Assembly: GCA_023957475.1 (NCBI GenBank)
Contig: JAMLHA010000001.1
Coordinates: 62,001 to 126,000 of the forward strand
From: Crocinitomicaceae bacterium
GTDB taxonomy: Bacteria; Bacteroidota; Bacteroidia; Flavobacteriales_D; Crocinitomicaceae
DNA: 64,000 nucleotides
Reading direction: 5' to 3'
Shown: in pieces, positions 1-64,000 of the stretch
Position numbering within the stretch: position 1 is the stretch's first letter
Layout: each line of letters begins with the position of its first letter
Position numbers and translations under genes: made by a program
Notes under the pieces: model-generated
What the model was told of the DNA's origin: nothing
What the model saw: the letters and a program-made list of their open reading frames with translations, nothing else
Databases searched by the model: none

Positions 1-1
1 A

Positions 2-490
2 ACAGATTCTACTATGGTAGCATTGAATATGCCATTCCCTATTTTGCCAAACAGTGCATTTAAGTTGACACATGATTTAAGAGGTTTTGATTTCTCTGAT
101 GAAGATACGTATATGTTAGCGGCAAATTACACTACCAATCCTTTGAAATTAACTGCTGAAAATGCAGATAAACTATTCGATGATGGGAAAGTGTTGTATA
201 ATCACAACTGTTCTCAATGTCACGGAGAAAAAGGCGATGGTAAAGGACCAATGGTGGAAAATGACCTTTTCTCAGGTGTTCCTGATTATGCTGACAAAAA
301 AGAATTAAGTAACGGACAAATGTTCTATTCTATCTATTATGGTAAAGGAGCAATGGGATCTCACGCTTCAATCATTAATAAGAAAGAAATTTGGACAATT
401 ATCCATTATATCCGTAAGTTCCAAGATGAAAATTATGGTAAATTCGGAGAAGCAGCGGCATCAACAGAAACTACTGATGCAGCGAATTAA
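2..490 (+). CDS. actE: Monoheme cytochrome c subunit of alternative complex III (ActE), 5' end outside window
   Basis: The reading frame is open to the first base of the window, so the N-terminus (signal or lipoprotein peptide) is missing and the ATG at 14 is internal. About 162 residues are visible. A single C-x-x-C-H heme motif (NCSQCH) lies at nucleotides 206-223, followed by the G-E-K-G-D-G-K-G loop usual in class I cytochromes c. A Met in GKGAMGSH is the likely sixth ligand. It is followed 32 nt downstream by actF, then oxidase subunits II and I, the usual order of the Bacteroidota alternative complex III-oxidase operon. The protein should carry electrons from the quinol-oxidising core to the oxidase at the outer face of the inner membrane. 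Assignment to ActE rather than another monoheme cytochrome rests on this neighbourhood. Confidence 0.88.
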   Translation, partial: TDSTMVALNMPFPILPNSAFKLTHDLRGFDFSDEDTYMLAANYTTNPLKLTAENADKLFDDGKVLYNHNCSQCHGEKGDGKGPMVENDLFSGVPDYADKKELSNGQMFYSIYYGKGAMGSHASIINKKEIWTIIHYIRKFQDENYGKFGEAAASTETTDAAN

Positions 491-522
491 TTTTTAAATA
501 GAAATTTGTAAATAGAATAAAG

Positions 523-1704
523 ATGGAATTCAAAATTTCAAATAAAGCGAAACTTGTAACTTTAGTATTAATCGTTACTGGTGCATTGTTTACAGGAATC
601 GGTGCAATGTTCTTAGGAGATCATGCAGCACAAAGAGTTTTAACAAATGGTTTGACAAATAGTTTGTTCTTTTTGTTTATTTCATTAGGAGCTCTATTCT
701 TCTTAGCGTTACAGTATGCAACGGAAACAGCTTGGTATGTAATGGTTAAAAGAATCATTGAGTCTGTAGCAGGTTATTTACCAGTTGGTATTTTATTCTT
801 AGTAGTTGTTTTGGCAATCATCACACTTATGGATGGTGCTCACATCTATATTTGGATGGACCAAAACGTGGTAGAACACGATGCGATTATTAGAGGTAAA
901 GCTGCTTACTTAAATAAAGGATTCTTCTGGTTTCGTACAGTTGCTTATTTATTGACTTACTATTTGTTCTATACAGGATTTAGAAAAAGATCTTTGGAAG
1001 AAGATAAAGTTGGAGGAACAGATATTCACTTCAAAAATTACAAAAAAGGTGCTTTGTTTTTAGTGTTCTTTGCTGTATTTTCTTCTATGCAATCTTGGGA
1101 CTGGATCATGTCTATTGACGTACACTGGTTCTCTACATTGTTTGGATGGTATGTATTCTCTGGAATGTGGGTTTCTGCAATGGTAACAATCATTTTGGTA
1201 ACATTCTACTTGAAAAAATTAGGCTATTTACCACATGTAAATGATTCACATATCCACGATATCGGTAAATGGGTATTTGCAATCTCATTCTTATGGTCTT
1301 ACTTATGGTTCTCTCAATACATGTTGATATGGTATGCAAACATGCCAGAGGAGGTAACTTACTATGTTGCGAGAATTGAAGACTACAAAATTTTGTATTT
1401 TGGAATGTTCTTTATTAACTTTGCATTTCCAATGTTGATTTTGATGTCAAGAGATGCTAAAAGAAATGTCGGTATTATGACGTTCGTAGGTTTGGTTATT
1501 ATTGCTGGACACTGGATGGATTTATACTTGATGGTTACTGTAGGATCAATGGGACCAACTTCACATTTTGGAATTTTTGAAATTGGAATGGCTTTATTGA
1601 TGTTGGGTGTCTTTATGCGAATTGTTTTAATCAATTTAACGAAAGCTCCTGTATCACCTTTAAACCACCCATACTTGGATGAGAGTATTCATCACGAGAT
1701 ATAG
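523..1704 (+). CDS. actF: Alternative complex III quinone-binding membrane subunit 2 (ActF, NrfD-like)
   Basis: A 393-residue polytopic protein with many hydrophobic segments, among them residues 13-30, 45-65, 84-106 and 135-150. Sequence character and position match the second NrfD/PsrC-like subunit of alternative complex III, which with ActC forms the quinol-oxidising membrane part. It begins with ATG 32 nt after actE and is followed 52 nt later by the oxidase subunit II gene, so cotranscription is likely. The C-terminus ends in a short polar tail (HPYLDESIHHEI). Function is inferred from family and context; no cofactor motif is expected in this subunit. Confidence 0.85.
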   Translation: MEFKISNKAKLVTLVLIVTGALFTGIGAMFLGDHAAQRVLTNGLTNSLFFLFISLGALFFLALQYATETAWYVMVKRIIESVAGYLPVGILFLVVVLAIITLMDGAHIYIWMDQNVVEHDAIIRGKAAYLNKGFFWFRTVAYLLTYYLFYTGFRKRSLEEDKVGGTDIHFKNYKKGALFLVFFAVFSSMQSWDWIMSIDVHWFSTLFGWYVFSGMWVSAMVTIILVTFYLKKLGYLPHVNDSHIHDIGKWVFAISFLWSYLWFSQYMLIWYANMPEEVTYYVARIEDYKILYFGMFFINFAFPMLILMSRDAKRNVGIMTFVGLVIIAGHWMDLYLMVTVGSMGPTSHFGIFEIGMALLMLGVFMRIVLINLTKAPVSPLNHPYLDESIHHEI

Positions 1705-1756
1705 CTTAACCTTAACAAACAATTAAACGAAACAATTAAACTTAATATAAACTTAC

Positions 1757-3091
1757 ATGGCAACTAAATTAATTTTACTTTTAGTAATTGTACTAGCTGT
1801 AGTAGCTGTTTCACAATTAATGAAATTGTATGAAATATCTTCTACTCTAAAGAATAGAAATGAGTATGAGATCAGTAGAAGCCAAAATAGAATAAATGGT
1901 TTCCTTATGCTCTTATTTATGGTTGTGTTTTTCATTTCAATGTTTGTCCTTATGGTCAAAATTGGATGGAATGGTTTAGGGGATTCTGCTTCAATGCACG
2001 GAGATTCACTTGATGTGTTGATGCGTTTGAATATGTGGATTGTGTTTATCGTATTCTTTGTTACGAATTTCCTATTGTTCTATTTTGCCTATAAATACCA
2101 ACACAAGCCAGGAGCAAAAGCTTATTTCTATACACATAGTAGTAAGTTAGAATTTTTGTGGACAGCTATCCCAGCTTCTGCTTTGTTAGTAATGGTAATC
2201 TGGGGATTGTCTGTATGGAACGATATTACTTCTCCTGCAAGCGCAGATGCTGAAGTAATTGAAATCTATTCAAAACAGTTTGACTGGACTGTTCGTTACG
2301 CTGGTAAAGACAATAAATTGGCTAAGTTTGATTATAAAGTAACATCTGATAGAAACTTATTAGGTCTTGTTAACTCTCAAACTTTAGAATATGCTATTGA
2401 TAAAATGAAAAACGACCCACTATTAGGGATTGATGCTATCAATAACAAATTGAATGACAAGACACTTGTTTTCAATGCAGAAGAAAGAAAGAAAATGACT
2501 GAAACTTTACACAGAAACGAAGAGATTTATCGTTTACTTGTACAGTTGAGCAATCGTTTTGACAAATCATTGGATGCACAATCTTGGGACGATATTATCG
2601 TTGCTGGTCCTGCTGAAAAAATGTATTTGTGTGTAGATCAAGAATACGAAATCAATTTCCGTTCTAAAGATGTTATCCACTCTGCATTGATTCCTGCTTT
2701 CAGACTTCAAATGAATACAGTTCCTGGTCAAACAACTCGTTTTAAATTTACACCAACTGTTACAACAAAGACTGAAAGAGAAAAAAGAAAAGATCCAAAA
2801 TACAACTATTATTTAGTTTGTAACAAAATCTGTGGTTCTTCTCACTACAAAATGTACATGGAAATTGAAGTTTTGGAAAAAGATGAATACAAAGCTGTGA
2901 TGAAAGCGTTCCAAATGGGTGGTGAATTATTATCACCTAAGGATCAAGAGTTGTTGAAAGGTGTGTTCGGTGAGTCATTGCCAAAAGCACATACGTTTAA
3001 GGCAATGTTTGAAGCTTCTGCTCCTGCACCTGCTGCCGAAACTACAACAACAGAAGTAGCTGATTCAACAGCTGTAGCTGAAACAATTTAA
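1757..3091 (+). CDS. coxB: Cytochrome c oxidase subunit II (CuA)
   Basis: A 444-residue subunit of a heme-copper oxidase. The CuA site is complete: His308 in DVIHSAL, then Cys355, Cys359, His363 and Met366 in the C-x3-C-x3-H-x2-M pattern. There is a hydrophobic N-terminal segment (about residues 3-20) before the usual two transmembrane helices (about 50-72 and 95-115). A long hydrophilic insertion (about residues 190-290) separates the QFDWTVRYAG strand from the rest of the cupredoxin domain, making it longer than canonical subunit II. The C-terminus is Ala/Thr-rich. It lies between actF and subunit I in one operon and should accept electrons from cytochrome c or directly from alternative complex III. 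Confidence 0.95.
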   Translation: MATKLILLLVIVLAVVAVSQLMKLYEISSTLKNRNEYEISRSQNRINGFLMLLFMVVFFISMFVLMVKIGWNGLGDSASMHGDSLDVLMRLNMWIVFIVFFVTNFLLFYFAYKYQHKPGAKAYFYTHSSKLEFLWTAIPASALLVMVIWGLSVWNDITSPASADAEVIEIYSKQFDWTVRYAGKDNKLAKFDYKVTSDRNLLGLVNSQTLEYAIDKMKNDPLLGIDAINNKLNDKTLVFNAEERKKMTETLHRNEEIYRLLVQLSNRFDKSLDAQSWDDIIVAGPAEKMYLCVDQEYEINFRSKDVIHSALIPAFRLQMNTVPGQTTRFKFTPTVTTKTEREKRKDPKYNYYLVCNKICGSSHYKMYMEIEVLEKDEYKAVMKAFQMGGELLSPKDQELLKGVFGESLPKAHTFKAMFEASAPAPAAETTTTEVADSTAVAETI

Positions 3092-3118
3092 TAAATATTA
3101 TAACTAAAACTAAATAAG

Positions 3119-4939
3119 ATGTCTGCAATTGTACATGAAGCACACGGTCATACTGAACACGCACACCACGAGGAAAATTTCGTGTCAAAGTATATTTTTA
3201 GTCAAGACCATAAGATGATTTCTAAGCAGTATTTGATTACTGCTGTATTTATGGGAACTGTCGGTATGTTACTTTCAGTATTTTTCCGTATTCAATTGGC
3301 TTGGCCTGGTGAACCTAGTGATTTTATTCACTTTTTCTTAGGAGATAGATGGGCGCCAGAGGGAATTCTTAGAGAAGATATGTTCTTGGGATTGGTAACT
3401 ATCCACGGAACAATCATGGTATTCTTCCTGCTTACAGGTGGTTTGTCTGGTACATTTTCTAACTTGTTAATTCCATACCAAATTGGAGCACGTGATATGG
3501 CTTCTGGATTTATGAACATGATTTCATACTGGTTGTTCTTCCTTTCAAGCATTATCATGTTAGCTTCTTTATTTGTAGAAAGTGGACCAGCGATGGGTGG
3601 TTGGACGGTCTATCCGCCATTGTCTGCCCTTCCGCAATTTATTTCAGGTTCTGGACTTGGAATGGATTTGTGGTTGACATCTATGACGTTGTTTATTGCA
3701 TCTTCTTTAATGGGATCTTTAAATTATATCTCTACAGTATTGAACTTGAGAACAAAAGGAATGAATATGAATAGATTACCATTGACAGTGTGGACATTCT
3801 TCATTACTGCAATTGTTGGTTTGTTAACTTTCCCAGTTCTTTTGTCAGCTGCCTTGTTATTAGTAATGGATAGATCTTTAGGAACTTCTTTCTATTTATC
3901 TGATGTAATTGCTGGTTCTGATATGATGACAAATCATGGTGGTTCTCCTATCTTGTTTGAACACTTGTTCTGGTTCTTAGGTCACCCTGAGGTTTACTTA
4001 GTATTGATGCCATCTTTAGGAATTACTTCTGAAATTATTGCTACAAACACAAGAAAACCAATCTTTGGTTACAAAGCCATGGTTGGTTCTACTTTGGCAA
4101 TTGGTTTCTTATCTTGTGTCGTTTGGGCTCACCACATGTTTGTAACAGGTATGAATCCATTCCTTGGATCGGTATTCGTGTTTACCACTTTACTTATTGC
4201 CATACCTTCTGCCGTAAAAGTATTTAACTATTTGACTACGTTGTGGAAAGGTACTATTATCTATACTCCAGGATTGATGTTCTCAATTGGATTGGTTTCT
4301 TCATTCATCACTGGTGGTATTACAGGTATTATTTTGGCTGACTCTTCATTGGATATTACTGTGCATGACACAATGTTCGTTGTTGCCCACTTCCACGTGG
4401 TAATGGGATTATCAGCGGTGTTTGGTATGTACGCTGGTATCTACCACTGGTTCCCTAAATTCTTTGGTAAATTGATGAATGTAAGATTGGGGTATATCCA
4501 CTTCTGGATTACTTTAGTATGTGCTTATGGAGTATTTATCCCAATGCACTTCATGGGGATTTCTGGTGCACCTCGTCGTTATTACGATTATTCAGTGTAC
4601 GAAGTGTTTGACCATGAAACATTCTTGAAAATTGAAAACTTGAACCTAATTATCTCTTTGTTTGCTATCATCGGATCTTTAGGACAGTTGGTATTTATTT
4701 TCAACTTCTTCTATAGTATCTTCAAAGGACAAAAAGCACCTCAAAACCCTTGGAAATCTACAACATTGGAGTGGACTACTCCAGTAGAACATATCCATGG
4801 TAACTGGCCAGGTGAATTGCCTGAAGTACATCGTTGGCCGTATGACTTGTCTAAACCAGGATGGGATGTGGATTATGTAATGCAAACAGAACCACTTCGC
4901 GAAGGTGAATTAGTTGATGGCGGAATTAACGAACATTGA
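3119..4939 (+). CDS. coxA: Cytochrome c oxidase subunit I (heme a / heme a3-CuB)
   Basis: A 606-residue catalytic subunit. All metal ligands are visible: His96 (HGTIMVFF) and His426 for the low-spin heme, His289, His338 and His339 for CuB (GHPEVY and AHH), and His424 for the high-spin heme (HDTMFVVAHFH). Tyr293 of the H-x-E-V-Y motif is present, as expected for A-type oxidases with a Tyr-His cross-link. The N-terminus is His-rich (HEAHGHTEHAHHEE), a feature of unknown role. The gene starts 27 nt after subunit II and is followed by a strong terminator, so subunits III and IV are not encoded next to it in this window. Confidence 0.97.
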   Translation: MSAIVHEAHGHTEHAHHEENFVSKYIFSQDHKMISKQYLITAVFMGTVGMLLSVFFRIQLAWPGEPSDFIHFFLGDRWAPEGILREDMFLGLVTIHGTIMVFFLLTGGLSGTFSNLLIPYQIGARDMASGFMNMISYWLFFLSSIIMLASLFVESGPAMGGWTVYPPLSALPQFISGSGLGMDLWLTSMTLFIASSLMGSLNYISTVLNLRTKGMNMNRLPLTVWTFFITAIVGLLTFPVLLSAALLLVMDRSLGTSFYLSDVIAGSDMMTNHGGSPILFEHLFWFLGHPEVYLVLMPSLGITSEIIATNTRKPIFGYKAMVGSTLAIGFLSCVVWAHHMFVTGMNPFLGSVFVFTTLLIAIPSAVKVFNYLTTLWKGTIIYTPGLMFSIGLVSSFITGGITGIILADSSLDITVHDTMFVVAHFHVVMGLSAVFGMYAGIYHWFPKFFGKLMNVRLGYIHFWITLVCAYGVFIPMHFMGISGAPRRYYDYSVYEVFDHETFLKIENLNLIISLFAIIGSLGQLVFIFNFFYSIFKGQKAPQNPWKSTTLEWTTPVEHIHGNWPGELPEVHRWPYDLSKPGWDVDYVMQTEPLREGELVDGGINEH

Positions 4940-4964
4940 TCAATATAAGTTTTCATTAAGAAAA

Positions 4965-4988
4965 AATGCTCCGAATTTTCGGAGCATT
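4965..4988 (+). terminator. Rho-independent terminator of the oxidase operon
   Basis: A 10-bp perfect stem (AATGCTCCGA / TCGGAGCATT) with a 4-nt loop is followed by a T-run. It lies 25 nt after the subunit I stop codon and closes the act-cox operon. Confidence 0.9.
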
Positions 4989-5008
4989 TTTTTGTTTTAT
5001 TAAATCAA

Positions 5009-5065
5009 TCAAATCATCAAGTCATCAAGTCATATAGTCATATAATCATCAAATCAACCAATCAA
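5009..5065. repeat. Degenerate ATCAAGTCATC-type intergenic repeat
   Basis: A run of short near-repeats (ATCAAATCATC, AAGTCATCAAGTCAT, ATAGTCATATAATCATC, AATCAACCAATC) fills the space between the oxidase terminator and the next gene. Similar words recur at about 9560-9595, 15905-16024 and 31922-31966, always between genes. No coding potential is seen. Confidence 0.6.
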
Positions 5066-5086
5066 AAAAAATGTTATTTTTACTTC

Positions 5087-5593
5087 ATGAATCATTCCCA
5101 CTTCAATGAAACAAATGCTCAGGCATTTCAAAAACGTATGCTCAATCCGATTCTTTTCCGATTGATGCTCTATAAAATGTTGCCCTTAGCAGCTTTAACA
5201 GGGGTTAAATTAAACACGTTAGACAGAGATTCAGTTCAATTGAGTGTAAAGTATAAGTTTTTGAATAAAAACCCGTTTAAAACGACTTATTGGGCTGTTT
5301 TAGGAATGTGTGCTGAAATGGCGAGTGGATTGTTGTTGTTAATGTACACATACAAACTAAATCCTTCTGTTTCTACCTACGTGCTTTCATCTGATGCAAA
5401 ATTCATTAAGCGGGCTTTAGGAAAAACTACTTTTGTATGTAAACAAGGAGCGGAAATTGAACAAATTATCATTGAGGCTATTGAATCAAAAGAACCAAAG
5501 GAAATAAGTTGCCAAACATTGGCTTATAATGAACAAAATGAACTTATTGCTGAGTTTAATTTTGTTTGGGGAGTAAAAGTTAGAACAAAGTAA
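5087..5593 (+). CDS. DUF4442 hotdog-fold protein (thioesterase-like)
   Basis: A 168-residue protein resembling the DUF4442 family, which has a hotdog fold related to acyl-CoA/acyl-ACP thioesterases such as YiiD. The pattern LNPILFRLMLYKMLPLAALTG, then NPFKTTYWAVLGMCAEMASG, is the recognisable part: the second stretch corresponds to the hotdog helix, with the polar residues Cys-Ala-Glu-Met-Ala-Ser-Gly. It has no signal peptide and is probably cytoplasmic. It stands alone between a terminator and a lipoprotein gene. The substrate is unknown; the family call is from sequence impression only. Confidence 0.65.
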   Translation: MNHSHFNETNAQAFQKRMLNPILFRLMLYKMLPLAALTGVKLNTLDRDSVQLSVKYKFLNKNPFKTTYWAVLGMCAEMASGLLLLMYTYKLNPSVSTYVLSSDAKFIKRALGKTTFVCKQGAEIEQIIIEAIESKEPKEISCQTLAYNEQNELIAEFNFVWGVKVRTK

Positions 5594-5653
5594 TTGCACT
5601 ATTTTTCTTGATTTCAGGTTATTTGATTAATTTTAAAGTCTAATTTAGATACT

Positions 5654-6538
5654 ATGAAACTAAAATTTGCTTTTTTAATAGCTCTTGTAGCATTTTCAAC
5701 TTCTTGTAAAAAAGAAAAAAATCAAAATACGAAGAATCAAACTGGGCCACAGTTGGTGTTTAAAATAAAACTGAACCCAACGCAAGAGCGATTAGATGTA
5801 TTTGGAAACCCTGAAACATTACCTGCTGGTCATGGTGCTCAAGTTCCAGATTACAATGAATTTAGAATCCACTCCATAGAATTGGTGCCTAATGAATACA
5901 CGCCTTTTGGACAAGGATACATTGTTTACAATGCAGAAATGCTTAACGATGGTAGTAAAGCTGTTATTTTTGACAAATTGAAACCGTTGCAAGATGGTTC
6001 AATTGCTTTTACTGTGCAGTTAGATGAAGTTATACCAGGAACGTATAAATACATTCGTGTATCTGCTGCATATCAAAACTACAACATTAATTTTAGAGCC
6101 AATGGTTTTGATTTAGTTGGTACAATTGCTTCGTTTGTAGCACACAATAGCTATATTTCAAGTTATAAAATTAAGAATCAAACGGTTTCGTTGAGTGCGC
6201 AAAAAATGCAAGGTTATTTTGGTTTTGAAGTTCCTGCAATACCTCCATACTACACAGGAGAAGTTATTCAAGGTCAAACAGCTGGAACCACTGTTCCAAA
6301 CCCAATCAATGCTACATCACCAATCCCTGTTGGAAGTTGTACGGTTACTGGAATTTTCCCTGCACCATTTACACTTGCTGGAGATGAAAAAAAGGATGTG
6401 GTTATCAATCTTTCTTTTAGTATCAACAATAGTTTTGAATGGAGCGATGCAAATGGAAACAATATTTTTGAACCATTGGATGGAGATACTGTTGTGGATA
6501 TGGGCTTAAGAGGATTGATTCCTTATGTAGTTGAATAG
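5654..6538 (+). CDS. Predicted lipoprotein of unknown function
   Basis: A 294-residue protein with a type II signal peptide: a Lys-containing N-terminus, a hydrophobic core and a lipobox ending in S-T-S-C with the lipidated Cys at residue 18, followed by a charged KKEKNQN linker. The rest is rich in beta-strand-like segments (for example FRIHSIELVPNEYTPFG and KYIRVSAAYQNYNINF) and includes the phrase DANGNNIFEPLDGD near the end. It resembles the many Bacteroidota surface or periplasmic lipoproteins with a single beta-sandwich domain. I do not recognise the family. It appears monocistronic. Confidence 0.7.
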   Translation: MKLKFAFLIALVAFSTSCKKEKNQNTKNQTGPQLVFKIKLNPTQERLDVFGNPETLPAGHGAQVPDYNEFRIHSIELVPNEYTPFGQGYIVYNAEMLNDGSKAVIFDKLKPLQDGSIAFTVQLDEVIPGTYKYIRVSAAYQNYNINFRANGFDLVGTIASFVAHNSYISSYKIKNQTVSLSAQKMQGYFGFEVPAIPPYYTGEVIQGQTAGTTVPNPINATSPIPVGSCTVTGIFPAPFTLAGDEKKDVVINLSFSINNSFEWSDANGNNIFEPLDGDTVVDMGLRGLIPYVVE

Positions 6539-6910
6539 AAATGTATGATTGATTTTCAATGAATTTCATCATACCACTTCCAAAATTTATAGAATAGATT
6601 GTTTGTATAAAATAAACTCTATTGTTAGATTGAGTCTATTTGTTAATTTACTTCATAATACATGGGTATTACGAGGTAAATCGCCTAAAAATCAAAACTA
6701 AAATTCACAACCTGAATGGGGTTTTATATCGAATTCAGGATATTTTAATACTTTCCTTTGTGTTCCTTGTGCCTCTGTGGTTATTTAAACTTCTCCAGAG
6801 TGGTTAGTATATGTTGAATAGACCAACCGTTTAAAAAATTAATACGTTTGTATTGTTGGCGCACAAATTAATGCAGCTATTTTTATATCTTTGTAAAAGA
6901 TAAAGTAAAA
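6539..6910. other. Intergenic region with inverted repeat, dispersed repeat and ruvB promoter
   Basis: This 372-nt gap holds a CCTGAAT/ATTCAGG inverted repeat (6711-6717 and 6733-6739) and one copy of the dispersed 'tgtgtccttcgtgcctctgtggt' family (6757-6785, diverged). A Bacteroidota -7 box TATCTTTG at 6886-6893 lies just ahead of the ruvB start at 6911. No open reading frame looks real here. Confidence 0.6.
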
Positions 6911-7930
6911 GTGGAAGATTCATTTGACTATAGAGATGAGGCTGAAAAGCAAGACGTGGACTATGATAAAGTCTTGCGACCAAAGCACCTTTCTGATTTT
7001 ACAGGTCAGCCGAAAGTAGTGGACAACCTATCTGTTTTCGTAAAAGCAGCAAAATTGCGCAATGAACCACTTGATCACGTCTTATTGCATGGACCTCCAG
7101 GATTGGGAAAAACAACTTTGTCCAATATCATTGCCAATGAACTAAATGTTGGTTTTAAAGTTACTTCTGGCCCTGTTTTGGATAAACCCGGAGATTTAGC
7201 AGGTTTACTCACTAACTTAGAAACTGGAGATGTGCTGTTTATTGACGAAATTCATCGTTTGAGTCCCGTTATTGAAGAGTATTTGTATTCTGCAATGGAA
7301 GATTATCACATCGATATCATGATTGATACTGGGCCAAATGCAAGAACAGTTCAGTTGGCTTTGAATCCGTTTACATTGATTGGAGCCACAACACGTTCGG
7401 GGTTGTTGACTTCTCCATTGCGTGCTCGATTTGGTATCAATTTGAGATTGGAATATTACGATGCAAAGACACTAACCATGATTGTTGAACGTTCTGCTGG
7501 ATTGTTGGGAATTCCAATTACAGAAGAAGCGGCATATCAAATTGCAAGTAGAAGTAGAGGCACACCTCGTATTGCCAATGCGTTGTTGCGCCGTGTTCGT
7601 GATTTTGCACAAATCAAAGGCGACGGAACTATTGAAAATGAAATCAGTAAATATGCACTGGATGCATTGAATGTGGATCAATGTGGGTTGGATGAAATGG
7701 ACAACAAGATATTGCATACCATAATCGATAAATTTAAAGGTGGACCAGTTGGTTTAACAACTATTGCTACGGCAATTGGTGAAAATGCAGGAACTTTGGA
7801 GGAAGTGTACGAACCATTTTTAATCCAAGAGGGCTTTTTAATGCGTACACCAAGAGGACGACAAGCAACCGAAAGAGCATTTAAACACTTAGGAAAGGAT
7901 CAAGGCTGGACGCAAGGTGGTTTGTTTTAA
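6911..7930 (+). CDS. ruvB: Holliday junction branch migration ATPase RuvB
   Basis: A 339-residue AAA+ motor that drives branch migration of Holliday junctions together with RuvA. Walker A GPPGLGKT is at residues 61-68 and Walker B VLFIDEIH at 108-115. The sensor and arginine-finger segment [18 protein letters not shown] and the C-terminal winged helix ([17 protein letters not shown]) are also present. Length and N-terminus ([12 protein letters not shown]) match the family. The start is a GTG at 6911; no in-frame ATG lies near it, and a TATCTTTG promoter box ends 17 nt upstream. queG begins 6 nt after its stop, suggesting a two-gene operon. Confidence 0.97.
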
Positions 7931-7936
7931 AATCAA

Positions 7937-8881
7937 ATGTCATCAAAGCAAAAACATACGAAATTAATAAGAGACAAGGCTTATGAATTGGGCTTTATGT
8001 TTTGTGGTATCTCAAAAGCGGGTTATTTAGAAGACGAAGCAACCAGTTTGGAAGAGTATTTGAAACAAAATCGAAACGGCAAAATGGAATATTTGGAAAA
8101 CTATTTTGATAAGCGTTTGGATCCTACTTTATTGGTAGAAGGTGCAAAATCTGTTGTTTCTTTAGCGTTGAATTACTATCCAGAAGTGAAACAACCTGGA
8201 AATACATATAAAATATCCAAATATGCCTATGGTGTGGACTATCATTATGTGGTAAAAGACAAATTGAAGGAACTGTTTCAGTTTATTCAAGATGAAATAG
8301 GAGAGGTAAATGGACGTTTGTTTACCGATTCGGCACCAGTTTTGGAAAAAGCTTGGGCAACAAAAAGTGGAATAGGCTGGCGAGGTAAAAACAACTTGAC
8401 GATCCACCCAAAAGTTGGTTCTTTTTTCTTTTTAGCCGAGTTGATTATTGATTTAGAATTGGAATATGACGGGCCGATAAAAGATTATTGCGGTACTTGC
8501 ACCAAATGCATCGATGCTTGCCCAACTGGTGCGTTGGAGCCATATAAAATTGATGCTTCTAAATGTATTTCCTATTTGACAATAGAATTAAAAGATGCAA
8601 TGATTCCAAACCAGTTTCACAATCAATTGGAAGATTGGATGTTTGGTTGCGATATTTGTCAAGATGTATGCCCGTGGAATAAATTTTCAAAACCACACCA
8701 TGAACCTGCATTCTTGCCTAATGAGCACTTGTTTAAGCTTAATGCAGAAGATTGGGAAGAGCTGACAGAGGAAGTTTACCAAGAAATTTTTAGGAAAAGC
8801 CCAGTTAAACGAGCTAAATATAGCGGGTTAATGCGTAACATAGAAACGTTAAAAGAAGCTAAGAAAAATAGAAAAAATTAA
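7937..8881 (+). CDS. queG: Epoxyqueuosine reductase QueG
   Basis: A 314-residue cobalamin-dependent iron-sulfur enzyme that performs the last step of queuosine synthesis in tRNA. Two [4Fe-4S] clusters are encoded by C185-x2-C188-x2-C191-x3-C195 and by C210 with C238-x2-C241-x3-C245. The active-site segment [12 protein letters not shown], with the conserved Asp at residue 131, is present. The length is slightly shorter than homologues that carry a C-terminal HEAT domain. It is probably cotranscribed with ruvB (6-nt gap). The queuosine tRNA substrates are expected to carry GUN anticodons; none is in this window. Confidence 0.95.
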
Positions 8882-8943
8882 GCGAAAAATTATTTTTTCA
8901 CATTAAAAATCCTACTTTTACAAAAAGCACAAACAAATTACCT

Positions 8944-9330
8944 ATGAGTGTTGCAATAACAGAAGGTGTTGAGATAAGAATTAGTGTTACTTTTAGAAGT
9001 GATTTATCAAATGGTGAAAGCAATTCTTATTTCTTTAATTATGAAGTGTTTATCACGAATCATAATTTGTTTCCTATTCAACTTTTACACCGTAATTGGC
9101 ACATTTTTGATTCAATGCATGATATTAGTACAGTGAGTGGTGAAGGTGTAATCGGTGAACAACCCATTTTAAGACCACACAAATCATTTACGTATATGAG
9201 TGGTTGCGAACTTTTCAGTGAATTAGGATACATGAAAGGTTTTTATACATTTAAGAATTTATCATCTGAGAAAATATTTCGGGTAGAAATTCCTAAATTT
9301 CAATTGATATATCCACCGAGATTGAATTAA
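8944..9330 (+). CDS. apaG: ApaG family protein (Co2+/Mg2+ efflux-associated, FN3-like fold)
   Basis: A 128-residue single-domain protein. The ApaG signature is clear: the N-terminal EGVEIRISVTFRSD, NYEVFITNHN, the conserved LHRNWHIFDS, then GVIGEQPILRPHKSFTYMSGCEL and the MKGFYTF strand. ApaG folds as an immunoglobulin/FN3-like sandwich; its exact role is unsettled and is linked by genetics to cobalt/magnesium resistance. It follows queG after 62 nt. Length is typical of the family. Confidence 0.92.
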   Translation: MSVAITEGVEIRISVTFRSDLSNGESNSYFFNYEVFITNHNLFPIQLLHRNWHIFDSMHDISTVSGEGVIGEQPILRPHKSFTYMSGCELFSELGYMKGFYTFKNLSSEKIFRVEIPKFQLIYPPRLN

Positions 9331-9645
9331 GAATTTACACATACAACACTTCATATAACCCTCTGTGTCCTTCGTGCCTCTGTGGTGATTTCGATTACGC
9401 TCAACCACTAGACTCATTTTGTCAATCAGCCAACAATTCAAATTAATTTTCTCTGTGTCTCTATGGTTTTTAGATAAAGCACATCTTTTTAACTCAACGC
9501 TAGCAACTAATCACTATTATCAGCTTTGCCAAAGGCAATCTAACACTTTACTAATATCATAATGTCAACTAGTCATAACATCAACTAGTCATCCAAAAAC
9601 AAAAAAGGTCGAGCTTGCACCCGACCTTGATGATAATTTTTAAAG
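9331..9645. other. Intergenic repeat-rich region between apaG and frr
   Basis: A 315-nt convergent gap. It contains two copies of the 'ctctgtgtccttcgtgcctctgtggt' repeat family (9361-9388 full, 9451-9471 short), a TTGCCAAAGGCAAT-type palindromic word near 9524-9538, AACTAGTCAT near-repeats (9567-9595) and the frr terminator at 9605-9628. No gene is seen. Confidence 0.6.
9605..9628 (-). terminator. Rho-independent terminator of frr
   Basis: On the minus strand AAGGTCG, a 10-nt loop, then CGACCTT is followed by a T-rich run. The element is almost identical, loop included, to the terminator at 58698-58721 on the plus strand. Confidence 0.82.
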
Positions 9646-10206
9646 TTATATTGTCATGATATCTTTTTCTTTCTCTACGATTTTTTCATCTACTTTCTTC
9701 ACAAAACCATCTGTAATGGATTGAATTTGGTTTTCAGCATCTTTTATGACATCCTCAGAAAGACTTTCTTTTAATTCTTTTAAGAAATCCAATGCATCTT
9801 TGCGGTTATTTCTGATTCCAACCTTAGCATTTTCACCTTCAGCTTTTGCTTTTTTTACTAAATCTCTACGTCTTTCTTCTGTAAGAGGTGGCACAGCAAT
9901 CAAAATTGTTTCGCCATTATTTTGTGGGTTTAAACCTAAGTTAGCAATCATAATTCCTTTTGCTATTTCAGTTAGCATAGACTTTTCCCAAGCTTGAACA
10001 GAAATTGTTCTCGCATCAAGTGTCGAAATGTTTGCTACTTGTTGCAAAGGAGTTGGTGTTCCATAATAATCCACCATTACACCATGCAACATAGAAGGTG
10101 TAGCCTTCCCAGCACGAACTTTCATTAATTCATTGTCTAAATGATTTAGAGTCTTATCGTTAGAAGACCTCAAATCGCTGTAAATATCATTTAATTCCTC
10201 CGTCAT
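9646..10206 (-). CDS. frr: Ribosome recycling factor
   Basis: Encodes a 186-residue ribosome recycling factor, which with EF-G splits post-termination ribosomes. The conserved parts are LDNELMKVRAGKATPSML, VDYYGTPTPLQQVANIS, the NLGLNPQNNGETILIAVPPLTEERRRDLVKKAK core and the C-terminal VKKVDEKIVEKEKDIM. I chose the ATG at 10206 (protein starting MTEELND). A longer frame opens with a TTG at 10227, but that TTG is part of the -7 promoter box TATATTTG (minus strand 10232-10225), so it cannot be the start of translation. The chosen start gives the standard family length. Confidence 0.96.
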   Translation of the reverse strand: MTEELNDIYSDLRSSNDKTLNHLDNELMKVRAGKATPSMLHGVMVDYYGTPTPLQQVANISTLDARTISVQAWEKSMLTEIAKGIMIANLGLNPQNNGETILIAVPPLTEERRRDLVKKAKAEGENAKVGIRNNRKDALDFLKELKESLSEDVIKDAENQIQSITDGFVKKVDEKIVEKEKDIMTI

Positions 10207-10224
10207 AAAAATTGAATTGCTTTG

Positions 10225-10232
10225 CAAATATA
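10225..10232 (-). promoter_or_regulatory. frr promoter -7 box (TATATTTG)
   Basis: A perfect TAnnTTTG box on the minus strand ends 18 nt before the frr ATG. It explains why the in-frame upstream TTG is not a start codon. Confidence 0.7.
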
Positions 10233-10320
10233 GTAAATCTACTTGATTTTATTGTAGGAAGCAATACTTATTAAAATTTTGGTAGAAATTCAATTAGTTT
10301 ATAAATTTAGCAAAATTCCT

Positions 10321-11163
10321 CTACCACCACATTGTTGCGAATCGTATAGTTTTAGGGTATAATTCTTTTGCGTGTTGAAATTTATCTAGTAACACATAAT
10401 TATACTCATTGAAATATGCAAATTCATTTCCTCCATCTCCTAATAAGGCAACATTTGATAATTCATCAATAAGATCAAGTATGTAATCATCATTAACTAC
10501 ATCTCTCTCTCTTTTGTAAAATTCATAATAAGTCAGTCTAAAAGCAGTAGCATATAGTAACGCTTTTTCATAATTGTCAATTTCATAATTCTTCACTGCC
10601 TTATCAAAAAGCAGCTCTTTGGGTTTATTAAATTGGTTTATAAAAGTTTTTATGAATTTAATACTGTCGTTTGGAAAGTGTTCTATAAGTTGATCAAAAT
10701 CATAAAAAGCCTTTACTACCTCATTATTCTCGTAAACTGTTATAGAGCTATGATATTTAACATTAATAAATCGATAAAAATTAACTGTAAATCGTGTTAT
10801 TAATTCGGGAAGTATATCTATTTCTTCCTGTGAATTTGCTTTTTGAGTATATTTTATTAATTCATCTTGACAAATTTTGTGTGTCCATAGTGATTGATTA
10901 AACTCGTACTTTTTCTCTTTATGATTATATATTATAAAACAATTTAAAGTTAAAGTATCTCCCAATTGAATTATTGTACCAAAACTCCAAGAAACAATAG
11001 AGTCAGGGACATATCCATCTTTAATCATATATTCAAGTGTATCATTATGGCTTATTTCAACCATACAAAATAAGTTATCTGAAAAATATATCTTTCGTTC
11101 GTTTTGCCCCCATATATTGAGAGTTACAAATATAAAATATGAAATTATTAATATTTTTTTCAT
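10321..11163 (-). CDS. Exported protein of unknown function
   Basis: A 280-residue protein with an N-terminal signal peptide (MKKILIISYFIFVTLNIWG, cleavage probably after WGQ). The mature part mixes beta-like segments (YFSDNLFCMVEISHNDTLEYMI) with a helical, Tyr/Phe-rich C-terminal half (YEIDNYEKALLYATAFRLTYYEFYKRE) that could be a TPR-like helical hairpin. I do not recognise the family. It is followed upstream in transcription order by another unrecognised gene on the same strand, with a 72-nt gap. Confidence 0.6.
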   Translation of the reverse strand: MKKILIISYFIFVTLNIWGQNERKIYFSDNLFCMVEISHNDTLEYMIKDGYVPDSIVSWSFGTIIQLGDTLTLNCFIIYNHKEKKYEFNQSLWTHKICQDELIKYTQKANSQEEIDILPELITRFTVNFYRFINVKYHSSITVYENNEVVKAFYDFDQLIEHFPNDSIKFIKTFINQFNKPKELLFDKAVKNYEIDNYEKALLYATAFRLTYYEFYKRERDVVNDDYILDLIDELSNVALLGDGGNEFAYFNEYNYVLLDKFQHAKELYPKTIRFATMWW

Positions 11164-11235
11164 TTTTCTTTTAATAATTTGTTTTTCAAAAAGGATAGAT
11201 TTACTGAGGTAAAGGTTTGAATGAAAACAACTTTT

Positions 11236-11760
11236 TTAAAGTTTCAAGTCAAAATTAAACTCTTTTGAGTTAATCTTCAAAATTTCAATAAGTTTATTTT
11301 CTTGTGTTTTGTTTATTAAAAAAAAATTTGATTTCGTTCTACTCAGATTTTTATTTACTATAATTATCTCGTTATTATGTCCATGTTCGTATGGAAAAAA
11401 TTCACTTGAAAATATCCACCAATTTCTTTTTAATTCCATTTCATAGCCATTAATTTTTAAATGAATACTTTTAATGTTGTTGTAAGGTATTTCTAAATTG
11501 ACATCTGCTCTTTTGATCAAAATTCCATTTGTATCTATGATTAGTTCACCTTTATTTTCAATAGGTAAAATAATTTTTAGAATAAAGAGTAATGCCAAAC
11601 CAGTTATTAATGGTATTCCAACATAATATTGACTGTTTTCTGTATCGTCGTCTAAAAAGAATGATAGTAGAACTCCTATTAGGAATAGAGTAATGCCAAC
11701 TACTATAAATAGTATTGTTCGTCTTTTTAGTTGTTTTATTTTTAAAGAAATACGATTCAT
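11236..11760 (-). CDS. Small membrane protein with PH-like C-terminal domain, unknown function
   Basis: A 174-residue protein. Two hydrophobic helices (about residues 16-35 and 46-64) are separated by an acidic loop (DDDTENSQYY). The following domain (GELIIDTNGILIKRADVNLEIPYNNIKSIHL, then the basic stretch MELKRNWWIF) looks like the bacterial PH-type domains found after two membrane helices in small envelope proteins, but this is only an impression. A basic N-terminus (KIKQLKRRT) suggests that both ends face the cytoplasm. The function is unknown. Confidence 0.55.
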   Translation of the reverse strand: MNRISLKIKQLKRRTILFIVVGITLFLIGVLLSFFLDDDTENSQYYVGIPLITGLALLFILKIILPIENKGELIIDTNGILIKRADVNLEIPYNNIKSIHLKINGYEMELKRNWWIFSSEFFPYEHGHNNEIIIVNKNLSRTKSNFFLINKTQENKLIEILKINSKEFNFDLKL

Positions 11761-11989
11761 TATTGTATTAGTAAATGAAAAGACTTACTTATTTAGTTTC
11801 TAAAATTAGTTTTTTTTCTTAACCCACCTACAGCTGTAGTTTATTTTATCGTTTTCTACTTATAAAGTGGCAACTCTTTTATATTTTTATCGTATAAATA
11901 ATAAATGATGGATGTATTTTATTGAGATTTCTTAAATTTTAGTATATTTATAGTCAGAACTGTTAGGTCTTTAATCAAAAATAAATAGG

Positions 11990-12616
11990 ATGAAGCGTTT
12001 AAAAATAACGCTTAACCTCATTCTACTTACTTTCTTTTTTAGTGTAAATTTTTCATTTGTGTTTTCACAAGTGCAACCACCGATCAGTATGCCTCCGTGT
12101 GCACAAAATGATCCTCCGGGAAATACTGTTTGTACAGCTACACCTATTTGTAACTTAAATGGTTATTGTGGAACAACTTCTTCTTCATATTCTGTTAATT
12201 ATTGGCCAGAGTTGTTGTAAGCATTTAAAAACTGTACAAATGTAGGCTACGATACAGGAAGTATTGAAAACAATTCTTTTTTATCGTTTACAGCTGAATC
12301 AACGAGTATTTCTTTTGATACTTATGTTTTGTTTTTTGTACCAAACACGTTTACGCCAGATGGAAATGAATTTAATAATTCGTTTCAACCTGTGATAACT
12401 ACTGGAATAGATGTTCAGAATTATAGTTTAAAGATTTACAACCGATGGGGAGAACTCATATTCGAATCAAGAGACGTTAACGTAGGTTGGGACGGTACGT
12501 ATTATAAAACTGGAGAAATGTCGCCTGATGGCACTTATACTTGGAAAATTGATTTAAAACGCATGTGCGATGACGAACACATGATTTATCATGGTCATGT
12601 GAATATGATTCGATAA
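11990..12616 (+). pseudogene. Decayed T9SS type-B (gliding-associated C-terminal domain) surface protein
   Basis: One reading frame runs from a signal peptide (MKRLKITLNLILLTFFF..., exported part beginning QVQPPISMPPCAQNDPPG) through an in-frame TAA at 12218-12220. It continues without a frameshift to a gliding-motility-type C-terminal sorting domain (FVPNTFTPDGNEFNN ... YNRWGELIFES ... GWDGTYYKTG ... PDGTYTWKID) ending at 12616. The segment after the stop (TGSIENNSFLSFTAES) is the usual start of the first ectodomain in such proteins. Normally several hundred residues (PKD or CUB-like domains) separate this from the sorting domain; here SISFDTYVL runs straight into FFVPNTF. I infer a nonsense mutation plus a large in-frame internal deletion. 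Confidence 0.78.
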
Positions 12617-12675
12617 AAATTTATTTAAAATAAAAATCTTAATTTTGGACAAAATTATCTGATTAATTAAAAAAT

Positions 12676-13185
12676 ATGAAAATTCTTTGCGTTTTAGGCT
12701 CTCCAAGTACAACAGGAAATAATAAAAAACTATTAGTAGCTATACAAAAACATCTTTCTTCAACGTATGACGTAACATTGTATGATCAACTGCATGAATT
12801 TACGTTGTTCACACCTGAAAGATTGGAAAATGGCACACCTGACACTATTTTACAATTCCGCAAAATGGTGGTAGAAGCCGATGCCGTGATTATTTCTGCA
12901 CCAGAATATTCACACAACATACCTGCAACTTTAAAAAATATGTTTGAATGGTGCACTGCCTCAGGTGAATTTGACAACAAACGTACCTATGCTTTGGTTT
13001 TTATGCCACAAGAACCTAGAGGTAAATTAGCAATGGAATCACTTGTAAATACACTCAAAGGTGTTAAAGCAAGAATCGTTACTGAATTGCCATTGTTTCT
13101 TACAGATGTAAGAATGCAAGCCGATGAATTGGAACTGTTAGATAAAACAAAAGAATTGATAAGTGGAATGATGGAAGTGGGGTAG
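12676..13185 (+). CDS. NADPH-dependent FMN reductase family protein (flavodoxin-like)
   Basis: A 169-residue flavodoxin-fold oxidoreductase. The N-terminal beta strand and phosphate loop MKILCVLGSPSTTGNNKK bind FMN phosphate. ADAVIISAPEYSHNIPATLKNMFEWC is the family signature with the PEYxxxxP motif. It should reduce FMN or quinone/azo-type substrates with NADPH in the cytoplasm; the true substrate cannot be told. A TAATTTTG box lies about 30 nt upstream. It converges on the tRNA-Gln gene with a shared terminator hairpin between. Confidence 0.85.
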   Translation: MKILCVLGSPSTTGNNKKLLVAIQKHLSSTYDVTLYDQLHEFTLFTPERLENGTPDTILQFRKMVVEADAVIISAPEYSHNIPATLKNMFEWCTASGEFDNKRTYALVFMPQEPRGKLAMESLVNTLKGVKARIVTELPLFLTDVRMQADELELLDKTKELISGMMEVG

Positions 13186-13210
13186 AGTTTATCCAATTTT
13201 AAATAAAAAA

Positions 13211-13230
13211 GCGAAGATTTTTATCTTCGC
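13211..13230. terminator. Bidirectional terminator between FMN reductase and tRNA-Gln
   Basis: GCGAAGAT, a TTTT loop and ATCTTCGC form a perfect 8-bp stem flanked by an A-run on the left and a T-run on the right, so it can serve both converging transcripts. Confidence 0.85.
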
Positions 13231-13241
13231 TTTTCTTCTGT

Positions 13242-13313
13242 TGTCCCACTAGGGCTCGAACCTAGACTCTTCTGAACCAAAATCAGACGTGTTGCCAGTT
13301 ACACCATGGGACA
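13242..13313 (-). tRNA. tRNA-Gln (anticodon TTG)
   Basis: On the minus strand 72 nt fold as a complete cloverleaf. The acceptor arms TGTCCCA and TGGGACA pair over 7 bp, the anticodon stem TCTGA/TCAGA encloses the loop TTTTGGT with anticodon TTG, and the T arm has GGTTCGAGCC. The discriminator and CCA end are not encoded beyond the stem. This is the standard Bacteroidota tRNA-Gln. Its own promoter lies at 13364-13394. Confidence 0.96.
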
Positions 13314-13363
13314 GTTTCACAACGTTCCCTAAAAACAACAGTTTCTTTTGCTAGTTGCGGGTG

Positions 13364-13394
13364 CAAAACTAATAATAAAATTTTATAATACAAG
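13364..13394 (-). promoter_or_regulatory. tRNA-Gln promoter (CTTG-N19-TAGTTTTG)
   Basis: On the minus strand CTTG (13394-13391) is separated by exactly 19 nt from TAGTTTTG (13371-13364), a near-consensus Bacteroidota promoter. The predicted start of transcription gives a leader of roughly 45 nt before the tRNA. Confidence 0.7.
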
Positions 13395-13423
13395 AGACTT
13401 GTCTAAAATTTTACCTGAAAAAA

Positions 13424-13678
13424 TTATAATTTGTTCACTTGGTCGTAAAGCTCATCCGTTTTGCTCTCAAAATCAGCTACAATGGCAGAGAAATCCTTTT
13501 TAGATTTTGCTTGATTTATTCTACTCAATAAATTGTCTTGCAAATCTGCTGCTGCATTAATGATTTTTTCACTAGCATCTGTCTTTTTTACATTGTACAG
13601 CTGTGCTGAGTAACTAGCTTCAACGATATCAATAATTACATAATTGATCGCTTTTTTAAGTTGTCTTCTATTTGCCAT
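13424..13678 (-). CDS. Small conserved helical protein, unknown function
   Basis: An 84-residue, mostly helical, charged protein (MANRRQLKKAINYVIIDIVEASY ... KTDELYDQVNKL). I believe similar short proteins occur beside housekeeping genes in other Bacteroidota, but I cannot name a domain. It has no signal peptide and is followed upstream by pnp on the same strand with a terminator between them. The reading frame is well isolated and the start ATG at 13678 is the only candidate. Confidence 0.65.
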   Translation of the reverse strand: MANRRQLKKAINYVIIDIVEASYSAQLYNVKKTDASEKIINAAADLQDNLLSRINQAKSKKDFSAIVADFESKTDELYDQVNKL

Positions 13679-13692
13679 AATAAATAATTAAA

Positions 13693-13716
13693 AAGTCCGC
13701 TCAACAGAACGGACTT
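13693..13716 (-). terminator. Rho-independent terminator of pnp
   Basis: On the minus strand AAGTCCG, a 10-nt loop and CGGACTT are followed by TTTTAATT. It lies 30 nt after the pnp stop. Confidence 0.82.
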
Positions 13717-13745
13717 CAAAGTTACGAAATTATTTTAATCTACGA

Positions 13746-15875
13746 TTAATTTACACTTTCTGGTTTTGGTAATAAAACTTTGCGAGATAATTTCCATTTC
13801 TTCGTTTTTGGATCTTTTCCAACAACTTTGAACTTCAATACGTCGCCTTCTTTTACTACGTCTTCCATTTTGTTTACTTTTTCCCAAGAGAATTCAGAAA
13901 TGTGAATCAATCCGTCAGTACCAGGAATGATCTCTACGAAGCAACCAAATTCTTTGATTCCTTTAACCTTTCCTTCGTACTCAGCGCCTTCTTCAACTTG
14001 AGGAGGGAATGCGATTAATTTAATAGCTCTAACAGCTGCTTGCATGTCATCACCATTATTGGATAAGATTTGTACTTTTCCTTCTCCATTTTCCAATTCT
14101 TCAATAGAAATTGTTGTATTGGTGTCTTTTTGGATTTTTTGGATGATTTTTCCTCCAGGTCCGATAATTGCACCAATTACTTCGTTTGGAACGTTGAACG
14201 CTTCAATACGTGGTGTATGAGGTTTTAATTCAGGATTCGGAACAGCAATCGTATCTGTAATCTTTCCTAAAATATGCTCACGACCAGCTCTCGCTTGGTT
14301 CAAAGCTTTAATCAAAATTTCATAAGGTAAACCATCTACCTTGATATCCATTTGACAAGCTGTAATACCTTTTGCAGTACCACAAACTTTAAAGTCCATA
14401 TCTCCTAAGTGGTCTTCATCACCTAAGATGTCAGATAATACAGCAAATTTACCACCATCAGCAACTAATCCCATAGCAATACCAGATACAGGAGCTTTGA
14501 TTGGAACACCTCCGTCCATCAATGCCAATGTCCCAGCACAAACTGTTGCCATTGAAGAAGAACCGTTAGATTCCAAGATTTCAGATACTAAACGAATAGT
14601 ATAAGGGAAATCAGCAGGAATTACACGTTTCAACGCTCTTAATGCCAAGTTACCGTGACCAATTTCTCTACGAGAAGTCCCACGAATTGGACGTGCTTCA
14701 CCAGTAGAGAATGGAGGGAAGTTGTAGTGCAACATAAATGGCTCAGTTCCTTCAAAAGTAACATCATCAATCATTTGCTCATCTTGTTTACCTCCTAGTG
14801 TTAGTGTTGTCAACGATTGAGTTTCGCCGCGTGTAAAGATAGCAGAACCGTGAACGATTGGTAAATAATCTACTTCCGCCCAGATAGGTCTGATTTCTTC
14901 AAATTTACGTCCGTCCAAACGTTTTCCTTCGTCCAACATAACTGTTCTAACAGCTTTCTTCATTGTTTCTTTGAAGTAAGCTCCTAAGAATGGTTTGTAT
15001 TTTTCTTGATCTTCTTCCGAATATTGAGCGAAGAATTCGTCTTTTACAGCACCGAACAATTCAGCTCTTTTTTCTTTAGAAGCCAATCCTTGACGAGCGA
15101 TATCGCAACATTTTTCGAATGCGAAGTCGTATAATTTTTGACGAAATTCTTCATCATGTACTTCGTGACAATATTCTCTTTTAGGATTTGCGCTTGGAAT
15201 TTCAGCAGCCAAATCTAATTGGAATTGACAATGTTTTTTAATTTCTTCGTGAGCCAATTTTATTGCTTCAACCATTTCGTCTTCAGAAATTTCATGCATT
15301 TCACCTTCCACCATGTTGATGTCTTTAGCAGTTCCGGCGATAATCATGTCAATATCTGATTTAGCCAGTTCTGCCAACGTTGGGTTGATGATGAATTGAC
15401 CATCTACACGACCAACACGTACTTCTGACATTGGTCCATGGAAAGGAATATTAGAAACAGCAATTGCAGCAGACGATGCAAAACCAACCAACGCATCTGG
15501 AGAGTTGATACCATCATAAGCAATTAATTGAAGCATTAATTGAACTTCTGCGTGGTAATCATCCGGAAATAATGGACGCAATGCACGGTCAACGATACGC
15601 ATTACTAAAATTTCTCTTTCAGAAGGTCGAGCTTCACGGCGGAAGAAACCACCTGGAATTCTACCAGCAGCAGCAAATTTTTCTTTGTAATCTACTGTTA
15701 ATGGAAGAAAATCTACACCTTCCTTTGCTTCTTTAGCAGCTACTACAGTTGCTAAAATCATTGTGTCGCCCATTCGTAACACTACTGCACCGTCAGCCTG
15801 CTTAGCTAGCTTCCCAGTCTCAATGGAAATTTCTTTCCCGCCAGTAATGATGGACTTTTTGATACCTATATTCAT
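13746..15875 (-). CDS. pnp: Polyribonucleotide nucleotidyltransferase (PNPase)
   Basis: A 709-residue phosphorolytic 3'-5' exoribonuclease. Two RNase PH-like domains are separated by a helical segment: [46 protein letters not shown] belongs to the first and [30 protein letters not shown] to the catalytic second. A KH domain with the GPGG loop ([12 protein letters not shown]) follows near residue 575, and a C-terminal S1 domain ([27 protein letters not shown]) near 620-690. Length is standard. It lies downstream of rpsO on the same strand, the classic rpsO-pnp order, although a terminator-like hairpin at 16033-16063 separates them. Confidence 0.97.
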
Positions 15876-15904
15876 ATTTATTTAATTTACATTTTTTTGT
15901 TTTA

Positions 15905-16024
15905 TTGACGTTGTGACGTTATGACTTGTTAACGTTATGACTTGTTGATTGTATCGAAAAATAATTTTCTCTTCAATCAGTCAATCCATCACCCTGTCAA
16001 TCAATCAGTCATCTAGTCAATCAT
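15905..16024. repeat. Degenerate tandem words (ACGTTATGACTTGTT; AATCAGTCATCTAGTC)
   Basis: Two kinds of short near-repeat occupy the rpsO-pnp gap: GACGTTGTGACGTTATGACTTGTTAACG-like words at 15907-15945 and TCAATCAGTCAATC-type words at 15977-16024. They match the ATCAAGTCATC family seen at 5009, 9560 and 31922. No coding potential. Confidence 0.55.
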
Positions 16025-16032
16025 AATCAAAA

Positions 16033-16063
16033 AGGGGACGCTCGACCAAAATCGATGTCCCCT
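16033..16063 (-). terminator. Rho-independent terminator of rpsO
   Basis: On the minus strand AGGGGAC and GTCCCCT pair, with ATCGA/TCGAG extending the stem inside, followed by a T-run. It lies 28 nt after the rpsO stop and probably limits readthrough into pnp. Confidence 0.82.
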
Positions 16064-16090
16064 CTCTAATAAAATTTCTAACGTTGAGAA

Positions 16091-16360
16091 TTAACGACGT
16101 AATCCTAATTCTTTAACGATAGCACGATATCTTTCGATGTCTTTTCTTTTTAAATAATCTAAAAAGCTTCTTCTTTTACCAACCAACAACTGTAAAGAAC
16201 GTTGAGTGTTGAAGTCCTTTTTATTTTTCTTTAAATGTTCTGTCAAATGCGAAATTCTGTATGTGAACAATGCAATTTGACCTTCTGTAGATCCTGTGTT
16301 AGCCTCAGAACCACCGTGTTTTTTGAAGATTTCTTTCTTCGTTTCAGTACTTAAATACAT
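16091..16360 (-). CDS. rpsO: Small ribosomal subunit protein uS15
   Basis: Encodes the 89-residue S15, a primary 16S rRNA-binding protein of the platform. The family core is plain: KHGGSEANTGSTEGQIALFTYRISHLTEHLKKNKKDFNTQRSLQLLVGKRRSFLDYLKRKDIERY. Length is standard. The promoter box TATCTTTG lies on the minus strand at 16415-16408, giving a leader of about 45 nt that contains a short hairpin (see separate entry). pnp follows downstream. Confidence 0.98.
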   Translation of the reverse strand: MYLSTETKKEIFKKHGGSEANTGSTEGQIALFTYRISHLTEHLKKNKKDFNTQRSLQLLVGKRRSFLDYLKRKDIERYRAIVKELGLRR

Positions 16361-16389
16361 GCTAATATTAGTTTAATGATTATTATGTA

Positions 16390-16415
16390 ACTCACTTTTG
16401 AGTGGCACAAAGATA
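16390..16415 (-). promoter_or_regulatory. rpsO promoter and leader hairpin
   Basis: The minus strand carries the -7 box TATCTTTG (16415-16408), followed within the predicted leader by ACTCA-AAAG-TGAGT (16403-16390), a 5-bp hairpin with a 4-nt loop. As I recall, structured S15 leader candidates have been described in Flavobacteria; whether this hairpin belongs to that class needs a covariance-model search. The promoter call is firmer than the leader call. Confidence 0.55.
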
Positions 16416-16524
16416 TAGTAAAGAATTGATAATTTGCAAAAAAATGCAAAATAATTAATGATTCTTCTATAAAATGCAATTCAATATCAATATTTTGTAG
16501 CTACATTTGCACAAAATTTTTAAA

Positions 16525-17121
16525 ATGAGCGAAGAAATAAATGCTTTAAGTTACTGTGTAGGAATGAGTATTGCTGGTAGCTTACTTCAACAAAATTTAG
16601 GAACAATCTCTGTAGAGGCTTTTTCTGAAGCACTTGAAGATGTGTTGCAAGGTAAAGATACAAAATATACTCCTGAACAAGCCAATGCAATTATTCAGCA
16701 GTACATGGAGCAGACTGCTCAAAAACAATTTGTTGAAAACAAAGTGGCAGGCGAAAAATTTTTATCAGAGAACTTTAAAAAATCAGGCGTGCAAACAACG
16801 CTTTCTGGTTTGCAATACGAGGTGATTAAAGAAGGAAAGGGTGACCATCCAACTCCTGCTTCAACAGTAACTGTTCACTATGAAGGAACATTGATTGATG
16901 GTACAATTTTTGATAGTACTGTAAAAAGAGGTACGCCTGCTACATTTGGTGTAAATCAAGTGATCCCTGGTTGGGCCGAAGCGTTGCAACTAATGAAAAA
17001 AGGATCTAAATATAGATTGTATATTCCGCAAGAGTTAGCTTACGGATCTCATGCGCCTGGAGGTGCTATTCAGCCATTTATGGCATTAATTTTTGATGTT
17101 GAATTAATAGATTTTAAATAA
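16525..17121 (+). CDS. FKBP-type peptidyl-prolyl isomerase with MIP/FkpA-like N-terminal dimerisation domain
   Basis: A 198-residue cytoplasmic isomerase. The N-terminal half (ALSYCVGMSIAGSLLQQN ... QYMEQTAQKQFVENKVAGEKFL) is the helical FKBP_N domain. The C-terminal half (STVTVHYEGTLIDGTIFDSTVKRGTPATFGVNQVIPGWAEALQLMKKGSKYRLYIPQELAYG) is a complete FKBP domain with the hydrophobic active-site residues. I start at ATG 16525; an in-frame TTG at 16507 lies within the -7 box TACATTTG (16502-16509) and so precedes transcription. Its stop overlaps the start of the next FKBP gene (TAATG), so they are translationally coupled. Confidence 0.92.
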   Translation: MSEEINALSYCVGMSIAGSLLQQNLGTISVEAFSEALEDVLQGKDTKYTPEQANAIIQQYMEQTAQKQFVENKVAGEKFLSENFKKSGVQTTLSGLQYEVIKEGKGDHPTPASTVTVHYEGTLIDGTIFDSTVKRGTPATFGVNQVIPGWAEALQLMKKGSKYRLYIPQELAYGSHAPGGAIQPFMALIFDVELIDFK

Positions 17122-17999
17122 TGAAAAATAGTTTGATTTATATATTACCACTTGTAATCTTAATGGCTTGTGGTGGTAAAAGTAAGGAAGAAGTTGTTTC
17201 TTTTGAGTCAGAAAAACAAAAATTGTCGTATGCTTTAGGAGCTGATTTTGCTATGCCAATCGTCAATGCTGGTGAACAAGCGTCAAGTATTTTAGACTTT
17301 GAAGCGGTAGCTAAAGGTTTTGAGTTGGCGTTGAACGATGCAGATTATGCCAGTTGCGAAGAAGTTGTGATTGATGCTTTTGGTACAACTTTCTCAACAC
17401 CTGATTCAACTAAAAAAATACCTGGATCTGAATGTTTTGGAAAAATGAACGGTTCAAGAATGTACCAAATGCTTAAAGAATTAAATCGAATTGATAAATT
17501 TGATATGAAATACTTGGCGTATGGATACCATGATGCTTTGATGAAAAGAGATACCATCTTGGATAAAGGTGAACGTGCATCTTTGTTAACAGCTTTTCAA
17601 ACGGAAATTCAGACAGAGCAAGCAAACAAAACTAAAGAATTGGAAAAACCTTTCTTTGAAAAAGCAAAAGCATTGTCAAATTCAAAAGTAATTGACGGTG
17701 GAATTGTTATCGAAACTATTCAGGAAGGAAAGGGAGCTTCTCCAAACATGACAGATGAGGTAACAGCTCATTATATTTTAACGAATGCAGTTGGTGATAC
17801 GTTGGAAAGTTCTTTTGATAGAGGACAACCATTATCAATCAGTTTGCAGTCAGTTATTCCAGGTTGGACAATGTCATTCCCACAATTGAAAAAGGGTGGT
17901 AAATACCGTTTATATATTCCTGCTGATTTGGCTTATGGAGCTAGTAAAGGAGCTTTGTGTTTTTATGTGGAATTGGTTGATTTTAAATCGGTGAAATAA
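17121..17999 (+). CDS. FKBP-type peptidyl-prolyl isomerase, predicted lipoprotein
   Basis: A 292-residue protein with a lipoprotein signal (lipobox L-M-A-C, lipidated Cys17, then GGKSKEE). It carries two helical FKBP_N-like stretches (QKLSYALGADFAMPIVNAG and GSRMYQMLKELNRIDKFDMKYLAYGYHDAL) and a C-terminal FKBP domain (DEVTAHYILTNAVGDTLESSFDRGQPLSISLQSVIPGWTMSFPQLKKGGKYRLYIPADLAYG). It should fold proteins at the outer membrane or in the periplasm. Its ATG shares one base with the stop of the cytoplasmic FKBP gene, an unusual pairing of cytoplasmic and envelope isomerases in one operon. Confidence 0.88.
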   Translation: MKNSLIYILPLVILMACGGKSKEEVVSFESEKQKLSYALGADFAMPIVNAGEQASSILDFEAVAKGFELALNDADYASCEEVVIDAFGTTFSTPDSTKKIPGSECFGKMNGSRMYQMLKELNRIDKFDMKYLAYGYHDALMKRDTILDKGERASLLTAFQTEIQTEQANKTKELEKPFFEKAKALSNSKVIDGGIVIETIQEGKGASPNMTDEVTAHYILTNAVGDTLESSFDRGQPLSISLQSVIPGWTMSFPQLKKGGKYRLYIPADLAYGASKGALCFYVELVDFKSVK

Positions 18000-18020
18000 T
18001 TTTGTAATAAATTGCAATGA

Positions 18021-18050
18021 AGAGGGCGTTTGTTGAATCAAACGCCCTCT
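18021..18050 (+). terminator. Rho-independent terminator of the FKBP pair
   Basis: An 11-bp perfect stem (AGAGGGCGTTT / AAACGCCCTCT) with an 8-nt loop is followed by TCTTTTT. Confidence 0.92.
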
Positions 18051-18129
18051 TCTTTTTAAATAAAAAGGATAATCGTGTTGACGTAATGAAATTTTTATTA
18101 TTTTTGAGTAAATCAATAAAATACTATTT

Positions 18130-19215
18130 ATGTTAAAACACATTATTCTAGCTAGTTCACTACTTTTTGTGACTACAGGAATTTTTTGTCAAGAAGACGT
18201 TAAGGTGCTTTCACAGAGTGAAGTTGAAGCATTGAAAAGTCAACTGCCTTTGGCTGCAGAAACAGCTTATAATGATGGTATTGCAGCATTGCAAGCTAAA
18301 AATTACACCTTAGCAGTCGATAAATTCACAGAAGCTATTAATGCGTATGAAAATTTTGAAAAAGCTTATTTCAATAGAGGATTGGCTTATGATGCATTGA
18401 ATAAAAATGAAAATGCTATTGCTGATTATAAGAAAACAATTGAATTGAATAAGGACAATGCCGAAGCTTTCTATAAAATGAGTGGTGTTTATGAAAAGTT
18501 AGGTGACAAAGAAAACACACTAATTTATTTATCAAAAGCTATTACAGCTAGTCCAACAGTAGTTGATTATTTATACAAACGTTCAACTATTTATTTTCAA
18601 GACAATGACTATGAAAATTCATTGAAAGATTTGAATGAAATAATCAAGCAAAATCCTTCTTATGCTTTTGCATACAACGATAGAGGAAGTATCAACCGTT
18701 TGCAAAATAAACTAGACGATGCCATTGCCGACTATAAAAAGGCAACTTTGTTGGATAAATCGTCTAAAATTGCATTCAATAATCTTGGTTCAGCTTACCG
18801 AAAAAAAGGAGATTATGATTTAGCAATAAAAGCGTTTGATGCGGCTATTGCATTGGATAAACAGTTTTACTTAGCGTTTAACAATAGAGGATATGCTCGT
18901 TATGAAAAAGGTGATTATGATGGAGCTTTAGCCGATTTTGACTTAACTCTTGCTATAAAACCTGATTATGCATTTGCTTATAACAACAAAGCATCTGTTT
19001 TGTTAAAGCAAGAAAAATGGAACGATGTTGTGAAAATGTGTGATAAAGCCATTCAGTTGGATGCAAATTACGGGAGTGCTTACTACAATCGTGGCATTGC
19101 CTACGAAATGTTGAGAAACCCGAAACAATCTTGTCAAGATTGGTCAAAAGCAGCTGAATTAGGCATAGAAGCAGCCAATTCTTATTATTCAAATAGCGAA
19201 TGTTATAAATTCTAA
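18130..19215 (+). CDS. Exported tetratricopeptide repeat protein
   Basis: A 361-residue protein with a signal peptide (MLKHIILASSLLFVTTGIFC, then QED) followed by about nine 34-residue TPR units. Typical units are AYFNRGLAYDALNKNENAIADYKKTIEL and AFNNRGYARYEKGDYDGALADFDLTLAI. TPR arrays act as protein-binding scaffolds; location is periplasmic or outer-membrane associated. A promoter (TTG at 18078, TATTTTTG at 18099-18106) precedes it. The PorE-like OmpA gene starts 10 nt after its stop, so the two probably act together in the envelope. Confidence 0.88.
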   Translation: MLKHIILASSLLFVTTGIFCQEDVKVLSQSEVEALKSQLPLAAETAYNDGIAALQAKNYTLAVDKFTEAINAYENFEKAYFNRGLAYDALNKNENAIADYKKTIELNKDNAEAFYKMSGVYEKLGDKENTLIYLSKAITASPTVVDYLYKRSTIYFQDNDYENSLKDLNEIIKQNPSYAFAYNDRGSINRLQNKLDDAIADYKKATLLDKSSKIAFNNLGSAYRKKGDYDLAIKAFDAAIALDKQFYLAFNNRGYARYEKGDYDGALADFDLTLAIKPDYAFAYNNKASVLLKQEKWNDVVKMCDKAIQLDANYGSAYYNRGIAYEMLRNPKQSCQDWSKAAELGIEAANSYYSNSECYKF

Positions 19216-19224
19216 AATCCAATT

Positions 19225-21339
19225 ATGAAAAAGATCGTATCAATATTTATAGCACTAATTTTCGGAGTAATTTCTTTTGCTCAGGACACACCTTTTGATA
19301 AAAGTGCATTCAAAGAAGACAAAGATGGGTTGAAAGAAGCGTTGAAAAATCTAAAAGAAGGAGATAAGTTTTATTTGCAAGAGCCTTTTGCAGATTACAA
19401 AAATGCAATGCCTTTCTATGAAAAAGCGTATGCGTTTAATCCAAATAATGCGGATTTGAATTACAAGTTAGGAATGTGTAATATCAATACCAATTTTAGA
19501 ACTCGTGCTTTGCCTTATTTTGAAAAAGCATATCGTTTAAACCCATTAGTAGCACCAGAGGTGAAGTATTACATCGGACAAGGGTATCATTTATTACAAA
19601 AATGGGATGATGCAATTAAAAATTACAATGAATTTGCGTCCAAAAATGCTGGTCAGCCAAATTCAGACCCAGAATTGCTCAAATCTGCAACAAAGAAAAT
19701 TCAAGAGTGTAAGTCTGGAAAGTTATTGGAAAAGAAACCAATTCGTGTGTTTATTGATAACATGGGAAAAAATATCAATACAGAATATCCTGAATACTGT
19801 ATGATTATGAATGCAGATGGTTCTGAAATGTACTTTACTTCTCGAAGAAATACAAGTACTGGTGGAATTATTGACAACATCAATGGAGGGTATTTTGAAG
19901 ATATCTTTTATTCTAAAAGCTCAGGCGATGGATGGGCTCCAGCTACCAATGTTGGCGAACCAATCAATACAAAGGGTCACGATGCTACTGTAGCTTTGAG
20001 TCCTGATGGATCAAAAATGTTGGTGTACATCGACGATAAAGGTGATGGAAATATTTATGAAAGTGTTCGTAAAGGTGATGCATGGAGCAAACCTAAAAAG
20101 ATGGATGCAATTATTTGTTCGCCTTATCACGAGTCATCTGCTTGGTACAGCAACGATGGTAAACGTTTGTATTTTATTTCCAGCAGACCATTACCTGGAA
20201 GTAAAGATAAAATGGAAAAAGACAAGGATATTTACTACGTAACTTGGAATGCAGAAAAACAAAAATGGGATAATTTAGTGCGTTTACCAGATAATATCAA
20301 TACACCTTACGACGAAGACGGATTGTTTGTTCACCCAGATGGAAAAACAATCTATTTTTCTTCTCGTGGACATAATTCAATAGGTGGTTATGATATTTTC
20401 TCAACTGAATTGCGACCTGATGGAACATTTAGCGATCCAATTAACATTGGTGTGCCTGTTAATACACCAGATGACGATGTGTTTTTCGTATTGTCAGCTA
20501 GCGGTAGATATGGTTACATGACTTCTTTTAGAGAAGATGGAATGGGAGAAAAGGATTTGTATAAAATTACGTTTTTAGGTGATGAAAAACCACCAATTTT
20601 AAATTCAGAAGACATCTTGTTGGCAGGTCTAGGTCAAGTTATTGCAGAAAAACCCGCTGAACCAATTGTTTCTAATCGTCGTGGTGAATTGGCGATTTTA
20701 AAAGGAACCATTTACGATGATAAAACAAAGAAACCATTGTATGCGAAGATTGAACTAACAGACAATGTGAAAGGTGAAATATTGGCAGAATTTGAGTCAG
20801 ATCCGGTAAATGGACGCTTTTTGGTGTCCTTGCCTGCTGGTAAAAACTATGGTATCGCTGTAAAAGCGGATGGTTATTTATTCCACTCAGAAAACTTTGA
20901 TATTCCTAAAGGAGCAGATTACCAGGAATATAACAAAGATGTGTACATGAAGAAAATTGAAGTGGGTGAAGTTATTGTGTTGAAAAACATTTTCTACGAT
21001 TTGGCTAAATATTCATTGCGCCCAGAATCTAAAACAGAGTTGGATCGTTTGATTAAATTATTGAATGATAATCCAACCATTAAGATTCAAATTTCTGGAC
21101 ATACCGACTCTCGTGGTTCTGATGAAATGAATAAAGAACTTTCTAAAAACAGAGCAAAAGAGGTGGTTACTTACTTAATTAAAGCAGGTATTTCTGAAGG
21201 TCGCTTAAAATATGAAGGATACGGAGAGGAACAATTGATTCACTCTGATGCAGAAATTGCGAAGCTAAAAACAGAAAAAGAGCGTGAGGCAGCTCACCAA
21301 GAAAACCGTAGAACTGAATTTAAAATCATTTCAAAATAA
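19225..21339 (+). CDS. OmpA/PD40/TPR outer-membrane-associated protein (PorE-like architecture)
   Basis: A 704-residue exported protein (signal MKKIVSIFIALIFGVISFA). The domains in order are TPR-like helices (about 35-150), a PD40/WD40-like beta-propeller with repeats such as SPDGSKM, SNDGKRLYFISS and HPDGKTIYFSSRG (about 185-440), a carboxypeptidase-regulatory-like domain (LKGTIYDDKTKKPLYAKIEL ... GYLFHSENFDIP, about 495-575), and a C-terminal OmpA peptidoglycan-binding domain (SGHTDSRGSDEMNKELSKNRAKEVVTYL, about 590-704). This order is the one described for PorE of the type IX secretion system, but Bacteroidota have several paralogues with it. It is probably cotranscribed with the upstream TPR gene. 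Confidence 0.88.
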   Translation: MKKIVSIFIALIFGVISFAQDTPFDKSAFKEDKDGLKEALKNLKEGDKFYLQEPFADYKNAMPFYEKAYAFNPNNADLNYKLGMCNINTNFRTRALPYFEKAYRLNPLVAPEVKYYIGQGYHLLQKWDDAIKNYNEFASKNAGQPNSDPELLKSATKKIQECKSGKLLEKKPIRVFIDNMGKNINTEYPEYCMIMNADGSEMYFTSRRNTSTGGIIDNINGGYFEDIFYSKSSGDGWAPATNVGEPINTKGHDATVALSPDGSKMLVYIDDKGDGNIYESVRKGDAWSKPKKMDAIICSPYHESSAWYSNDGKRLYFISSRPLPGSKDKMEKDKDIYYVTWNAEKQKWDNLVRLPDNINTPYDEDGLFVHPDGKTIYFSSRGHNSIGGYDIFSTELRPDGTFSDPINIGVPVNTPDDDVFFVLSASGRYGYMTSFREDGMGEKDLYKITFLGDEKPPILNSEDILLAGLGQVIAEKPAEPIVSNRRGELAILKGTIYDDKTKKPLYAKIELTDNVKGEILAEFESDPVNGRFLVSLPAGKNYGIAVKADGYLFHSENFDIPKGADYQEYNKDVYMKKIEVGEVIVLKNIFYDLAKYSLRPESKTELDRLIKLLNDNPTIKIQISGHTDSRGSDEMNKELSKNRAKEVVTYLIKAGISEGRLKYEGYGEEQLIHSDAEIAKLKTEKEREAAHQENRRTEFKIISK

Positions 21340-21368
21340 ATAAAATCAAATTGTAATGAGACAGTTTT

Positions 21369-21400
21369 GAAAGGGGTGTGTCATTTGAGACAACCCCTTT
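21369..21400 (+). terminator. Rho-independent terminator after the OmpA/PD40 gene
   Basis: AAAGGGGTGTGTC and GACAACCCCTTT pair with one bulged base around a 6-nt loop, followed by a T-rich tract. Confidence 0.75.
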
Positions 21401-21506
21401 GTTATTTATAGTTATTCTAAATAAAAAACCATTTTTTTGTGTTTTATACACTATTTATTAGTAAATTTGACATCTAAGCTGTGCATCACATTAAAAATGT
21501 TGAAGC

Positions 21507-22814
21507 ATGAAATTAAGTGTTAAAAAAGCCGCTAAAAAGCGTGTAGTAATTATTGGAGGTGGTTTTGGTGGGTTACAACTTTCTCAAAGTCTATCAAAAT
21601 CAGATTTTCAAGTAGTGTTGATTGATAAGAATAATTATTATCAATTTCAGCCATTGTTGTATCAAGTAGCAACCTGTGGGTTGGAGTCAACTTCTATTGT
21701 TTTTCCTTTCAGAAAAATATTTCATGGTGTAAAAAACTTCCATTTTAGACTATCAAAAGTAGAATTAATTCTACCCGAAGAAAATAAGATTGTTACCCAT
21801 TTAGGTGATTTGGAGTACGATTACTTGGTGTTGGCAACAGGAGCAGGAAATAATTTCTTTGGCAATAAAAACATAGAAAAGTATGCGTTGCCAATGAAGA
21901 GTTTAAATGAATCATTGCATTTGCGAAACGTAATATTGGAGCGATTTGAGCAAGCATTGAGTGCCACAGAAGAAGAGCAAGCAGGTTATTTAACATTTGT
22001 TGTTGCTGGTGGTGGACCAACAGGTACAGAGTTGGCAGGAGCATTGGCAGAAATGAAAAGCAATATTCTACCAAAAGATTACCCAGAACTGGATTTCACA
22101 AAAATGCGAATTGTTTTGGTGGAAGGTGGAAATCGTGTTCTCAACGCCATGCATGCTGATTCAAGCGAAAAGGCACATCATTATTTGAAAGAATTAGGTG
22201 TTGAAATACAGTTATCAACATTCGTAGAAAATTACGATGGACATGAAGTGCTCTTTAAAGGCGGTGATAGTATTTCTACAAAGACATTAATTTGGTCGGC
22301 AGGTATTAAGGGAAACATGATAGATGGATTATGTGATGCAGAAGTATTACCAGGAAACCGATTAAAAGTTGATGAATACAATCAAGTGATTGGTTACCAA
22401 AACATTTTTGCTATTGGCGATATTGCTTGCATGCAGTCAGAAGAAAACCCAAAAGGACACCCTCAAATGGCACAACCAGCGATTCAACAAGGTAAAAATT
22501 TGGCAAAAAATTTAATAGCCAAAAATACCAATCAATCATTGACGGCTTTTCGGTATAAAAACCTTGGTGCTATGGCTACTGTTGGGAGAAATAAAGCTGT
22601 GGTTGAATTACCAAAAAAACGATTTGGTGGCTTCTTAGCGTGGGCAACATGGATGTTTGTGCATTTGCGTTCCATATTCGGTATCAAAAACAAGTGGATT
22701 ATTTTTATCAATTGGGTGTGGAATTACTTTACATACAATTCTTCACTCCGATTGATTATCAGAAGAAGAGAGTTAGCACCACTGAAAGAAAATGTGTATG
22801 AAACTGAAATGTAG
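21507..22814 (+). CDS. ndh: Type II NADH dehydrogenase (NDH-2)
   Basis: A 435-residue flavoprotein oxidising NADH and reducing quinone at the cytoplasmic face of the inner membrane without proton pumping. The FAD-binding GGGFGG lies at residues 17-22 and the NADH-binding GGGPTG at 168-173. The quinone-site area (QMAQPAIQQGKNLAKNL) and the FAIGDIAC segment are present. The C-terminal tail (FGIKNKWIIFINWVWNYFTYNSSLRLIIRR) is hydrophobic and basic, as expected for the membrane anchor. A TAAATTTG box at 21462-21469 is the likely promoter. It would feed the quinone pool used by the alternative complex III encoded at the start of the window. Confidence 0.9.
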   Translation: MKLSVKKAAKKRVVIIGGGFGGLQLSQSLSKSDFQVVLIDKNNYYQFQPLLYQVATCGLESTSIVFPFRKIFHGVKNFHFRLSKVELILPEENKIVTHLGDLEYDYLVLATGAGNNFFGNKNIEKYALPMKSLNESLHLRNVILERFEQALSATEEEQAGYLTFVVAGGGPTGTELAGALAEMKSNILPKDYPELDFTKMRIVLVEGGNRVLNAMHADSSEKAHHYLKELGVEIQLSTFVENYDGHEVLFKGGDSISTKTLIWSAGIKGNMIDGLCDAEVLPGNRLKVDEYNQVIGYQNIFAIGDIACMQSEENPKGHPQMAQPAIQQGKNLAKNLIAKNTNQSLTAFRYKNLGAMATVGRNKAVVELPKKRFGGFLAWATWMFVHLRSIFGIKNKWIIFINWVWNYFTYNSSLRLIIRRRELAPLKENVYETEM

Positions 22815-23303
22815 TTACCCATTGTGCATTTAGATAAAAAACAATTGTAGTAAAATAAAATGAGATTCCTCAAAAGCCTTAGCGATTTTTATCGGATGAC
22901 TGTGTTTATTGGTTTTAAGCGGAGAAAGGAGGTTGCTTTGCCGTCTCCTTTCTCCTCTTCCTGATTGTTGTCTTTCCGAATCAACAAAAGTTGGCTCGGA
23001 ATCTTTTCTATTTTTAAAATTAATATTATATTACTGATTATGATGTGTTTATGTTGTTTTTTTATGTTTCCATGTACCAGCAAATGCACAACAAGTTGAT
23101 TTAATGAGATGATATAATTTATCTGTGAAAATCTGCATAATCAGCGGTATCAGCGTTCTATCTATATTGCCAAAGGCAATCTACCTCACGCTTTTCACTT
23201 AAACATAATCTAATTTAGTGCAACGATTTTTTAAAATAAATCTATACCTAACTAAAAGGATTATTAAACTTTTGATTATTTTTAACCCAATAATCATACA
23301 AAC
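22815..23303. other. Intergenic region with a strong 11-bp hairpin and dispersed-repeat words
   Basis: A 489-nt gap. The clearest element is a perfect 11-bp inverted repeat, GGAGAAAGGAG (22921-22931) and CTCCTTTCTCC (22945-22955), around a 13-nt loop and with no T-run. Further on are words of the dispersed repeat family (ATCAGCGTTCTAT at about 23150, TTGCCAAAGGCAAT at about 23167). A 34-codon ATG frame at 22861 runs through the hairpin but has no support beyond being open. Confidence 0.6.
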
Positions 23304-23867
23304 ATGGCAGGATTAAAATTTAGAGTTTTATTAGATTCCAAAGAAAAGGATGAGGTATTTAGAGATGTAATTATCCCAGATTCAGCAACTTTTGAAGATT
23401 TGTATAAAATTTGTATGCAATCTTTTGGGTTTAAAGGTGATCAAATGGCTTCTTTCTATATGTCAAACGATGAATGGGATAAAGGTCAAGAAGTTACCTT
23501 AGAAGACATGAGTTTTGGTGATGAAAATTCATCAACGCCTATTATGAAAAACACACATGTCAGAGAGTTCATTGAAGAACCTGATCAAAAGATAATCTTA
23601 GTGTATGATTTTATCAAAATGTGGATTTTCTTATTGGAATTAGTTGGTTATGAAAAAGATACACCAGCAGAACCAATTATTGCATTATCTATTGGTGTTT
23701 CTCCACGTGAAGATTCAAGAAAGGGCGATGAAACGGATATAATGTTTACTGGTGAATTTGATGAATTTGGTGAAGATGAAGAAGAGGATGAGTTTGGCTT
23801 CAATGATTTTGATGACGATTACAGTGATGATGATTATTCTTCATTTGATGGATACGATGATTTTTAA
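23304..23867 (+). CDS. Plasmid pRiA4b ORF-3-like family protein
   Basis: A 187-residue protein whose first 120 residues (KFRVLLDSKEKDEVFRDVIIPDSATFEDLYKICMQSFGFKGDQMASFYMSNDEWDKGQEVTLEDM ... KIILVYDFIKMW) match the pRiA4b ORF-3 / IS1096 TnpR-like family. The role of this family is unknown. The C-terminal 35 residues are almost only Asp, Glu, Phe, Gly, Ser and Tyr, an extreme acidic tail likely to be disordered. It is followed after 3 nt by a methyltransferase gene; the small gap suggests one transcript. Confidence 0.8.
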   Translation: MAGLKFRVLLDSKEKDEVFRDVIIPDSATFEDLYKICMQSFGFKGDQMASFYMSNDEWDKGQEVTLEDMSFGDENSSTPIMKNTHVREFIEEPDQKIILVYDFIKMWIFLLELVGYEKDTPAEPIIALSIGVSPREDSRKGDETDIMFTGEFDEFGEDEEEDEFGFNDFDDDYSDDDYSSFDGYDDF

Positions 23868-23870
23868 ATC

Positions 23871-24584
23871 ATGATACAAAAAAATGACCCTATTGGTCAA
23901 GCAATTTTAGATTTTTCAAAATCGAAGCAATCTGTTGACATTGTGGTGTTGTCCGATTTGTGTGAAGATGATGTCATACCTTCTGGTTATCTTTTTCGCT
24001 CGTTTAAAGAAATGCCCAATTTGGAAAAAGTTGCACTAAACCATTGCAAGGGAAGTGTTTTGGATATTGGAGCTGGTGCAGGTTGTCACAGTGTGGTTTT
24101 GCATGAAAAAGGATTGGATATTACAACGTTAGAAACATCAGAAGGTGCAACTACTTATCTTCAATCATTGGGAATTAAAACTCTCCATACTTCCATTCAA
24201 CAATTTTCCGACCAAACGTTTGATACCTTACTTTTGTTAATGAATGGTATTGGATTGGCAGGGAAATTGATTAATTTGGAATCATTTTTGATACATTTAA
24301 AAAAATTGCTTAAACCAGGTGGAATAATTATTTGTGATTCAACGGATATTCGCTATTTATACGAAGAGGAAGATGGTTCGATGTGGATGGATTTAACGTC
24401 GGAATATTACGGTAATTTTAAATTTCAAATGCGTTACAATGACCATCAAACAGATTGGTTTGATTGGTTGTATGTAGATTTTGATAGACTATCTGAAGCT
24501 GCTGATAAAACTGGCTTTACAACTACTTTACTTTACGAAGAGGAAGATGAAAATCATTATTTGGTTAAATTGAGCGTAAAATGA
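23871..24584 (+). CDS. Class I SAM-dependent methyltransferase
   Basis: A 237-residue protein with a Rossmann-type SAM-binding fold: motif I VLDIGAGAG at residues 63-71, an acidic residue at the end of beta 2 (LDITTLETSEG), and motif DTLLLLMNGIGLAG followed by LLKPGGIIICDSTD. No membrane segment. The substrate cannot be deduced. Its last codons overlap the start of the TraB-like gene (ATGA), so translation is coupled. Confidence 0.85.
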   Translation: MIQKNDPIGQAILDFSKSKQSVDIVVLSDLCEDDVIPSGYLFRSFKEMPNLEKVALNHCKGSVLDIGAGAGCHSVVLHEKGLDITTLETSEGATTYLQSLGIKTLHTSIQQFSDQTFDTLLLLMNGIGLAGKLINLESFLIHLKKLLKPGGIIICDSTDIRYLYEEEDGSMWMDLTSEYYGNFKFQMRYNDHQTDWFDWLYVDFDRLSEAADKTGFTTTLLYEEEDENHYLVKLSVK

Positions 24585-25459
24585 GTAAAAAAATAGGGTT
24601 TTTTGGTGCATTGCTTTGTTGCACAATTGGTTTTGGTCAATATTTGGATGAATTTCCAACGAAAGTCAATTCGTTATTATGGAAAATTGAAGGAAAAGAT
24701 GTAAAAAAAGACGCTTATTTATTTGGTACCATTCACATTATTGACAAGGATAAATTTTACTTTCCAAAAGAATTAAAAAAAATTGTTTCGAGTAGTAAAC
24801 AAGTAGTTTTGGAAATAGCAAATATCAACCAAGCTGAGGCAATGAAGTATGTTATCTTAGAAAAAGGTACTTTGTTTGATTTTTTTACCCCAGAACAAAA
24901 AGATTCTATTTTTTCGTGGGCTAAAAGTGAGCTAAAAATGGAACCCAATCAGTTTAAAATGTCGTATGAACGCATGAAACCATTTGTTTTGATTCAGGTT
25001 GCCTCTCAAAAAGCATTGATTGGAAAAACAGAGTCGTATGATTTAACCATTCAGCATTTAGCAAATGAGAATAAAATTCCGTCTGTTGGTTTGGAAACAA
25101 TCGCAGAACAGATGGCTATTTTTGACAAAATGGATACGATTAAACAACGCAATATGGTGATGGATTTCATTTGTAACCCACACAAACAAGATTCGTTAAT
25201 GGTCAATATGTTTGATATTTATTTAAAGCAAAACGTAGATGCCATGTATCAATACATGCAAGATGACGGAGGTAGTTTGATGGATGCACAAGAAGATTTA
25301 TTGGATAAACGCAACCGAAATTGGATACCTAAAATTGAAGCGTTGATCAAAGAAAAGAAAACGTTTATTGGTGTTGGAGCTGGACATTTGGGAGGTGAAA
25401 ATGGCGTTTTGCGTCTTTTGGAGAAAAAAGGATATCGATTAACACCGGTTTATTTCTAA
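24581..25459 (+). CDS. TraB/GumN family exported protein (Tiki-like fold)
   Basis: A 292-residue protein with an N-terminal hydrophobic signal (MSKKIGFFGALLCCTIGFG). It has both hallmark GxxH motifs of the TraB/PrgY/GumN/Tiki family: AYLFGTIHII near residue 48 and IGVGAGHLGG near residue 268. The family relates to Tiki metalloproteases, so metal-dependent proteolysis in the envelope is possible, but bacterial members are uncharacterised. It overlaps the preceding methyltransferase gene by 4 nt. The promoter of the next gene (TAAATTTG) overlaps its stop codon. Confidence 0.85.
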   Translation: MSKKIGFFGALLCCTIGFGQYLDEFPTKVNSLLWKIEGKDVKKDAYLFGTIHIIDKDKFYFPKELKKIVSSSKQVVLEIANINQAEAMKYVILEKGTLFDFFTPEQKDSIFSWAKSELKMEPNQFKMSYERMKPFVLIQVASQKALIGKTESYDLTIQHLANENKIPSVGLETIAEQMAIFDKMDTIKQRNMVMDFICNPHKQDSLMVNMFDIYLKQNVDAMYQYMQDDGGSLMDAQEDLLDKRNRNWIPKIEALIKEKKTFIGVGAGHLGGENGVLRLLEKKGYRLTPVYF

Positions 25460-25468
25460 ATTTGCACT

Positions 25469-25915
25469 ATGAAATTTGGTTTTTTAATACTATTTGTTGC
25501 TTTAATTGCTACGTCTTGTCAGAAATATAGCGAGCAAGAGTTGAATGCATTCGATGAAAAGATTTCGACTTATGTAAAAAAGAATAAATTGGAGATGACG
25601 AAGTCTGACTCTGGATTGTACTATCAAATTCACGAAAAAGGAACAGGTGATTCCATTAAAGCAGGAGCTTTAATTAGTGTTATATATACTGGTAAATTAT
25701 TGAATGGAAGAGTTTTTGATCAAGCAAAGGAACCTATTGAATTAGAGTTAAGCAAACTCATTTTAGGATGGAGAGAAGTTGTTTATTACATGCGTGTAGG
25801 CGGAAAAGCTTCTATCATTGTTCCTCCACAATTGGGTTACGCTGGTCGCACGATGCCCGAAATTCCTAAAAACTCAATTTTGCAGTTTGATATTGAGGTT
25901 GTAGATGCTTATTAA
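25469..25915 (+). CDS. FKBP-type peptidyl-prolyl isomerase lipoprotein (GldI-like size)
   Basis: A 148-residue lipoprotein with lipobox A-T-S-C (Cys17) and a single FKBP domain ([62 protein letters not shown]). The aromatic and hydrophobic pocket residues are largely kept. Gliding bacteria have a similar small FKBP lipoprotein, GldI; homology to it is possible but cannot be proved by eye. A -7 box TAAATTTG (25457-25464) overlaps the stop of the preceding gene, so it may be transcribed on its own. Its end overlaps the convergent symporter gene by 4 nt. Confidence 0.85.
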
Positions 25916-27195
25916 CCAATTGTTTTCTTCAATTGCTCTTTGTCAAGGTGGTTTTCCCAATTTGAAACCACTACACATGCTACGCCATTTCCGATAACAT
26001 TAACGAGTGCTCTACATTCTGACATAAATTTATCCACGCCTAAAATTAAAGTCATTCCTGCAACAGGGATTTCTGGTACAACCGTTAAAGTTGCTGCTAA
26101 AGTGATAAATCCAGCTCCTGTAACTCCAGCTGCTCCTTTGGAAGAAAGAATAGCAACCAACAACAACACCATCAAATGATCAAATTCCAAATGAATGTTA
26201 CAGGCTTGAGCAATAAATAACGCAGCTAAGGTCATGTAGATATTGGTTCCATCTAAATTAAACGAATAACCAGTTGGCACAACAAGTCCAACAACACCTT
26301 TGTCGCAACCAGCCTTAGTGAGTTTATCCATCAATCCTGGCAGTGCAGGTTCGGAAGAACTTGTTCCCAAAACCAAGAAAATTTCGTCTTTTATATAGCG
26401 TAAAAATTTAAAGATATTGAAACCATTCAAATAAGCAACTGTACCTAAAATAATAATGACAAATCCCAAAGAAGTGAGATAGAACGTTCCTACGAGCTTA
26501 CCTAAATAAAGTAGTGAATCAATACCATAAGCACCAATAGTGAATGCCATAGCTCCAAAGGCACCAATTGGAGCAGTTTTCATCAATAGTTCAACAATTT
26601 TAAATACTGGAACTTGCAATACGTTTAAAAAATCTATGACAGGCTGACTTTTTTCCGCAGTTAAAGCAAGAGCAATTCCAAATAAAATAGCAACTAACAA
26701 TACTTGCAAAATCACATCGCCAGTCATTGGACTAAAAAGTGTATCAGGTATGATGTTGAAAACGAAATTTACCAAGGAATTTTCCTCGGCAGCCTGTACA
26801 TATTTACTGATTTTTGAAGCATCCAATGTTGCGGGATCAATATTTAAACCAGCTCCAGGTTGAATAAAATGACTAACAACGAGTCCAACGATTAAAGCAA
26901 GTGTGGAAAAGAAAATAAAGTAACCAAAAGCCTTGGCTGCAACCCGACCTACTTTTTTTAAATCATTCATTCCTGCAATTCCGGTTGAAACAGTTAAGAA
27001 AATCACAGGCGCGATAATCATTTTAACCAATTTGATAAAACCATCACCCAATGGTTGCATAGTTTTACCTGTTTCTGGCCAAAAATACCCCAGAGTAACA
27101 CCTATAATGATAGCAAAAACAACTTGAACATATAATTGCTGATAAAACTTCTTCTTTTTTATAGGTTTATTTGGTGCATTGACATCAGTTATCAT
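25912..27195 (-). CDS. Dicarboxylate/amino acid:cation symporter (DAACS family)
   Basis: A 427-residue inner-membrane transporter of the GltP/DctA family, which imports glutamate, aspartate or C4-dicarboxylates with sodium or protons. The re-entrant loop 1 serine-rich motif [12 protein letters not shown], the transmembrane 7 motif [10 protein letters not shown] and the loop 2 [14 protein letters not shown] are all present, with eight or so hydrophobic helices. Which substrate it prefers cannot be read reliably. It is monocistronic, convergent with the FKBP lipoprotein, and the coding ends overlap by 4 nt. Confidence 0.95.
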
Positions 27196-27320
27196 AAATT
27201 GAATTTAGAAACACCAAAGTAAAGAAATAATTGGAACATTTGACTTGTTGTTTTTTTATTTTTTTCTCTCAAGGAATAAAAATAGTTCAAATTGGTGTTT
27301 TTGATTGCTTTGTTATGTGT

Positions 27321-28838
27321 TTACCGTGTTAATCGTTTAAATGCTTCAGGTAGTTTTTGGATAACATCAGAAATTAACATACTTTCTTCACTCATTTTTT
27401 TAGCACATAAATCGGCTGCTAATCCATGAATGAACACTCCAATAATTGCTGCTTTTGCCGGTGAATAACCACGAGCTAATAAGCCGAGAATAATCCCTGT
27501 CAAGCAATCACCGCTACCACCTTTTGCAAGTCCTGGGTTTCCTGTTGAATTAAATACAACGCTTCCATCGGGCATACAAATATGAGTAAATGCATCTTTT
27601 AGAATTAAAATACAACGATGTCGAGCTGCAAAATTCCGCGCTTTTTCCAATCTATCAAAACTATTTTTGGAGCTACCCACCAAGCGTTCAAATTCTTTTG
27701 GATGAGGTGTTAAAATGGTGTCTTTTGGCAAAAATTCTATCCATGTTTTATTTTCCGCCAATATGTTCAATCCATCAGCATCAATAACTAATTTTCCTTG
27801 ATGTTGATAAATGATTGATTTTAGAACTTGTTGCGTTTCGGGATGCAGACCAACGCCTGGTCCAAATCCGATGAAATCAAATTTTGAAAAATTATCAAAA
27901 TGGGTAATGTGGGTATCAAAATCATCTGTGCTGGTCATTGCTTCGGGTAATCTAAGTGCCAAGGCATTAATAACTTGATCGACAGAATGAACAGTTAGCA
28001 ATCCGGCTCCACTTCTCAAACAAGATTCGGCAGCAAGAAGCGCAGCACCTGATTTCCCTCTACTTCCAGCCATTAAAAGTGCGTGACCAAAATTGCCTTT
28101 GTGAGAAAATGCATTGCGTGGCTTTATAAGTGGAATGATATCGCATTTTTGAGCAAAAAAGAGGTTGGAATTTTGTTCGGCAATTGCTTCTTCATCCAAT
28201 GCAATATCTATAAATTCAAATTTTGAAACAATGTTCTTGTTATCGGGGAGTAAAAACGCCAATTTGGGTATTTGTAGCGTTAAAACCAAATCGGCATGAA
28301 CGCAACTTTCAATAAATTCGACGGAAGAATCGTCCATTAACAAACCACTTGGTGTGTCAATACTGATAATTTTACTCGGATTGGTATTTATCAACCCAAT
28401 TACCTTTTTTAGTGTGCCTTCAACTGGTTTGTTTACTCCTGTTCCCAATAATGCATCTACGATAACCGATTTTGGGTGTAAATGAATCAATTCCAAATCG
28501 TTGTCATTTTCAACTGTAATCAATGTTTGTTTGATGGCGGTAGGTAATTTATCAAAATTGGTTTGAGAATCGGGTGAAAATGTTTCTTTGTGTTTTACTA
28601 ATACAACACGAACAGCATCGTGCCATTTGTAGAGTAGGCGCGCAATAGCCAAACCATCACCACCGTTGTTACCCATTCCACAAAAAACAACAACTTCTTC
28701 GTCTTGATCAACATGACAAAAGATAGCACCCATGCATTCACCAGCAACGCGCTCCATTAAATCGAGTGATGTAATACCTTGCCTTTCTATTGTCAAGGTA
28801 TCTACATTCTTAATCTGAGGTACAGAAAGAATTTTCAT
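27321..28838 (-). CDS. nnr: Bifunctional NAD(P)HX epimerase / ADP-dependent NAD(P)HX dehydratase
   Basis: A 505-residue repair enzyme that restores hydrated NADH and NADPH. The N-terminal YjeF domain (about 1-210) has CGMGNNGGDGLAIARLL and DALLGTGVNKPVEG. The C-terminal ribokinase-like dehydratase (about 225-500) has GSRGKSGAALLAAES, DFIGFGPGVG, VIDADGLNIL, ILTPHPKEFERL and GSGDCLTGIILGLLARGYSP. I start at ATG 28838 (MKILSVPQ), which fits the family. A TTG three codons earlier is also open but less likely. Confidence 0.95.
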   Translation of the reverse strand: MKILSVPQIKNVDTLTIERQGITSLDLMERVAGECMGAIFCHVDQDEEVVVFCGMGNNGGDGLAIARLLYKWHDAVRVVLVKHKETFSPDSQTNFDKLPTAIKQTLITVENDNDLELIHLHPKSVIVDALLGTGVNKPVEGTLKKVIGLINTNPSKIISIDTPSGLLMDDSSVEFIESCVHADLVLTLQIPKLAFLLPDNKNIVSKFEFIDIALDEEAIAEQNSNLFFAQKCDIIPLIKPRNAFSHKGNFGHALLMAGSRGKSGAALLAAESCLRSGAGLLTVHSVDQVINALALRLPEAMTSTDDFDTHITHFDNFSKFDFIGFGPGVGLHPETQQVLKSIIYQHQGKLVIDADGLNILAENKTWIEFLPKDTILTPHPKEFERLVGSSKNSFDRLEKARNFAARHRCILILKDAFTHICMPDGSVVFNSTGNPGLAKGGSGDCLTGIILGLLARGYSPAKAAIIGVFIHGLAADLCAKKMSEESMLISDVIQKLPEAFKRLTR

Positions 28839-29037
28839 AGTGGTCAATTTACAGTAAATTTACGGAAGTTTTTCTTTTTTATCAAAAAAATAACTGTTTT
28901 TTTGATATGAATTGTCCAATGAGATTGTAAATTGTTGTCATTTTATAGTGAAATACATTGTGTTATGCTCTAATTGGCACGCTCTAACTTGAATTTGTTA
29001 TCTTCATAAATGCAGCGAGAGATTTCTTGTTCTTTTA

Positions 29038-29067
29038 TTGCTTTTATAGCTCAAATTCGTATTTTTG
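29038..29067 (+). promoter_or_regulatory. uvrA promoter (TTG-N19-TATTTTTG)
   Basis: TTG at 29038-29040 and TATTTTTG at 29060-29067 are separated by 19 nt. Transcription would begin around 29072-29074, which rules out the ATG at 29010 and probably the one at 29070 as start codons of uvrA. Confidence 0.65.
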
Positions 29068-29096
29068 CAATGCAATTAGTTGTTGCTCAATCAGAG

Positions 29097-31889
29097 ATGG
29101 AAGAAATTGAAATATACGGAGCAAGAGAACACAATTTAAAAGATATTGATCTCAAAATCCCTCGAAATAAATTGGTTGTTTTTACAGGTTTAAGTGGTAG
29201 TGGGAAATCCTCATTGGCATTTGATACTATTTTTGCAGAAGGTCAACGTCGTTACCTCGAAACGTTTTCAGCCTATGCACGACAGTTTTTGGGAGGATTG
29301 GAACGTCCAGATGTTGACAAAATAGATGGATTGAGTCCTGTAATTGCTATTGAACAAAAAACAGTTTCTCGCAGTCCACGCTCAACCGTTGGAACAATCA
29401 CTGAATTGTATGATTTTCTTCGTTTGTTATATGCTCGTGTGGGAACAGCTTATTCGTATGTTTCAGGCGAAAAAATGATTAAATATTCTGACGAGCAAGT
29501 GGTGGATTTAATCTTGGAACATTACCAAGGTAAAAAAGTAGTGTTACTTGCTCCTGTTGTAAAAGGAAGAAAGGGACATTATCGTGAGTTGTTTGAGCAA
29601 ATTCAGAAAATGGGTTATACCAAAGTACGTGTAGATGGTGAAATTTTAGACATCACCAAAGGCATGAAGTTGGATAGGTATAAAATTCATGATATTGAGT
29701 TGGTAATAGATCGTTTGGCAATTGATAAAAAAGACGAAAAACGTATTTACGATGCGGTTGTGTTAGCAATGCGAAAAGGCGACAAACAAATGATGGTGAT
29801 GGAATATGATACATCGGAAGTGCGCCATTTTTCACGTTTATTGATGTGTCCAACTTCTGGAATCAGTTATCCCGAACCCGAACCCAATTTGTTTTCTTTC
29901 AACTCGCCTTATGGAGCTTGTCCAACGTGTAATGGACTTGGTGTGGTGTCGGAAGCGTCAATGGATAAAATTATCCCCGACCCAACGAAATCTATTAAAC
30001 AAGGAGGTTTAGCACCTTTGGGTGAGTATAAAAACACATGGGTGTTTATGCGTTTGGATGAATTTTTACAAGCTGAAGGATTTAGTATTCGTACACCATT
30101 GAAAGACATACCAGAAGAACTGATGAATACCATTTTGTATGGAAATTCTGACTTGGAAACGCAAACAAAAAATGCTGTAAAATTTGAAGGTGTAATCCAT
30201 ATTTTGGACCGTCATTCGGAAGAAAGTTCTGCTGCTATTCAACGTTGGGCTCAAAGTTTTATGAATCAAGTGACTTGTCCCACATGTTTAGGGAATCGGC
30301 TAAAAAAAGAAGCGATGTATTTTCGTATAGCTGATAAAAATATTGGTGAATTGGCTTCAATGGATTTGTCTGAATTGGGTGTTTATTTTCAGGATATTGA
30401 ACAATATTTGACCAGCGATCAGCAAATTATTGCCACAGAAATTTTAAAAGAAATTCGCGCAAGATTAGGGTTCGTGTTGGAAGTAGGATTGGAATACCTC
30501 ACATTGAACCGATCTGCTAAAACACTTTCTGGTGGCGAAGCGCAACGCATTCGATTGGCTACTCAAATCGGTTCGGAATTGATGAATGTATTGTACATTT
30601 TGGATGAACCGTCTATTGGTTTGCATCAACGAGATAATACACGGTTAATCAATTCATTAAAACGTTTGCGTGATACGGGTAATTCGGTGATTGTAGTGGA
30701 GCACGACAAAGAAATGATTGAAAGTGCCGATTTTATTGTGGATATTGGCCCGAAAGCAGGTAAACACGGCGGAAAAATCATCAATGCTACTACCATTGAT
30801 AAATTATTGGAAACCGATTCATTGACAACACAGTATTTAAAAGGAATTAAGAAAATAGAAATTCCCTCAACACGCCGAAAAGGGAATGGTCACTTGTTAG
30901 AAGTAAAAGGAGCAACTGGTCATAATTTAAAAAACGTTGATTTAAAAATTCCATTGGGCACATTTACGTGTGTTACAGGTGTTTCGGGAAGTGGTAAATC
31001 TTCGTTGATTAATCAAACATTGTACCCTATTTTATTAGCACAAATATACAATGGCGTTAGAAAACCATTGCCTTATAAATCCATTAAAGGGTTGGAGTTT
31101 TTGGACAAAGTCATTGAAATTGATCAATCACCAATTGGGCGCACACCACGATCCAATCCAGCAACATATACCAAAGTATTTGATGAAATACGTTCACTTT
31201 TCAGTTCTTTACCAGAAGCACAGATTAGAGGGTATAAGCCCGGTAGATTTTCGTTTAACGTTGCCGGAGGTCGCTGCGAAACCTGTAAAGGTGGAGGTAT
31301 GAAACTCATTGAAATGAATTTTTTGCCCGATGTTTACGTGGAATGTGAAACGTGTAATGGCAAACGTTATAACCGAGAAACTTTGGAAGTACGCTACAAA
31401 GGAAAATCCATTAGTGATGTGCTGGAAATGACCATTGAAGAAGCTGTTAAGTTTTTTGAGCCTGTTCCAAAGATTTACCGCATTTTAGAAACTCTTCGTT
31501 CAGTTGGTTTGGGATATATTACCATCGGGCAATCTTCCACAACCTTATCAGGTGGAGAAGCGCAACGCATTAAGTTAGCAGCAGAGTTGGCAAAAAAAGG
31601 CACAGGAAAAACCATTTATATTTTAGATGAACCATCTACAGGATTGCATTTTGAAGATATTCGCAACTTGTTGGATGTGTTGCAACGCTTGATTGATGAA
31701 GGCAACACGGTGTTGGTGATAGAGCACAACCTTGATATCATTAAAGTGGCAGATTACCTCATTGATGTAGGTCCAGAAGGAGGGAAAGGAGGTGGAAAAA
31801 TCATTGCCGAAGGGACACCCGAAGAAGTGGTAAAGAAATACAAGAAAGTATCACATACAGCGAAGTATTTGGAAATGGAACTTTCGTAG
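29097..31889 (+). CDS. uvrA: Excinuclease ABC subunit A
   Basis: A 930-residue damage sensor of nucleotide excision repair. It contains two ABC ATPase modules: Walker A GLSGSGKSS (about 31-39) and GVSGSGKSS (about 624), and two LSGGEAQRI signatures. Zinc-binding pairs are CPTCNGLG with the earlier CPTSG, CPTCLGNRL, and C-x2-C pairs in CETCKGGG and CETCNGKRY. I start at ATG 29097 because the protein then begins MEEIEIYGAREHNLKDI like other UvrA proteins, and the promoter at 29038-29067 lies between the two upstream ATGs and this one. The gene is monocistronic. Confidence 0.96.
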   Translation: MEEIEIYGAREHNLKDIDLKIPRNKLVVFTGLSGSGKSSLAFDTIFAEGQRRYLETFSAYARQFLGGLERPDVDKIDGLSPVIAIEQKTVSRSPRSTVGTITELYDFLRLLYARVGTAYSYVSGEKMIKYSDEQVVDLILEHYQGKKVVLLAPVVKGRKGHYRELFEQIQKMGYTKVRVDGEILDITKGMKLDRYKIHDIELVIDRLAIDKKDEKRIYDAVVLAMRKGDKQMMVMEYDTSEVRHFSRLLMCPTSGISYPEPEPNLFSFNSPYGACPTCNGLGVVSEASMDKIIPDPTKSIKQGGLAPLGEYKNTWVFMRLDEFLQAEGFSIRTPLKDIPEELMNTILYGNSDLETQTKNAVKFEGVIHILDRHSEESSAAIQRWAQSFMNQVTCPTCLGNRLKKEAMYFRIADKNIGELASMDLSELGVYFQDIEQYLTSDQQIIATEILKEIRARLGFVLEVGLEYLTLNRSAKTLSGGEAQRIRLATQIGSELMNVLYILDEPSIGLHQRDNTRLINSLKRLRDTGNSVIVVEHDKEMIESADFIVDIGPKAGKHGGKIINATTIDKLLETDSLTTQYLKGIKKIEIPSTRRKGNGHLLEVKGATGHNLKNVDLKIPLGTFTCVTGVSGSGKSSLINQTLYPILLAQIYNGVRKPLPYKSIKGLEFLDKVIEIDQSPIGRTPRSNPATYTKVFDEIRSLFSSLPEAQIRGYKPGRFSFNVAGGRCETCKGGGMKLIEMNFLPDVYVECETCNGKRYNRETLEVRYKGKSISDVLEMTIEEAVKFFEPVPKIYRILETLRSVGLGYITIGQSSTTLSGGEAQRIKLAAELAKKGTGKTIYILDEPSTGLHFEDIRNLLDVLQRLIDEGNTVLVIEHNLDIIKVADYLIDVGPEGGKGGGKIIAEGTPEEVVKKYKKVSHTAKYLEMELS

Positions 31890-31921
31890 TTCAGGCTTTC
31901 AACGAGTTCAGGTTGAAATTT

Positions 31922-31966
31922 CAGATAGTCAACTAGTCATCTCATCAATAAGTCATCTCATCATTC
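31922..31966. repeat. AGTCATC-type intergenic repeat
   Basis: Near-repeats GATAGTCAACTAGTCATCTCATC and AATAAGTCATCTCATCATTC lie between uvrA and the rpsF promoter and belong to the same family as 5009-5065 and 9560-9595. Confidence 0.55.
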
Positions 31967-31986
31967 AAAAAAAACACTTCTAATTC

Positions 31987-32017
31987 TTTGCATTATTAAT
32001 TAAAAAGCGTATCTTTG
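31987..32017 (+). promoter_or_regulatory. rpsF operon promoter (TTTG-N19-TATCTTTG)
   Basis: A consensus Bacteroidota promoter: TTTG at 31987-31990, a 19-nt spacer and TATCTTTG at 32010-32017. The leader to rpsF is about 25-30 nt. Confidence 0.8.
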
Positions 32018-32050
32018 CGCCCTTATAAATAAATTTTAAAGTATAAAATT

Positions 32051-32386
32051 ATGAATTTTTACGAAACTGTTTTCATTTTAACTCCCGTTTTGTCTGATGA
32101 TCAGGCAAAGGAAGCAGTGCAAAAAATCGAGAATGACATCAAGTCATTTGGTGGTAATATTAAGCACTCGGAGAACTGGGGATTACGTAAATTAGCGTAT
32201 CCTATTCAAAAAAAATCTACTGGATTTTATTTCTTGGTAGAATTTGAAGCTGAGAGTCCTGCAATTGCAGATTTTGAAACTGAATTGAAGCGTGATGAGC
32301 GTGTAATTCGTTTTTTAACTGTGAAAATGGACAAAGATCACGTTGCTTACGCTGAAAGAAGAAGAGCAAAATTGGCAAAAGCTTAA
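32051..32386 (+). CDS. rpsF: Small ribosomal subunit protein bS6
   Basis: Encodes the 111-residue S6, which pairs with S18 on the 30S platform. The recognisable core is [62 protein letters not shown] and [17 protein letters not shown]. First gene of the rpsF-rpsR-rplI operon under a consensus promoter. Length is standard for the phylum. Confidence 0.98.
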
Positions 32387-32412
32387 TCATTAATCATTAA
32401 AAAATTAGAAAA

Positions 32413-32676
32413 ATGGCTCAAAATGACATTCGCTATCTAACACCGATCAACATCGATATTAGAAAAGATAAATACTGTAGATTCAAGAAAAGCGGAATCA
32501 AATTTATTGATTACAAAGACGCTGACTTTTTGTTGAAATTAGTGAACGAACAAGGTAAAATCTTACCTCGTCGTATTACTGGTACTTCAGCAAAATACCA
32601 AAAAAGAGTAAACAAGGCAATCAAAAGAGCTCGTCACATTGCTCTTCTTCCTTATGTTGGAGACATGTTGAAATAA
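32413..32676 (+). CDS. rpsR: Small ribosomal subunit protein bS18
   Basis: Encodes the 87-residue S18. Conserved parts are [60 protein letters not shown]. It starts 26 nt after rpsF and is followed 37 nt later by rplI, the common gene order. Confidence 0.98.
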
Positions 32677-32713
32677 GCCTTTCGTATTGAATTTGCAATA
32701 AAATATTAAAAAA

Positions 32714-33160
32714 ATGGAAGTAATTTTAAAGAAAAATGTAGATAAATTGGGTTACGCTAACGAAATCGTTACTGTAAAACCAGGATATGGACGTAACTTC
32801 TTGATTCCTCAAGGTTACGCTGTTTTGGCTACTGCTTCTGCTAAAAAAGCACACGAAGAAGTAATGCGCCAAAAAGCTCATAAAGAATCTAAGATTTTAG
32901 CTGACGCTCAAGAGTTGGGTGGTAAATTGGAAGCTGTTACTGTAACAATCGTTACTAAAGCAGGTGAAAATGGTAAAATCTTTGGTTCTGTTAATACAGT
33001 TCAATTATCTGAAGCGTTGAAAAAAGAAGGTTTCGATATTGACCGTAAATCGTTAAAAATTAAAGAAGAACCAATTCGTGAAATTGGTGCTTTCGAAGCT
33101 GTGGCTAACTTACACAAAGAAGTTATCACAACTTTCAAATTTAACGTTGTAGCTGAATAA
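32714..33160 (+). CDS. rplI: Large ribosomal subunit protein bL9
   Basis: Encodes the 148-residue L9. The N-terminal domain (MEVILKKNVDKLGYANEIVTVKPGYGRNFLIPQGYAVLAT) is followed by the long connecting helix rich in Ala/Lys/Glu and the C-terminal domain (KIFGSVNTVQLSEALKKEGFDIDRKSLKI). Last gene of the operon; a perfect terminator follows 20 nt after the stop. Confidence 0.98.
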   Translation: MEVILKKNVDKLGYANEIVTVKPGYGRNFLIPQGYAVLATASAKKAHEEVMRQKAHKESKILADAQELGGKLEAVTVTIVTKAGENGKIFGSVNTVQLSEALKKEGFDIDRKSLKIKEEPIREIGAFEAVANLHKEVITTFKFNVVAE

Positions 33161-33180
33161 TATTCTTTTCAGATAAAGTG

Positions 33181-33205
33181 AAAGTCCCGATTTTGTCGGG
33201 ACTTT
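33181..33205 (+). terminator. Rho-independent terminator of rpsF-rpsR-rplI
   Basis: AAAGTCCCGA, a 5-nt loop and TCGGGACTTT form a 10-bp stem followed by a T-run. Confidence 0.92.
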
Positions 33206-33267
33206 TTTTATGCATTTTTATCAATATATTTGTATGCCATTATTTTTTGTTATTTAAGTAATCACCA

Positions 33268-34320
33268 ATGAAATATTCTTTTTGTTTTCTTTTATTTGTT
33301 GTTTTTTCTTGTCACTCACCATCAAAGGAGGTTAAGGTAGAAAATAGCAACTCTACAACGCATTATGCAAAGCATTTTCGTTTTTCGAATGTAAATAATC
33401 AAGATGTGTTGGAGATTATTAGTCCAGATACGAAACAAGTTGTGGCAACACTTAAACCGTTATCGTCAAATAAAGACAATATTGCTATTTCTGCTACCAT
33501 AATTGGAATGCTCAATGCGTTGGAGTTGGCCGAAAACATTGTTGGTGTGCAAGAAATAAAATATGTTTATAACCCTATTGTCAACGAAAATTTTAAAAAA
33601 GGAAAAATCATTGAAACGGGCTACGAAACCCAATTGGCTGTTGAACCAATTATTGCAAAAAAACCAGCGGTTATTTTACACAATGGTTTGAATTCGAGTT
33701 TTCCACATCAAAAACAGTTTGAAACTGTTGGTATTCAATGTGTGCCTATATTTGATTGGCGTGAAGAATCTCCTTTGGGCAAAGCTGAATGGATAAAAGT
33801 ATATGGATTTTTGTATGGGAAATTGGAACAAGCCAATCAATTGTTTGATGCTATTGTTGCTAAGTACAACAATTTAGTTGACGAGGCAAAGCATCTTTCT
33901 CCATCTGAATTATTGATGAGTGGAAATATTATTGGAAGTGAATGGTATTCGCCTTCTGGTGAAAGTTTTTATGCCCAATTGTTTAGAGATGCCAATATTA
34001 CGTATGCTTTTTCAGGTACAAAAGGCACAGGTAGCATTGCCAATACACAGGAGGATTATTTGATAAAAAACCGTCATGCAAAGATTTGGATCAATCCAGG
34101 TGTACGCTCTTTAAAAGAATTGTTGGTATTGAATCCAAAAGCCAACTTATTTGATGCGTATAAAGAAAATAACGTATTTTGTTATTCGCTCCATGATAAT
34201 TTTTATTGGGAAATGACATCCATTGAACCCGATCAATTATTGGAAGATTTAATTTGGATAGCTCACCCAGAATCGCGAAAAAATAGGAAACTTCGCTTTT
34301 ATTCACATTTAGAACCTTAA
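33268..34320 (+). CDS. ABC transporter substrate-binding lipoprotein, BtuF/helical-backbone type
   Basis: A 350-residue lipoprotein (lipobox F-S-C, Cys15). The two-lobed class III binding-protein pattern is visible: IIGMLNALELAENIVGVQEIKYVYNP and EPIIAKKPAVILHNG in the first lobe, and LLMSGNIIGSEWYSPSGESFYAQLFRDANITYAFSGTKGTGS in the second, joined by a long helix. Members bind cobalamin, heme or iron-siderophores. No permease or ATPase gene lies next to it, so the substrate and partners are unknown. A TATATTTG promoter box lies at 33225-33232. It marks the last ordinary gene before the restriction-modification island. Confidence 0.82.
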   Translation: MKYSFCFLLFVVFSCHSPSKEVKVENSNSTTHYAKHFRFSNVNNQDVLEIISPDTKQVVATLKPLSSNKDNIAISATIIGMLNALELAENIVGVQEIKYVYNPIVNENFKKGKIIETGYETQLAVEPIIAKKPAVILHNGLNSSFPHQKQFETVGIQCVPIFDWREESPLGKAEWIKVYGFLYGKLEQANQLFDAIVAKYNNLVDEAKHLSPSELLMSGNIIGSEWYSPSGESFYAQLFRDANITYAFSGTKGTGSIANTQEDYLIKNRHAKIWINPGVRSLKELLVLNPKANLFDAYKENNVFCYSLHDNFYWEMTSIEPDQLLEDLIWIAHPESRKNRKLRFYSHLEP

Positions 34321-34430
34321 AATTTGGTTTGTTTTATGGTGTTTAGTTGACCAAGTATATTTATCAAAACCTAACAGTTTTATTTCCTTTTTTTCCTATC
34401 TTTAACCTTATAAAACTTCAAACTAAGAAT

Positions 34431-36029
34431 ATGCCCACACTCAATTGGATAGGAAAAGAAAAAGTCATTACGCATCATCAAGACGTGCCTTACCGTGTTT
34501 TGGAACACCAATACGGTTTTTCGGCGGGTGCTGAAACAGGGAAAGCAGAAGAAAATAAAACACCTACAAACAGCGGAAATAAAATCATACATGGTGACAA
34601 TTTAGAAGCTTTAAAGAGTTTGTTGCCTGAATATGAAGGAAAAATAAAGTGCATCTATATTGACCCTCCTTATAATACAGGAAATGAAAGTTGGGTGTAT
34701 AATGACAATGTCAACCATCCAAAAATTAAAAAATGGCTGGGCGAAGTAGTGGGAAAAGACGGAGAAGATTTGACTCGACACGATAAGTGGCTGTGTATGA
34801 TGTATCCACGGTTACGATTATTGCATAAGTTGTTGGCAGATGATGGAGCTATTTTTATAAGTATTGATGATAATGAACAAGCACATTTGAGGCTGATGTG
34901 TGATGAGATATTTGGAGGAGGGAATTTTGTTAGCAATATTATATGGGAGAAAAATTATTCACCACGTAACGATGCAAAGTTTTTCTCTTCTTCCCATGAC
35001 TTTATTTGTTGCTATGCTAAGCAAAAGAATAATTGGAACAGGAATTTGGCACCTAGAACAGATAAACAGAATCAATATTATAAATATGATGATAATGATG
35101 GAAGAGGAAAATGGCGCCCTGACAATGTGTTGGTAAAATCATTTTCAGAATCTGGTGTATTTGGAATTCCAAATCCTGATACAGGCGAAATACACTATCC
35201 GCCTAAAGGAAGTTGCTATCGTTTTAACGAAGATAAATCTATTGAACTTTTAAAAGAAAATAGATTTTATTTTGGCAAAAACGGGAAAGGAAAACCCCAA
35301 CTAAAAAGATACCTATCAGAGGTTAGTCAAGGTATTGTTCCTCAAACAATATGGAAATATGATGAAGTATCTCATAGTCAAGGAGGAAAGAAAAGACTTA
35401 ATGAAATTATTGAAGGTAATGTATTTGATAGTCCAAAACCTTACGAACTAATTACCCGTGTTCTTCAAATAGCAACAAATAAAAACTCCATCATCCTTGA
35501 TTCCTTTGCTGGTTCCGGCACTACCGCCCACGCCGTTCTCAACCTCAACAAAGAAGACGGAGGCAATCGTAAGTTTATCTTAATAGAAATGGAAGATTAC
35601 GCCAATGATATTACCGCAGAGCGTGTAAAACGTGTGAGTAACGGCTATTCAGATAAAGAAGGCACAGGCGGAAGTTTTGATTATTATGAATTGGGTGCGC
35701 CTTTATTCGATGAACATGAAAACCTAAACGAAGAAGTAGGAATCGATAAGATTAGAGAATATGTTTGGTATTCAGAAACCCGTTCTTCCGATGCTTTAGT
35801 AAATGATGAAAACGACAACTATTTACTAGGAAAAAACAACGATACGGTGTATTATTTCATCTACGAAAAAAACCAACACACGACACTCGATTTCGATTCG
35901 CTGAATTTGATTAAAACTAAAGGTGAGCAGTATGTAATTTATGCGGATAATTGCTTGTTACCGAAGGCATTTATGTCGAAACATGGGATTGTGTTTAAGA
36001 AGATTCCGCGGGATGTGAGTAAATTATAA
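34431..36029 (+). CDS. mod: Type III restriction-modification methyltransferase (Mod), N6-adenine, beta-class
   Basis: A 533-residue DNA methyltransferase. Motif IV DPPY is at residues 78-81 and motif I FAGSG at 359-363, the order of beta-class enzymes. The target-recognition region lies between them (about 165-335). I start at ATG 34431 (MPTLNWIGKEKV), the family-like beginning; the frame is open for 28 codons further upstream, but the T-rich stretch there looks like promoter sequence (TATCTTTA at 34397). The partner res gene lies 1.9 kb downstream, after a membrane gene and a DUF1016 gene on the same strand. Methylation should protect the recognition site from Res. Confidence 0.92.
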   Translation: MPTLNWIGKEKVITHHQDVPYRVLEHQYGFSAGAETGKAEENKTPTNSGNKIIHGDNLEALKSLLPEYEGKIKCIYIDPPYNTGNESWVYNDNVNHPKIKKWLGEVVGKDGEDLTRHDKWLCMMYPRLRLLHKLLADDGAIFISIDDNEQAHLRLMCDEIFGGGNFVSNIIWEKNYSPRNDAKFFSSSHDFICCYAKQKNNWNRNLAPRTDKQNQYYKYDDNDGRGKWRPDNVLVKSFSESGVFGIPNPDTGEIHYPPKGSCYRFNEDKSIELLKENRFYFGKNGKGKPQLKRYLSEVSQGIVPQTIWKYDEVSHSQGGKKRLNEIIEGNVFDSPKPYELITRVLQIATNKNSIILDSFAGSGTTAHAVLNLNKEDGGNRKFILIEMEDYANDITAERVKRVSNGYSDKEGTGGSFDYYELGAPLFDEHENLNEEVGIDKIREYVWYSETRSSDALVNDENDNYLLGKNNDTVYYFIYEKNQHTTLDFDSLNLIKTKGEQYVIYADNCLLPKAFMSKHGIVFKKIPRDVSKL

Positions 36030-36082
36030 GGGAACTTTGTTGTATGAAGATTTATGGGTAAATTATTAATGTATTTAAATTT

Positions 36083-36891
36083 ATGATAAAAAAGATTCTA
36101 ACCTTTTTTAAAAAATATTGGAAGCATTTTTTAATTTTATTATTAAGCTTAATTGTATTTTTTGTTTGTGGTAAATTTTTAGTTGAGTCAATGAGTTTTA
36201 TTTCACTTGTTCCACTATACATAGGACTGGTTTTTTAACTTTTCTTTCGCTTAGAATACCACAAGATAAAAATGGTTCTATAATACTTTACCCTATTATT
36301 ATAATAACAGCTATCTTGTTTTTCCCAATTACTATCTTAAGTTTCTTATCTCCATTTATCGGCATTTTAACGATGGTAGCTATACTTATCCTTACACTTT
36401 CTACCTTAATTTATTATTTCCTTGTCTATATCATTCCTTTAATTTTTACTATAAAATTAGGAGACAAAACAATTTTATTTTCTACAATAACCATTGTTAA
36501 TATAGTATTAATGATATTTGGAGAACGTTTGTTATTCTTAATATGGAAACTTGATAATTATAGTAGATTAAACAGAAATGAATTTCGCCTTTATCTAAAA
36601 CAACGAGAATTATTTCTTAAAAACACAATTAATAGAGATCGTTTTAGATTTCTAATTTACATGTTGTATTTTTTGTTTTTAATTATTACCTCATTTATTA
36701 ACTTAGAAGGGTATGAGTTAAGTATTATGGATAGTATTTATAAGCCAATTTCATATTCTTTTATCACTTTTATTGCATTTGATAGGATATTAGCCAATAA
36801 ACAAATTATGAAAATAGATTTTAAAAGTTTTATTCGAACGCTTGATAGATTCAACAATCCTTTTTCGTTTAAAAAAACAAATCAAGATTAA
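36083..36891 (+). pseudogene. Frameshifted membrane protein gene inside the type III RM locus
   Basis: An ATG at 36083 opens a 51-codon frame (MIKKILTFFKKYWKHFLILLLSLIVFFVCGKFLVES) that stops at 36236-36238 just after a run of six T (36231-36236). The next frame continues immediately with hydrophobic sequence (LTFLSLRIPQDKNGSIILYPIIIITAILFFPITIL) to 36891. One extra T in the run would restore a single 269-residue protein with about six membrane helices and a basic C-terminal part. I infer a frameshift or a sequencing error. The family is not recognised. Its place between mod and a nuclease gene suggests a role in defence. Confidence 0.65.
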
Positions 36892-36901
36892 AATATAAAA
36901 C

Positions 36902-37909
36902 ATGAAAGAGATAATTAAAAGTAACGATTTATTTAAAGACTTGTCTGAAATTATAGACCAAGGCAAGAAAGCTATTGTGTCATACGTTAATCAGACTTTG
37001 ACCTTAGTTTATTGGCAAGTAGGTCATCGTATAAATCAGGAGTTTTTACATAATGACCGAGCCGAATACGCTGAAAACATTGTCTCGACAGTGTCAGGAC
37101 AATTAGCGGATAAATTCGGTCGTGGGTTTTCGAAGAAAAACGTATGGAGAATGATACAATTTTCCAAGGCAATAGATGATTTTGAAATTGTCTCGACAGT
37201 GTCACGACAATTAAGTTGGTCACATTTCGTAGAGATTCTTCCGATAGAGAATCAAGAAAAAAGGTTGTTTTATTTAAATAAAGCATGTGAGGAAAAATGG
37301 AGTGTTCGTGAACTGAGAAACCAAATTGAAAGAAAAACTTTTGAAAGAAATGAAATTGCATACATCCAATCTAATTCACTAGATCTGTTATCAAGCGATA
37401 TAACTTTCAAAGACCCTTATTTCTTAGACTTCTTAGGATTAAAAGAAGGTTACTTGGAAAACGACTTAGAACAAGCTATATTAAATGAGTTAGAGAATTT
37501 TATCTTAGAATTAGGGAAAGGCTTTGCTTTTGTTGAGCGCCAAAAAAGAATGATTATTGACGGTGAAGACTTTTATTTAGACTTGCTCTTTTATCATAGA
37601 AAACTAAAGAGATTGGTGGCTATTGATTTAAAAATAGGTAAATTTAAAGCAGCTTATAAAGGTCAAATGGAGTTGTATTTGAATTGGCTGGATAAAAATG
37701 AACGTCAAGAAGGCGAAGAAAAACCAATCGGTTTAATCCTTTGTACGGAAAAAGGAAAGGAACAAATAGAATTATTGGAAATGGGTAAAAATGGAATCAT
37801 GGTTGCTGAGTATTGGACAGAATTGCCACCTAAAAATAAGTTGGAAGAAAAAATCCAAAAATTATTGATTGAAACAAAGGAAAGAATTGAACGCAATAAA
37901 CTTCTATAA
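36902..37909 (+). CDS. DUF1016 (YhcG) PDDEXK nuclease family protein
   Basis: A 335-residue protein. The N-terminal DUF1016 domain (about 10-150) has the family phrases YWQVGHRI, KFGRGFSKKNVWRM and RQLSWSHFVEIL. The C-terminal PD-(D/E)xK nuclease domain (about 165-330) has Asp227 (FYLDLLFYH) and the D242-x-K244 strand end (VAIDLKIGKFK), then YKGQMELYLNWL. The family often sits in restriction-modification loci; its biochemical role is not settled. It lies 10 nt after the frameshifted membrane gene and 2 nt before res. Two 27-bp near-identical segments occur in the N-terminal part (see finding). Confidence 0.92.
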   Translation: MKEIIKSNDLFKDLSEIIDQGKKAIVSYVNQTLTLVYWQVGHRINQEFLHNDRAEYAENIVSTVSGQLADKFGRGFSKKNVWRMIQFSKAIDDFEIVSTVSRQLSWSHFVEILPIENQEKRLFYLNKACEEKWSVRELRNQIERKTFERNEIAYIQSNSLDLLSSDITFKDPYFLDFLGLKEGYLENDLEQAILNELENFILELGKGFAFVERQKRMIIDGEDFYLDLLFYHRKLKRLVAIDLKIGKFKAAYKGQMELYLNWLDKNERQEGEEKPIGLILCTEKGKEQIELLEMGKNGIMVAEYWTELPPKNKLEEKIQKLLIETKERIERNKLL

Positions 37910-37911
37910 TA

Positions 37912-40557
37912 ATGGAATTAAAAGACTACCAACAGAAAGTAATCAATAACCTTGAAGAGTATTTGGAATACGTTCAAGAATACAAAGATTTAGGAAAAGC
38001 TTTCAATCAGTATTGGGAAGATAAAATTGGCCCATACAATCCGCTTGACAGAACAGGAATGGAGCCATATAAAAACAATGTTCCAAATGCAGCGCACGTT
38101 TGTGTAAAAGTGCCAACAGCAGGAGGAAAGACTTTTATTGCGATAAATGCTTTGCATTCCATTTTCTCTGCCTATGATTCAAGCAAACCAAAAGCGATTA
38201 TTTGGCTTGTTCCTTGGAGTAATCTATTGCAGCAAACAGTCGATGCACTTTCCAATTCAGATCATCCATATCGTCAAAAATTAAACTCGTTATTTAATAA
38301 CCGAGTAGAAGTTTACCAAAAAGAAGATTTGTTGCAAGGCTCTAACTTCAATCCTTCAGTGGTCAATGATCAATTGAGTATCATCGTGATGAGTTTTGCT
38401 AGTTTGCGCGCCAAAAACAAAGATGATCGTAAAGTTTTTCAAGAAAATGGTCAATTAGCTTCATTTGTTAGTCACTATAAAAATTCAGAACATTTATTGG
38501 AAGATGTGGATGACACCGCTTTAATCAACGTGTTGCGTTCGCTCAATCCAGTTTTAGTAGTCGATGAAAGTCACAACGCTGAAAGTGATTTGAGTGTGGA
38601 TATGCTAAAGAACTTAAACCCTTCTTTTATTCTTGATTTAACGGCAACACCTAAACAAAACAGTAACATTGTTAGTTTGGTTCCTGCTATTGAATTAAAA
38701 AAAGAACACATGGTAAAATTACCAGTCATTGTTTACAATAGTCACGATAAGTCGGAGGTAATTAATAATGCCCTACACTTGCAAAACAAATTAGAACGTT
38801 TAGCCATTCAGCAAGAAAAAGAAGGAGGTAAATACATACGTCCAATTGTATTATTTCAAGCGCAACCAAAGACGAAAGATGATAATACAACCTTTGAGAA
38901 GTTGAAAGAACAACTTTTACAAATTGGCATCCCCGAAAGTCATATCAAAATAAAAACGGCAAATATAGATGAGTTAAAAGGCGTGGATTTAATGAGTCGC
39001 GATTGTGAAGTTCGTTACATCATCACTATAAACGCATTAAAAGAAGGATGGGACTGTCCGTTTGCTTATATTCTAGCCTCGTTGGCAGATCGTTCAAGTG
39101 CTGTGGATGTAGAACAAATTTTAGGGCGTGTGTTGCGGCAACCATACGTGCAAAAGCACAAAACTTTTCATTTGAATGTTTCGTATGTTCTTACAGCTTC
39201 CATCAAATTTAACGAAACGTTACAAACCATTGTAAAAGGATTACAAGAATCAGGTTTTAGCGACAAAGATTATCGAAAAATTGACCGAATGTCAGAAGAA
39301 GTGAAAGAAGTTGAAAAATCCAAACCATTGGATAATTTCCTTTTTCCTGAACAAGAGAAAGAAGAAGAAAACGAAACTATCGATAAAAATAAAATAACCT
39401 ATCAACCTATAACATCAGTAGATATTATTGAAGAATCCGTTTCTAATCCAGTAATTGAAGAAATTGAAACATTGGCAGAAGAAGAAAATAGACGGTTAGA
39501 AGAAGAAGTTAAAAAGCAAGAGAATCAACCAGATGACGAAACAATTTTTGTAGAAATGGAAGATAAAGTTAAACGTTATGCTGTAAAAGCAAGCAATAAA
39601 GAATATTTGGATAAAATCCAATTTCCTCAATTTTTTATTGAAGTTACGGCAAATGATATTTTTGGTACAGAAGAAGAGTTATTGAATCACGAGTCGCTCT
39701 TAAAAGACTTTAAGTTATCCACACAAGATTCAAATATTGATTTCGATAGAGTTTCTTCAGATTTGTATAAAGTCGATTTAGAAGAAAAAAAGAAAGATGA
39801 ATACACACCATCATTTGCAAAAATTGAGGAGTCTATTTTAAAAGATCCAATTGCTGAATATATTTTAGCGAAACCAAAAGATGGGCAAATTTCAGATATT
39901 ACACATCAATTGTTGCAACAAATAGGGAATATGTATCCTATTCCCGACCAAGAAATTAAAATCTACATTGATCGAATTCTAAATAGCATGAATAATGAGC
40001 AATTAGCTGATATTTTAGTTCGAAAATATAGCTATGCTTTAAAAATTAAAGATAAAATTAGACAATTAGCCGACACTTATGCCGAATTGAAATTTATGGA
40101 TTTAATTAAATCAAAAAGAATTTACACGAAATCAAATTGGCAACTAAAAGAAATGATTGTTCCTGGACGAACAGGATCCTCTATAGGAAATTCTCTTTAC
40201 GAATATGAGGGAGAAATGAATGGTTTTGAAGAAAAAGTAATAATGGAGTTAGGAACAGCTTCCAATATTGTTTTTTGGCATCGTAATTTAGAAAGAGGTA
40301 AAGGGTTTTATATCAACGGTTTTAAGTCAAATCATTACCCAGATTTTATTCTTTTCACAAAGTCAGGTAAAACGATTCTAGTTGAAACTAAAGGAGATCA
40401 TTTAGACAATGAAGATAGTGCTGCCAAATGTCGTTTAGGAAATGAATGGGAAAAACAAGCAGGCTCAAATTTTGCTTATTTTATGATTTTCGACAAAAAA
40501 GAAGTTGATGGAGCTTATACGTTGGATAAAGCAAAGGAATTAATTGGAAGGATGTAA
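37912..40557 (+). CDS. res: Type III restriction enzyme helicase-nuclease subunit (Res)
   Basis: An 881-residue superfamily 2 helicase with a C-terminal nuclease. Walker A-like PTAGGKT is at residues 68-74, DESH (motif II) at 218-221, motif III DLTATPKQ, motif VI QILGRVLRQP, and a nuclease site D811 ... E825-T-K827 (YPDFILF ... LVETKGDH). The long acidic middle (about 470-560) is a linker-like insertion. With Mod it should translocate or slide from paired unmodified sites and cut the DNA. The ATG lies 2 nt after the DUF1016 stop, so it belongs to the same operon. Confidence 0.93.
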   Translation: MELKDYQQKVINNLEEYLEYVQEYKDLGKAFNQYWEDKIGPYNPLDRTGMEPYKNNVPNAAHVCVKVPTAGGKTFIAINALHSIFSAYDSSKPKAIIWLVPWSNLLQQTVDALSNSDHPYRQKLNSLFNNRVEVYQKEDLLQGSNFNPSVVNDQLSIIVMSFASLRAKNKDDRKVFQENGQLASFVSHYKNSEHLLEDVDDTALINVLRSLNPVLVVDESHNAESDLSVDMLKNLNPSFILDLTATPKQNSNIVSLVPAIELKKEHMVKLPVIVYNSHDKSEVINNALHLQNKLERLAIQQEKEGGKYIRPIVLFQAQPKTKDDNTTFEKLKEQLLQIGIPESHIKIKTANIDELKGVDLMSRDCEVRYIITINALKEGWDCPFAYILASLADRSSAVDVEQILGRVLRQPYVQKHKTFHLNVSYVLTASIKFNETLQTIVKGLQESGFSDKDYRKIDRMSEEVKEVEKSKPLDNFLFPEQEKEEENETIDKNKITYQPITSVDIIEESVSNPVIEEIETLAEEENRRLEEEVKKQENQPDDETIFVEMEDKVKRYAVKASNKEYLDKIQFPQFFIEVTANDIFGTEEELLNHESLLKDFKLSTQDSNIDFDRVSSDLYKVDLEEKKKDEYTPSFAKIEESILKDPIAEYILAKPKDGQISDITHQLLQQIGNMYPIPDQEIKIYIDRILNSMNNEQLADILVRKYSYALKIKDKIRQLADTYAELKFMDLIKSKRIYTKSNWQLKEMIVPGRTGSSIGNSLYEYEGEMNGFEEKVIMELGTASNIVFWHRNLERGKGFYINGFKSNHYPDFILFTKSGKTILVETKGDHLDNEDSAAKCRLGNEWEKQAGSNFAYFMIFDKKEVDGAYTLDKAKELIGRM

Positions 40558-40602
40558 CAGAAAAGCAATTTTATTACTTTTTAATTATCCCATTATTCTA
40601 TT

Positions 40603-40618
40603 CAAATATGTATATTTG
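40603..40618 (+). promoter_or_regulatory. Promoter of the 40624 gene, palindromic
   Basis: CAAATAT-GT-ATATTTG is a 7-bp perfect palindrome whose right half is the -7 box TATATTTG (40611-40618), 5 nt before the ATG at 40624. The overlap suggests that a dimeric regulator could block the promoter, but palindromy of an AT-rich box may be chance. Confidence 0.5.
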
Positions 40619-40623
40619 CATTT

Positions 40624-41019
40624 ATGAAAAAGAGCGACATTCCTCAAGATGAAAGTGCATTAAAAGGCTGGACGCGTGAAGTTTTTTATGCAAAAAATGA
40701 TGACGGTAAATACGAAGCTGGTCTAAGTACTGGGTGGAGTGTTAAGAAAGATGCATTGGATGGTGCATGGGATGAAGTGAATAAAAATGTTGAAGATGCT
40801 CGTCAGCAGGTTGTAGCTGGAAAATTAAGTCCGATTTATTATTACATGGAATTGAGATTGATGGATGTTGGTGTGTTGGCGCAATATGTTGGCTTTTGGA
40901 AATGGCGTGTGAAACGTCACTTTAATCCCACTATTTTTAAAAAATTATCAGACGATGTGCTACAAAAATATGCAGATGTGTTTGAAATTGATGTTGAACA
41001 ACTAAAGAATTTTAAATAA
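40624..41019 (+). CDS. Unrecognised small protein, first gene of the BtrH operon
   Basis: A 131-residue cytoplasmic protein (KKSDIPQDESALKGWTREVFYAKNDDGKYEAGLSTGWSVKKDALDGAWDEVNK ... IYYYMELRLMDVGVLAQYVGFWKWRVKRHFNP ... ADVFEIDVEQLKNF). The first half is polar with several Trp; the second half looks helical and ends in a short domain like those that bind helices. I do not recognise the family. Its stop codon abuts the start of the BtrH-like gene (TAA then TTG), so the two are almost certainly translated from one message and probably act together. Confidence 0.7.
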   Translation: MKKSDIPQDESALKGWTREVFYAKNDDGKYEAGLSTGWSVKKDALDGAWDEVNKNVEDARQQVVAGKLSPIYYYMELRLMDVGVLAQYVGFWKWRVKRHFNPTIFKKLSDDVLQKYADVFEIDVEQLKNFK

Positions 41020-42027
41020 TTGCAAGCATTTAAACATTATCAAGCAGCCCATTGTGAAAATGGTGTAACTGTTGGTTTACTGAAACAAGTTGGACTAGAA
41101 CAAATAACAGAGCCTCTTGCATTTGGTATTGGTTCTGGTCTTTTCTATATTGAAATTCCGTTTTTGAAACTTCAAAGTGGTCCTGCAATTTCATTTCGAA
41201 CTTTTCCAGGCAATATTTTTAAACGTACTTGCAAAGCTTTTGATGTAAAATTGGTGACCAAAAAATACCGTGATGAGGTGAAGGCAATGAGTGAATTGGA
41301 CGAGTTGCTTGCAAAAGGTATTTCTGTTGGTTCGCAAGTGGGTGTTTTTCATTTAACGTATTATCCAAAAGCATATCGTTTTCACTTTAATGCGCACAAT
41401 TTAATTGTTTTTGGAAAAGAAGGAAATGATTATTTGGTTTCAGATCCTGTGATGGAGGATACGACAACTTTATCGCAACAAGCTTTGAGAAAAGTACGGT
41501 TTGCTAAAGGTGTTTTGGCACCTAAGGGACACATTTATTATCCAACATCTATTGGGGTAGTTACCCAAGATAAATTAATTGCAGCGATTCGTTCTGGAAT
41601 AAAACGCAATTGTAGAGATATGCTTCGAATTCCTGCAAGTTTTATCGGAACGAGTGGAATAAATTATACAGCAAAAAACATCCGTAAGTGGAAGGATAAA
41701 TTAGGAGATCGTAAAGCAGCTTTGTATTTGGGTCAGATTGTACGTATGCAAGAAGAAATCGGTACTGGTGGTGGAGGTTTCCGTTATCTATATGCAGCCT
41801 TTTTAGAAGAAGCAGCTGCAATTACTGGTAACGATGATTTGTTGCTTGTATCTGAAAAAATGACAAAAGCTGGAGATATGTGGCGTGATAGCGCTGTGCA
41901 AATGGCTGGTATATATAAAGGTCGCCTTTCAGCTCAATCGGATTACAATCATAGTGCGGCTATTTTAAATGAAATAAGTGATTTAGAAAAAGAAGCATTT
42001 CGCCAACTCGATAAAATCAAAATTTAA
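41020..42027 (+). CDS. BtrH N-terminal-domain acyltransferase-like protein
   Basis: A 335-residue protein of the BtrH type, a papain-like fold. In butirosin synthesis BtrH moves an acyl group from the carrier protein BtrI to an amine. The likely catalytic residues are Cys12 (AAHCENGV), His126 (FNAHNLIVFG) and Asp142 (DYLVSDP). The glycine-rich FGIGSGLFYIEIPF after the Cys helix is typical. The C-terminal half (about 190-335) is helical. The start is a TTG directly after the previous stop; the next in-frame Met is residue 90, too late. The acyl carrier protein and ketosynthases downstream (45700-48239) are plausible partners. Confidence 0.82.
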   Translation: MQAFKHYQAAHCENGVTVGLLKQVGLEQITEPLAFGIGSGLFYIEIPFLKLQSGPAISFRTFPGNIFKRTCKAFDVKLVTKKYRDEVKAMSELDELLAKGISVGSQVGVFHLTYYPKAYRFHFNAHNLIVFGKEGNDYLVSDPVMEDTTTLSQQALRKVRFAKGVLAPKGHIYYPTSIGVVTQDKLIAAIRSGIKRNCRDMLRIPASFIGTSGINYTAKNIRKWKDKLGDRKAALYLGQIVRMQEEIGTGGGGFRYLYAAFLEEAAAITGNDDLLLVSEKMTKAGDMWRDSAVQMAGIYKGRLSAQSDYNHSAAILNEISDLEKEAFRQLDKIKI

Positions 42028-42052
42028 TTTAAATATGTAAAATATTTGATAG

Positions 42053-42100
42053 ATAATCGGAATAAAACCGATTATGTAATGAAAATTTTACATATATTTG
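42053..42100 (+). promoter_or_regulatory. abiE operator 1 with upstream promoter box
   Basis: ATAATCGG (42053-42060), a 7-nt spacer and CCGATTAT (42068-42075) form a perfect inverted repeat; a -7 box TATATTTG follows at 42093-42100. Identical arms and spacing recur 63 bp downstream (operator 2). AbiEi antitoxins are known to repress their own promoter by binding paired inverted repeats. Confidence 0.78.
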
Positions 42101-42115
42101 TAAAAAAATTGAATG

Positions 42116-42152
42116 ATAATCGGAAAATATCCGATTATTATAGATATATTTG
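42116..42152 (+). promoter_or_regulatory. abiE operator 2 with proximal promoter box
   Basis: ATAATCGG (42116-42123), a 7-nt spacer and CCGATTAT (42131-42138) repeat operator 1 exactly. The -7 box TATATTTG at 42145-42152 ends only 4 nt before the abiEi ATG at 42157, so a transcript from here would be almost leaderless. Confidence 0.78.
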
Positions 42153-42156
42153 ACAC

Positions 42157-42795
42157 ATGCAATTGAGAAGAAAAATAAAAACATATACCGATGCACCATT
42201 GAACCACCAAATGGTTTCAGATGTGCTATCAGAATATGAACGCCCCAATGATAAAATTAGTGAGCTTATCAAAGAGGGGCAGCTTGTTGCGTTGCGTAGA
42301 GGTTTGTACATACCTGGAGATATCATGGATCTTCAAGCTCCTGGTTTATTTGTCATTGCCAATCACTTACGAGGTCCGAGTTATGTTTCCTTAGAATCTG
42401 CATTGTCACATTGGGGTATGATTCCCGAAAGAGTGAGAGAAATTAGCTCCATTACCCTTAAAGCCACCAAAACGTACACCACGCCAATTGGTCGGTTTAG
42501 TTATCGGTATGTAGCAGCTCCTTATTATTCGTTTGGCTTGGAGCGCTTGATGATTACTTCAAGGCAAGTAGCCATGATTGCTTCAAGAGAAAAAGCATTG
42601 TGTGATAAAATTATTTTCACACCTGGCGTTCATCTCAGAAGCAAATCGCAAACATTGGATTTTTTAATAGAAGATATGCGGATAGATGAGCACTATTTAT
42701 CCAATTTAAATACCTCTATGATTCAATCTTGGATAGAAGATGCTCCAAAAAAATCAAGTTTACAAATGTTAATAAAAACACTTCGTTCACTATGA
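42157..42795 (+). CDS. abiEi: AbiEi family antitoxin (transcriptional repressor)
   Basis: A 212-residue type IV antitoxin. The N-terminal winged-helix part (about 1-55) ends with the typical hairpin ELIKEGQLVALRRGLYIPG. The C-terminal antitoxin domain has FVIANHLRGPSYVSLESALSHWGMIPERV, SITLKATKTYTTPIGRFSYRYVA and MIASREKALCDKI. It should neutralise AbiEii and repress the operon through the two operators upstream. The stop overlaps the abiEii start (ATGA). The pair lies between the BtrH gene and the ABC transporter genes, apparently inserted into that locus. Confidence 0.92.
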   Translation: MQLRRKIKTYTDAPLNHQMVSDVLSEYERPNDKISELIKEGQLVALRRGLYIPGDIMDLQAPGLFVIANHLRGPSYVSLESALSHWGMIPERVREISSITLKATKTYTTPIGRFSYRYVAAPYYSFGLERLMITSRQVAMIASREKALCDKIIFTPGVHLRSKSQTLDFLIEDMRIDEHYLSNLNTSMIQSWIEDAPKKSSLQMLIKTLRSL

Positions 42796-43646
42796 TTAAA
42801 GAATGGATAGAGGAGTATCATCCAAAAAACGAAGAGGATGTTTTGTCGGCTTTGAGGGAAATCATGCAAGAAATTGTATTGGCCGCTCTTTCACGCACCG
42901 ATTTTTTTAAGAAAGCAGCCTTTTATGGAGGTACAGCTTTGCGGATATTTCATCACTTGGATAGGTATTCAGAAGATTTGGATTTTTCTTTGTTAGAAAA
43001 TGATCCATCGTTTACGTTAGAACCTTATTTTCAGGTGATAGAAGATGAATTTCAAGCACTTGGATTCACTGTGAGTATTCGAGAAAAACAGAAAACAAAA
43101 GTAACAGCTATAGAATCTACTTTCTTAAAATCCGAAACTATTTGGAAAGAATTAGTTTTGGAAGGCATTGTGAAACAAGCTGGAATACGTTCCAATAAAT
43201 CTATTAAAATAAAGATTGAAGTGGATAGAAAACCGCCAATGGGTTTCTCTACGGAAGAATTATTATTGATTCGTCCTTTTTCATTTTATGTGAAATGCTT
43301 TGATTTACCGAGTTTGTTTGCTGGTAAAATGCATGCTTTATTGTTTAGGAAATGGGGAAATCGAGTGAAGGGAAGGGATTGGTACGATATGGAATGGTAT
43401 ATCCGAAAAGGTGTTCCATTGAATCTTGGTCATTTTGTGCAACGAGCCGAAGAAACAGGTGATTGGAATAAAGCAACAATAACAGCGCATGAATTTTTAC
43501 ATATACTGCAACATAAAATTGAGCATGTATCTATTCATCAAGTGAAAGAAGATGTTGTGCGTTTTGTCAATGACGATTATAAGTTGACTATTTGGGATAA
43601 ACACTACTTTCATCAATTGGTAACAAAGATTAAGTTTGTAGAGTAG
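42792..43646 (+). CDS. abiEii: AbiEii family toxin (nucleotidyltransferase)
   Basis: A 284-residue toxin with a DNA polymerase beta-like nucleotidyltransferase fold: the GGTALR motif at residues 46-51 and SEDLDF at 60-65, then KIKIEVDRKPP and LFAGKMHALLFRKWGNRVKGRDWYDMEWYI. Related toxins add nucleotides to tRNA and stop growth on phage infection. I start at ATG 42792, which overlaps the antitoxin stop by 4 nt; the frame is open 21 codons further upstream inside abiEi but that would be an unusual overlap. All key motifs are present, so the toxin should be active. Confidence 0.93.
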   Translation: MIKEWIEEYHPKNEEDVLSALREIMQEIVLAALSRTDFFKKAAFYGGTALRIFHHLDRYSEDLDFSLLENDPSFTLEPYFQVIEDEFQALGFTVSIREKQKTKVTAIESTFLKSETIWKELVLEGIVKQAGIRSNKSIKIKIEVDRKPPMGFSTEELLLIRPFSFYVKCFDLPSLFAGKMHALLFRKWGNRVKGRDWYDMEWYIRKGVPLNLGHFVQRAEETGDWNKATITAHEFLHILQHKIEHVSIHQVKEDVVRFVNDDYKLTIWDKHYFHQLVTKIKFVE

Positions 43647-43666
43647 TTTTAATATTACTATCTTCG
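43635..43666 (+). promoter_or_regulatory. Promoter of the ABC-ACP-ketosynthase genes
   Basis: TTTG (43635-43638, inside the last codons of abiEii), a 20-nt spacer and TATCTTCG (43659-43666) precede the ATG at 43674. The downstream genes can therefore be transcribed without reading through the toxin operon. Confidence 0.55.
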
Positions 43667-43673
43667 CTATTGA

Positions 43674-44420
43674 ATGGAGCAAAAAATCATCGAAATACAA
43701 TCTGTTTTTAAAAATTATGGCAAGAGTATTGTCCCAGCTGTGGATGGCATTTGTTTGGATGTTGTTAAGGGAGAAAAACTTGGTGTTTTTGGCCCGAATG
43801 GAGCTGGAAAAACAACATTGATTTCCATGATGTGTGGTATTTTAAAACCAACCAGAGGCACGATCAATTATACAATCAATGAAAATCAATTTGATGCTAA
43901 AACTGCATTGAAATTTATTGGTTATGTGCCTCAAGATTTTGCTTTTTATCCTGAATTGTCAGCAGAACAAAATCTAACCTACTTTGGGAAGATGTATGGC
44001 TTAAATTCGCAAATTTTAATTAAAAAAATCGATTTTTTACTTGAAAAGCTTGGATTGAGTGCTGTTAGACACAAAAAATTATCCACCTATTCTGGCGGAA
44101 TGAAGCGTCGAATAAACCTTGCAATTGGAATTTTAAATGATCCGAAATTGTTGTTTTTGGACGAGCCAACAGTAGGTGTAGATGTGCAAAGTAAATATGC
44201 TATTGATCAACTATTGGATGAACTTAATGAAAAGGGTACAACCATTGTATTCACTTCACACCACTTAAAAGAATCTGAACAATTTTGTGATAGAATTGCA
44301 CTTATTGATAAAGGCAAAATCATTGAAATTGGAACTTTGCAAACGTTACTATCAACCTATCAAGTGGCAGATTTGGAAGAATTATTGATTCACCTAACTG
44401 GAAAAGAATTACGCGATTGA
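43674..44420 (+). CDS. ABC transporter ATP-binding protein
   Basis: A 248-residue ATPase of an ABC-2 exporter. Walker A GPNGAGKT is at residues 40-47, the signature SGGMK at 140-144 and Walker B LLFLDEP at 159-165, followed by the switch His (TSHHLKESEQF). Its stop overlaps the permease start by one base (TGATG). With the permease it should export a lipid, acyl product or peptide; the carrier protein and ketosynthase genes downstream suggest a polyketide-like or fatty acyl product. Confidence 0.95.
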   Translation: MEQKIIEIQSVFKNYGKSIVPAVDGICLDVVKGEKLGVFGPNGAGKTTLISMMCGILKPTRGTINYTINENQFDAKTALKFIGYVPQDFAFYPELSAEQNLTYFGKMYGLNSQILIKKIDFLLEKLGLSAVRHKKLSTYSGGMKRRINLAIGILNDPKLLFLDEPTVGVDVQSKYAIDQLLDELNEKGTTIVFTSHHLKESEQFCDRIALIDKGKIIEIGTLQTLLSTYQVADLEELLIHLTGKELRD

Positions 44421-45697
44421 TGAGGAAACTAATAGCATCCATAAAAAAAGAATTTCAATTACTAATCCACGATAAGGTTGGGTTGCTATTGATGTATGCA
44501 ATGCCTATTGTATTGGTTTTTATAATTACATTGGTACAGGACAGTGCTTTTAAAATTGTGAACGACAACCAATTGGAGATACTGGTAACCAATCAAGATA
44601 AAGGTGCTTTAGGTGATTCTTTGGTAAACATTCTTAAAAAATCTGGGAGTTTTATTGTCGAAGAACACAATCAACTCTCCGAACATTCAATGCAACAAAA
44701 AGGCATCAAAGATGGGAAATTGGCAAGTGTTTTTATTCCATCCAATTTTTCTGAGGCCATTCAAAACAATACAGGATCGGTCACAAAATTGATTTTAAAG
44801 GAATTTGGAATGAACGATGATTCGTTGATGATTGCCAACAAAAACACGCAATTAACCATTTATTTTGACCCAATTTTGCAACAAAACTATCAATATACAT
44901 TGGTTACAAACATTCAGACAATCTTGTTTGGTATGGAAAATCAAGTGTTGATACACAACCTGTTCAGCGAAATGGGTTATGACGAAATTCCTGATTACAT
45001 TGCCGAAAAATTAACTGGAGAACAAACTCCTGTGGTGGCAAAACAAGCATCTTTGGGTAAAAAACAAACTGTTGTACCCAATTCAACGCAACACAATGTG
45101 CCTGCTTGGTCGATTTTTGCCATGTTTTTTATGGTGGTATCCTTGGGAGGCAATATTGTCAAGGAGCGAAATTCAGGTAGTTTTGTTCGCTTGATGACCA
45201 TTCCACCGAGTTTTACTTTTACATTGATTAGTAAGATGTTGATTTATTTGGGTGTTGCCATGAGTCAGTTACTTCTACTTTTTAGCATCGGTTATTCAAT
45301 TTTTCCATTGATTGGACTTCCAGCGTTGCAAATACCTGCTTCATTAGCTCAATTGGTTGTTGTTGCGCTACTCTCTGGAATGGCAGCTGTGAGTTATGCT
45401 GTTTTGATTGGAACGTATGCAAAAACACAAGAACAAGCCAATGGTTTTGGAGCGATATCGATAGTTATTTTTGCAGCAATTGGTGGAATTTGGGTGCCAA
45501 CTTTTGTGATGCCTGATTACATGCAAACCATTGCTTTATTTTCACCCTTGTATTGGTGTTTGGATGGGTTTTACACCCTATTTTTGAAAAATGGAGACTG
45601 GAATGAACTGAGTTCGAGCACAATTTTTCTTTCTTTTTTCGTTATAGTGTGTCAAATACTTACATTTGTAAAATTAAAATTTCAGAATTACTTGTAA
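44420..45697 (+). CDS. ABC-2 type transporter permease
   Basis: A 425-residue permease. One membrane helix near the N-terminus (about 22-42) is followed by a large extracytoplasmic domain (about 45-235) and five or six helices in the C-terminal half, with the ABC-2 region IVKERNSGSFVRLMTIPPSFTFTLISKML and the late GGIWVPTFVMPDYMQTIALFSPLYWCLDGF typical of this class. I start at ATG 44420, sharing a base with the ATPase stop; the TTG just before is an alternative. The carrier protein gene begins 2 nt after the stop. Confidence 0.93.
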   Translation: MRKLIASIKKEFQLLIHDKVGLLLMYAMPIVLVFIITLVQDSAFKIVNDNQLEILVTNQDKGALGDSLVNILKKSGSFIVEEHNQLSEHSMQQKGIKDGKLASVFIPSNFSEAIQNNTGSVTKLILKEFGMNDDSLMIANKNTQLTIYFDPILQQNYQYTLVTNIQTILFGMENQVLIHNLFSEMGYDEIPDYIAEKLTGEQTPVVAKQASLGKKQTVVPNSTQHNVPAWSIFAMFFMVVSLGGNIVKERNSGSFVRLMTIPPSFTFTLISKMLIYLGVAMSQLLLLFSIGYSIFPLIGLPALQIPASLAQLVVVALLSGMAAVSYAVLIGTYAKTQEQANGFGAISIVIFAAIGGIWVPTFVMPDYMQTIALFSPLYWCLDGFYTLFLKNGDWNELSSSTIFLSFFVIVCQILTFVKLKFQNYL

Positions 45698-45699
45698 AC

Positions 45700-45969
45700 A
45701 TGGATATATCAAGAGACGATTTAAAAATTGAATTTAAGCAACATTTAATTACTTATCTAAACCTATTGGATGTAAAGGTTGATGATATTAAAGATGATGA
45801 ATCACTATTTGGAGGTGATTTGGGATTGGATTCTATAGACTCAGTAGAAATGATTGTGTTATTGGATAGGGAATATGGTATTAAAATCAAAAACCCAACC
45901 GAAGGTCGCCAAGTTTTGGTTGACGTAAATACAATTGTTGACTATATCATTGCAAATCGTACAAAATAA
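45700..45969 (+). CDS. Acyl carrier protein
   Basis: An 89-residue phosphopantetheine carrier. The attachment Ser45 lies in GLDSIDSVEMIVLLDREYGI. The surrounding residues (DESLFGGDLGLDSID) are those of a dedicated carrier; it differs from the usual fatty-acid AcpP in its longer N-terminus and basic C-terminus (ANRTK). I start at ATG 45700 (MDISRDDL), 2 nt after the permease stop; the frame is open 17 codons upstream inside the permease gene. The ketosynthase gene follows after 6 nt. Confidence 0.93.
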   Translation: MDISRDDLKIEFKQHLITYLNLLDVKVDDIKDDESLFGGDLGLDSIDSVEMIVLLDREYGIKIKNPTEGRQVLVDVNTIVDYIIANRTK

Positions 45970-45975
45970 ATTACC

Positions 45976-47172
45976 ATGAGAAAGGTATTTATAACCGGAA
46001 TGGGTTCGATATCTTCTTTGGGATTAACGGTTGAGGAACAGTTAAAAAAATTACGTAGTGGGCAATCTGGAATTGGTAAAGTCAACCACTTTCAATCGGT
46101 TTATTCTGAAAGTTTGCCTTTTGCAGAAATTAATGCAAGTGACGAGGAGTTAAAAGCCATTACTGGTTTTGCTGAAAAAGGAATCACACGTACTACATTA
46201 ATAGCTATTAAAGCTTTTCAAGAAGCAATTGCTGATAGTCGGTTAACACCCGCACAAATTAGTCATACACGTACAGCTTTTATTTCTTCATCTACGGTTG
46301 GAGGAATGTGTTATACGGATGCTTTATATACAGATGCCAATAACAAAGGTGAAATCTCTGAGTTTTATTCGTCGTATGAAGGTTCCAATCACACTTTGCA
46401 GATTGTCAAGCAGTTTAAATTAAAAGGTTACACCGATACAATAAATACAGCTTGTTCTTCTTCTGCAAATGCTATTTTATTAGGAGCTCGCTTGATTCAA
46501 TCAGGGAGGGCGGATAGAGCCATTGTTGGAGGAGCTGATTGTTTGGCAAAATTTACAGTAAATGGTTTTAATTCACTTCGCATCTTGAATGAACAGCCGT
46601 GCAAACCTTTTGACGAGCACCGAGAAGGGTTGACTTTAGGAGAAGGAGCAGCTTATTTGGTGTTAGAAGCAGAAAATGTGATCGAAAACAAACCTCTTTA
46701 TGCCGAAGTAAAAGGCTTTGGCAATGCAAACGATGCGTTTCATCCATCTGCCACATCAGATGATGCACGTGGACCGCTTAAAGCCATGCGTGATGCACTA
46801 AGCACTGCTGGATTGCAACCAAGCGCTATTGATTACATCAATGCACATGGAACAGGAACAGTAAATAACGACGAAACAGAATCATTTGCTTTTATGGAAT
46901 TGTTTGGTACAGCTATTCCAGCGTTTAGTTCCACAAAAGGTTACACAGGACACACACTAGCAGCTGCTGGTGCTTTGGAAGCCATAATTAGTGTATTGAG
47001 TATTCAAAACAATGAAATTTATCCGAATTTAAATTTTTCCACACCAATTGCAGGTAGAGGATTGATTCCTGTTACCAACTTAAAGCAAGGAGTGGAAATA
47101 AAAAATGTATTATCCAATTCCTTTGGTTTTGGAGGAAATGGAACATCATTGATAATTAGTAAGGTAGATTAA
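45976..47172 (+). CDS. Beta-ketoacyl synthase (FabF-like, catalytic)
   Basis: A 398-residue condensing enzyme with a complete Cys-His-His triad: Cys160 (NTACSSSANAI), His291 (NAHGTGTVNND) and His326 (KGYTGHTLAAAGALEAI). It elongates acyl chains bound to the carrier protein. The gene overlaps the start of the next one by one base (TAATG), which is how ketosynthase and chain-length-factor pairs are usually arranged. It is distinct from housekeeping FabF by context. Confidence 0.95.
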   Translation: MRKVFITGMGSISSLGLTVEEQLKKLRSGQSGIGKVNHFQSVYSESLPFAEINASDEELKAITGFAEKGITRTTLIAIKAFQEAIADSRLTPAQISHTRTAFISSSTVGGMCYTDALYTDANNKGEISEFYSSYEGSNHTLQIVKQFKLKGYTDTINTACSSSANAILLGARLIQSGRADRAIVGGADCLAKFTVNGFNSLRILNEQPCKPFDEHREGLTLGEGAAYLVLEAENVIENKPLYAEVKGFGNANDAFHPSATSDDARGPLKAMRDALSTAGLQPSAIDYINAHGTGTVNNDETESFAFMELFGTAIPAFSSTKGYTGHTLAAAGALEAIISVLSIQNNEIYPNLNFSTPIAGRGLIPVTNLKQGVEIKNVLSNSFGFGGNGTSLIISKVD

Positions 47173-48239
47173 TGGAAAAGAAAATGTACATAAAAGCTAT
47201 TAGTGCAATATCTCCACAATTAACTTATGGAGATGAATATGTGCAAGGTGATTTTCAGATTCATACGAAAGGAATTATCAATGCCATTGAACCAAATTAT
47301 TTGGCGATTATTCCAGCATCTTTACTTCGTCGTATGGGGAAGGCTGTGCGTATGGGAATAGGAGCAGGATTGCCATTGATTAAAAATTATCCAGCGATTG
47401 ATGGGGTTATTATAGGAACAGCAAATGGTGGTTTGGAAGATTGTATCCGCTTTTTAAATCAAATTGTTGACTATGAAGAAGGTGTTTTAACCCCCACAAA
47501 CTTTGTAAATAGTACACCAAATGCTGTTGCAGGTCAATTGGCATTGATGGGTGAAAAAATGGGGTACAACTCCACGCATACAAATGGCTCATTGGCATTT
47601 GACAACGCTTTGTTGGATGCTAAATTGGTGTTAGAATCAAGCGATAAGCCAATGGAGTTGTTGGTTGGTGCTGTTGAAGAAATATCCGATTATAATTATA
47701 ACATTGACACGTTAAATAAGCATTACAAAACAGAATCCATCTCCAATGAAGACTTGATTTCTTCAACTACTGATGGTTCACTTTGTGGTGAAGGAGCAAC
47801 GATGTTTGTTGTTTCCAATGAAAAAGAAGGAGCAATTGCAGAGGTAGTTGACCAATTTCAGATTTGCTTCCCTGAAAATGACGAAATAGCACCATTAATT
47901 GTAGATTTTCTTTCAAAAAATAAACTAACGCCACAAGCAATTGATTTATTACTCTTTGGCAATGCAGGGGATGGTAGAACCGATTTTTGGTACAACAATC
48001 TTCAAAAAGAGGTATTTCCAAATTTGGCAATTCATACATTTAAGCAGTTTTGTGGAGATTATCGTACCGCAAGTGCTTTTGCTTGTTATCAAGCTATTCA
48101 ATTGATGCAAAAACATTCCATTCACGGATTTGAAGGTCAGCAACCAACGACTATATTGGTTTACAATCAATTTTCAGGTGAACGACATGGTTTTATTCTT
48201 TTAAGAAAATTGCCTTTGGCAATGAAGATGGAACACTGA
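47172..48239 (+). CDS. Beta-ketoacyl synthase-like chain length factor, no active-site Cys
   Basis: A 355-residue thiolase-fold protein most like Ketoacyl-synt_2 chain length factors. At the position of the catalytic Cys the sequence is THTNGSLAFDNAL (residues 135-147), with no Cys, so it cannot form the acyl-enzyme. It probably pairs with the ketosynthase and sets chain length. The last ten or so codons (LPLAMKMEH and the stop) are encoded by a copy of a dispersed intergenic repeat (48209-48270), so the natural C-terminus has been replaced or extended. Confidence 0.85.
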   Translation: MEKKMYIKAISAISPQLTYGDEYVQGDFQIHTKGIINAIEPNYLAIIPASLLRRMGKAVRMGIGAGLPLIKNYPAIDGVIIGTANGGLEDCIRFLNQIVDYEEGVLTPTNFVNSTPNAVAGQLALMGEKMGYNSTHTNGSLAFDNALLDAKLVLESSDKPMELLVGAVEEISDYNYNIDTLNKHYKTESISNEDLISSTTDGSLCGEGATMFVVSNEKEGAIAEVVDQFQICFPENDEIAPLIVDFLSKNKLTPQAIDLLLFGNAGDGRTDFWYNNLQKEVFPNLAIHTFKQFCGDYRTASAFACYQAIQLMQKHSIHGFEGQQPTTILVYNQFSGERHGFILLRKLPLAMKMEH

Positions 48240-48284
48240 TGCTTCGACCCTGCTCAGCACAAGTGCACAGTTTGAGCAGATTTT
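48209..48284 (+). repeat. Dispersed repeat copy 1 (palindromic ATTGCCTTTGGCAAT start)
   Basis: A 62-bp core (48209-48270) matches 58983-59044 at roughly nine positions in ten by eye, including GGAACACTGATGCTTCGACC and the AGTGCACAG end. It starts inside the chain-length-factor gene and supplies its final codons and stop. Smaller pieces occur near 9524 and 23150-23180. Confidence 0.75.
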
Positions 48285-48436
48285 CACAGGTAATTAAATT
48301 TATAACCATTTACAAAATCAGCGATTATTATTTTTAAGTACCTACTTCAAATAAAAATCAGTGTTACTTGTATTGAGCAAATCGAAGGTATCAGCGTTCT
48401 ATTTTTAAAATAATCGTTAATTCAATTGAAAACAAA

Positions 48437-48444
48437 TATATTTG
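48437..48444 (+). promoter_or_regulatory. Promoter -7 box of the sensor kinase gene
   Basis: TATATTTG, a perfect TAnnTTTG box, lies 19 nt before the TTG start of the kinase gene. Confidence 0.6.
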
Positions 48445-48462
48445 TAATCAAAGACGAGTTTA

Positions 48463-51360
48463 TTGAGAACCATTATTTTCCATATTATAATCTCTTCACT
48501 ATTTACCTTGATAGGAAATGTTGTGTATTCGCAAAATCCACAATATTATAGTTACGATGATGAAAATGGTGCTCCATCGAATACCATTTATAGCATTGTT
48601 CAAGATAAGAGAGGATTTTTATGGTTAGGAACAGATGCAGGACTTTATAAATTTGATGGAATAAAATATACTTCGTATAAATGCCAGACACAGAAATCCA
48701 AATCTGTTTCCGAAGTGAAAGTCTCTGAATCGGGAAGAGTTTATTGCATCAACTTTCAATCGCAAATTTTTTATGTCGAAAATGAGTCTTTAAAGGAACT
48801 GAAATATCCGTTTAAGACCTTCAGGAGTATTCCCAACATAGAAACGGACAAACACCTTAACCTGTATGTGAATCATTACGGAGGAATTTCTAAGTATAAC
48901 GAAAAGACGAAACAATGGAAGACCTTCAAAACCAACGGCGTTAACACAGAAACAAGTTATACTAACTATACAAAAGCCGTCAAAGTCGATCAGGATAATA
49001 AAGTCAATTTCCTGTGTGCAGATGGGCTTGGGCAAATTATTCATGAAAAATTGAATGTCGTTCCATCGGATATTTTTTCCACTACGGCTCATGAAAATTG
49101 TATGATTGTTAATGTCAATCGAGATGTGTGGATATTCTCGACTTTTAATGAGAAAGTTTATCACGTATCGAATGGTAAATTTGGAGAAATCCATCCTCCG
49201 AATCTTCTAAAAGCCATTAAGGGAAAGAAGATTACGAATGTCAAATACCTCGGAGGAAAGCATTTATGGATTACCACTTATAGTGGAATTATCAAATATG
49301 ATTTTATCCGTGACAAGACCGAAATCCTTTATCCTGATTATGCTTTTTCCGATATCATCATCGACAGAGAAAACAATTATTGGTTGAGCTCTCTTCAATA
49401 CGGACTTTTCAGAATTCCTGATTTACAATCCATTGTATGGGATAAAAATAGCAGTAGCATCCTCAATGATAAATTTAATAAAATCAGCGCTGGAGACAAT
49501 AGTATCTATATGGGTGACAAGCGAGGTTCTGTTTATAAATTGGATATTCCTAGCCAGCAAATTGAATCCATTCTCATCAACGAAGGAAATAACATACAAG
49601 CCTTTCAATATTTGAATGAAGAAAAGAAGCTGTTCTTCGGAATGAATTCCCATCTCTATTTTGTCAATGAGCAAAATCGAATGGATAGTATCACAGATAT
49701 CGGTCCTGTAAAATTCGTTGAGAAATATCTATCTTCTCGTATCATCTCCACTTCGTTAGGTTGCTATATCTACTCTTCAGAAAATCAAAATCAACGGTAT
49801 CTGATTACTCAGGATTGGTCCAGAGAATCTTATGTGGACAAGACATCTCATCGATTGTGGCTAGCAACGAATAAAGGAATTATCCTTTTTACTATGGAAG
49901 GAGGAAAATGGGTCAAAAAACAGCGATATCTTAAGGATCAACAAATTCTTTCCATTGATTTTAATGAAGCCACTCGAACACTCTATCTCTTATCGTTCAA
50001 TGGAACGATTTACGAAATCAATCCTCAATTACAATTAAAAAGAGTTGCCCGAACGCAAGAGGATTTACAAGTGTTTAAAATCAGCTATTATCAACAGCAA
50101 ATTTATGTCGGAACGAATAAAGGGCTTGGAATTTATAATCTAAAGACACAGAAATGGAACGTTCTTACCAAAGCAAACGGCTTACTTTCTGACGTTATCG
50201 AGAATTTCATCATTAAAGATGCATTTATTTGGTTAGCCACTAATAAAGGTTTACAGCGTATTCCTTTACAACTTTCTAAACCCGAAAAAACAGCTATTTT
50301 ATATGTAAACAAGGTAAAAATTGGTAATCAATATGGAAAGAATTTTAAATCTCTTGATTTGGAGTATCGTCAACCTCTTACGCTATATACAGAAGTAAGT
50401 AGCTATGCCAGTAATGGACAATTGACCTACGCTTATCGTTTTAAAGATAATGATAATAGATGGTATGCTGTGCAAATGACGGACAAACCCCTCATTATTC
50501 CAAACATTCCTTACGGTAAGTTTATAATTGAATTAAAAGTAATTGACCATTTAAACATGGATTCTTTGAATACGATAACTTTATCGGGTTATGTTGCTCC
50601 TCCTTTTTGGTTGTCATGGTGGTTCGTATTACTCACGTCGCTCATCTTTATTCTAGTAACGTATTTTATTATTCGTTTCCAGTTTAAAAAAAGACAGAAA
50701 AAAATGGATTTACTCTATGAACTTAATCGCTCAAAACTGATCGCAATTAAATCACAGATGAATCCTCATTTTATTTTTAATGTATTAAACTCTATTAAAA
50801 GCTATATCTATGAAAATGATAAACGCAATGCTATGCGTTATTTAGAAGATTTCTCTGATCTTATGCGTCAAACTCTGGAACTGAGTGAGGTTTACTATAC
50901 AAGCTTAAATGATGAAATAAAATTAGCAAAAATCTACATTGAATTAGAAGAAATGCTTCTATCATCTGATTTTGGTTATACGATTAATATTGATAGAAGA
51001 ATCAATATCAACCAATTGAAAATACCTGCACTTTTATTGCAACCATATATTGAAAATGCTTTTAAACATGGGTTAAGGCATAAAAAGGGAGAAAAAAGAC
51101 TGCTTCTATCAATTGATTTAGTTAATGAAAACACTATAAGAATAGAAATAAAAGATAATGGTATTGGGCGAAAGGCATCAACTGAAATAAATCATAAGAA
51201 TGTTAATAAACGTAAATCGTTTGCTACAGAAGCAATGAAAAATAGAATTGAATTAATTAATCAAGAAGGTAAGTTTCTCATTAAATTAATTTATGTAGAT
51301 TTGTTTGATGAATTTGGTCACTGCGAAGGAACTAATGTTATAATTGATTTAATACAATAG
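48463..51360 (+). CDS. Beta-propeller sensor histidine kinase (LytS/YpdA-type)
   Basis: A 965-residue membrane kinase. A signal peptide (TIIFHIIISSLFTLIGNVVYSQ) is followed by a large extracytoplasmic two-component propeller region with repeats such as GFLWLGTDAGLYKFDG (about 45-610), a Y_Y_Y domain, one membrane helix (about 715-738) and the cytoplasmic kinase. The phospho-accepting His769 lies in SQMNPHFIFNVLNSI, and the ATP-binding part has PYIENAFKHGL and IKDNGIGR. The start is a TTG at 48463; no suitable ATG is near. The LytTR regulator gene follows 5 nt later, so they form one signalling unit. Confidence 0.92.
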   Translation: MRTIIFHIIISSLFTLIGNVVYSQNPQYYSYDDENGAPSNTIYSIVQDKRGFLWLGTDAGLYKFDGIKYTSYKCQTQKSKSVSEVKVSESGRVYCINFQSQIFYVENESLKELKYPFKTFRSIPNIETDKHLNLYVNHYGGISKYNEKTKQWKTFKTNGVNTETSYTNYTKAVKVDQDNKVNFLCADGLGQIIHEKLNVVPSDIFSTTAHENCMIVNVNRDVWIFSTFNEKVYHVSNGKFGEIHPPNLLKAIKGKKITNVKYLGGKHLWITTYSGIIKYDFIRDKTEILYPDYAFSDIIIDRENNYWLSSLQYGLFRIPDLQSIVWDKNSSSILNDKFNKISAGDNSIYMGDKRGSVYKLDIPSQQIESILINEGNNIQAFQYLNEEKKLFFGMNSHLYFVNEQNRMDSITDIGPVKFVEKYLSSRIISTSLGCYIYSSENQNQRYLITQDWSRESYVDKTSHRLWLATNKGIILFTMEGGKWVKKQRYLKDQQILSIDFNEATRTLYLLSFNGTIYEINPQLQLKRVARTQEDLQVFKISYYQQQIYVGTNKGLGIYNLKTQKWNVLTKANGLLSDVIENFIIKDAFIWLATNKGLQRIPLQLSKPEKTAILYVNKVKIGNQYGKNFKSLDLEYRQPLTLYTEVSSYASNGQLTYAYRFKDNDNRWYAVQMTDKPLIIPNIPYGKFIIELKVIDHLNMDSLNTITLSGYVAPPFWLSWWFVLLTSLIFILVTYFIIRFQFKKRQKKMDLLYELNRSKLIAIKSQMNPHFIFNVLNSIKSYIYENDKRNAMRYLEDFSDLMRQTLELSEVYYTSLNDEIKLAKIYIELEEMLLSSDFGYTINIDRRININQLKIPALLLQPYIENAFKHGLRHKKGEKRLLLSIDLVNENTIRIEIKDNGIGRKASTEINHKNVNKRKSFATEAMKNRIELINQEGKFLIKLIYVDLFDEFGHCEGTNVIIDLIQ

Positions 51361-51365
51361 CTACT

Positions 51366-52115
51366 ATGAATGTGTTAATTGTAGATGATGCTGAACAAGC
51401 TCGGAAATTATTAAGGCTCACTTTAGCTGAGATTGCTCCAGATATTTCTAATATAAAAGAAGCAGAGGACGTAGATGATGCAATTGTTCTAATAAAAAAG
51501 AATACTTTTGATATTGTTTTTCTTGATATTGAAATGCCCGGTAAAAGTGGCTTGCAATTGGTTGAAGAGTTGAAAGATACAATTGATTTTGAAATTATTT
51601 TTATCACAGCTTACAGTCAATATGCCATCGATGCATTCAAACTTTCGGCTGTGGATTATCTCTTAAAACCATTCCGAGAAAGTGAGTTAGAGGCAGCTGT
51701 TAATAAGGCAAAAGAAAGCATTAAATTGAAGAAAAATGCCACTTTCTATGAATCATTAATAACCAATATTCAATACAATACGGATAAGATAATAACCATG
51801 CCGATTAATTACGGTTATGAATACATAAAATTGGCTGATATTCAGTATATTGAAGCGGATGGGGCTTATTCAACTATTCATCTTAAAGAAGGAGATTCTA
51901 TGCTAGTTTCTCGTAATTTGAAGTATTTTGAAAAATTATTATGTGATAGAACAAATTTCTGTAAAATCAATCGTTCAATTATCGTTTGTCTGAATTGCGT
52001 AAAATCCTACCTCAAAAAAGACCGTGGAGTAATTACATTGTGTTGCGGGAAAGAGGTGAAACTCTCCGCCAATCACGTGGATACGTTTGTAGAAAAAATG
52101 GAGAAAATGGAGTAA
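51366..52115 (+). CDS. LytTR response regulator
   Basis: A 249-residue regulator. The receiver domain has the acidic pair DD (residues 7-8), phospho-Asp54 (IVFLDIEMPGKSG) and Lys of DYLLKPF. The C-terminal LytTR DNA-binding domain has YEYIKLADIQYIEADGAYSTIHL, RNLKYFEKLL and FCKINRSIIV. It should be phosphorylated by the adjacent kinase. Targets are unknown; the BtrH-ketosynthase locus just upstream and the modules just downstream are candidates only by position. Confidence 0.94.
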   Translation: MNVLIVDDAEQARKLLRLTLAEIAPDISNIKEAEDVDDAIVLIKKNTFDIVFLDIEMPGKSGLQLVEELKDTIDFEIIFITAYSQYAIDAFKLSAVDYLLKPFRESELEAAVNKAKESIKLKKNATFYESLITNIQYNTDKIITMPINYGYEYIKLADIQYIEADGAYSTIHLKEGDSMLVSRNLKYFEKLLCDRTNFCKINRSIIVCLNCVKSYLKKDRGVITLCCGKEVKLSANHVDTFVEKMEKME

Positions 52116-52241
52116 GTCCTTCAACTTCAGGATTTAAAGTGGAAAGCTGAAAACTTAAAGTTAGACGAAGGGACGTGTTATTTTTAGTGGAAAATTTGAT
52201 TGTAAGTGTGTTTGGGTTTTTATAGACTTTTCTTGTTTGCT

Positions 52242-52297
52242 ATTTTTTTCATAAGTTCAAATGAAAACCATTTGGAAACGGGTGGTTTTTTGTGGAT
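52242..52297 (+). repeat. Module-boundary repeat, copy A
   Basis: Contains ATTTTTTTCATAAGTT (52242-52257), shared with the left flank of the IS element at 53625-53640, then the hairpin of 52266-52287 and TTTTTTGTGGAT, shared with copy C. It precedes the first DUF4143 ATPase module. Confidence 0.7.
52266..52287 (+). terminator. GAAA-loop hairpin, copy A
   Basis: AACCATTTG-GAAA-CGGGTGGTT forms a 9-bp stem with three T.G wobbles and a GNRA tetraloop, followed by a T-run. The wobbles replace C-G pairs of the other copies, so the RNA fold is conserved while the sequence changes. Confidence 0.78.
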
Positions 52298-52350
52298 ATA
52301 GGAAATAAATCATTTCTAAAGAAAAATTGAAATTGAAAATAAATAATTAT

Positions 52351-52392
52351 TTTTATACAAATCATCCAATCAATTCCTATATTTGTATAAAA
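52351..52392 (+). promoter_or_regulatory. 12-bp inverted repeat with 18-nt spacer at the ATPase 1 promoter
   Basis: TTTTATACAAAT (52351-52362) and ATTTGTATAAAA (52381-52392) are perfect reverse complements separated by 18 nt. The right arm overlaps the -7 box TATATTTG (52378-52385). The same geometry with other arm sequences occurs before ATPase 2 (55597-55638). Confidence 0.75.
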
Positions 52393-52400
52393 TAACATTC

Positions 52401-53552
52401 ATGATATCTAGAGAATTAAATACCGTTTTAAGAGAATATGCTAAGGAATTTCGTTCGGTATTGGTGGTTGGTCCACGCCAATCAGGTAAAACCACCTTGA
52501 CCAGAGAAACCTTCCCAGACAAACCTTATGTTTCATTGGAGAATCCTGATGAAAAACTATTGGCGGAAAATGATGCTCGTGCATTTTTAAGCCGATTTCC
52601 AAATGGTGCTATTCTCGATGAAATTCAGCGTGTTCCTAATTTGTTCAGTTATTTACAAGAGATTTTAGATACAACTAACGAAGACGGATTATTCATTCTA
52701 ACCGGAAGTAATAATATTTTATTACAGGAAAATATAAGTCAAACGCTAGCCGGACGGCTAGGTATCTTAGATTTATATCCGTTAAGTTATCGAGAGATTA
52801 AAGAGGAATCCAAGGATTATTCTTTGAATGAGCTTATTTTTAAAGGTTCCTATCCAGAGATTTATCACAAAAATCGAAAGCCGCAGATTTGGTATTCCTC
52901 TTACGTCAGAACGTATGTAGAAAGAGATGTTCGACAAATAAAGAATATTGATAACACCTCCTTATTTATTAAGTTTTTGAAAATTTGTGCAGGACGTATC
53001 GGTCAACAAGTCAATTTATCTAATATGAGTAACGCTTGTGGCATTGATGTCAAAACTGTGCAATCTTGGCTATCGGTACTTGAGCAATCCTACATTATTA
53101 AATTAGTTCAACCATTTTATAACAACTTTAATAAGCGTATCGTAAAAGCACCAAAACTCTATTTTATTGATACAGGATTGGCTTGTTCTTTACTTACCAT
53201 TCGAAATATGGATGAATTGGCTTTATCTCATTTTTATGGTGCTTTGGTAGAAAACTATGTCATAATAGAATGCATGAAAAACAATGCTAATTTACAAACT
53301 GATAGGGCTTTTTACTATTGGCGGGATAACAACGGAGTTGAGATAGACTTAATAATTGATAAAGGTTCGGACTTTATGCCTGTTGAGATAAAATCTGCTC
53401 AAACTTTTTCTAATGATTTCTCAAATAATCTTCTTAAACTCAAAAACTATGCGAATATTCAACAGGGTATCGTCGTGTATAATGGAACAATGGAGTTCAC
53501 TAACAGCAATAATATAGAAGTTGTGAACTGGAAATCATTTTTGGAAAAGTAA
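52401..53552 (+). CDS. AAA ATPase with DUF4143 domain (module 1)
   Basis: A 383-residue protein of the AAA_14/DUF4143 family. Walker A GPRQSGKT is at residues 24-31 and Walker B AILDEIQ near 70-76. The DUF4143 part (YVRTYVERDVRQI ... PKLYFIDTGLACSLL) includes a PD-(D/E)xK-like strand pair (EIDLIIDKG ... MPVEIKSAQ, about 325-345). The role of the family is unknown; proposals include toxin-antitoxin-like or defence roles. I start at ATG 52401; a TTG at 52383 belongs to the -7 box TATATTTG. It is followed by a remnant T9SS tail and the IS element. Confidence 0.9.
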   Translation: MISRELNTVLREYAKEFRSVLVVGPRQSGKTTLTRETFPDKPYVSLENPDEKLLAENDARAFLSRFPNGAILDEIQRVPNLFSYLQEILDTTNEDGLFILTGSNNILLQENISQTLAGRLGILDLYPLSYREIKEESKDYSLNELIFKGSYPEIYHKNRKPQIWYSSYVRTYVERDVRQIKNIDNTSLFIKFLKICAGRIGQQVNLSNMSNACGIDVKTVQSWLSVLEQSYIIKLVQPFYNNFNKRIVKAPKLYFIDTGLACSLLTIRNMDELALSHFYGALVENYVIIECMKNNANLQTDRAFYYWRDNNGVEIDLIIDKGSDFMPVEIKSAQTFSNDFSNNLLKLKNYANIQQGIVVYNGTMEFTNSNNIEVVNWKSFLEK

Positions 53553-53584
53553 TTCCATCCTATACGCATTATCAACTCATTCAA

Positions 53585-53637
53585 ACTTCCAACGGTGGAA
53601 TGAGATAAGTTCATAAAAGAGTAAATTTTTTTCATAA
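53585..53637 (+). repeat. Remnant of a T9SS gene 3' end
   Basis: ACTTCCAACGG, then a diverged stretch with one extra base, then GTTCATAAAAGAGTAA and ATTTTTTTCATA match the 3' end of the T9SS propeller gene at 58637-58688. The extra base breaks the frame. It is therefore a fragment of a gene tail left after ATPase 1. Confidence 0.75.
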
Positions 53638-53640
53638 GTT

Positions 53641-54560
53641 AATTCAAGTTGCTAGTTAGTTTGTCATTTTATTAAGTTGCAAGCCGAAAATAAAAAGGGT
53701 TAATTTTATCAAAAAGCCATTTATTGTTACTGCGTGTATTGTTCTGGAAAACAATTTCTTAATGTCACTTATTGCAACTTCTATTCGTTTTCTCATTTTT
53801 AGTTTTTCGATAGTTTGTAGATTAGTATCAGGTCGTTTACTGTTGGATTTTCGTTGCGTTTTAATCCGTATCCCATAGTTTTTTAACGCATTATCTTCTT
53901 GTGCGTAGTCAGTGTAAGCACTATCGGCATACAAGGTGGATTCAGGGGATAATTTCGTAAGTATTTTTTGCAATGCTTTCACATCTCCAACCTTACCAGG
54001 TGTGAAATGAAATGCGAAAGGAATACCCGATTTGGTTGTAACCAATTGAACTTTAACGCCATAAAAATAGGTGTGCATACTTGCCGTGTAGCCACGCCAT
54101 TGTTTGCCTTTCACTATTTTACTGCGTCCTATGCGAATATTTTGACAAACAGCGACGGGAAAAGAATCAATAATATACTGTAATTCACAACAAATATCCT
54201 TGAAATAACTGCTGATGATTTCAAAGAGTTCATATAAAAGTCCACCGATTTTATGTAAACGCCTATTAAAGCGACTTTTATCTAACATATTGGGAATAAA
54301 TCCATACTGTTTCACAAATTTAATAGCGGAATTGTGATTGCCGTAAAAACTTGTTGCTGAAATAATGGAAGTTAAAATAATTTCACTGTCACTCACTTGA
54401 CGGCGAACATCTTCCTTGTGATTTATTCCTTTCAAAATATCGTCTATCAAACAAAAAATTCCTGTAATTTTGTCTTTGCAAAGCATCGGTAATGTTTTTA
54501 TGTTTCTCAAAATCAAAATTACAAAACGGATGCTTTGCTTTTAAACTAGCAACTTGAATT
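53641..54560 (-). mobile_element. IS982-family insertion sequence
   Basis: A 920-bp element with perfect 17-bp terminal inverted repeats (AATTCAAGTTGCTAGTT at 53641-53657 and its complement at 54544-54560) and one transposase gene. A 5-bp target duplication AAGTT lies at 53636-53640 and 54561-54565. Removing the element and one AAGTT joins CATAAGTT to AAAAGGAAAACCACTC, which matches copy A of the boundary repeat, so the empty site can be reconstructed. The element looks intact and recent. Confidence 0.92.
53656..54516 (-). CDS. IS982-family transposase
   Basis: A 286-residue DDE transposase. The catalytic residues are visible: first Asp in IIDSFPVAVCQNIR, second Asp in LYADSAYTDYAQED, and Glu in MRKRIEVAISDIKKLF. 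Other family marks are GYTASMHTYFYGVKVQLVTTKSGIPFAFHFTPG and the C-terminal IHAVTINGFLIKLTLFIFGLQLN. Length is typical, with no stop or frameshift, so it should be active. Confidence 0.95.
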   Translation of the reverse strand: MILRNIKTLPMLCKDKITGIFCLIDDILKGINHKEDVRRQVSDSEIILTSIISATSFYGNHNSAIKFVKQYGFIPNMLDKSRFNRRLHKIGGLLYELFEIISSYFKDICCELQYIIDSFPVAVCQNIRIGRSKIVKGKQWRGYTASMHTYFYGVKVQLVTTKSGIPFAFHFTPGKVGDVKALQKILTKLSPESTLYADSAYTDYAQEDNALKNYGIRIKTQRKSNSKRPDTNLQTIEKLKMRKRIEVAISDIKKLFSRTIHAVTINGFLIKLTLFIFGLQLNKMTN

Positions 54561-54573
54561 AAGTTAAAAGGAA

Positions 54574-54595
54574 AACCACTCAGAAACGGGTGGTT
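54574..54595 (+). terminator. GAAA-loop hairpin, copy B
   Basis: AACCACTCA-GAAA-CGGGTGGTT followed by TTTTT. The stem is 8 bp with one A.C mismatch next to the loop. The IS element lies just upstream, within the same boundary repeat. Confidence 0.78.
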
Positions 54596-54656
54596 TTTTT
54601 GTATTTTTTCTGTTTATTATTAGTTTTTTTCCGTATATTAGTAGAAACAATAAAAG

Positions 54657-55501
54657 ATGAAAGAAGAAAACTCCATTCGAATATTTGATGAAAAGCAAGT
54701 CCGAACACATTGGAATGAAGAAGAGGAAAAGTGGTATTTTTCCGTGATTGATGTGGTTGCTATTTTGACGGGGAGTAGTGTCCCTAAACGATATTGGTCT
54801 GATTTAAAAAAGAAGTTAACAAATGAAGGAAGTCAGTTGTACGAAGAAATCGTACAACTGAAATTTAAAGCATCAGATAATAAAAAATATGCAACTGATT
54901 GTTTGAATACACAAGGATTATTGCGACTCATCCAATCCATACCATCTCCCAAAGCAGAACCATTTAAGCAATGGCTAGCAAAAGTTGGCTACGAACGTAT
55001 GCAAGAAATTTCGGATCCAGAACAAAGTTTGGATAGAGCAAGAGAAAATTGGAAACAACTTGGACGCAGTGAAAAATGGATACAACAACGAATGTCGGGA
55101 CAAGAGACTAGAAATAAACTCACCGACTACTGGAAAGAAAATGGTGTTGAGAAATCAGATGAATTTGCTTTTTTGACAAACATTATTCATCGAGAATGGA
55201 CTGGTTTAACTGTGAAAAGACACAAAGATTTAAAAAGTTTGAAAACACAGAATCTACGTGATCACATGAGTGAAGCAGAACTGATTTTCACAGCATTAGC
55301 TGAACTCTCCACCAGACAAATTGCTGAAGCAGAAGAAGCAACAGGTATTCAACAAAACGCAATCGCTGGTAAAAATGTGGTAAAATAGCCAAAGATGCAA
55401 GACTTGCGTTAGAACAAAAAACAGGACAGAAGGTTGTGACACAAGAAAACTTTTTACCTCCTTCAGTGGAAAAGAAAAAGTTAAACAAAAAAAATAGGTG
55501 A
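54657..55501 (+). pseudogene. Bro-N / DinD-like gene with 3' frameshift (module 2)
   Basis: The first 243 codons encode a Bro-N domain protein like DNA-damage-inducible protein D (IRIFDEKQVRTHWNEEEEKWYFSVIDVVAILT, RYWSDLKKKL, LNTQGLLRLIQSIPSPKAEPFKQWLAKVGYERM). The frame ends at 55388, but the usual C-terminus of the family (GKIAKDARLALEQKTGQKVVTQENFLPP) continues in another frame from 55379 to a TGA at 55499. Two extra bases in AAAAATGTGGTAAAA near 55376 explain this; without them the protein would be 280 residues. It is probably a pseudogene, though the truncated protein keeps its Bro-N domain. Confidence 0.8.
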
Positions 55502-55503
55502 AC

Positions 55504-55521
55504 CCACTCGGAAACGGGTGG
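55504..55521 (+). terminator. GAAA-loop hairpin, copy C
   Basis: CCACTCG-GAAA-CGGGTGG, a 7-bp stem followed by TTTTTTGTGGAT. It begins right after the stop of the complete DinD frame (55499-55501). Confidence 0.78.
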
Positions 55522-55596
55522 TTTTTTGTGGATTCACAATTTCAAACAAAATTATCTTCCTCCACATTTACTCAAAATCAGATAGTTAATCATTTG

Positions 55597-55638
55597 AAAT
55601 TCCTAAAAGTTTACATTCTTATGAAGTTTTAGGAATTT
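55597..55638 (+). promoter_or_regulatory. 12-bp inverted repeat with 18-nt spacer at the ATPase 2 promoter
   Basis: AAATTCCTAAAA (55597-55608) and TTTTAGGAATTT (55627-55638) are perfect reverse complements with an 18-nt spacer. The -7 box TATATTTG follows at 55643-55650. Arm length and spacer equal those at 52351-52392, while the arm sequences differ. Confidence 0.75.
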
Positions 55639-55655
55639 TGGGTATATTTGTTTTT

Positions 55656-56867
55656 ATGAAAGCGATATTACGTACACAGTACTTAGACACTTTGCGATTT
55701 TTAAAAGACAAAAATCTAATTAAAGTTGCAACTGGAGTAAGACGTTGTGGGAAGTCAACATTAATGACTCAATTTCAGGACTTATTGCGACAGGAAAATG
55801 AAGACGTTTCTATTTTATCCATCAATATGGATATGCCTGAATTTCGATTCCTAGCAGAAAAGAGCTGGAAAGAGATTTACGATTACATCATCCATCAAAT
55901 AAAAAAGAATACCACTAATTATGTTTTTATTGATGAAGTACAAAATGTTCTTGAATTTGAGAAGTTACTGGAAGGATTGTATGTTCATCCCAATATCGAC
56001 CTATATGTGACCGGGTCGAACGCTTTTCTCTTATCGAGTGAATTAGCTACTTTACTTACAGGAAGAGCTTATGAAATTAATGTCTTGCCTTTTTCATTTT
56101 CTGAATATTTGGAGTTTACAGAAAAAGTGGGGAACCCAGATCGTGCATTCGCCGATTATATACGTACTGGCGGATTCCCTGAGGCAGTACGGTTGTCTTC
56201 AGAAGGCAATCATTTTGCCAATGAATATCTTCAAACAGTATATAAAAACATTTTTACCAACGATATTTCAAAACGTCATACAATTTATGGTGAAGAATCC
56301 TTCCAAGAAGTGGTAGATTTCTTAGTCGATTCAATTGGTTCGAGAGTTTCTGCCGGCAACATCGCTAAAATATTAACTGCAAACAAAAAGAAGATTGACA
56401 ACAAAACCGTTTCAAAATATATCGACACATTAGTTGAATCCTATCTGTTTTACAAAGTAAACCGTTTTGATGTTAAAGGGAAACAGCATCTAGCAACACT
56501 AGAAAAGTACTACCTTGTGGACTTGGGATTACGGACTGCATTATTGGGTAAAGAATTATCAACGGACACAGGGCATTTACTCGAAAACATTATATTTCTA
56601 GAATTAAGGCGTAGGAAAAACCAGGTATGGGTTGGGAAAGTGAATAACTTGGAAGTTGACTTCATTATTCGTGATAATGAAGGTTTTACAAAGTACATTC
56701 AAGTTGCACAAACCGTACAGAATACAAAAACATTAGAACGTGAATTAGCTCCATTTAAAAGCATCTCAGATCATCATGAGAAACTATTGATTACAATGGA
56801 TTATGATTCAGGAACATATAATGGTATTAAGAAAATTAATGCTATCGATTGGCTCACTCAAAATTAA
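55656..56867 (+). CDS. AAA ATPase with DUF4143 domain (module 3)
   Basis: A 403-residue paralogue-like member of the AAA_14/DUF4143 family, only distantly similar to ATPase 1. Walker A GVRRCGKST is at residues 27-35 and Walker B VFIDEVQN near 90-97 (Asp93, Glu94). The DUF4143 part has YYLVDLGLRTALLG, LLENIIFLELRRR and EVDFIIRD. I start at ATG 55656 (MKAILRTQY); the TTG at 55638 lies upstream of the -7 box TATATTTG (55643-55650). The reading frame is intact. Copy D of the hairpin follows 66 nt after the stop. Confidence 0.9.
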   Translation: MKAILRTQYLDTLRFLKDKNLIKVATGVRRCGKSTLMTQFQDLLRQENEDVSILSINMDMPEFRFLAEKSWKEIYDYIIHQIKKNTTNYVFIDEVQNVLEFEKLLEGLYVHPNIDLYVTGSNAFLLSSELATLLTGRAYEINVLPFSFSEYLEFTEKVGNPDRAFADYIRTGGFPEAVRLSSEGNHFANEYLQTVYKNIFTNDISKRHTIYGEESFQEVVDFLVDSIGSRVSAGNIAKILTANKKKIDNKTVSKYIDTLVESYLFYKVNRFDVKGKQHLATLEKYYLVDLGLRTALLGKELSTDTGHLLENIIFLELRRRKNQVWVGKVNNLEVDFIIRDNEGFTKYIQVAQTVQNTKTLERELAPFKSISDHHEKLLITMDYDSGTYNGIKKINAIDWLTQN

Positions 56868-56932
56868 AATTACATCGATGTAACAGATTTGAAACACTAT
56901 CATTTTCCTTCAAGAGGAAAAAGTTACTGAAA

Positions 56933-56954
56933 AACCACTCGGAAACGGGTGGTT
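56933..56954 (+). terminator. GAAA-loop hairpin, copy D
   Basis: AACCACTCG-GAAA-CGGGTGGTT, the cleanest copy with a 9-bp stem (one T.G wobble) and GNRA loop, followed by TTGTTTT. Confidence 0.8.
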
Positions 56955-57100
56955 TTGTTTTAAAATAAACTCTCAAAAATTAGTAAAAAACACCTCTTTT
57001 TTACAGTTCGTAAACTCAACTGTATAGTTCGTAAAGAAACTCCTTGAAAATCGAAAAAAAATTTGGAGGTTTGAAACATAAATTTTAAAAACAAAATACT

Positions 57101-58675
57101 ATGAAAAAAATTTTATTTTCAGCATTTTTTGCCTTAACGAGTTTAGTGGCAAATGCACAAAATGTGTGGCAAAATGTAGGCTCGGCAGGATTTTCAGAAG
57201 GTCAAGCAAATTACACTTCTCTTGCATTTAACCCCACAAGCGGAGAGCCTTATGTGGCTTATAAAGATGTAGCCAATTCAAACAAAGCTACGGTAATGAA
57301 GTTTGACGGAACGGCTTGGGACACTGTTGGTATATCAGGTTTTTCTACACACGAAATAATGCATGTTTCACTTGCTTTTACTCCTTCGGGCGTTCCTTAT
57401 GTGGTGTATCTAAGTGGAGGATCTTCTAAAGCGTGGGTAGTAGTAATGAAGTTTGATGGTACGGATTGGGTAACTGTCGGAAGTTCGGTGGGGCAATCAC
57501 CAGCGACAGCCGTTACTGCTTCAATTGCATTTAACGCTTCGGGAGAGCCATACGTGGCTTATAGTGATTTTCTAAATGGTAATAAAGCTGTGGTTCAGAA
57601 ATTTGACGGCACAAATTGGGTAACTGTCGGTCAGGCAGATTTCTCTTTAGGCGGAGTAGCTTACCCTACGCTTGCTTTCAACTCTTCTGGTGTACCTTAT
57701 ATTGCCTATGCAGACCAGCAAGTATCTAACAAAACTACGGTGCATAAATTTAATGGTACGATATGGGAACAAGTAGGATCGGTAGCTTTTTCCGCAGGAC
57801 AAGCAGATTTTGTTTCGCTTGCTTTCAACTCATCTGATGTACCTCACGTTGCTTATCGAGATGGAGTAGATAAGGCTACCGTTATGAAATTTGACGGTAC
57901 GGCTTGGGGAAATGTAGGTACAGCAGGATTTTCAGCAGGGCGAGCAGACCATACATCTTTGGCTTTTAACGCCGCTGGTGAGCCTTATGTAGCATATCGT
58001 GATTTTGGAAATTCAAGTAAAGCAACTGTTATGAAATATAACGGTACGGCTTGGGTAAACGTAGGTTCGGCAGGTTTCTCCACAGGATTAGCAGGACATA
58101 CATCACTTGTATTCAATCCTTCAACAGATGAGCCTTATGTAGCGTTTAGTGACGGAGGTAGTTCATACGCAGCAACGGTAATGAAATTTGCGGAACAAAT
58201 GACATATACTATCACAACCACTGCTAACCCAAGTACAGGCGGAACAGTAGCAGGTGCAGGTCTGCACAATGACGGAACAACCGTGACATTAACAGCGACA
58301 GCAAACGCAGGCTATCAATTTGCAAAATGGACTGAAAATGGAACGGAAGTTTCTACTGACAATCCATATACATTTTCAGCAACTTCGGATAGAACTATTG
58401 TAGCAGAATTTGAGCTTACAGCTGGAATCAATGAGTTGAATGATGATTTTTTTGGCGTATTTCCTAATCCAACTTCTAATATTCTAAACGTAGAAACGAA
58501 GTTAAACACCACAATCCAAATCGTCAACGTTCTAGGTGCAACAATCGCCACACAAGAATTAACCGAAGGTACCAACACCATTGATGTAAGTAACTTTACA
58601 AAAGGCATGTATTTCATTCTTCCGATAGCTATCGGGACTTCCAACGGAGGTAGGGTGAAGTTCATAAAAGAGTAA
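57101..58675 (+). CDS. T9SS type-A cargo with seven-repeat beta-propeller
   Basis: A 524-residue secreted protein. A signal peptide (MKKILFSAFFALTSLVANAQ) is followed by seven repeats of 46-50 residues (about 20-365) of the form WxxVGxxGFSxGxAxxxSLAFNxxGEPYVAYxD...KATVMKFDGTx. Seven such units predict a seven-bladed beta-propeller. Next is one bacterial-repeat domain (TITTTANPSTGGTVAGAGLHNDG ... FAKWTENGTEV, about 367-440) and a type-A sorting domain (FPNPTSNILNVE ... GATIATQELTEG ... KGMYFI). The last 20 residues are abnormal: a palindromic element (58622-58635) is inserted in frame between MYFI and the terminal VKFIKE. Confidence 0.9.
   Translation: MKKILFSAFFALTSLVANAQNVWQNVGSAGFSEGQANYTSLAFNPTSGEPYVAYKDVANSNKATVMKFDGTAWDTVGISGFSTHEIMHVSLAFTPSGVPYVVYLSGGSSKAWVVVMKFDGTDWVTVGSSVGQSPATAVTASIAFNASGEPYVAYSDFLNGNKAVVQKFDGTNWVTVGQADFSLGGVAYPTLAFNSSGVPYIAYADQQVSNKTTVHKFNGTIWEQVGSVAFSAGQADFVSLAFNSSDVPHVAYRDGVDKATVMKFDGTAWGNVGTAGFSAGRADHTSLAFNAAGEPYVAYRDFGNSSKATVMKYNGTAWVNVGSAGFSTGLAGHTSLVFNPSTDEPYVAFSDGGSSYAATVMKFAEQMTYTITTTANPSTGGTVAGAGLHNDGTTVTLTATANAGYQFAKWTENGTEVSTDNPYTFSATSDRTIVAEFELTAGINELNDDFFGVFPNPTSNILNVETKLNTTIQIVNVLGATIATQELTEGTNTIDVSNFTKGMYFILPIAIGTSNGGRVKFIKE
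58622..58635. repeat. CCGATAGCTATCGG palindrome inside the T9SS gene
   Basis: A perfect 14-bp palindrome read in frame as part of LPIAIG near the C-terminus of the sorting domain. Such GATAGCTATC palindromes occur between genes in Bacteroidota; here one lies in coding sequence. Confidence 0.7.
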
Positions 58676-58697
58676 ATTTTTTTCATATTTTAGTTTA

Positions 58698-58721
58698 AAG
58701 GTCGGGTGTAAGCTCGACCTT
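58698..58721 (+). terminator. Rho-independent terminator of the T9SS gene
   Basis: AAGGTCG, a 10-nt loop and CGACCTT, followed by a T-run. The element matches the frr terminator (9605-9628) at nearly every base including the loop. Confidence 0.85.
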
Positions 58722-58732
58722 TTTTGTTTAAA

Positions 58733-58838
58733 AACCACAGAGGCACGAAGGACACAGAGGGAAGTGTTCAGTAGTGTGTTTTTTTTCGACTAGTCGAAAT
58801 ATAAAAAAAACTTTGTGTCCTTCGTGCCTTTGTGGTTT
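58733..58838. repeat. Inverted pair of the 'gtccttcgtgcctctgtggt' repeat
   Basis: The arm at 58733-58761 is the reverse complement of that at 58811-58838 with only two or three mismatches, around a 49-nt spacer. Single copies of the same repeat lie at 6757-6785, 9361-9388 and (short) 9451-9471. Paired arms could form a long hairpin in RNA or DNA. Confidence 0.75.
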
Positions 58839-58982
58839 ATTTCAGAGCTTCTTAATCAATATTTGCTATCCTTACCACCTGTGTTTCATCCACTGCACGA
58901 CTGTGCGCTCAAATCATCCGCGTAAATCCGTTCAATCAGCGAACTTATGCAAAGCAGAAGTATCAACGTTCTATTAAATATG

Positions 58983-59044
58983 ATTGCCTTTGGCAATGAG
59001 AATGGAACACTGATGCTTCGACCCTGCTCTGCACGAGTGCACAG
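58983..59044 (+). repeat. Dispersed repeat copy 2
   Basis: Matches 48209-48270 over its full 62 bp with only scattered differences, beginning with the palindrome ATTGCCTTTGGCAAT and ending in AGTGCACAG. Confidence 0.75.
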
Positions 59045-59107
59045 ATAGAATAGATTTGCATTTATAGTGTAAAATTTATTATCTTTATTCCCAATATTTT
59101 CCAAATT

Positions 59108-60322
59108 ATGATTGAAGTTGCATTTATTATAGTTGCCCTTGTGATGGGTGCTGTTATTTTTATTTTGTTTAAGCAATTGCAAATGAGCAAGCAAGAGGTA
59201 ACGGCTACAAAACAAACAGTGGAATCATTGACAATGGAAAATGTTCGTTTGAAAACACAAGTTACTTCCCTTGAAACCCAAATAGCAAAAAATCAGGAAA
59301 CGTTCAAATCACAAGAAAAAAGTTTAAAAGAACAACTCGAATTGATGGCAAAATCATTTGTTCAACAAGGAACGCAGCAAATGAAAGTCGAAAATGAGCA
59401 GCATTTGCAACAGTTGTTAAAACCTTTTCAAGAAAAATTGGTTGCTTTTCAACAAGAAGTGAAAGAACAAAAAGAAAAAGGTATTGAGCAATACTCATCC
59501 ATGAAAACATTGATTGATAATTTGCACAAGCAACATACTGAAATGAATTCAACTGCACAAAATTTAGTAGATGCGTTGCGTGGTGAGCAAAAAATGCAAG
59601 GAGATTGGGGGGAATTTGCATTAGAACGTATTTTAGAAACCAGTGGACTTGAAAAAGGAATTGATTACAAAACGCAAGATTCCTTTAAAGATGAAAATGG
59701 CAATCAATTGCGCCCAGATGTAGTTGTCTATTTACCTGATGAAAAACATCTAATCATCGACTCTAAAGTTTCTTTGGTTGCATTTGAACGATACATCAAT
59801 GCAGAAGATGAACAGACAAAAAAAGACGAATTAACCAAGCACATTACCTCTATTAAAAACCATATTCGTTTGTTAGGAGATAAAAATTACAGCAGCATAG
59901 AAGGATTGGGTACTCCCGATTTTGTACTGTTGTTTATCCCTTTAGAATCATCCTTTGCTTTAGCAATTAAAGAAGAACCAGCGTTGTATGAACAAGCGTT
60001 GAGTAGAAAAATAGTTTTAGTAACACCATCCACATTATTGGCAACCTTAAAAACAGTTTCAAGTATTTGGAAGCATGAAAAACAAACCAAAAATGCTGTT
60101 GAAATAGCCGAACAAGCAGGACGATTGTACGATAAATTTGTTGGTTTTGTCAGCGATATGGAAAAAATCAATAGCAAGCAGTTGGAAGCCCAAAAGGCGT
60201 ATGACGAAGCCATGAATAAATTGAAGGATGGCAATGGGAATTTAATTCGAAGTGCGGAAAAACTGAAAGAACTGGGTGTTAAGTCCAAAAAAGAAATTGA
60301 TAAAAAATACTTAACTGAGTAA
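59108..60322 (+). CDS. rmuC: DNA recombination protein RmuC
   Basis: A 404-residue protein. An N-terminal membrane helix (about 3-20) is followed by a coiled coil rich in Gln, Lys and Glu (about 25-150). The RmuC domain (about 158-385) carries LRGEQKMQGDWGEFALERILETSGLEKGIDYKTQ, RPDVVVYLPDEKHLIIDSKVSL, DFVLLFIPLESSFALA and LVTPSTLLATLKTVSSIWKHEKQ. The D-x(n)-D-S-K pattern indicates a PD-(D/E)xK-like nuclease fold. RmuC limits inversions at repeats, which may matter in a repeat-rich genome like this one. It is followed by the ribosomal protein operon. Confidence 0.95.
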   Translation: MIEVAFIIVALVMGAVIFILFKQLQMSKQEVTATKQTVESLTMENVRLKTQVTSLETQIAKNQETFKSQEKSLKEQLELMAKSFVQQGTQQMKVENEQHLQQLLKPFQEKLVAFQQEVKEQKEKGIEQYSSMKTLIDNLHKQHTEMNSTAQNLVDALRGEQKMQGDWGEFALERILETSGLEKGIDYKTQDSFKDENGNQLRPDVVVYLPDEKHLIIDSKVSLVAFERYINAEDEQTKKDELTKHITSIKNHIRLLGDKNYSSIEGLGTPDFVLLFIPLESSFALAIKEEPALYEQALSRKIVLVTPSTLLATLKTVSSIWKHEKQTKNAVEIAEQAGRLYDKFVGFVSDMEKINSKQLEAQKAYDEAMNKLKDGNGNLIRSAEKLKELGVKSKKEIDKKYLTE

Positions 60323-60635
60323 GTTTTTTAGGTATTTGTAAAACAAAGTACATTAGATATAGTTGTTTAATAATCAGTAAATTATCATTAATCTGAAGAT
60401 TTCTTCCCAACTTCGTTGGTGCGAAATGACAGTAATCAGATGGATGAAAAAAGGAAGAAAGGCGATGGTTTAGCTGTTCTTTCTTTCTCTAAACATCAAT
60501 AAGAGCCGTCATTTCGAAAAAAACCGCTTCGATTTTTGAGGAATCTTTTATTTTAATACAATCGCATTTCTATCTAAATGCACAACGGATTCATTTATTA
60601 AAATTTTAAGAAAAAAAGATTTTATTGACATTTCG

Positions 60636-60666
60636 TTTGTTAATAAAATTGAATTTACTATCTTTG
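60636..60666 (+). promoter_or_regulatory. rplM-rpsI promoter (TTTG-N19-TATCTTTG)
   Basis: TTTG at 60636-60639, a 19-nt spacer and TATCTTTG at 60659-60666, identical in -33 box, -7 box and spacing to the rpsF promoter. Confidence 0.82.
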
Positions 60667-60668
60667 CA

Positions 60669-60693
60669 CCCCCTTTCTATTTTTGGGAGGGGG
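60669..60693 (+). promoter_or_regulatory. Hairpin in the rplM leader
   Basis: CCCCCTTTC, a 7-nt loop and GGGAGGGGG form a 9-bp stem (two G.T wobbles) right at the start of the predicted transcript and about 30 nt before the GTG start. There is no T-run, so it is not a terminator. As I recall, structured L13 leader candidates have been described in Bacteroidia; this may be one, with L13 as feedback repressor. Confidence 0.6.
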
Positions 60694-60723
60694 AAATTGT
60701 CTTATTTTAATAAATTAAAAATT

Positions 60724-61179
60724 GTGAATACATTAAGTTACAAAACCATTTCCGCTAACAAGGAAACCGCTGAAAAGAAGTGGTATGTAGTGGATGCTGA
60801 AGGCCAAACAGTTGGTCGTTTAGCGAGCAAGGTGGCTAAAGTTCTACGTGGCAAACACAAACCGAACTACACGCCTCATGCTGACTGTGGTGATAACGTT
60901 GTTGTCATCAATGCTGAGAAAGTATCTTTTTCAGGTACAAAATTAGTTGACAAGACTTATGTTCGTTACACGGGTTATCCAGGCGGACAAAGATCTTTGA
61001 CAGCTCAAGAGCAGTTGGAAAAAAACCCAACTCGTATTATTGAAAAAGCTGTAAAAGGAATGTTGCCTAAAAATACTTTAGGACGTGCCGTTTACAGAAA
61101 CTTGAAAGTTTATGCAGGAGCAGAGCACAAACAAGAGGCTCAAAAACCTGAAGTATTAAACCTAGATACATTCAAATAA
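60724..61179 (+). CDS. rplM: Large ribosomal subunit protein uL13
   Basis: Encodes the 151-residue L13. The start is a GTG at 60724 (protein [38 protein letters not shown]), giving the family length; the frame is open upstream, but that part overlaps the promoter and leader. Conserved parts include [27 protein letters not shown] and [34 protein letters not shown]. rpsI follows after 4 nt, the universal order. Confidence 0.97.
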
Positions 61180-61183
61180 AAGC

Positions 61184-61570
61184 ATGGAAGTAATTAACAC
61201 ATTAGGAAGAAGAAAAACAGCTGTTGCTCGTGTTTACTTAAAAGCAGGTAAGGGTAACGTAACTGTAAACAAGAAGGACTATAAGGAATTCTTCCCAACA
61301 GGAGTTCTTCAATATAAAATTGAACAGCCTTTTAATTTAACTGAAACTTCAGGAAAGTACGATGTTACTGTAAATGTAGTTGGAGGTGGAATTAACGGTC
61401 AAGCTGAAGCTATCCGTTTGGGTATTTCTCGTGCTTTGATTGAAGTAAGCGCTGAAAACAAACCATTGTTAAAAGAAGAGGGATTAACAACACGTGACCC
61501 ACGTATGGTTGAACGTAAAAAACCAGGTCAACCGAAAGCACGTAAGAAATTCCAATTCTCTAAACGTTAA
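61184..61570 (+). CDS. rpsI: Small ribosomal subunit protein uS9
   Basis: Encodes the 128-residue S9, which reaches the P site with its C-terminus. The typical ends are present: [20 protein letters not shown] at the start, [19 protein letters not shown] in the middle and the basic tail [26 protein letters not shown]. Second gene of the rplM operon. A hairpin AGTTCC/GGGACT at 61581-61600 follows the stop but lacks a T-run. Confidence 0.98.
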
Positions 61571-61709
61571 GAGTGGTTACAGTTCCTTTTTATTGGGACT
61601 AAAAAAGAAAATAAGTTGTTTAGTATCCAAACCAGAAAGTACCATTCTTACAAAGAACCCTTTTTGGTTGAACTACTAACGGAATGTAAACAATAAAAAA
61701 AGATTAAAA

Positions 61710-62528
61710 ATGTCAAAAATTAGTTTTGAAAGTTTATTAGAAGCAGGTGTTCATTTTGGACACATGAAAAGAAAGTGGAATCCAGCGATGTCTCAGTACA
61801 TCTTTGAAGAGAAAAAAGGTATTCACATTATTGACCTAAATAAGACAATAGCTCAATTAGATGTTGCTGCAGCTGCTGCTAAGCAAATTGCAAGATCTGG
61901 TAAGAAAATTCTTTTCGTTGCTACAAAAAAACAAGCAAAAGAAATCGTAGCTGAAAAAGTTACAGCTGTAAACATGCCTTATGTTACAGAACGTTGGACA
62001 GGTGGTATGTTAACAAATTTCCAAACTACACGTAAATCAATTCGTAAGATGGCAAACATCGATAAGATGAAAACGGATGGTACTTGGAATACTTTAAACA
62101 AAAGAGAACGTTTGTTCAAAGATCGTCAACGTGATAAAATGGAAAAGAACTTTGGTTCTATCGCTGATATGACTCGTCAACCAGCAGCTATTTTCATTGT
62201 TGATATTTTAAAAGAGCACATTGCAGTTGAGGAAGCAAGAAAATTGAATATTCCTATCATTGCAATGGTGGATACAAACTCAAATCCTAAATTGGTTGAT
62301 TTTCCAATCCCAGCAAATGATGATGCAACGAAATCAATCTCTATCATTTTAGATGCTATCACTGGAGCTATTAAAGAAGGTTTGGAAGATAGAAAAACAA
62401 TGAAAGATAAAGGAGTTGAGGACGAAGGAAAAGAAGTTTCTGAAGAAGCAAAACCAAAAAAAGCTAAAAAAGTTGTAGCTAAAGAGGAAGTAGCAACTGA
62501 AGAAACAGAAGAAACAAAAGAAGATTAA
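61710..62528 (+). CDS. rpsB: Small ribosomal subunit protein uS2
   Basis: Encodes the 272-residue S2. Core motifs are LLEAGVHFGHMKRKWNPAMSQYIFEEKKGIHIIDLNKT, FVATKKQAKEIV, TERWTGGMLTNFQTTRKSI and PIIAMVDTNSNPKLVDFPIPANDDATKSISII. The last 45 residues form a Lys/Glu-rich extension (EVSEEAKPKKAKKVVAKEEVATEETEETKED) as often found in Bacteroidota S2. The 139-nt leader after rpsI may hold regulatory structure. tsf follows after 24 nt. Confidence 0.98.
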   Translation: MSKISFESLLEAGVHFGHMKRKWNPAMSQYIFEEKKGIHIIDLNKTIAQLDVAAAAAKQIARSGKKILFVATKKQAKEIVAEKVTAVNMPYVTERWTGGMLTNFQTTRKSIRKMANIDKMKTDGTWNTLNKRERLFKDRQRDKMEKNFGSIADMTRQPAAIFIVDILKEHIAVEEARKLNIPIIAMVDTNSNPKLVDFPIPANDDATKSISIILDAITGAIKEGLEDRKTMKDKGVEDEGKEVSEEAKPKKAKKVVAKEEVATEETEETKED

Positions 62529-62552
62529 TTAATAGCTAAAAATTAAAATAAA

Positions 62553-63383
62553 ATGGCAATTACAGCAGCTGATGTAAATAAATTGCGTCAACAAACAGGT
62601 GCAGGAATGATGGACTGCAAAAATGCTTTGGTTGAAGCGAATGGAGATTTTGAAGCAGCTATCGATATTTTGCGTAAAAAAGGTCAAAAAGTCGCTGCAA
62701 AAAGAGGTGATAACGAAGCTAAAGAAGGATTTGTTTTAGCAGAAGTTACTCCAGATCATTCTATGGGTATTGTTTTCGCTTTAAATTGTGAAACAGACTT
62801 CGTAGCTAAAAATGATACTTATAAATCGTTGGTTGAATCGTTAATGAAGGTTGCTATGAACAACAAACCAGCTTCTGCTGATGAGTTCATGAAATTGAAA
62901 TTTGACGATAAATTAACAGTAGCAGAAAAAATTACTGAACAAGTAGGTGTGATTGGTGAAAAATTAGAAATCACTGGTTATGGTCTATTGAAAGGTGATG
63001 GAGTGGTTGCTTATAACCACCCTGGAAATCAATTGGCTACTTTGGTTGTAGTGAATAAAAACGATGACAATTCAATTGAAGCTGCTCGCCAAGTTGCTAT
63101 GCAAGTTGCAGCTATGAACCCAATTGCTTTGGATAAAGAAGGAGTTGATGCTCATACAGTTGAACGTGAAATTGAAGTTGGTAAAGAATTGGCTATCCAA
63201 GAAGGAAAACCAGCTGATATGGCTGAGAAAATCGCTCAGGGTCGTTTGAATAAATTCTTCAAAGAAAACACTTTGCTAAGCCAAGAATTTATCCGTGATA
63301 ATAAATTATCAGTAGAACAATTTTTAGATTCTACAGTGAAAGGATTAAAAGTTTCTGACTTTAAACGTACTTCACTTAGTTAA
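62553..63383 (+). CDS. tsf: Elongation factor Ts
   Basis: A 276-residue guanine-nucleotide exchange factor for EF-Tu. The N-terminal UBA-like domain (ADVNKLRQQTGAGMMDCKNALVEANGDFEAAIDILRKKGQ), the core subdomains (NCETDFVAKNDTYKSLVESLMKVAM; VVNKNDDNSIEAARQVAMQVAAMNPIAL) and the C-terminal module (GRLNKFFKENTLLSQEFIRDNKLSVEQFL) are complete. Last gene of the rpsB-tsf pair, closed by the terminator at 63402-63431. Confidence 0.98.
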   Translation: MAITAADVNKLRQQTGAGMMDCKNALVEANGDFEAAIDILRKKGQKVAAKRGDNEAKEGFVLAEVTPDHSMGIVFALNCETDFVAKNDTYKSLVESLMKVAMNNKPASADEFMKLKFDDKLTVAEKITEQVGVIGEKLEITGYGLLKGDGVVAYNHPGNQLATLVVVNKNDDNSIEAARQVAMQVAAMNPIALDKEGVDAHTVEREIEVGKELAIQEGKPADMAEKIAQGRLNKFFKENTLLSQEFIRDNKLSVEQFLDSTVKGLKVSDFKRTSLS

Positions 63384-64000
63384 TAAAAAAGTAAAATACA
63401 AAAAGACCAATTGTTTCGGCAGTTGGTCTTTTTTTGTTTATCACCATTGTTTGAAACAAATTTTGAATAGGTAATCGTGTTATTTACTTAAGTTTTGGAG
63501 TTGACAATATCTTACCGATACCAGTTGTCTCAATAAAGGGACTCAATCATAATAAAAATTAATTTTTTAAGAATAGATTCCTCGAATTCGTCATCTGAAT
63601 GACAGCATTATAATGATGCTGGAATTTAAATCCCCGTCATTTCGACGATTTATCGGAGAAATCTTATTGGGAGGACTTTGTCTCTGCTAAATAATTTTAA
63701 AAATAATTTCTAGAGGAAGGTTGCGGATATATATATTGTTTTAATTGATTGATTATAATGTATTTATAACCAATGTGTAATCCTTTCTTTTACAAATGCA
63801 CAACAGGGTTCATAAATAAAAAATTTCAGTTATTTATCACAACTATCCGAAACTTTTTAAAATGAAATGTTTAGGATTTCGAACGAAGTGAGAAATCCTC
63901 CTAGGAGAGTTTACCTGTGAAAATAGAAAACTGCCTCCAAAACAGTTACATTTATTCTAAAAAGGGGACTTTTATTCTTGACTTTGTAAAAACGCCCATG
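63384..64000. other. Gap after tsf: terminator and dispersed repeats, no gene seen
   Basis: 617 nt to the end of the window. After the terminator come words of the GTCATTTCGA ... GAGAAATCTT repeat (63632-63664), an AGTGAGAAATCCTCC piece near 63890, and AT-rich sequence with words (AATGCACAACAGG near 63796) also found at about 60580. No reading frame of useful length looks coding. Confidence 0.6.
63402..63431 (+). terminator. Rho-independent terminator of rpsB-tsf
   Basis: AAAGACCAA, a 12-nt loop and TTGGTCTTT followed by a T-run, 19 nt after the tsf stop. Confidence 0.9.

Follow-up and report, generated by a model that had tools for sequence, protein, structure and literature searches.

A row of single candidate defence genes bounded by a locus-specific hairpin repeat in a Crocinitomicaceae genome

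Introduction

It is an open question by what route stand-alone defence genes reach the chromosome when no integrase or transposase carries them. Within the window (the whole 64,000-nt stretch of Crocinitomicaceae DNA that was analysed), a 22-nt hairpin occurs in four same-strand (+) copies, A to D, which bound three single genes. The PADLOC models PDC-S01 and PDC-S13 fit all three genes of this row; these models describe genes, not their route of entry or the surrounding repeats. The open literature searched gave nothing on the subject for DUF4143, COG1373 or long target duplications, and a single paper names DUF4143, in passing.

Results

Four hairpin copies and their flanks

The features of the row are the following, in order of position.

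51366..52115, +, LytTR response regulator gene (Pfam Response_reg and LytTR)
52242..52297, +, repeat copy A: left flank ATTTTTTTCATAAGTT, hairpin 52266-52287, then TTTTTTGTGGAT
52401..53552, +, unit 1 gene, AAA_14/DUF4143 ATPase of PDC-S01 type (Pfam, PADLOC; ORF from 52383, ATG at 52401)
53625..53640, +, left part of repeat copy B, severed by the IS; 16 nt identical to copy A
53641..54563, -, IS982-family insertion in the left flank of copy B (transposase 53656-54516; NCBIfam IS982 1.1e-54)
54560..54603, +, repeat copy B: hairpin 54574-54595
54657..55388, +, unit 2 gene, Bro-N/DinD-like, PDC-S13, frameshifted (Pfam, PADLOC, frame check)
55500..55533, +, repeat copy C: hairpin 55502-55523, then TTTTTTGTGGAT as in copy A
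55656..56867, +, unit 3 gene, second, divergent AAA_14/DUF4143 ATPase of PDC-S01 type (Pfam, PADLOC; ORF from 55638, ATG at 55656)
56919..56962, +, repeat copy D, end of the row: hairpin 56933-56954

All four copies that the initial annotation had recognised are present on the + strand, and the chance expectation for such matches was 0 (100 shuffles). The starts given there for copies A, B and D (52266, 54574 and 56933) are exact, and copy C starts at 55502, 2 nt before the position assigned to it. The unit lengths of about 1.38 kb (IS set aside), 0.93 kb and 1.43 kb are likewise correct. The loop and 3′ arm (GAAACGGGTGGTTTT) are invariant in all four copies, and variation is confined to the 5′ arm. 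Copy A keeps its stem through G.T pairs, as had been claimed; the closing pair is lost in copy B, and one outer pair is missing in copy C. Folding energies of copies A, B, C and D were -12.3, -15.2, -11.9 and -16.0 kcal/mol, with z values of -2.7, -4.0, -1.6 and -4.1, respectively. Copy C is a weak hairpin by virtue of these values. Every copy lies 3′ of a same-strand gene and is accompanied by a T-run.

The flanking likeness proposed earlier was also recovered. Copies A and B have the 16-nt ATTTTTTTCATAAGTT in common on their left side (at 52242 and 53625), with a likeness of about 50 nt once IS982 is set aside, and TTTTTTGTGGAT is the sequence that follows both A and C. Direct repeats are found at both borders of all three units in the window.

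Genes of the row

The gene identities first read from the DNA were borne out by Pfam and PADLOC. Unit 1 matches DUF4143 (4e-50) and AAA_14 (5e-28) in Pfam and PDC-S01 in PADLOC (1.6e-102, nearly full length); it has a Walker A motif, the conserved E..D core and an EIK motif, the latter read from the sequence. Unit 3 matches AAA_14 (4.8e-32), DUF4143 (9.4e-20) and PDC-S01 (1.4e-141, nearly full length) and has QVA where unit 1 has EIK. The best PDC-S01 model differs between units 1 and 3; therefore, they do not stem from a recent duplication. Unit 2 matches Bro-N (2.7e-13) and PDC-S13 (6.5e-111 over 239 of 286 positions), its C-terminus being lost by a frameshift near the gene end; this C-terminus continues in another frame to a stop at about 55496-55498, 3 nt before copy C. 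By family assignment, all three are candidate phage-defence genes. Sequence searches for solved-structure relatives of units 1 and 2 returned none.

The stop of the LytTR gene lies 151 nt before the start of copy A, and the original terminator, copy A, probably belonged to this gene. The IS982 element has the ends AATTCAAGTTGCTAG and a 5-bp duplication AAGTT (about 53636-53640 and 54559-54563), as read from the sequence. It is a later arrival and not part of the row, and it carries the sole transposase found there. Directly after the row, at 57101-58675, a type IX secretion (Por_Secre_tail) protein is encoded, with repeated blocks about 150 nt apart.

The hairpin is confined to this locus

With up to 2 mismatches, the own genome (3.14 Mb) contains the four clustered copies only, and one more relative at 3 mismatches lies on another contig. 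Among 119 genomes searched, four have a match, the own genome included (1 match each in 3 of the 118 others); two congeners gave no match. An exact search with a degenerate pattern broad enough for all four copies gave 6 single hits in about 85,000 species, each a lone copy beside unrelated genes, with no PDC gene among these neighbours. Viral contigs held no exact match to the hairpin, and a viral origin was set aside as a candidate.

A 1.38-Mb portion of the own genome has 195 terminator-like hairpins, which form 18,915 pairs; only 20 of these pairs are at least 86% alike. Six of these 20 are the six within-row pairs, and the members of any other similar pair lie at least about 20 kb apart. 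The initial annotation had reasoned that a hairpin found after hundreds of housekeeping genes would be just a common terminator. Since the hairpin is rare in its own genome, in relatives and in about 85,000 species, and since alike pairs concentrate in the row, this is not what the genome contains. A common terminator or REP family is ruled out by the few, clustered genome copies and by their rarity elsewhere, and the evidence supports a locus-specific repeat.

Another hairpin behaves differently in the same window: near-identical copies of AAAGGTCGRGY..CGACCTTT at 9605 and 58697 lie 49 kb apart in opposite orientation and, with a third relative at C1:328824, form a small dispersed hairpin family.

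Likeness to a cassette array

The row had been likened to a gene-cassette array. Of this likeness, the analysis supports autonomous single-gene units of defence type in a row, with a locus-specific repeat at their borders; an integron-like system is not supported. The integron core motifs RYYYAAC and GTTRRRY are absent from the repeat ends, where the repeat reads AAAAACC...GGTTTTTT. The adjacent tyrosine recombinase that had been envisaged is not there either, the nearest PF00589 gene of the own genome being at C1:186262, about 67 kb from the row.

An empty counterpart of the window site was sought in two congeners. The HK/RR part of the locus was not found in either, and RmuC and rplM are located elsewhere in them; therefore, these congeners offer no empty window site.

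Direct repeats flank genes of the same two families

For both families represented in the row, genes were collected from the own genome and its relatives together with the surrounding DNA, and the two flanks of each were compared. At a score of at least 40, direct repeats flank 13 of 51 DUF4143 and 5 of 16 PDC-S13 genes, i.e., 18/67 versus 7/587 other genes (Fisher p 4e-14; controls not mobility-matched). With six doubtful cases removed, 12/67 remain repeat-flanked (p 1.5e-8 against other genes). A survey of the own genome that covered 44% of it, on contigs chosen partly for DUF4143 content, gave 4/12 against 2/919 other genes (p 2e-7). These counts show that genes of both families are strongly enriched between direct repeats. 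About three quarters of the DUF4143 genes have no flanking repeat, and a likely reason would be that old scars have decayed.

The repeats are heterogeneous: some are target ends, and others are palindromes that seemingly travel with the unit. Often the repeat is the end of a neighbour gene, such as the start of polA (L144), the 3′ end of an HhH-GPD glycosylase gene (L087) or that of an Eco57I-type (type IIG) RM gene (L061); the L057 and L105 repeats are also ends of other neighbour genes. Unrelated phenomena occur in the set as well, namely a minisatellite (L136), dispersed repeats (L143 and L163), a tandem-paralogue region (L060/L067) and a candidate integron-like row (L168). For the Bro-N sites of L060/L067, an interpretation as clean target duplications is weakened by the tandem paralogues and by the occupied state of the site in three congeners. 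For PDC-S13 genes the search for an empty site gave none: the L060 site is occupied in those three congeners, and L057 lacks a match in congeners. At L087, congeners are without the unit beside the HhH-GPD gene; the comparison is half a test, because the left flank is not conserved there.

An insertion before polA and a swap between repeats

One case lies in a related genus, in which a DUF4143 (PDC-S01) gene stands before polA and a 98-bp duplication flanks the unit (L144). The same place is empty in four congeners. When the filled and empty sites are aligned, the right homology sets in where the second repeat starts, and the left homology ends just before the first. The left repeat leads from the native flank into the start of polA and stops sharply at about codon 20, and the right repeat leads into an intact polA. 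The repeats and the empty sites together demonstrate that a single-gene unit was inserted and that 98 bp of target were duplicated. Thus, single-gene insertion with target duplication is proven for a PDC-S01 gene of a related genus, not for the window. For the window itself we infer insertion, since no examined relative has the window locus.

Exchange of single genes between repeats, as the initial annotation had suspected, is seen at another locus with another repeat. At L155 of one genome (G003), a DUF4143 gene lies between two palindromic repeats of about 42 nt, before a conserved 231-aa gene, and a congener (G065) has the DUF4143 unit at the corresponding place. In G025, the same repeat pair encloses a gene for YhcG (DUF1016), a PD-(D/E)XK nuclease, instead, and in G053 a VOC-type gene. 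The palindrome-bounded DUF4143 unit is present elsewhere in G025 and G053, with homology spanning exactly from palindrome to palindrome, and it also occurs at an unrelated site in G015.

Discussion

The present study suggests that the row probably grew by repeated additive insertion of single-gene defence-type units at one terminator, each insertion copying the terminator, and that the repeats then allow exchange or loss. Units would have joined in succession at the terminator that follows the LytTR response-regulator gene, and each addition would have duplicated a stretch of target, of which about 25-50 bp are still recognisable. Three such insertions, each duplicating the target, would leave four copies of one hairpin. 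Each copy may end transcription of the preceding gene, and in this proposal each unit would therefore stay insulated. The insertion step would need no recombinase encoded at the locus. Most likely, incoming DNA would be captured at a staggered break that is then filled in, or would recombine on one side only (homology-facilitated). The former route would directly yield long, variable duplications; the latter would fit additions with a donor-shared anchor, not the first arrival at a new site. The resulting direct repeats would permit RecA-type exchange or loss of a unit.

Alternatively, the repeat could be a substrate instead of a by-product, if units arrived with their own hairpin copy and entered or left by homologous recombination with the resident hairpin. 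We regard this as unlikely, although congeners do carry different single genes between one repeat pair, and a DUF4143 unit with palindromes at both ends is found at different sites (L155, L169, L224 and L225). Our searches placed the window hairpin beside such genes nowhere else, so cassettes would need another copy of the same locus as their source. Furthermore, 22-50 bp is short for RecA, and the polA repeat is clearly target sequence. It is quite improbable that DUF4143 proteins move themselves, with the AAA-ATPase and a PD-(D/E)XK-like nuclease cutting the target with a long stagger and inserting their own gene, and with Bro-N genes taking the same route. The Walker A motif and E..D core are nearly invariant in 49 homologues, unit 1 keeps EIK, relatives have the single-gene units in several copies at unrelated sites, and the YhcG in the L155 slot is likewise a PD-(D/E)XK nuclease. 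However, unit ends are not constant across the family, unit 3 has QVA in place of EIK, and Bro-N and VOC-type genes occur in the same setting without a recognised nuclease.

The position of each copy after a same-strand gene, with its T-run, is what ordinary terminators would also produce, if they were alike by chance and kept so by selection for a good GNRA-loop hairpin. We give this very little credence: the other terminator-like hairpins of the genome are not alike at close range, the likeness of A and B runs to about 50 nt including flank beyond the hairpin, and the hairpin is absent from congeners. An integron-like or CALIN array with attC sites would have same-strand single genes with a structured repeat ending each, and a relative has a candidate of such kind (L168). 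For the row, this reading has next to no chance; it is contradicted on its defining features (attC core and recombinase), as the repeat is too short, a simple hairpin without the RYYYAAC/GTTRRRY core, found nowhere else and with no tyrosine recombinase within 67 kb.

Returning to additive insertion, a wider and doubtful extension treats each AAA_14/DUF4143 gene as a minimal mobile element of one gene, or else as the cargo that some insertion pathway of Bacteroidota-type genomes prefers. Such genes might insert with long, variable target duplications, and a duplicated terminator might become a landing pad for stacking and swapping defence genes. Self-mobilisation is conceivable because DUF4143 proteins keep an AAA and nuclease-like core.

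CRISPR arrays grow through Cas1-Cas2, each addition duplicating the resident repeat, so that n units are accompanied by n+1 repeats. The row has the same n and n+1 relation, but its units are genes of 0.9-1.4 kb and it has no Cas1-Cas2. Insertion sequences, e.g., the IS982 inside the row, resemble the proposed units in that insertion copies target sequence. In contrast, an IS leaves a short duplication of constant length (5 bp here), whereas the unit repeats vary, at about 25-225 bp, and the units carry no transposase. Integron cassettes (attC) and CALINs share with the row same-strand single-gene units with a hairpin repeat after each; unlike them, the row is without attC core or integrase, and its repeat is confined to one locus. 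For orphan immunity-gene arrays in Vibrio T6SS clusters, growth via homology-facilitated illegitimate recombination has been proposed (PMC5361080). As in the row, single protective genes are added singly there beside a resident gene end, with no integrase shown; the Vibrio modules differ in that they displace an effector at a conserved anchor, whereas the additions described here are complete defence-type genes that stand alone, and the duplicated sequence is a terminator or the end of a gene, at many unrelated sites.

Thus, the row and its relatives point to a little-described, integrase-free way of stacking bacterial defence genes. The long direct repeats can be read as scars that betray an insertion, lead to the empty sites and indicate in advance which units are open to loss or exchange. 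The question of entry becomes testable in genera that already have congeners with empty and filled sites.

Other repeat-bounded loci in the own genome and relatives

Several further loci deserve mention in their own right. At L160 (G003:C1, 6253-7949), small units next to a DUF4143 gene are set apart by three identical terminators of 33-39 nt (ATCCTGCGACCGATTGGCGCAGGATT), which makes this a second row resembling that of the window. At L061 (G015:C19, 9435-10927), a truncated and then an intact PDC-S13 gene follow the Eco57I-type RM gene, whose 3′ end is duplicated after both; possibly, these are two insertions at one site. In the own genome, at L137 (G000:C12:205401-225300, 4331-7219), 74-nt repeats bound an ATPase_2/DUF234 gene together with a Fic-like/HATPase gene, and one repeat copy falls within an upstream open reading frame.

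Tandem iteron-like motifs mark L142 (G015:C4, 17886-19649) and L111: AAAAGTCGTTCCGAAAACGTGCAA stands on both sides of a DUF4143 gene, and a DUF4143 gene from another family of the order has the similar motif AAAAAGTCGTACGAAAAAATGT at its flanks. Finally, L168 (G015:C27, 1-8500) has same-strand single genes with a repeat of about 60 nt (AACATTTATCCGAGTAGTCGACAAAAGCTTTAA) after each, namely a DUF4143 gene, an erythromycin-esterase-like gene, a Gp49/HTH toxin-antitoxin-like pair and one unknown gene; it may be an integron-type (CALIN) array.
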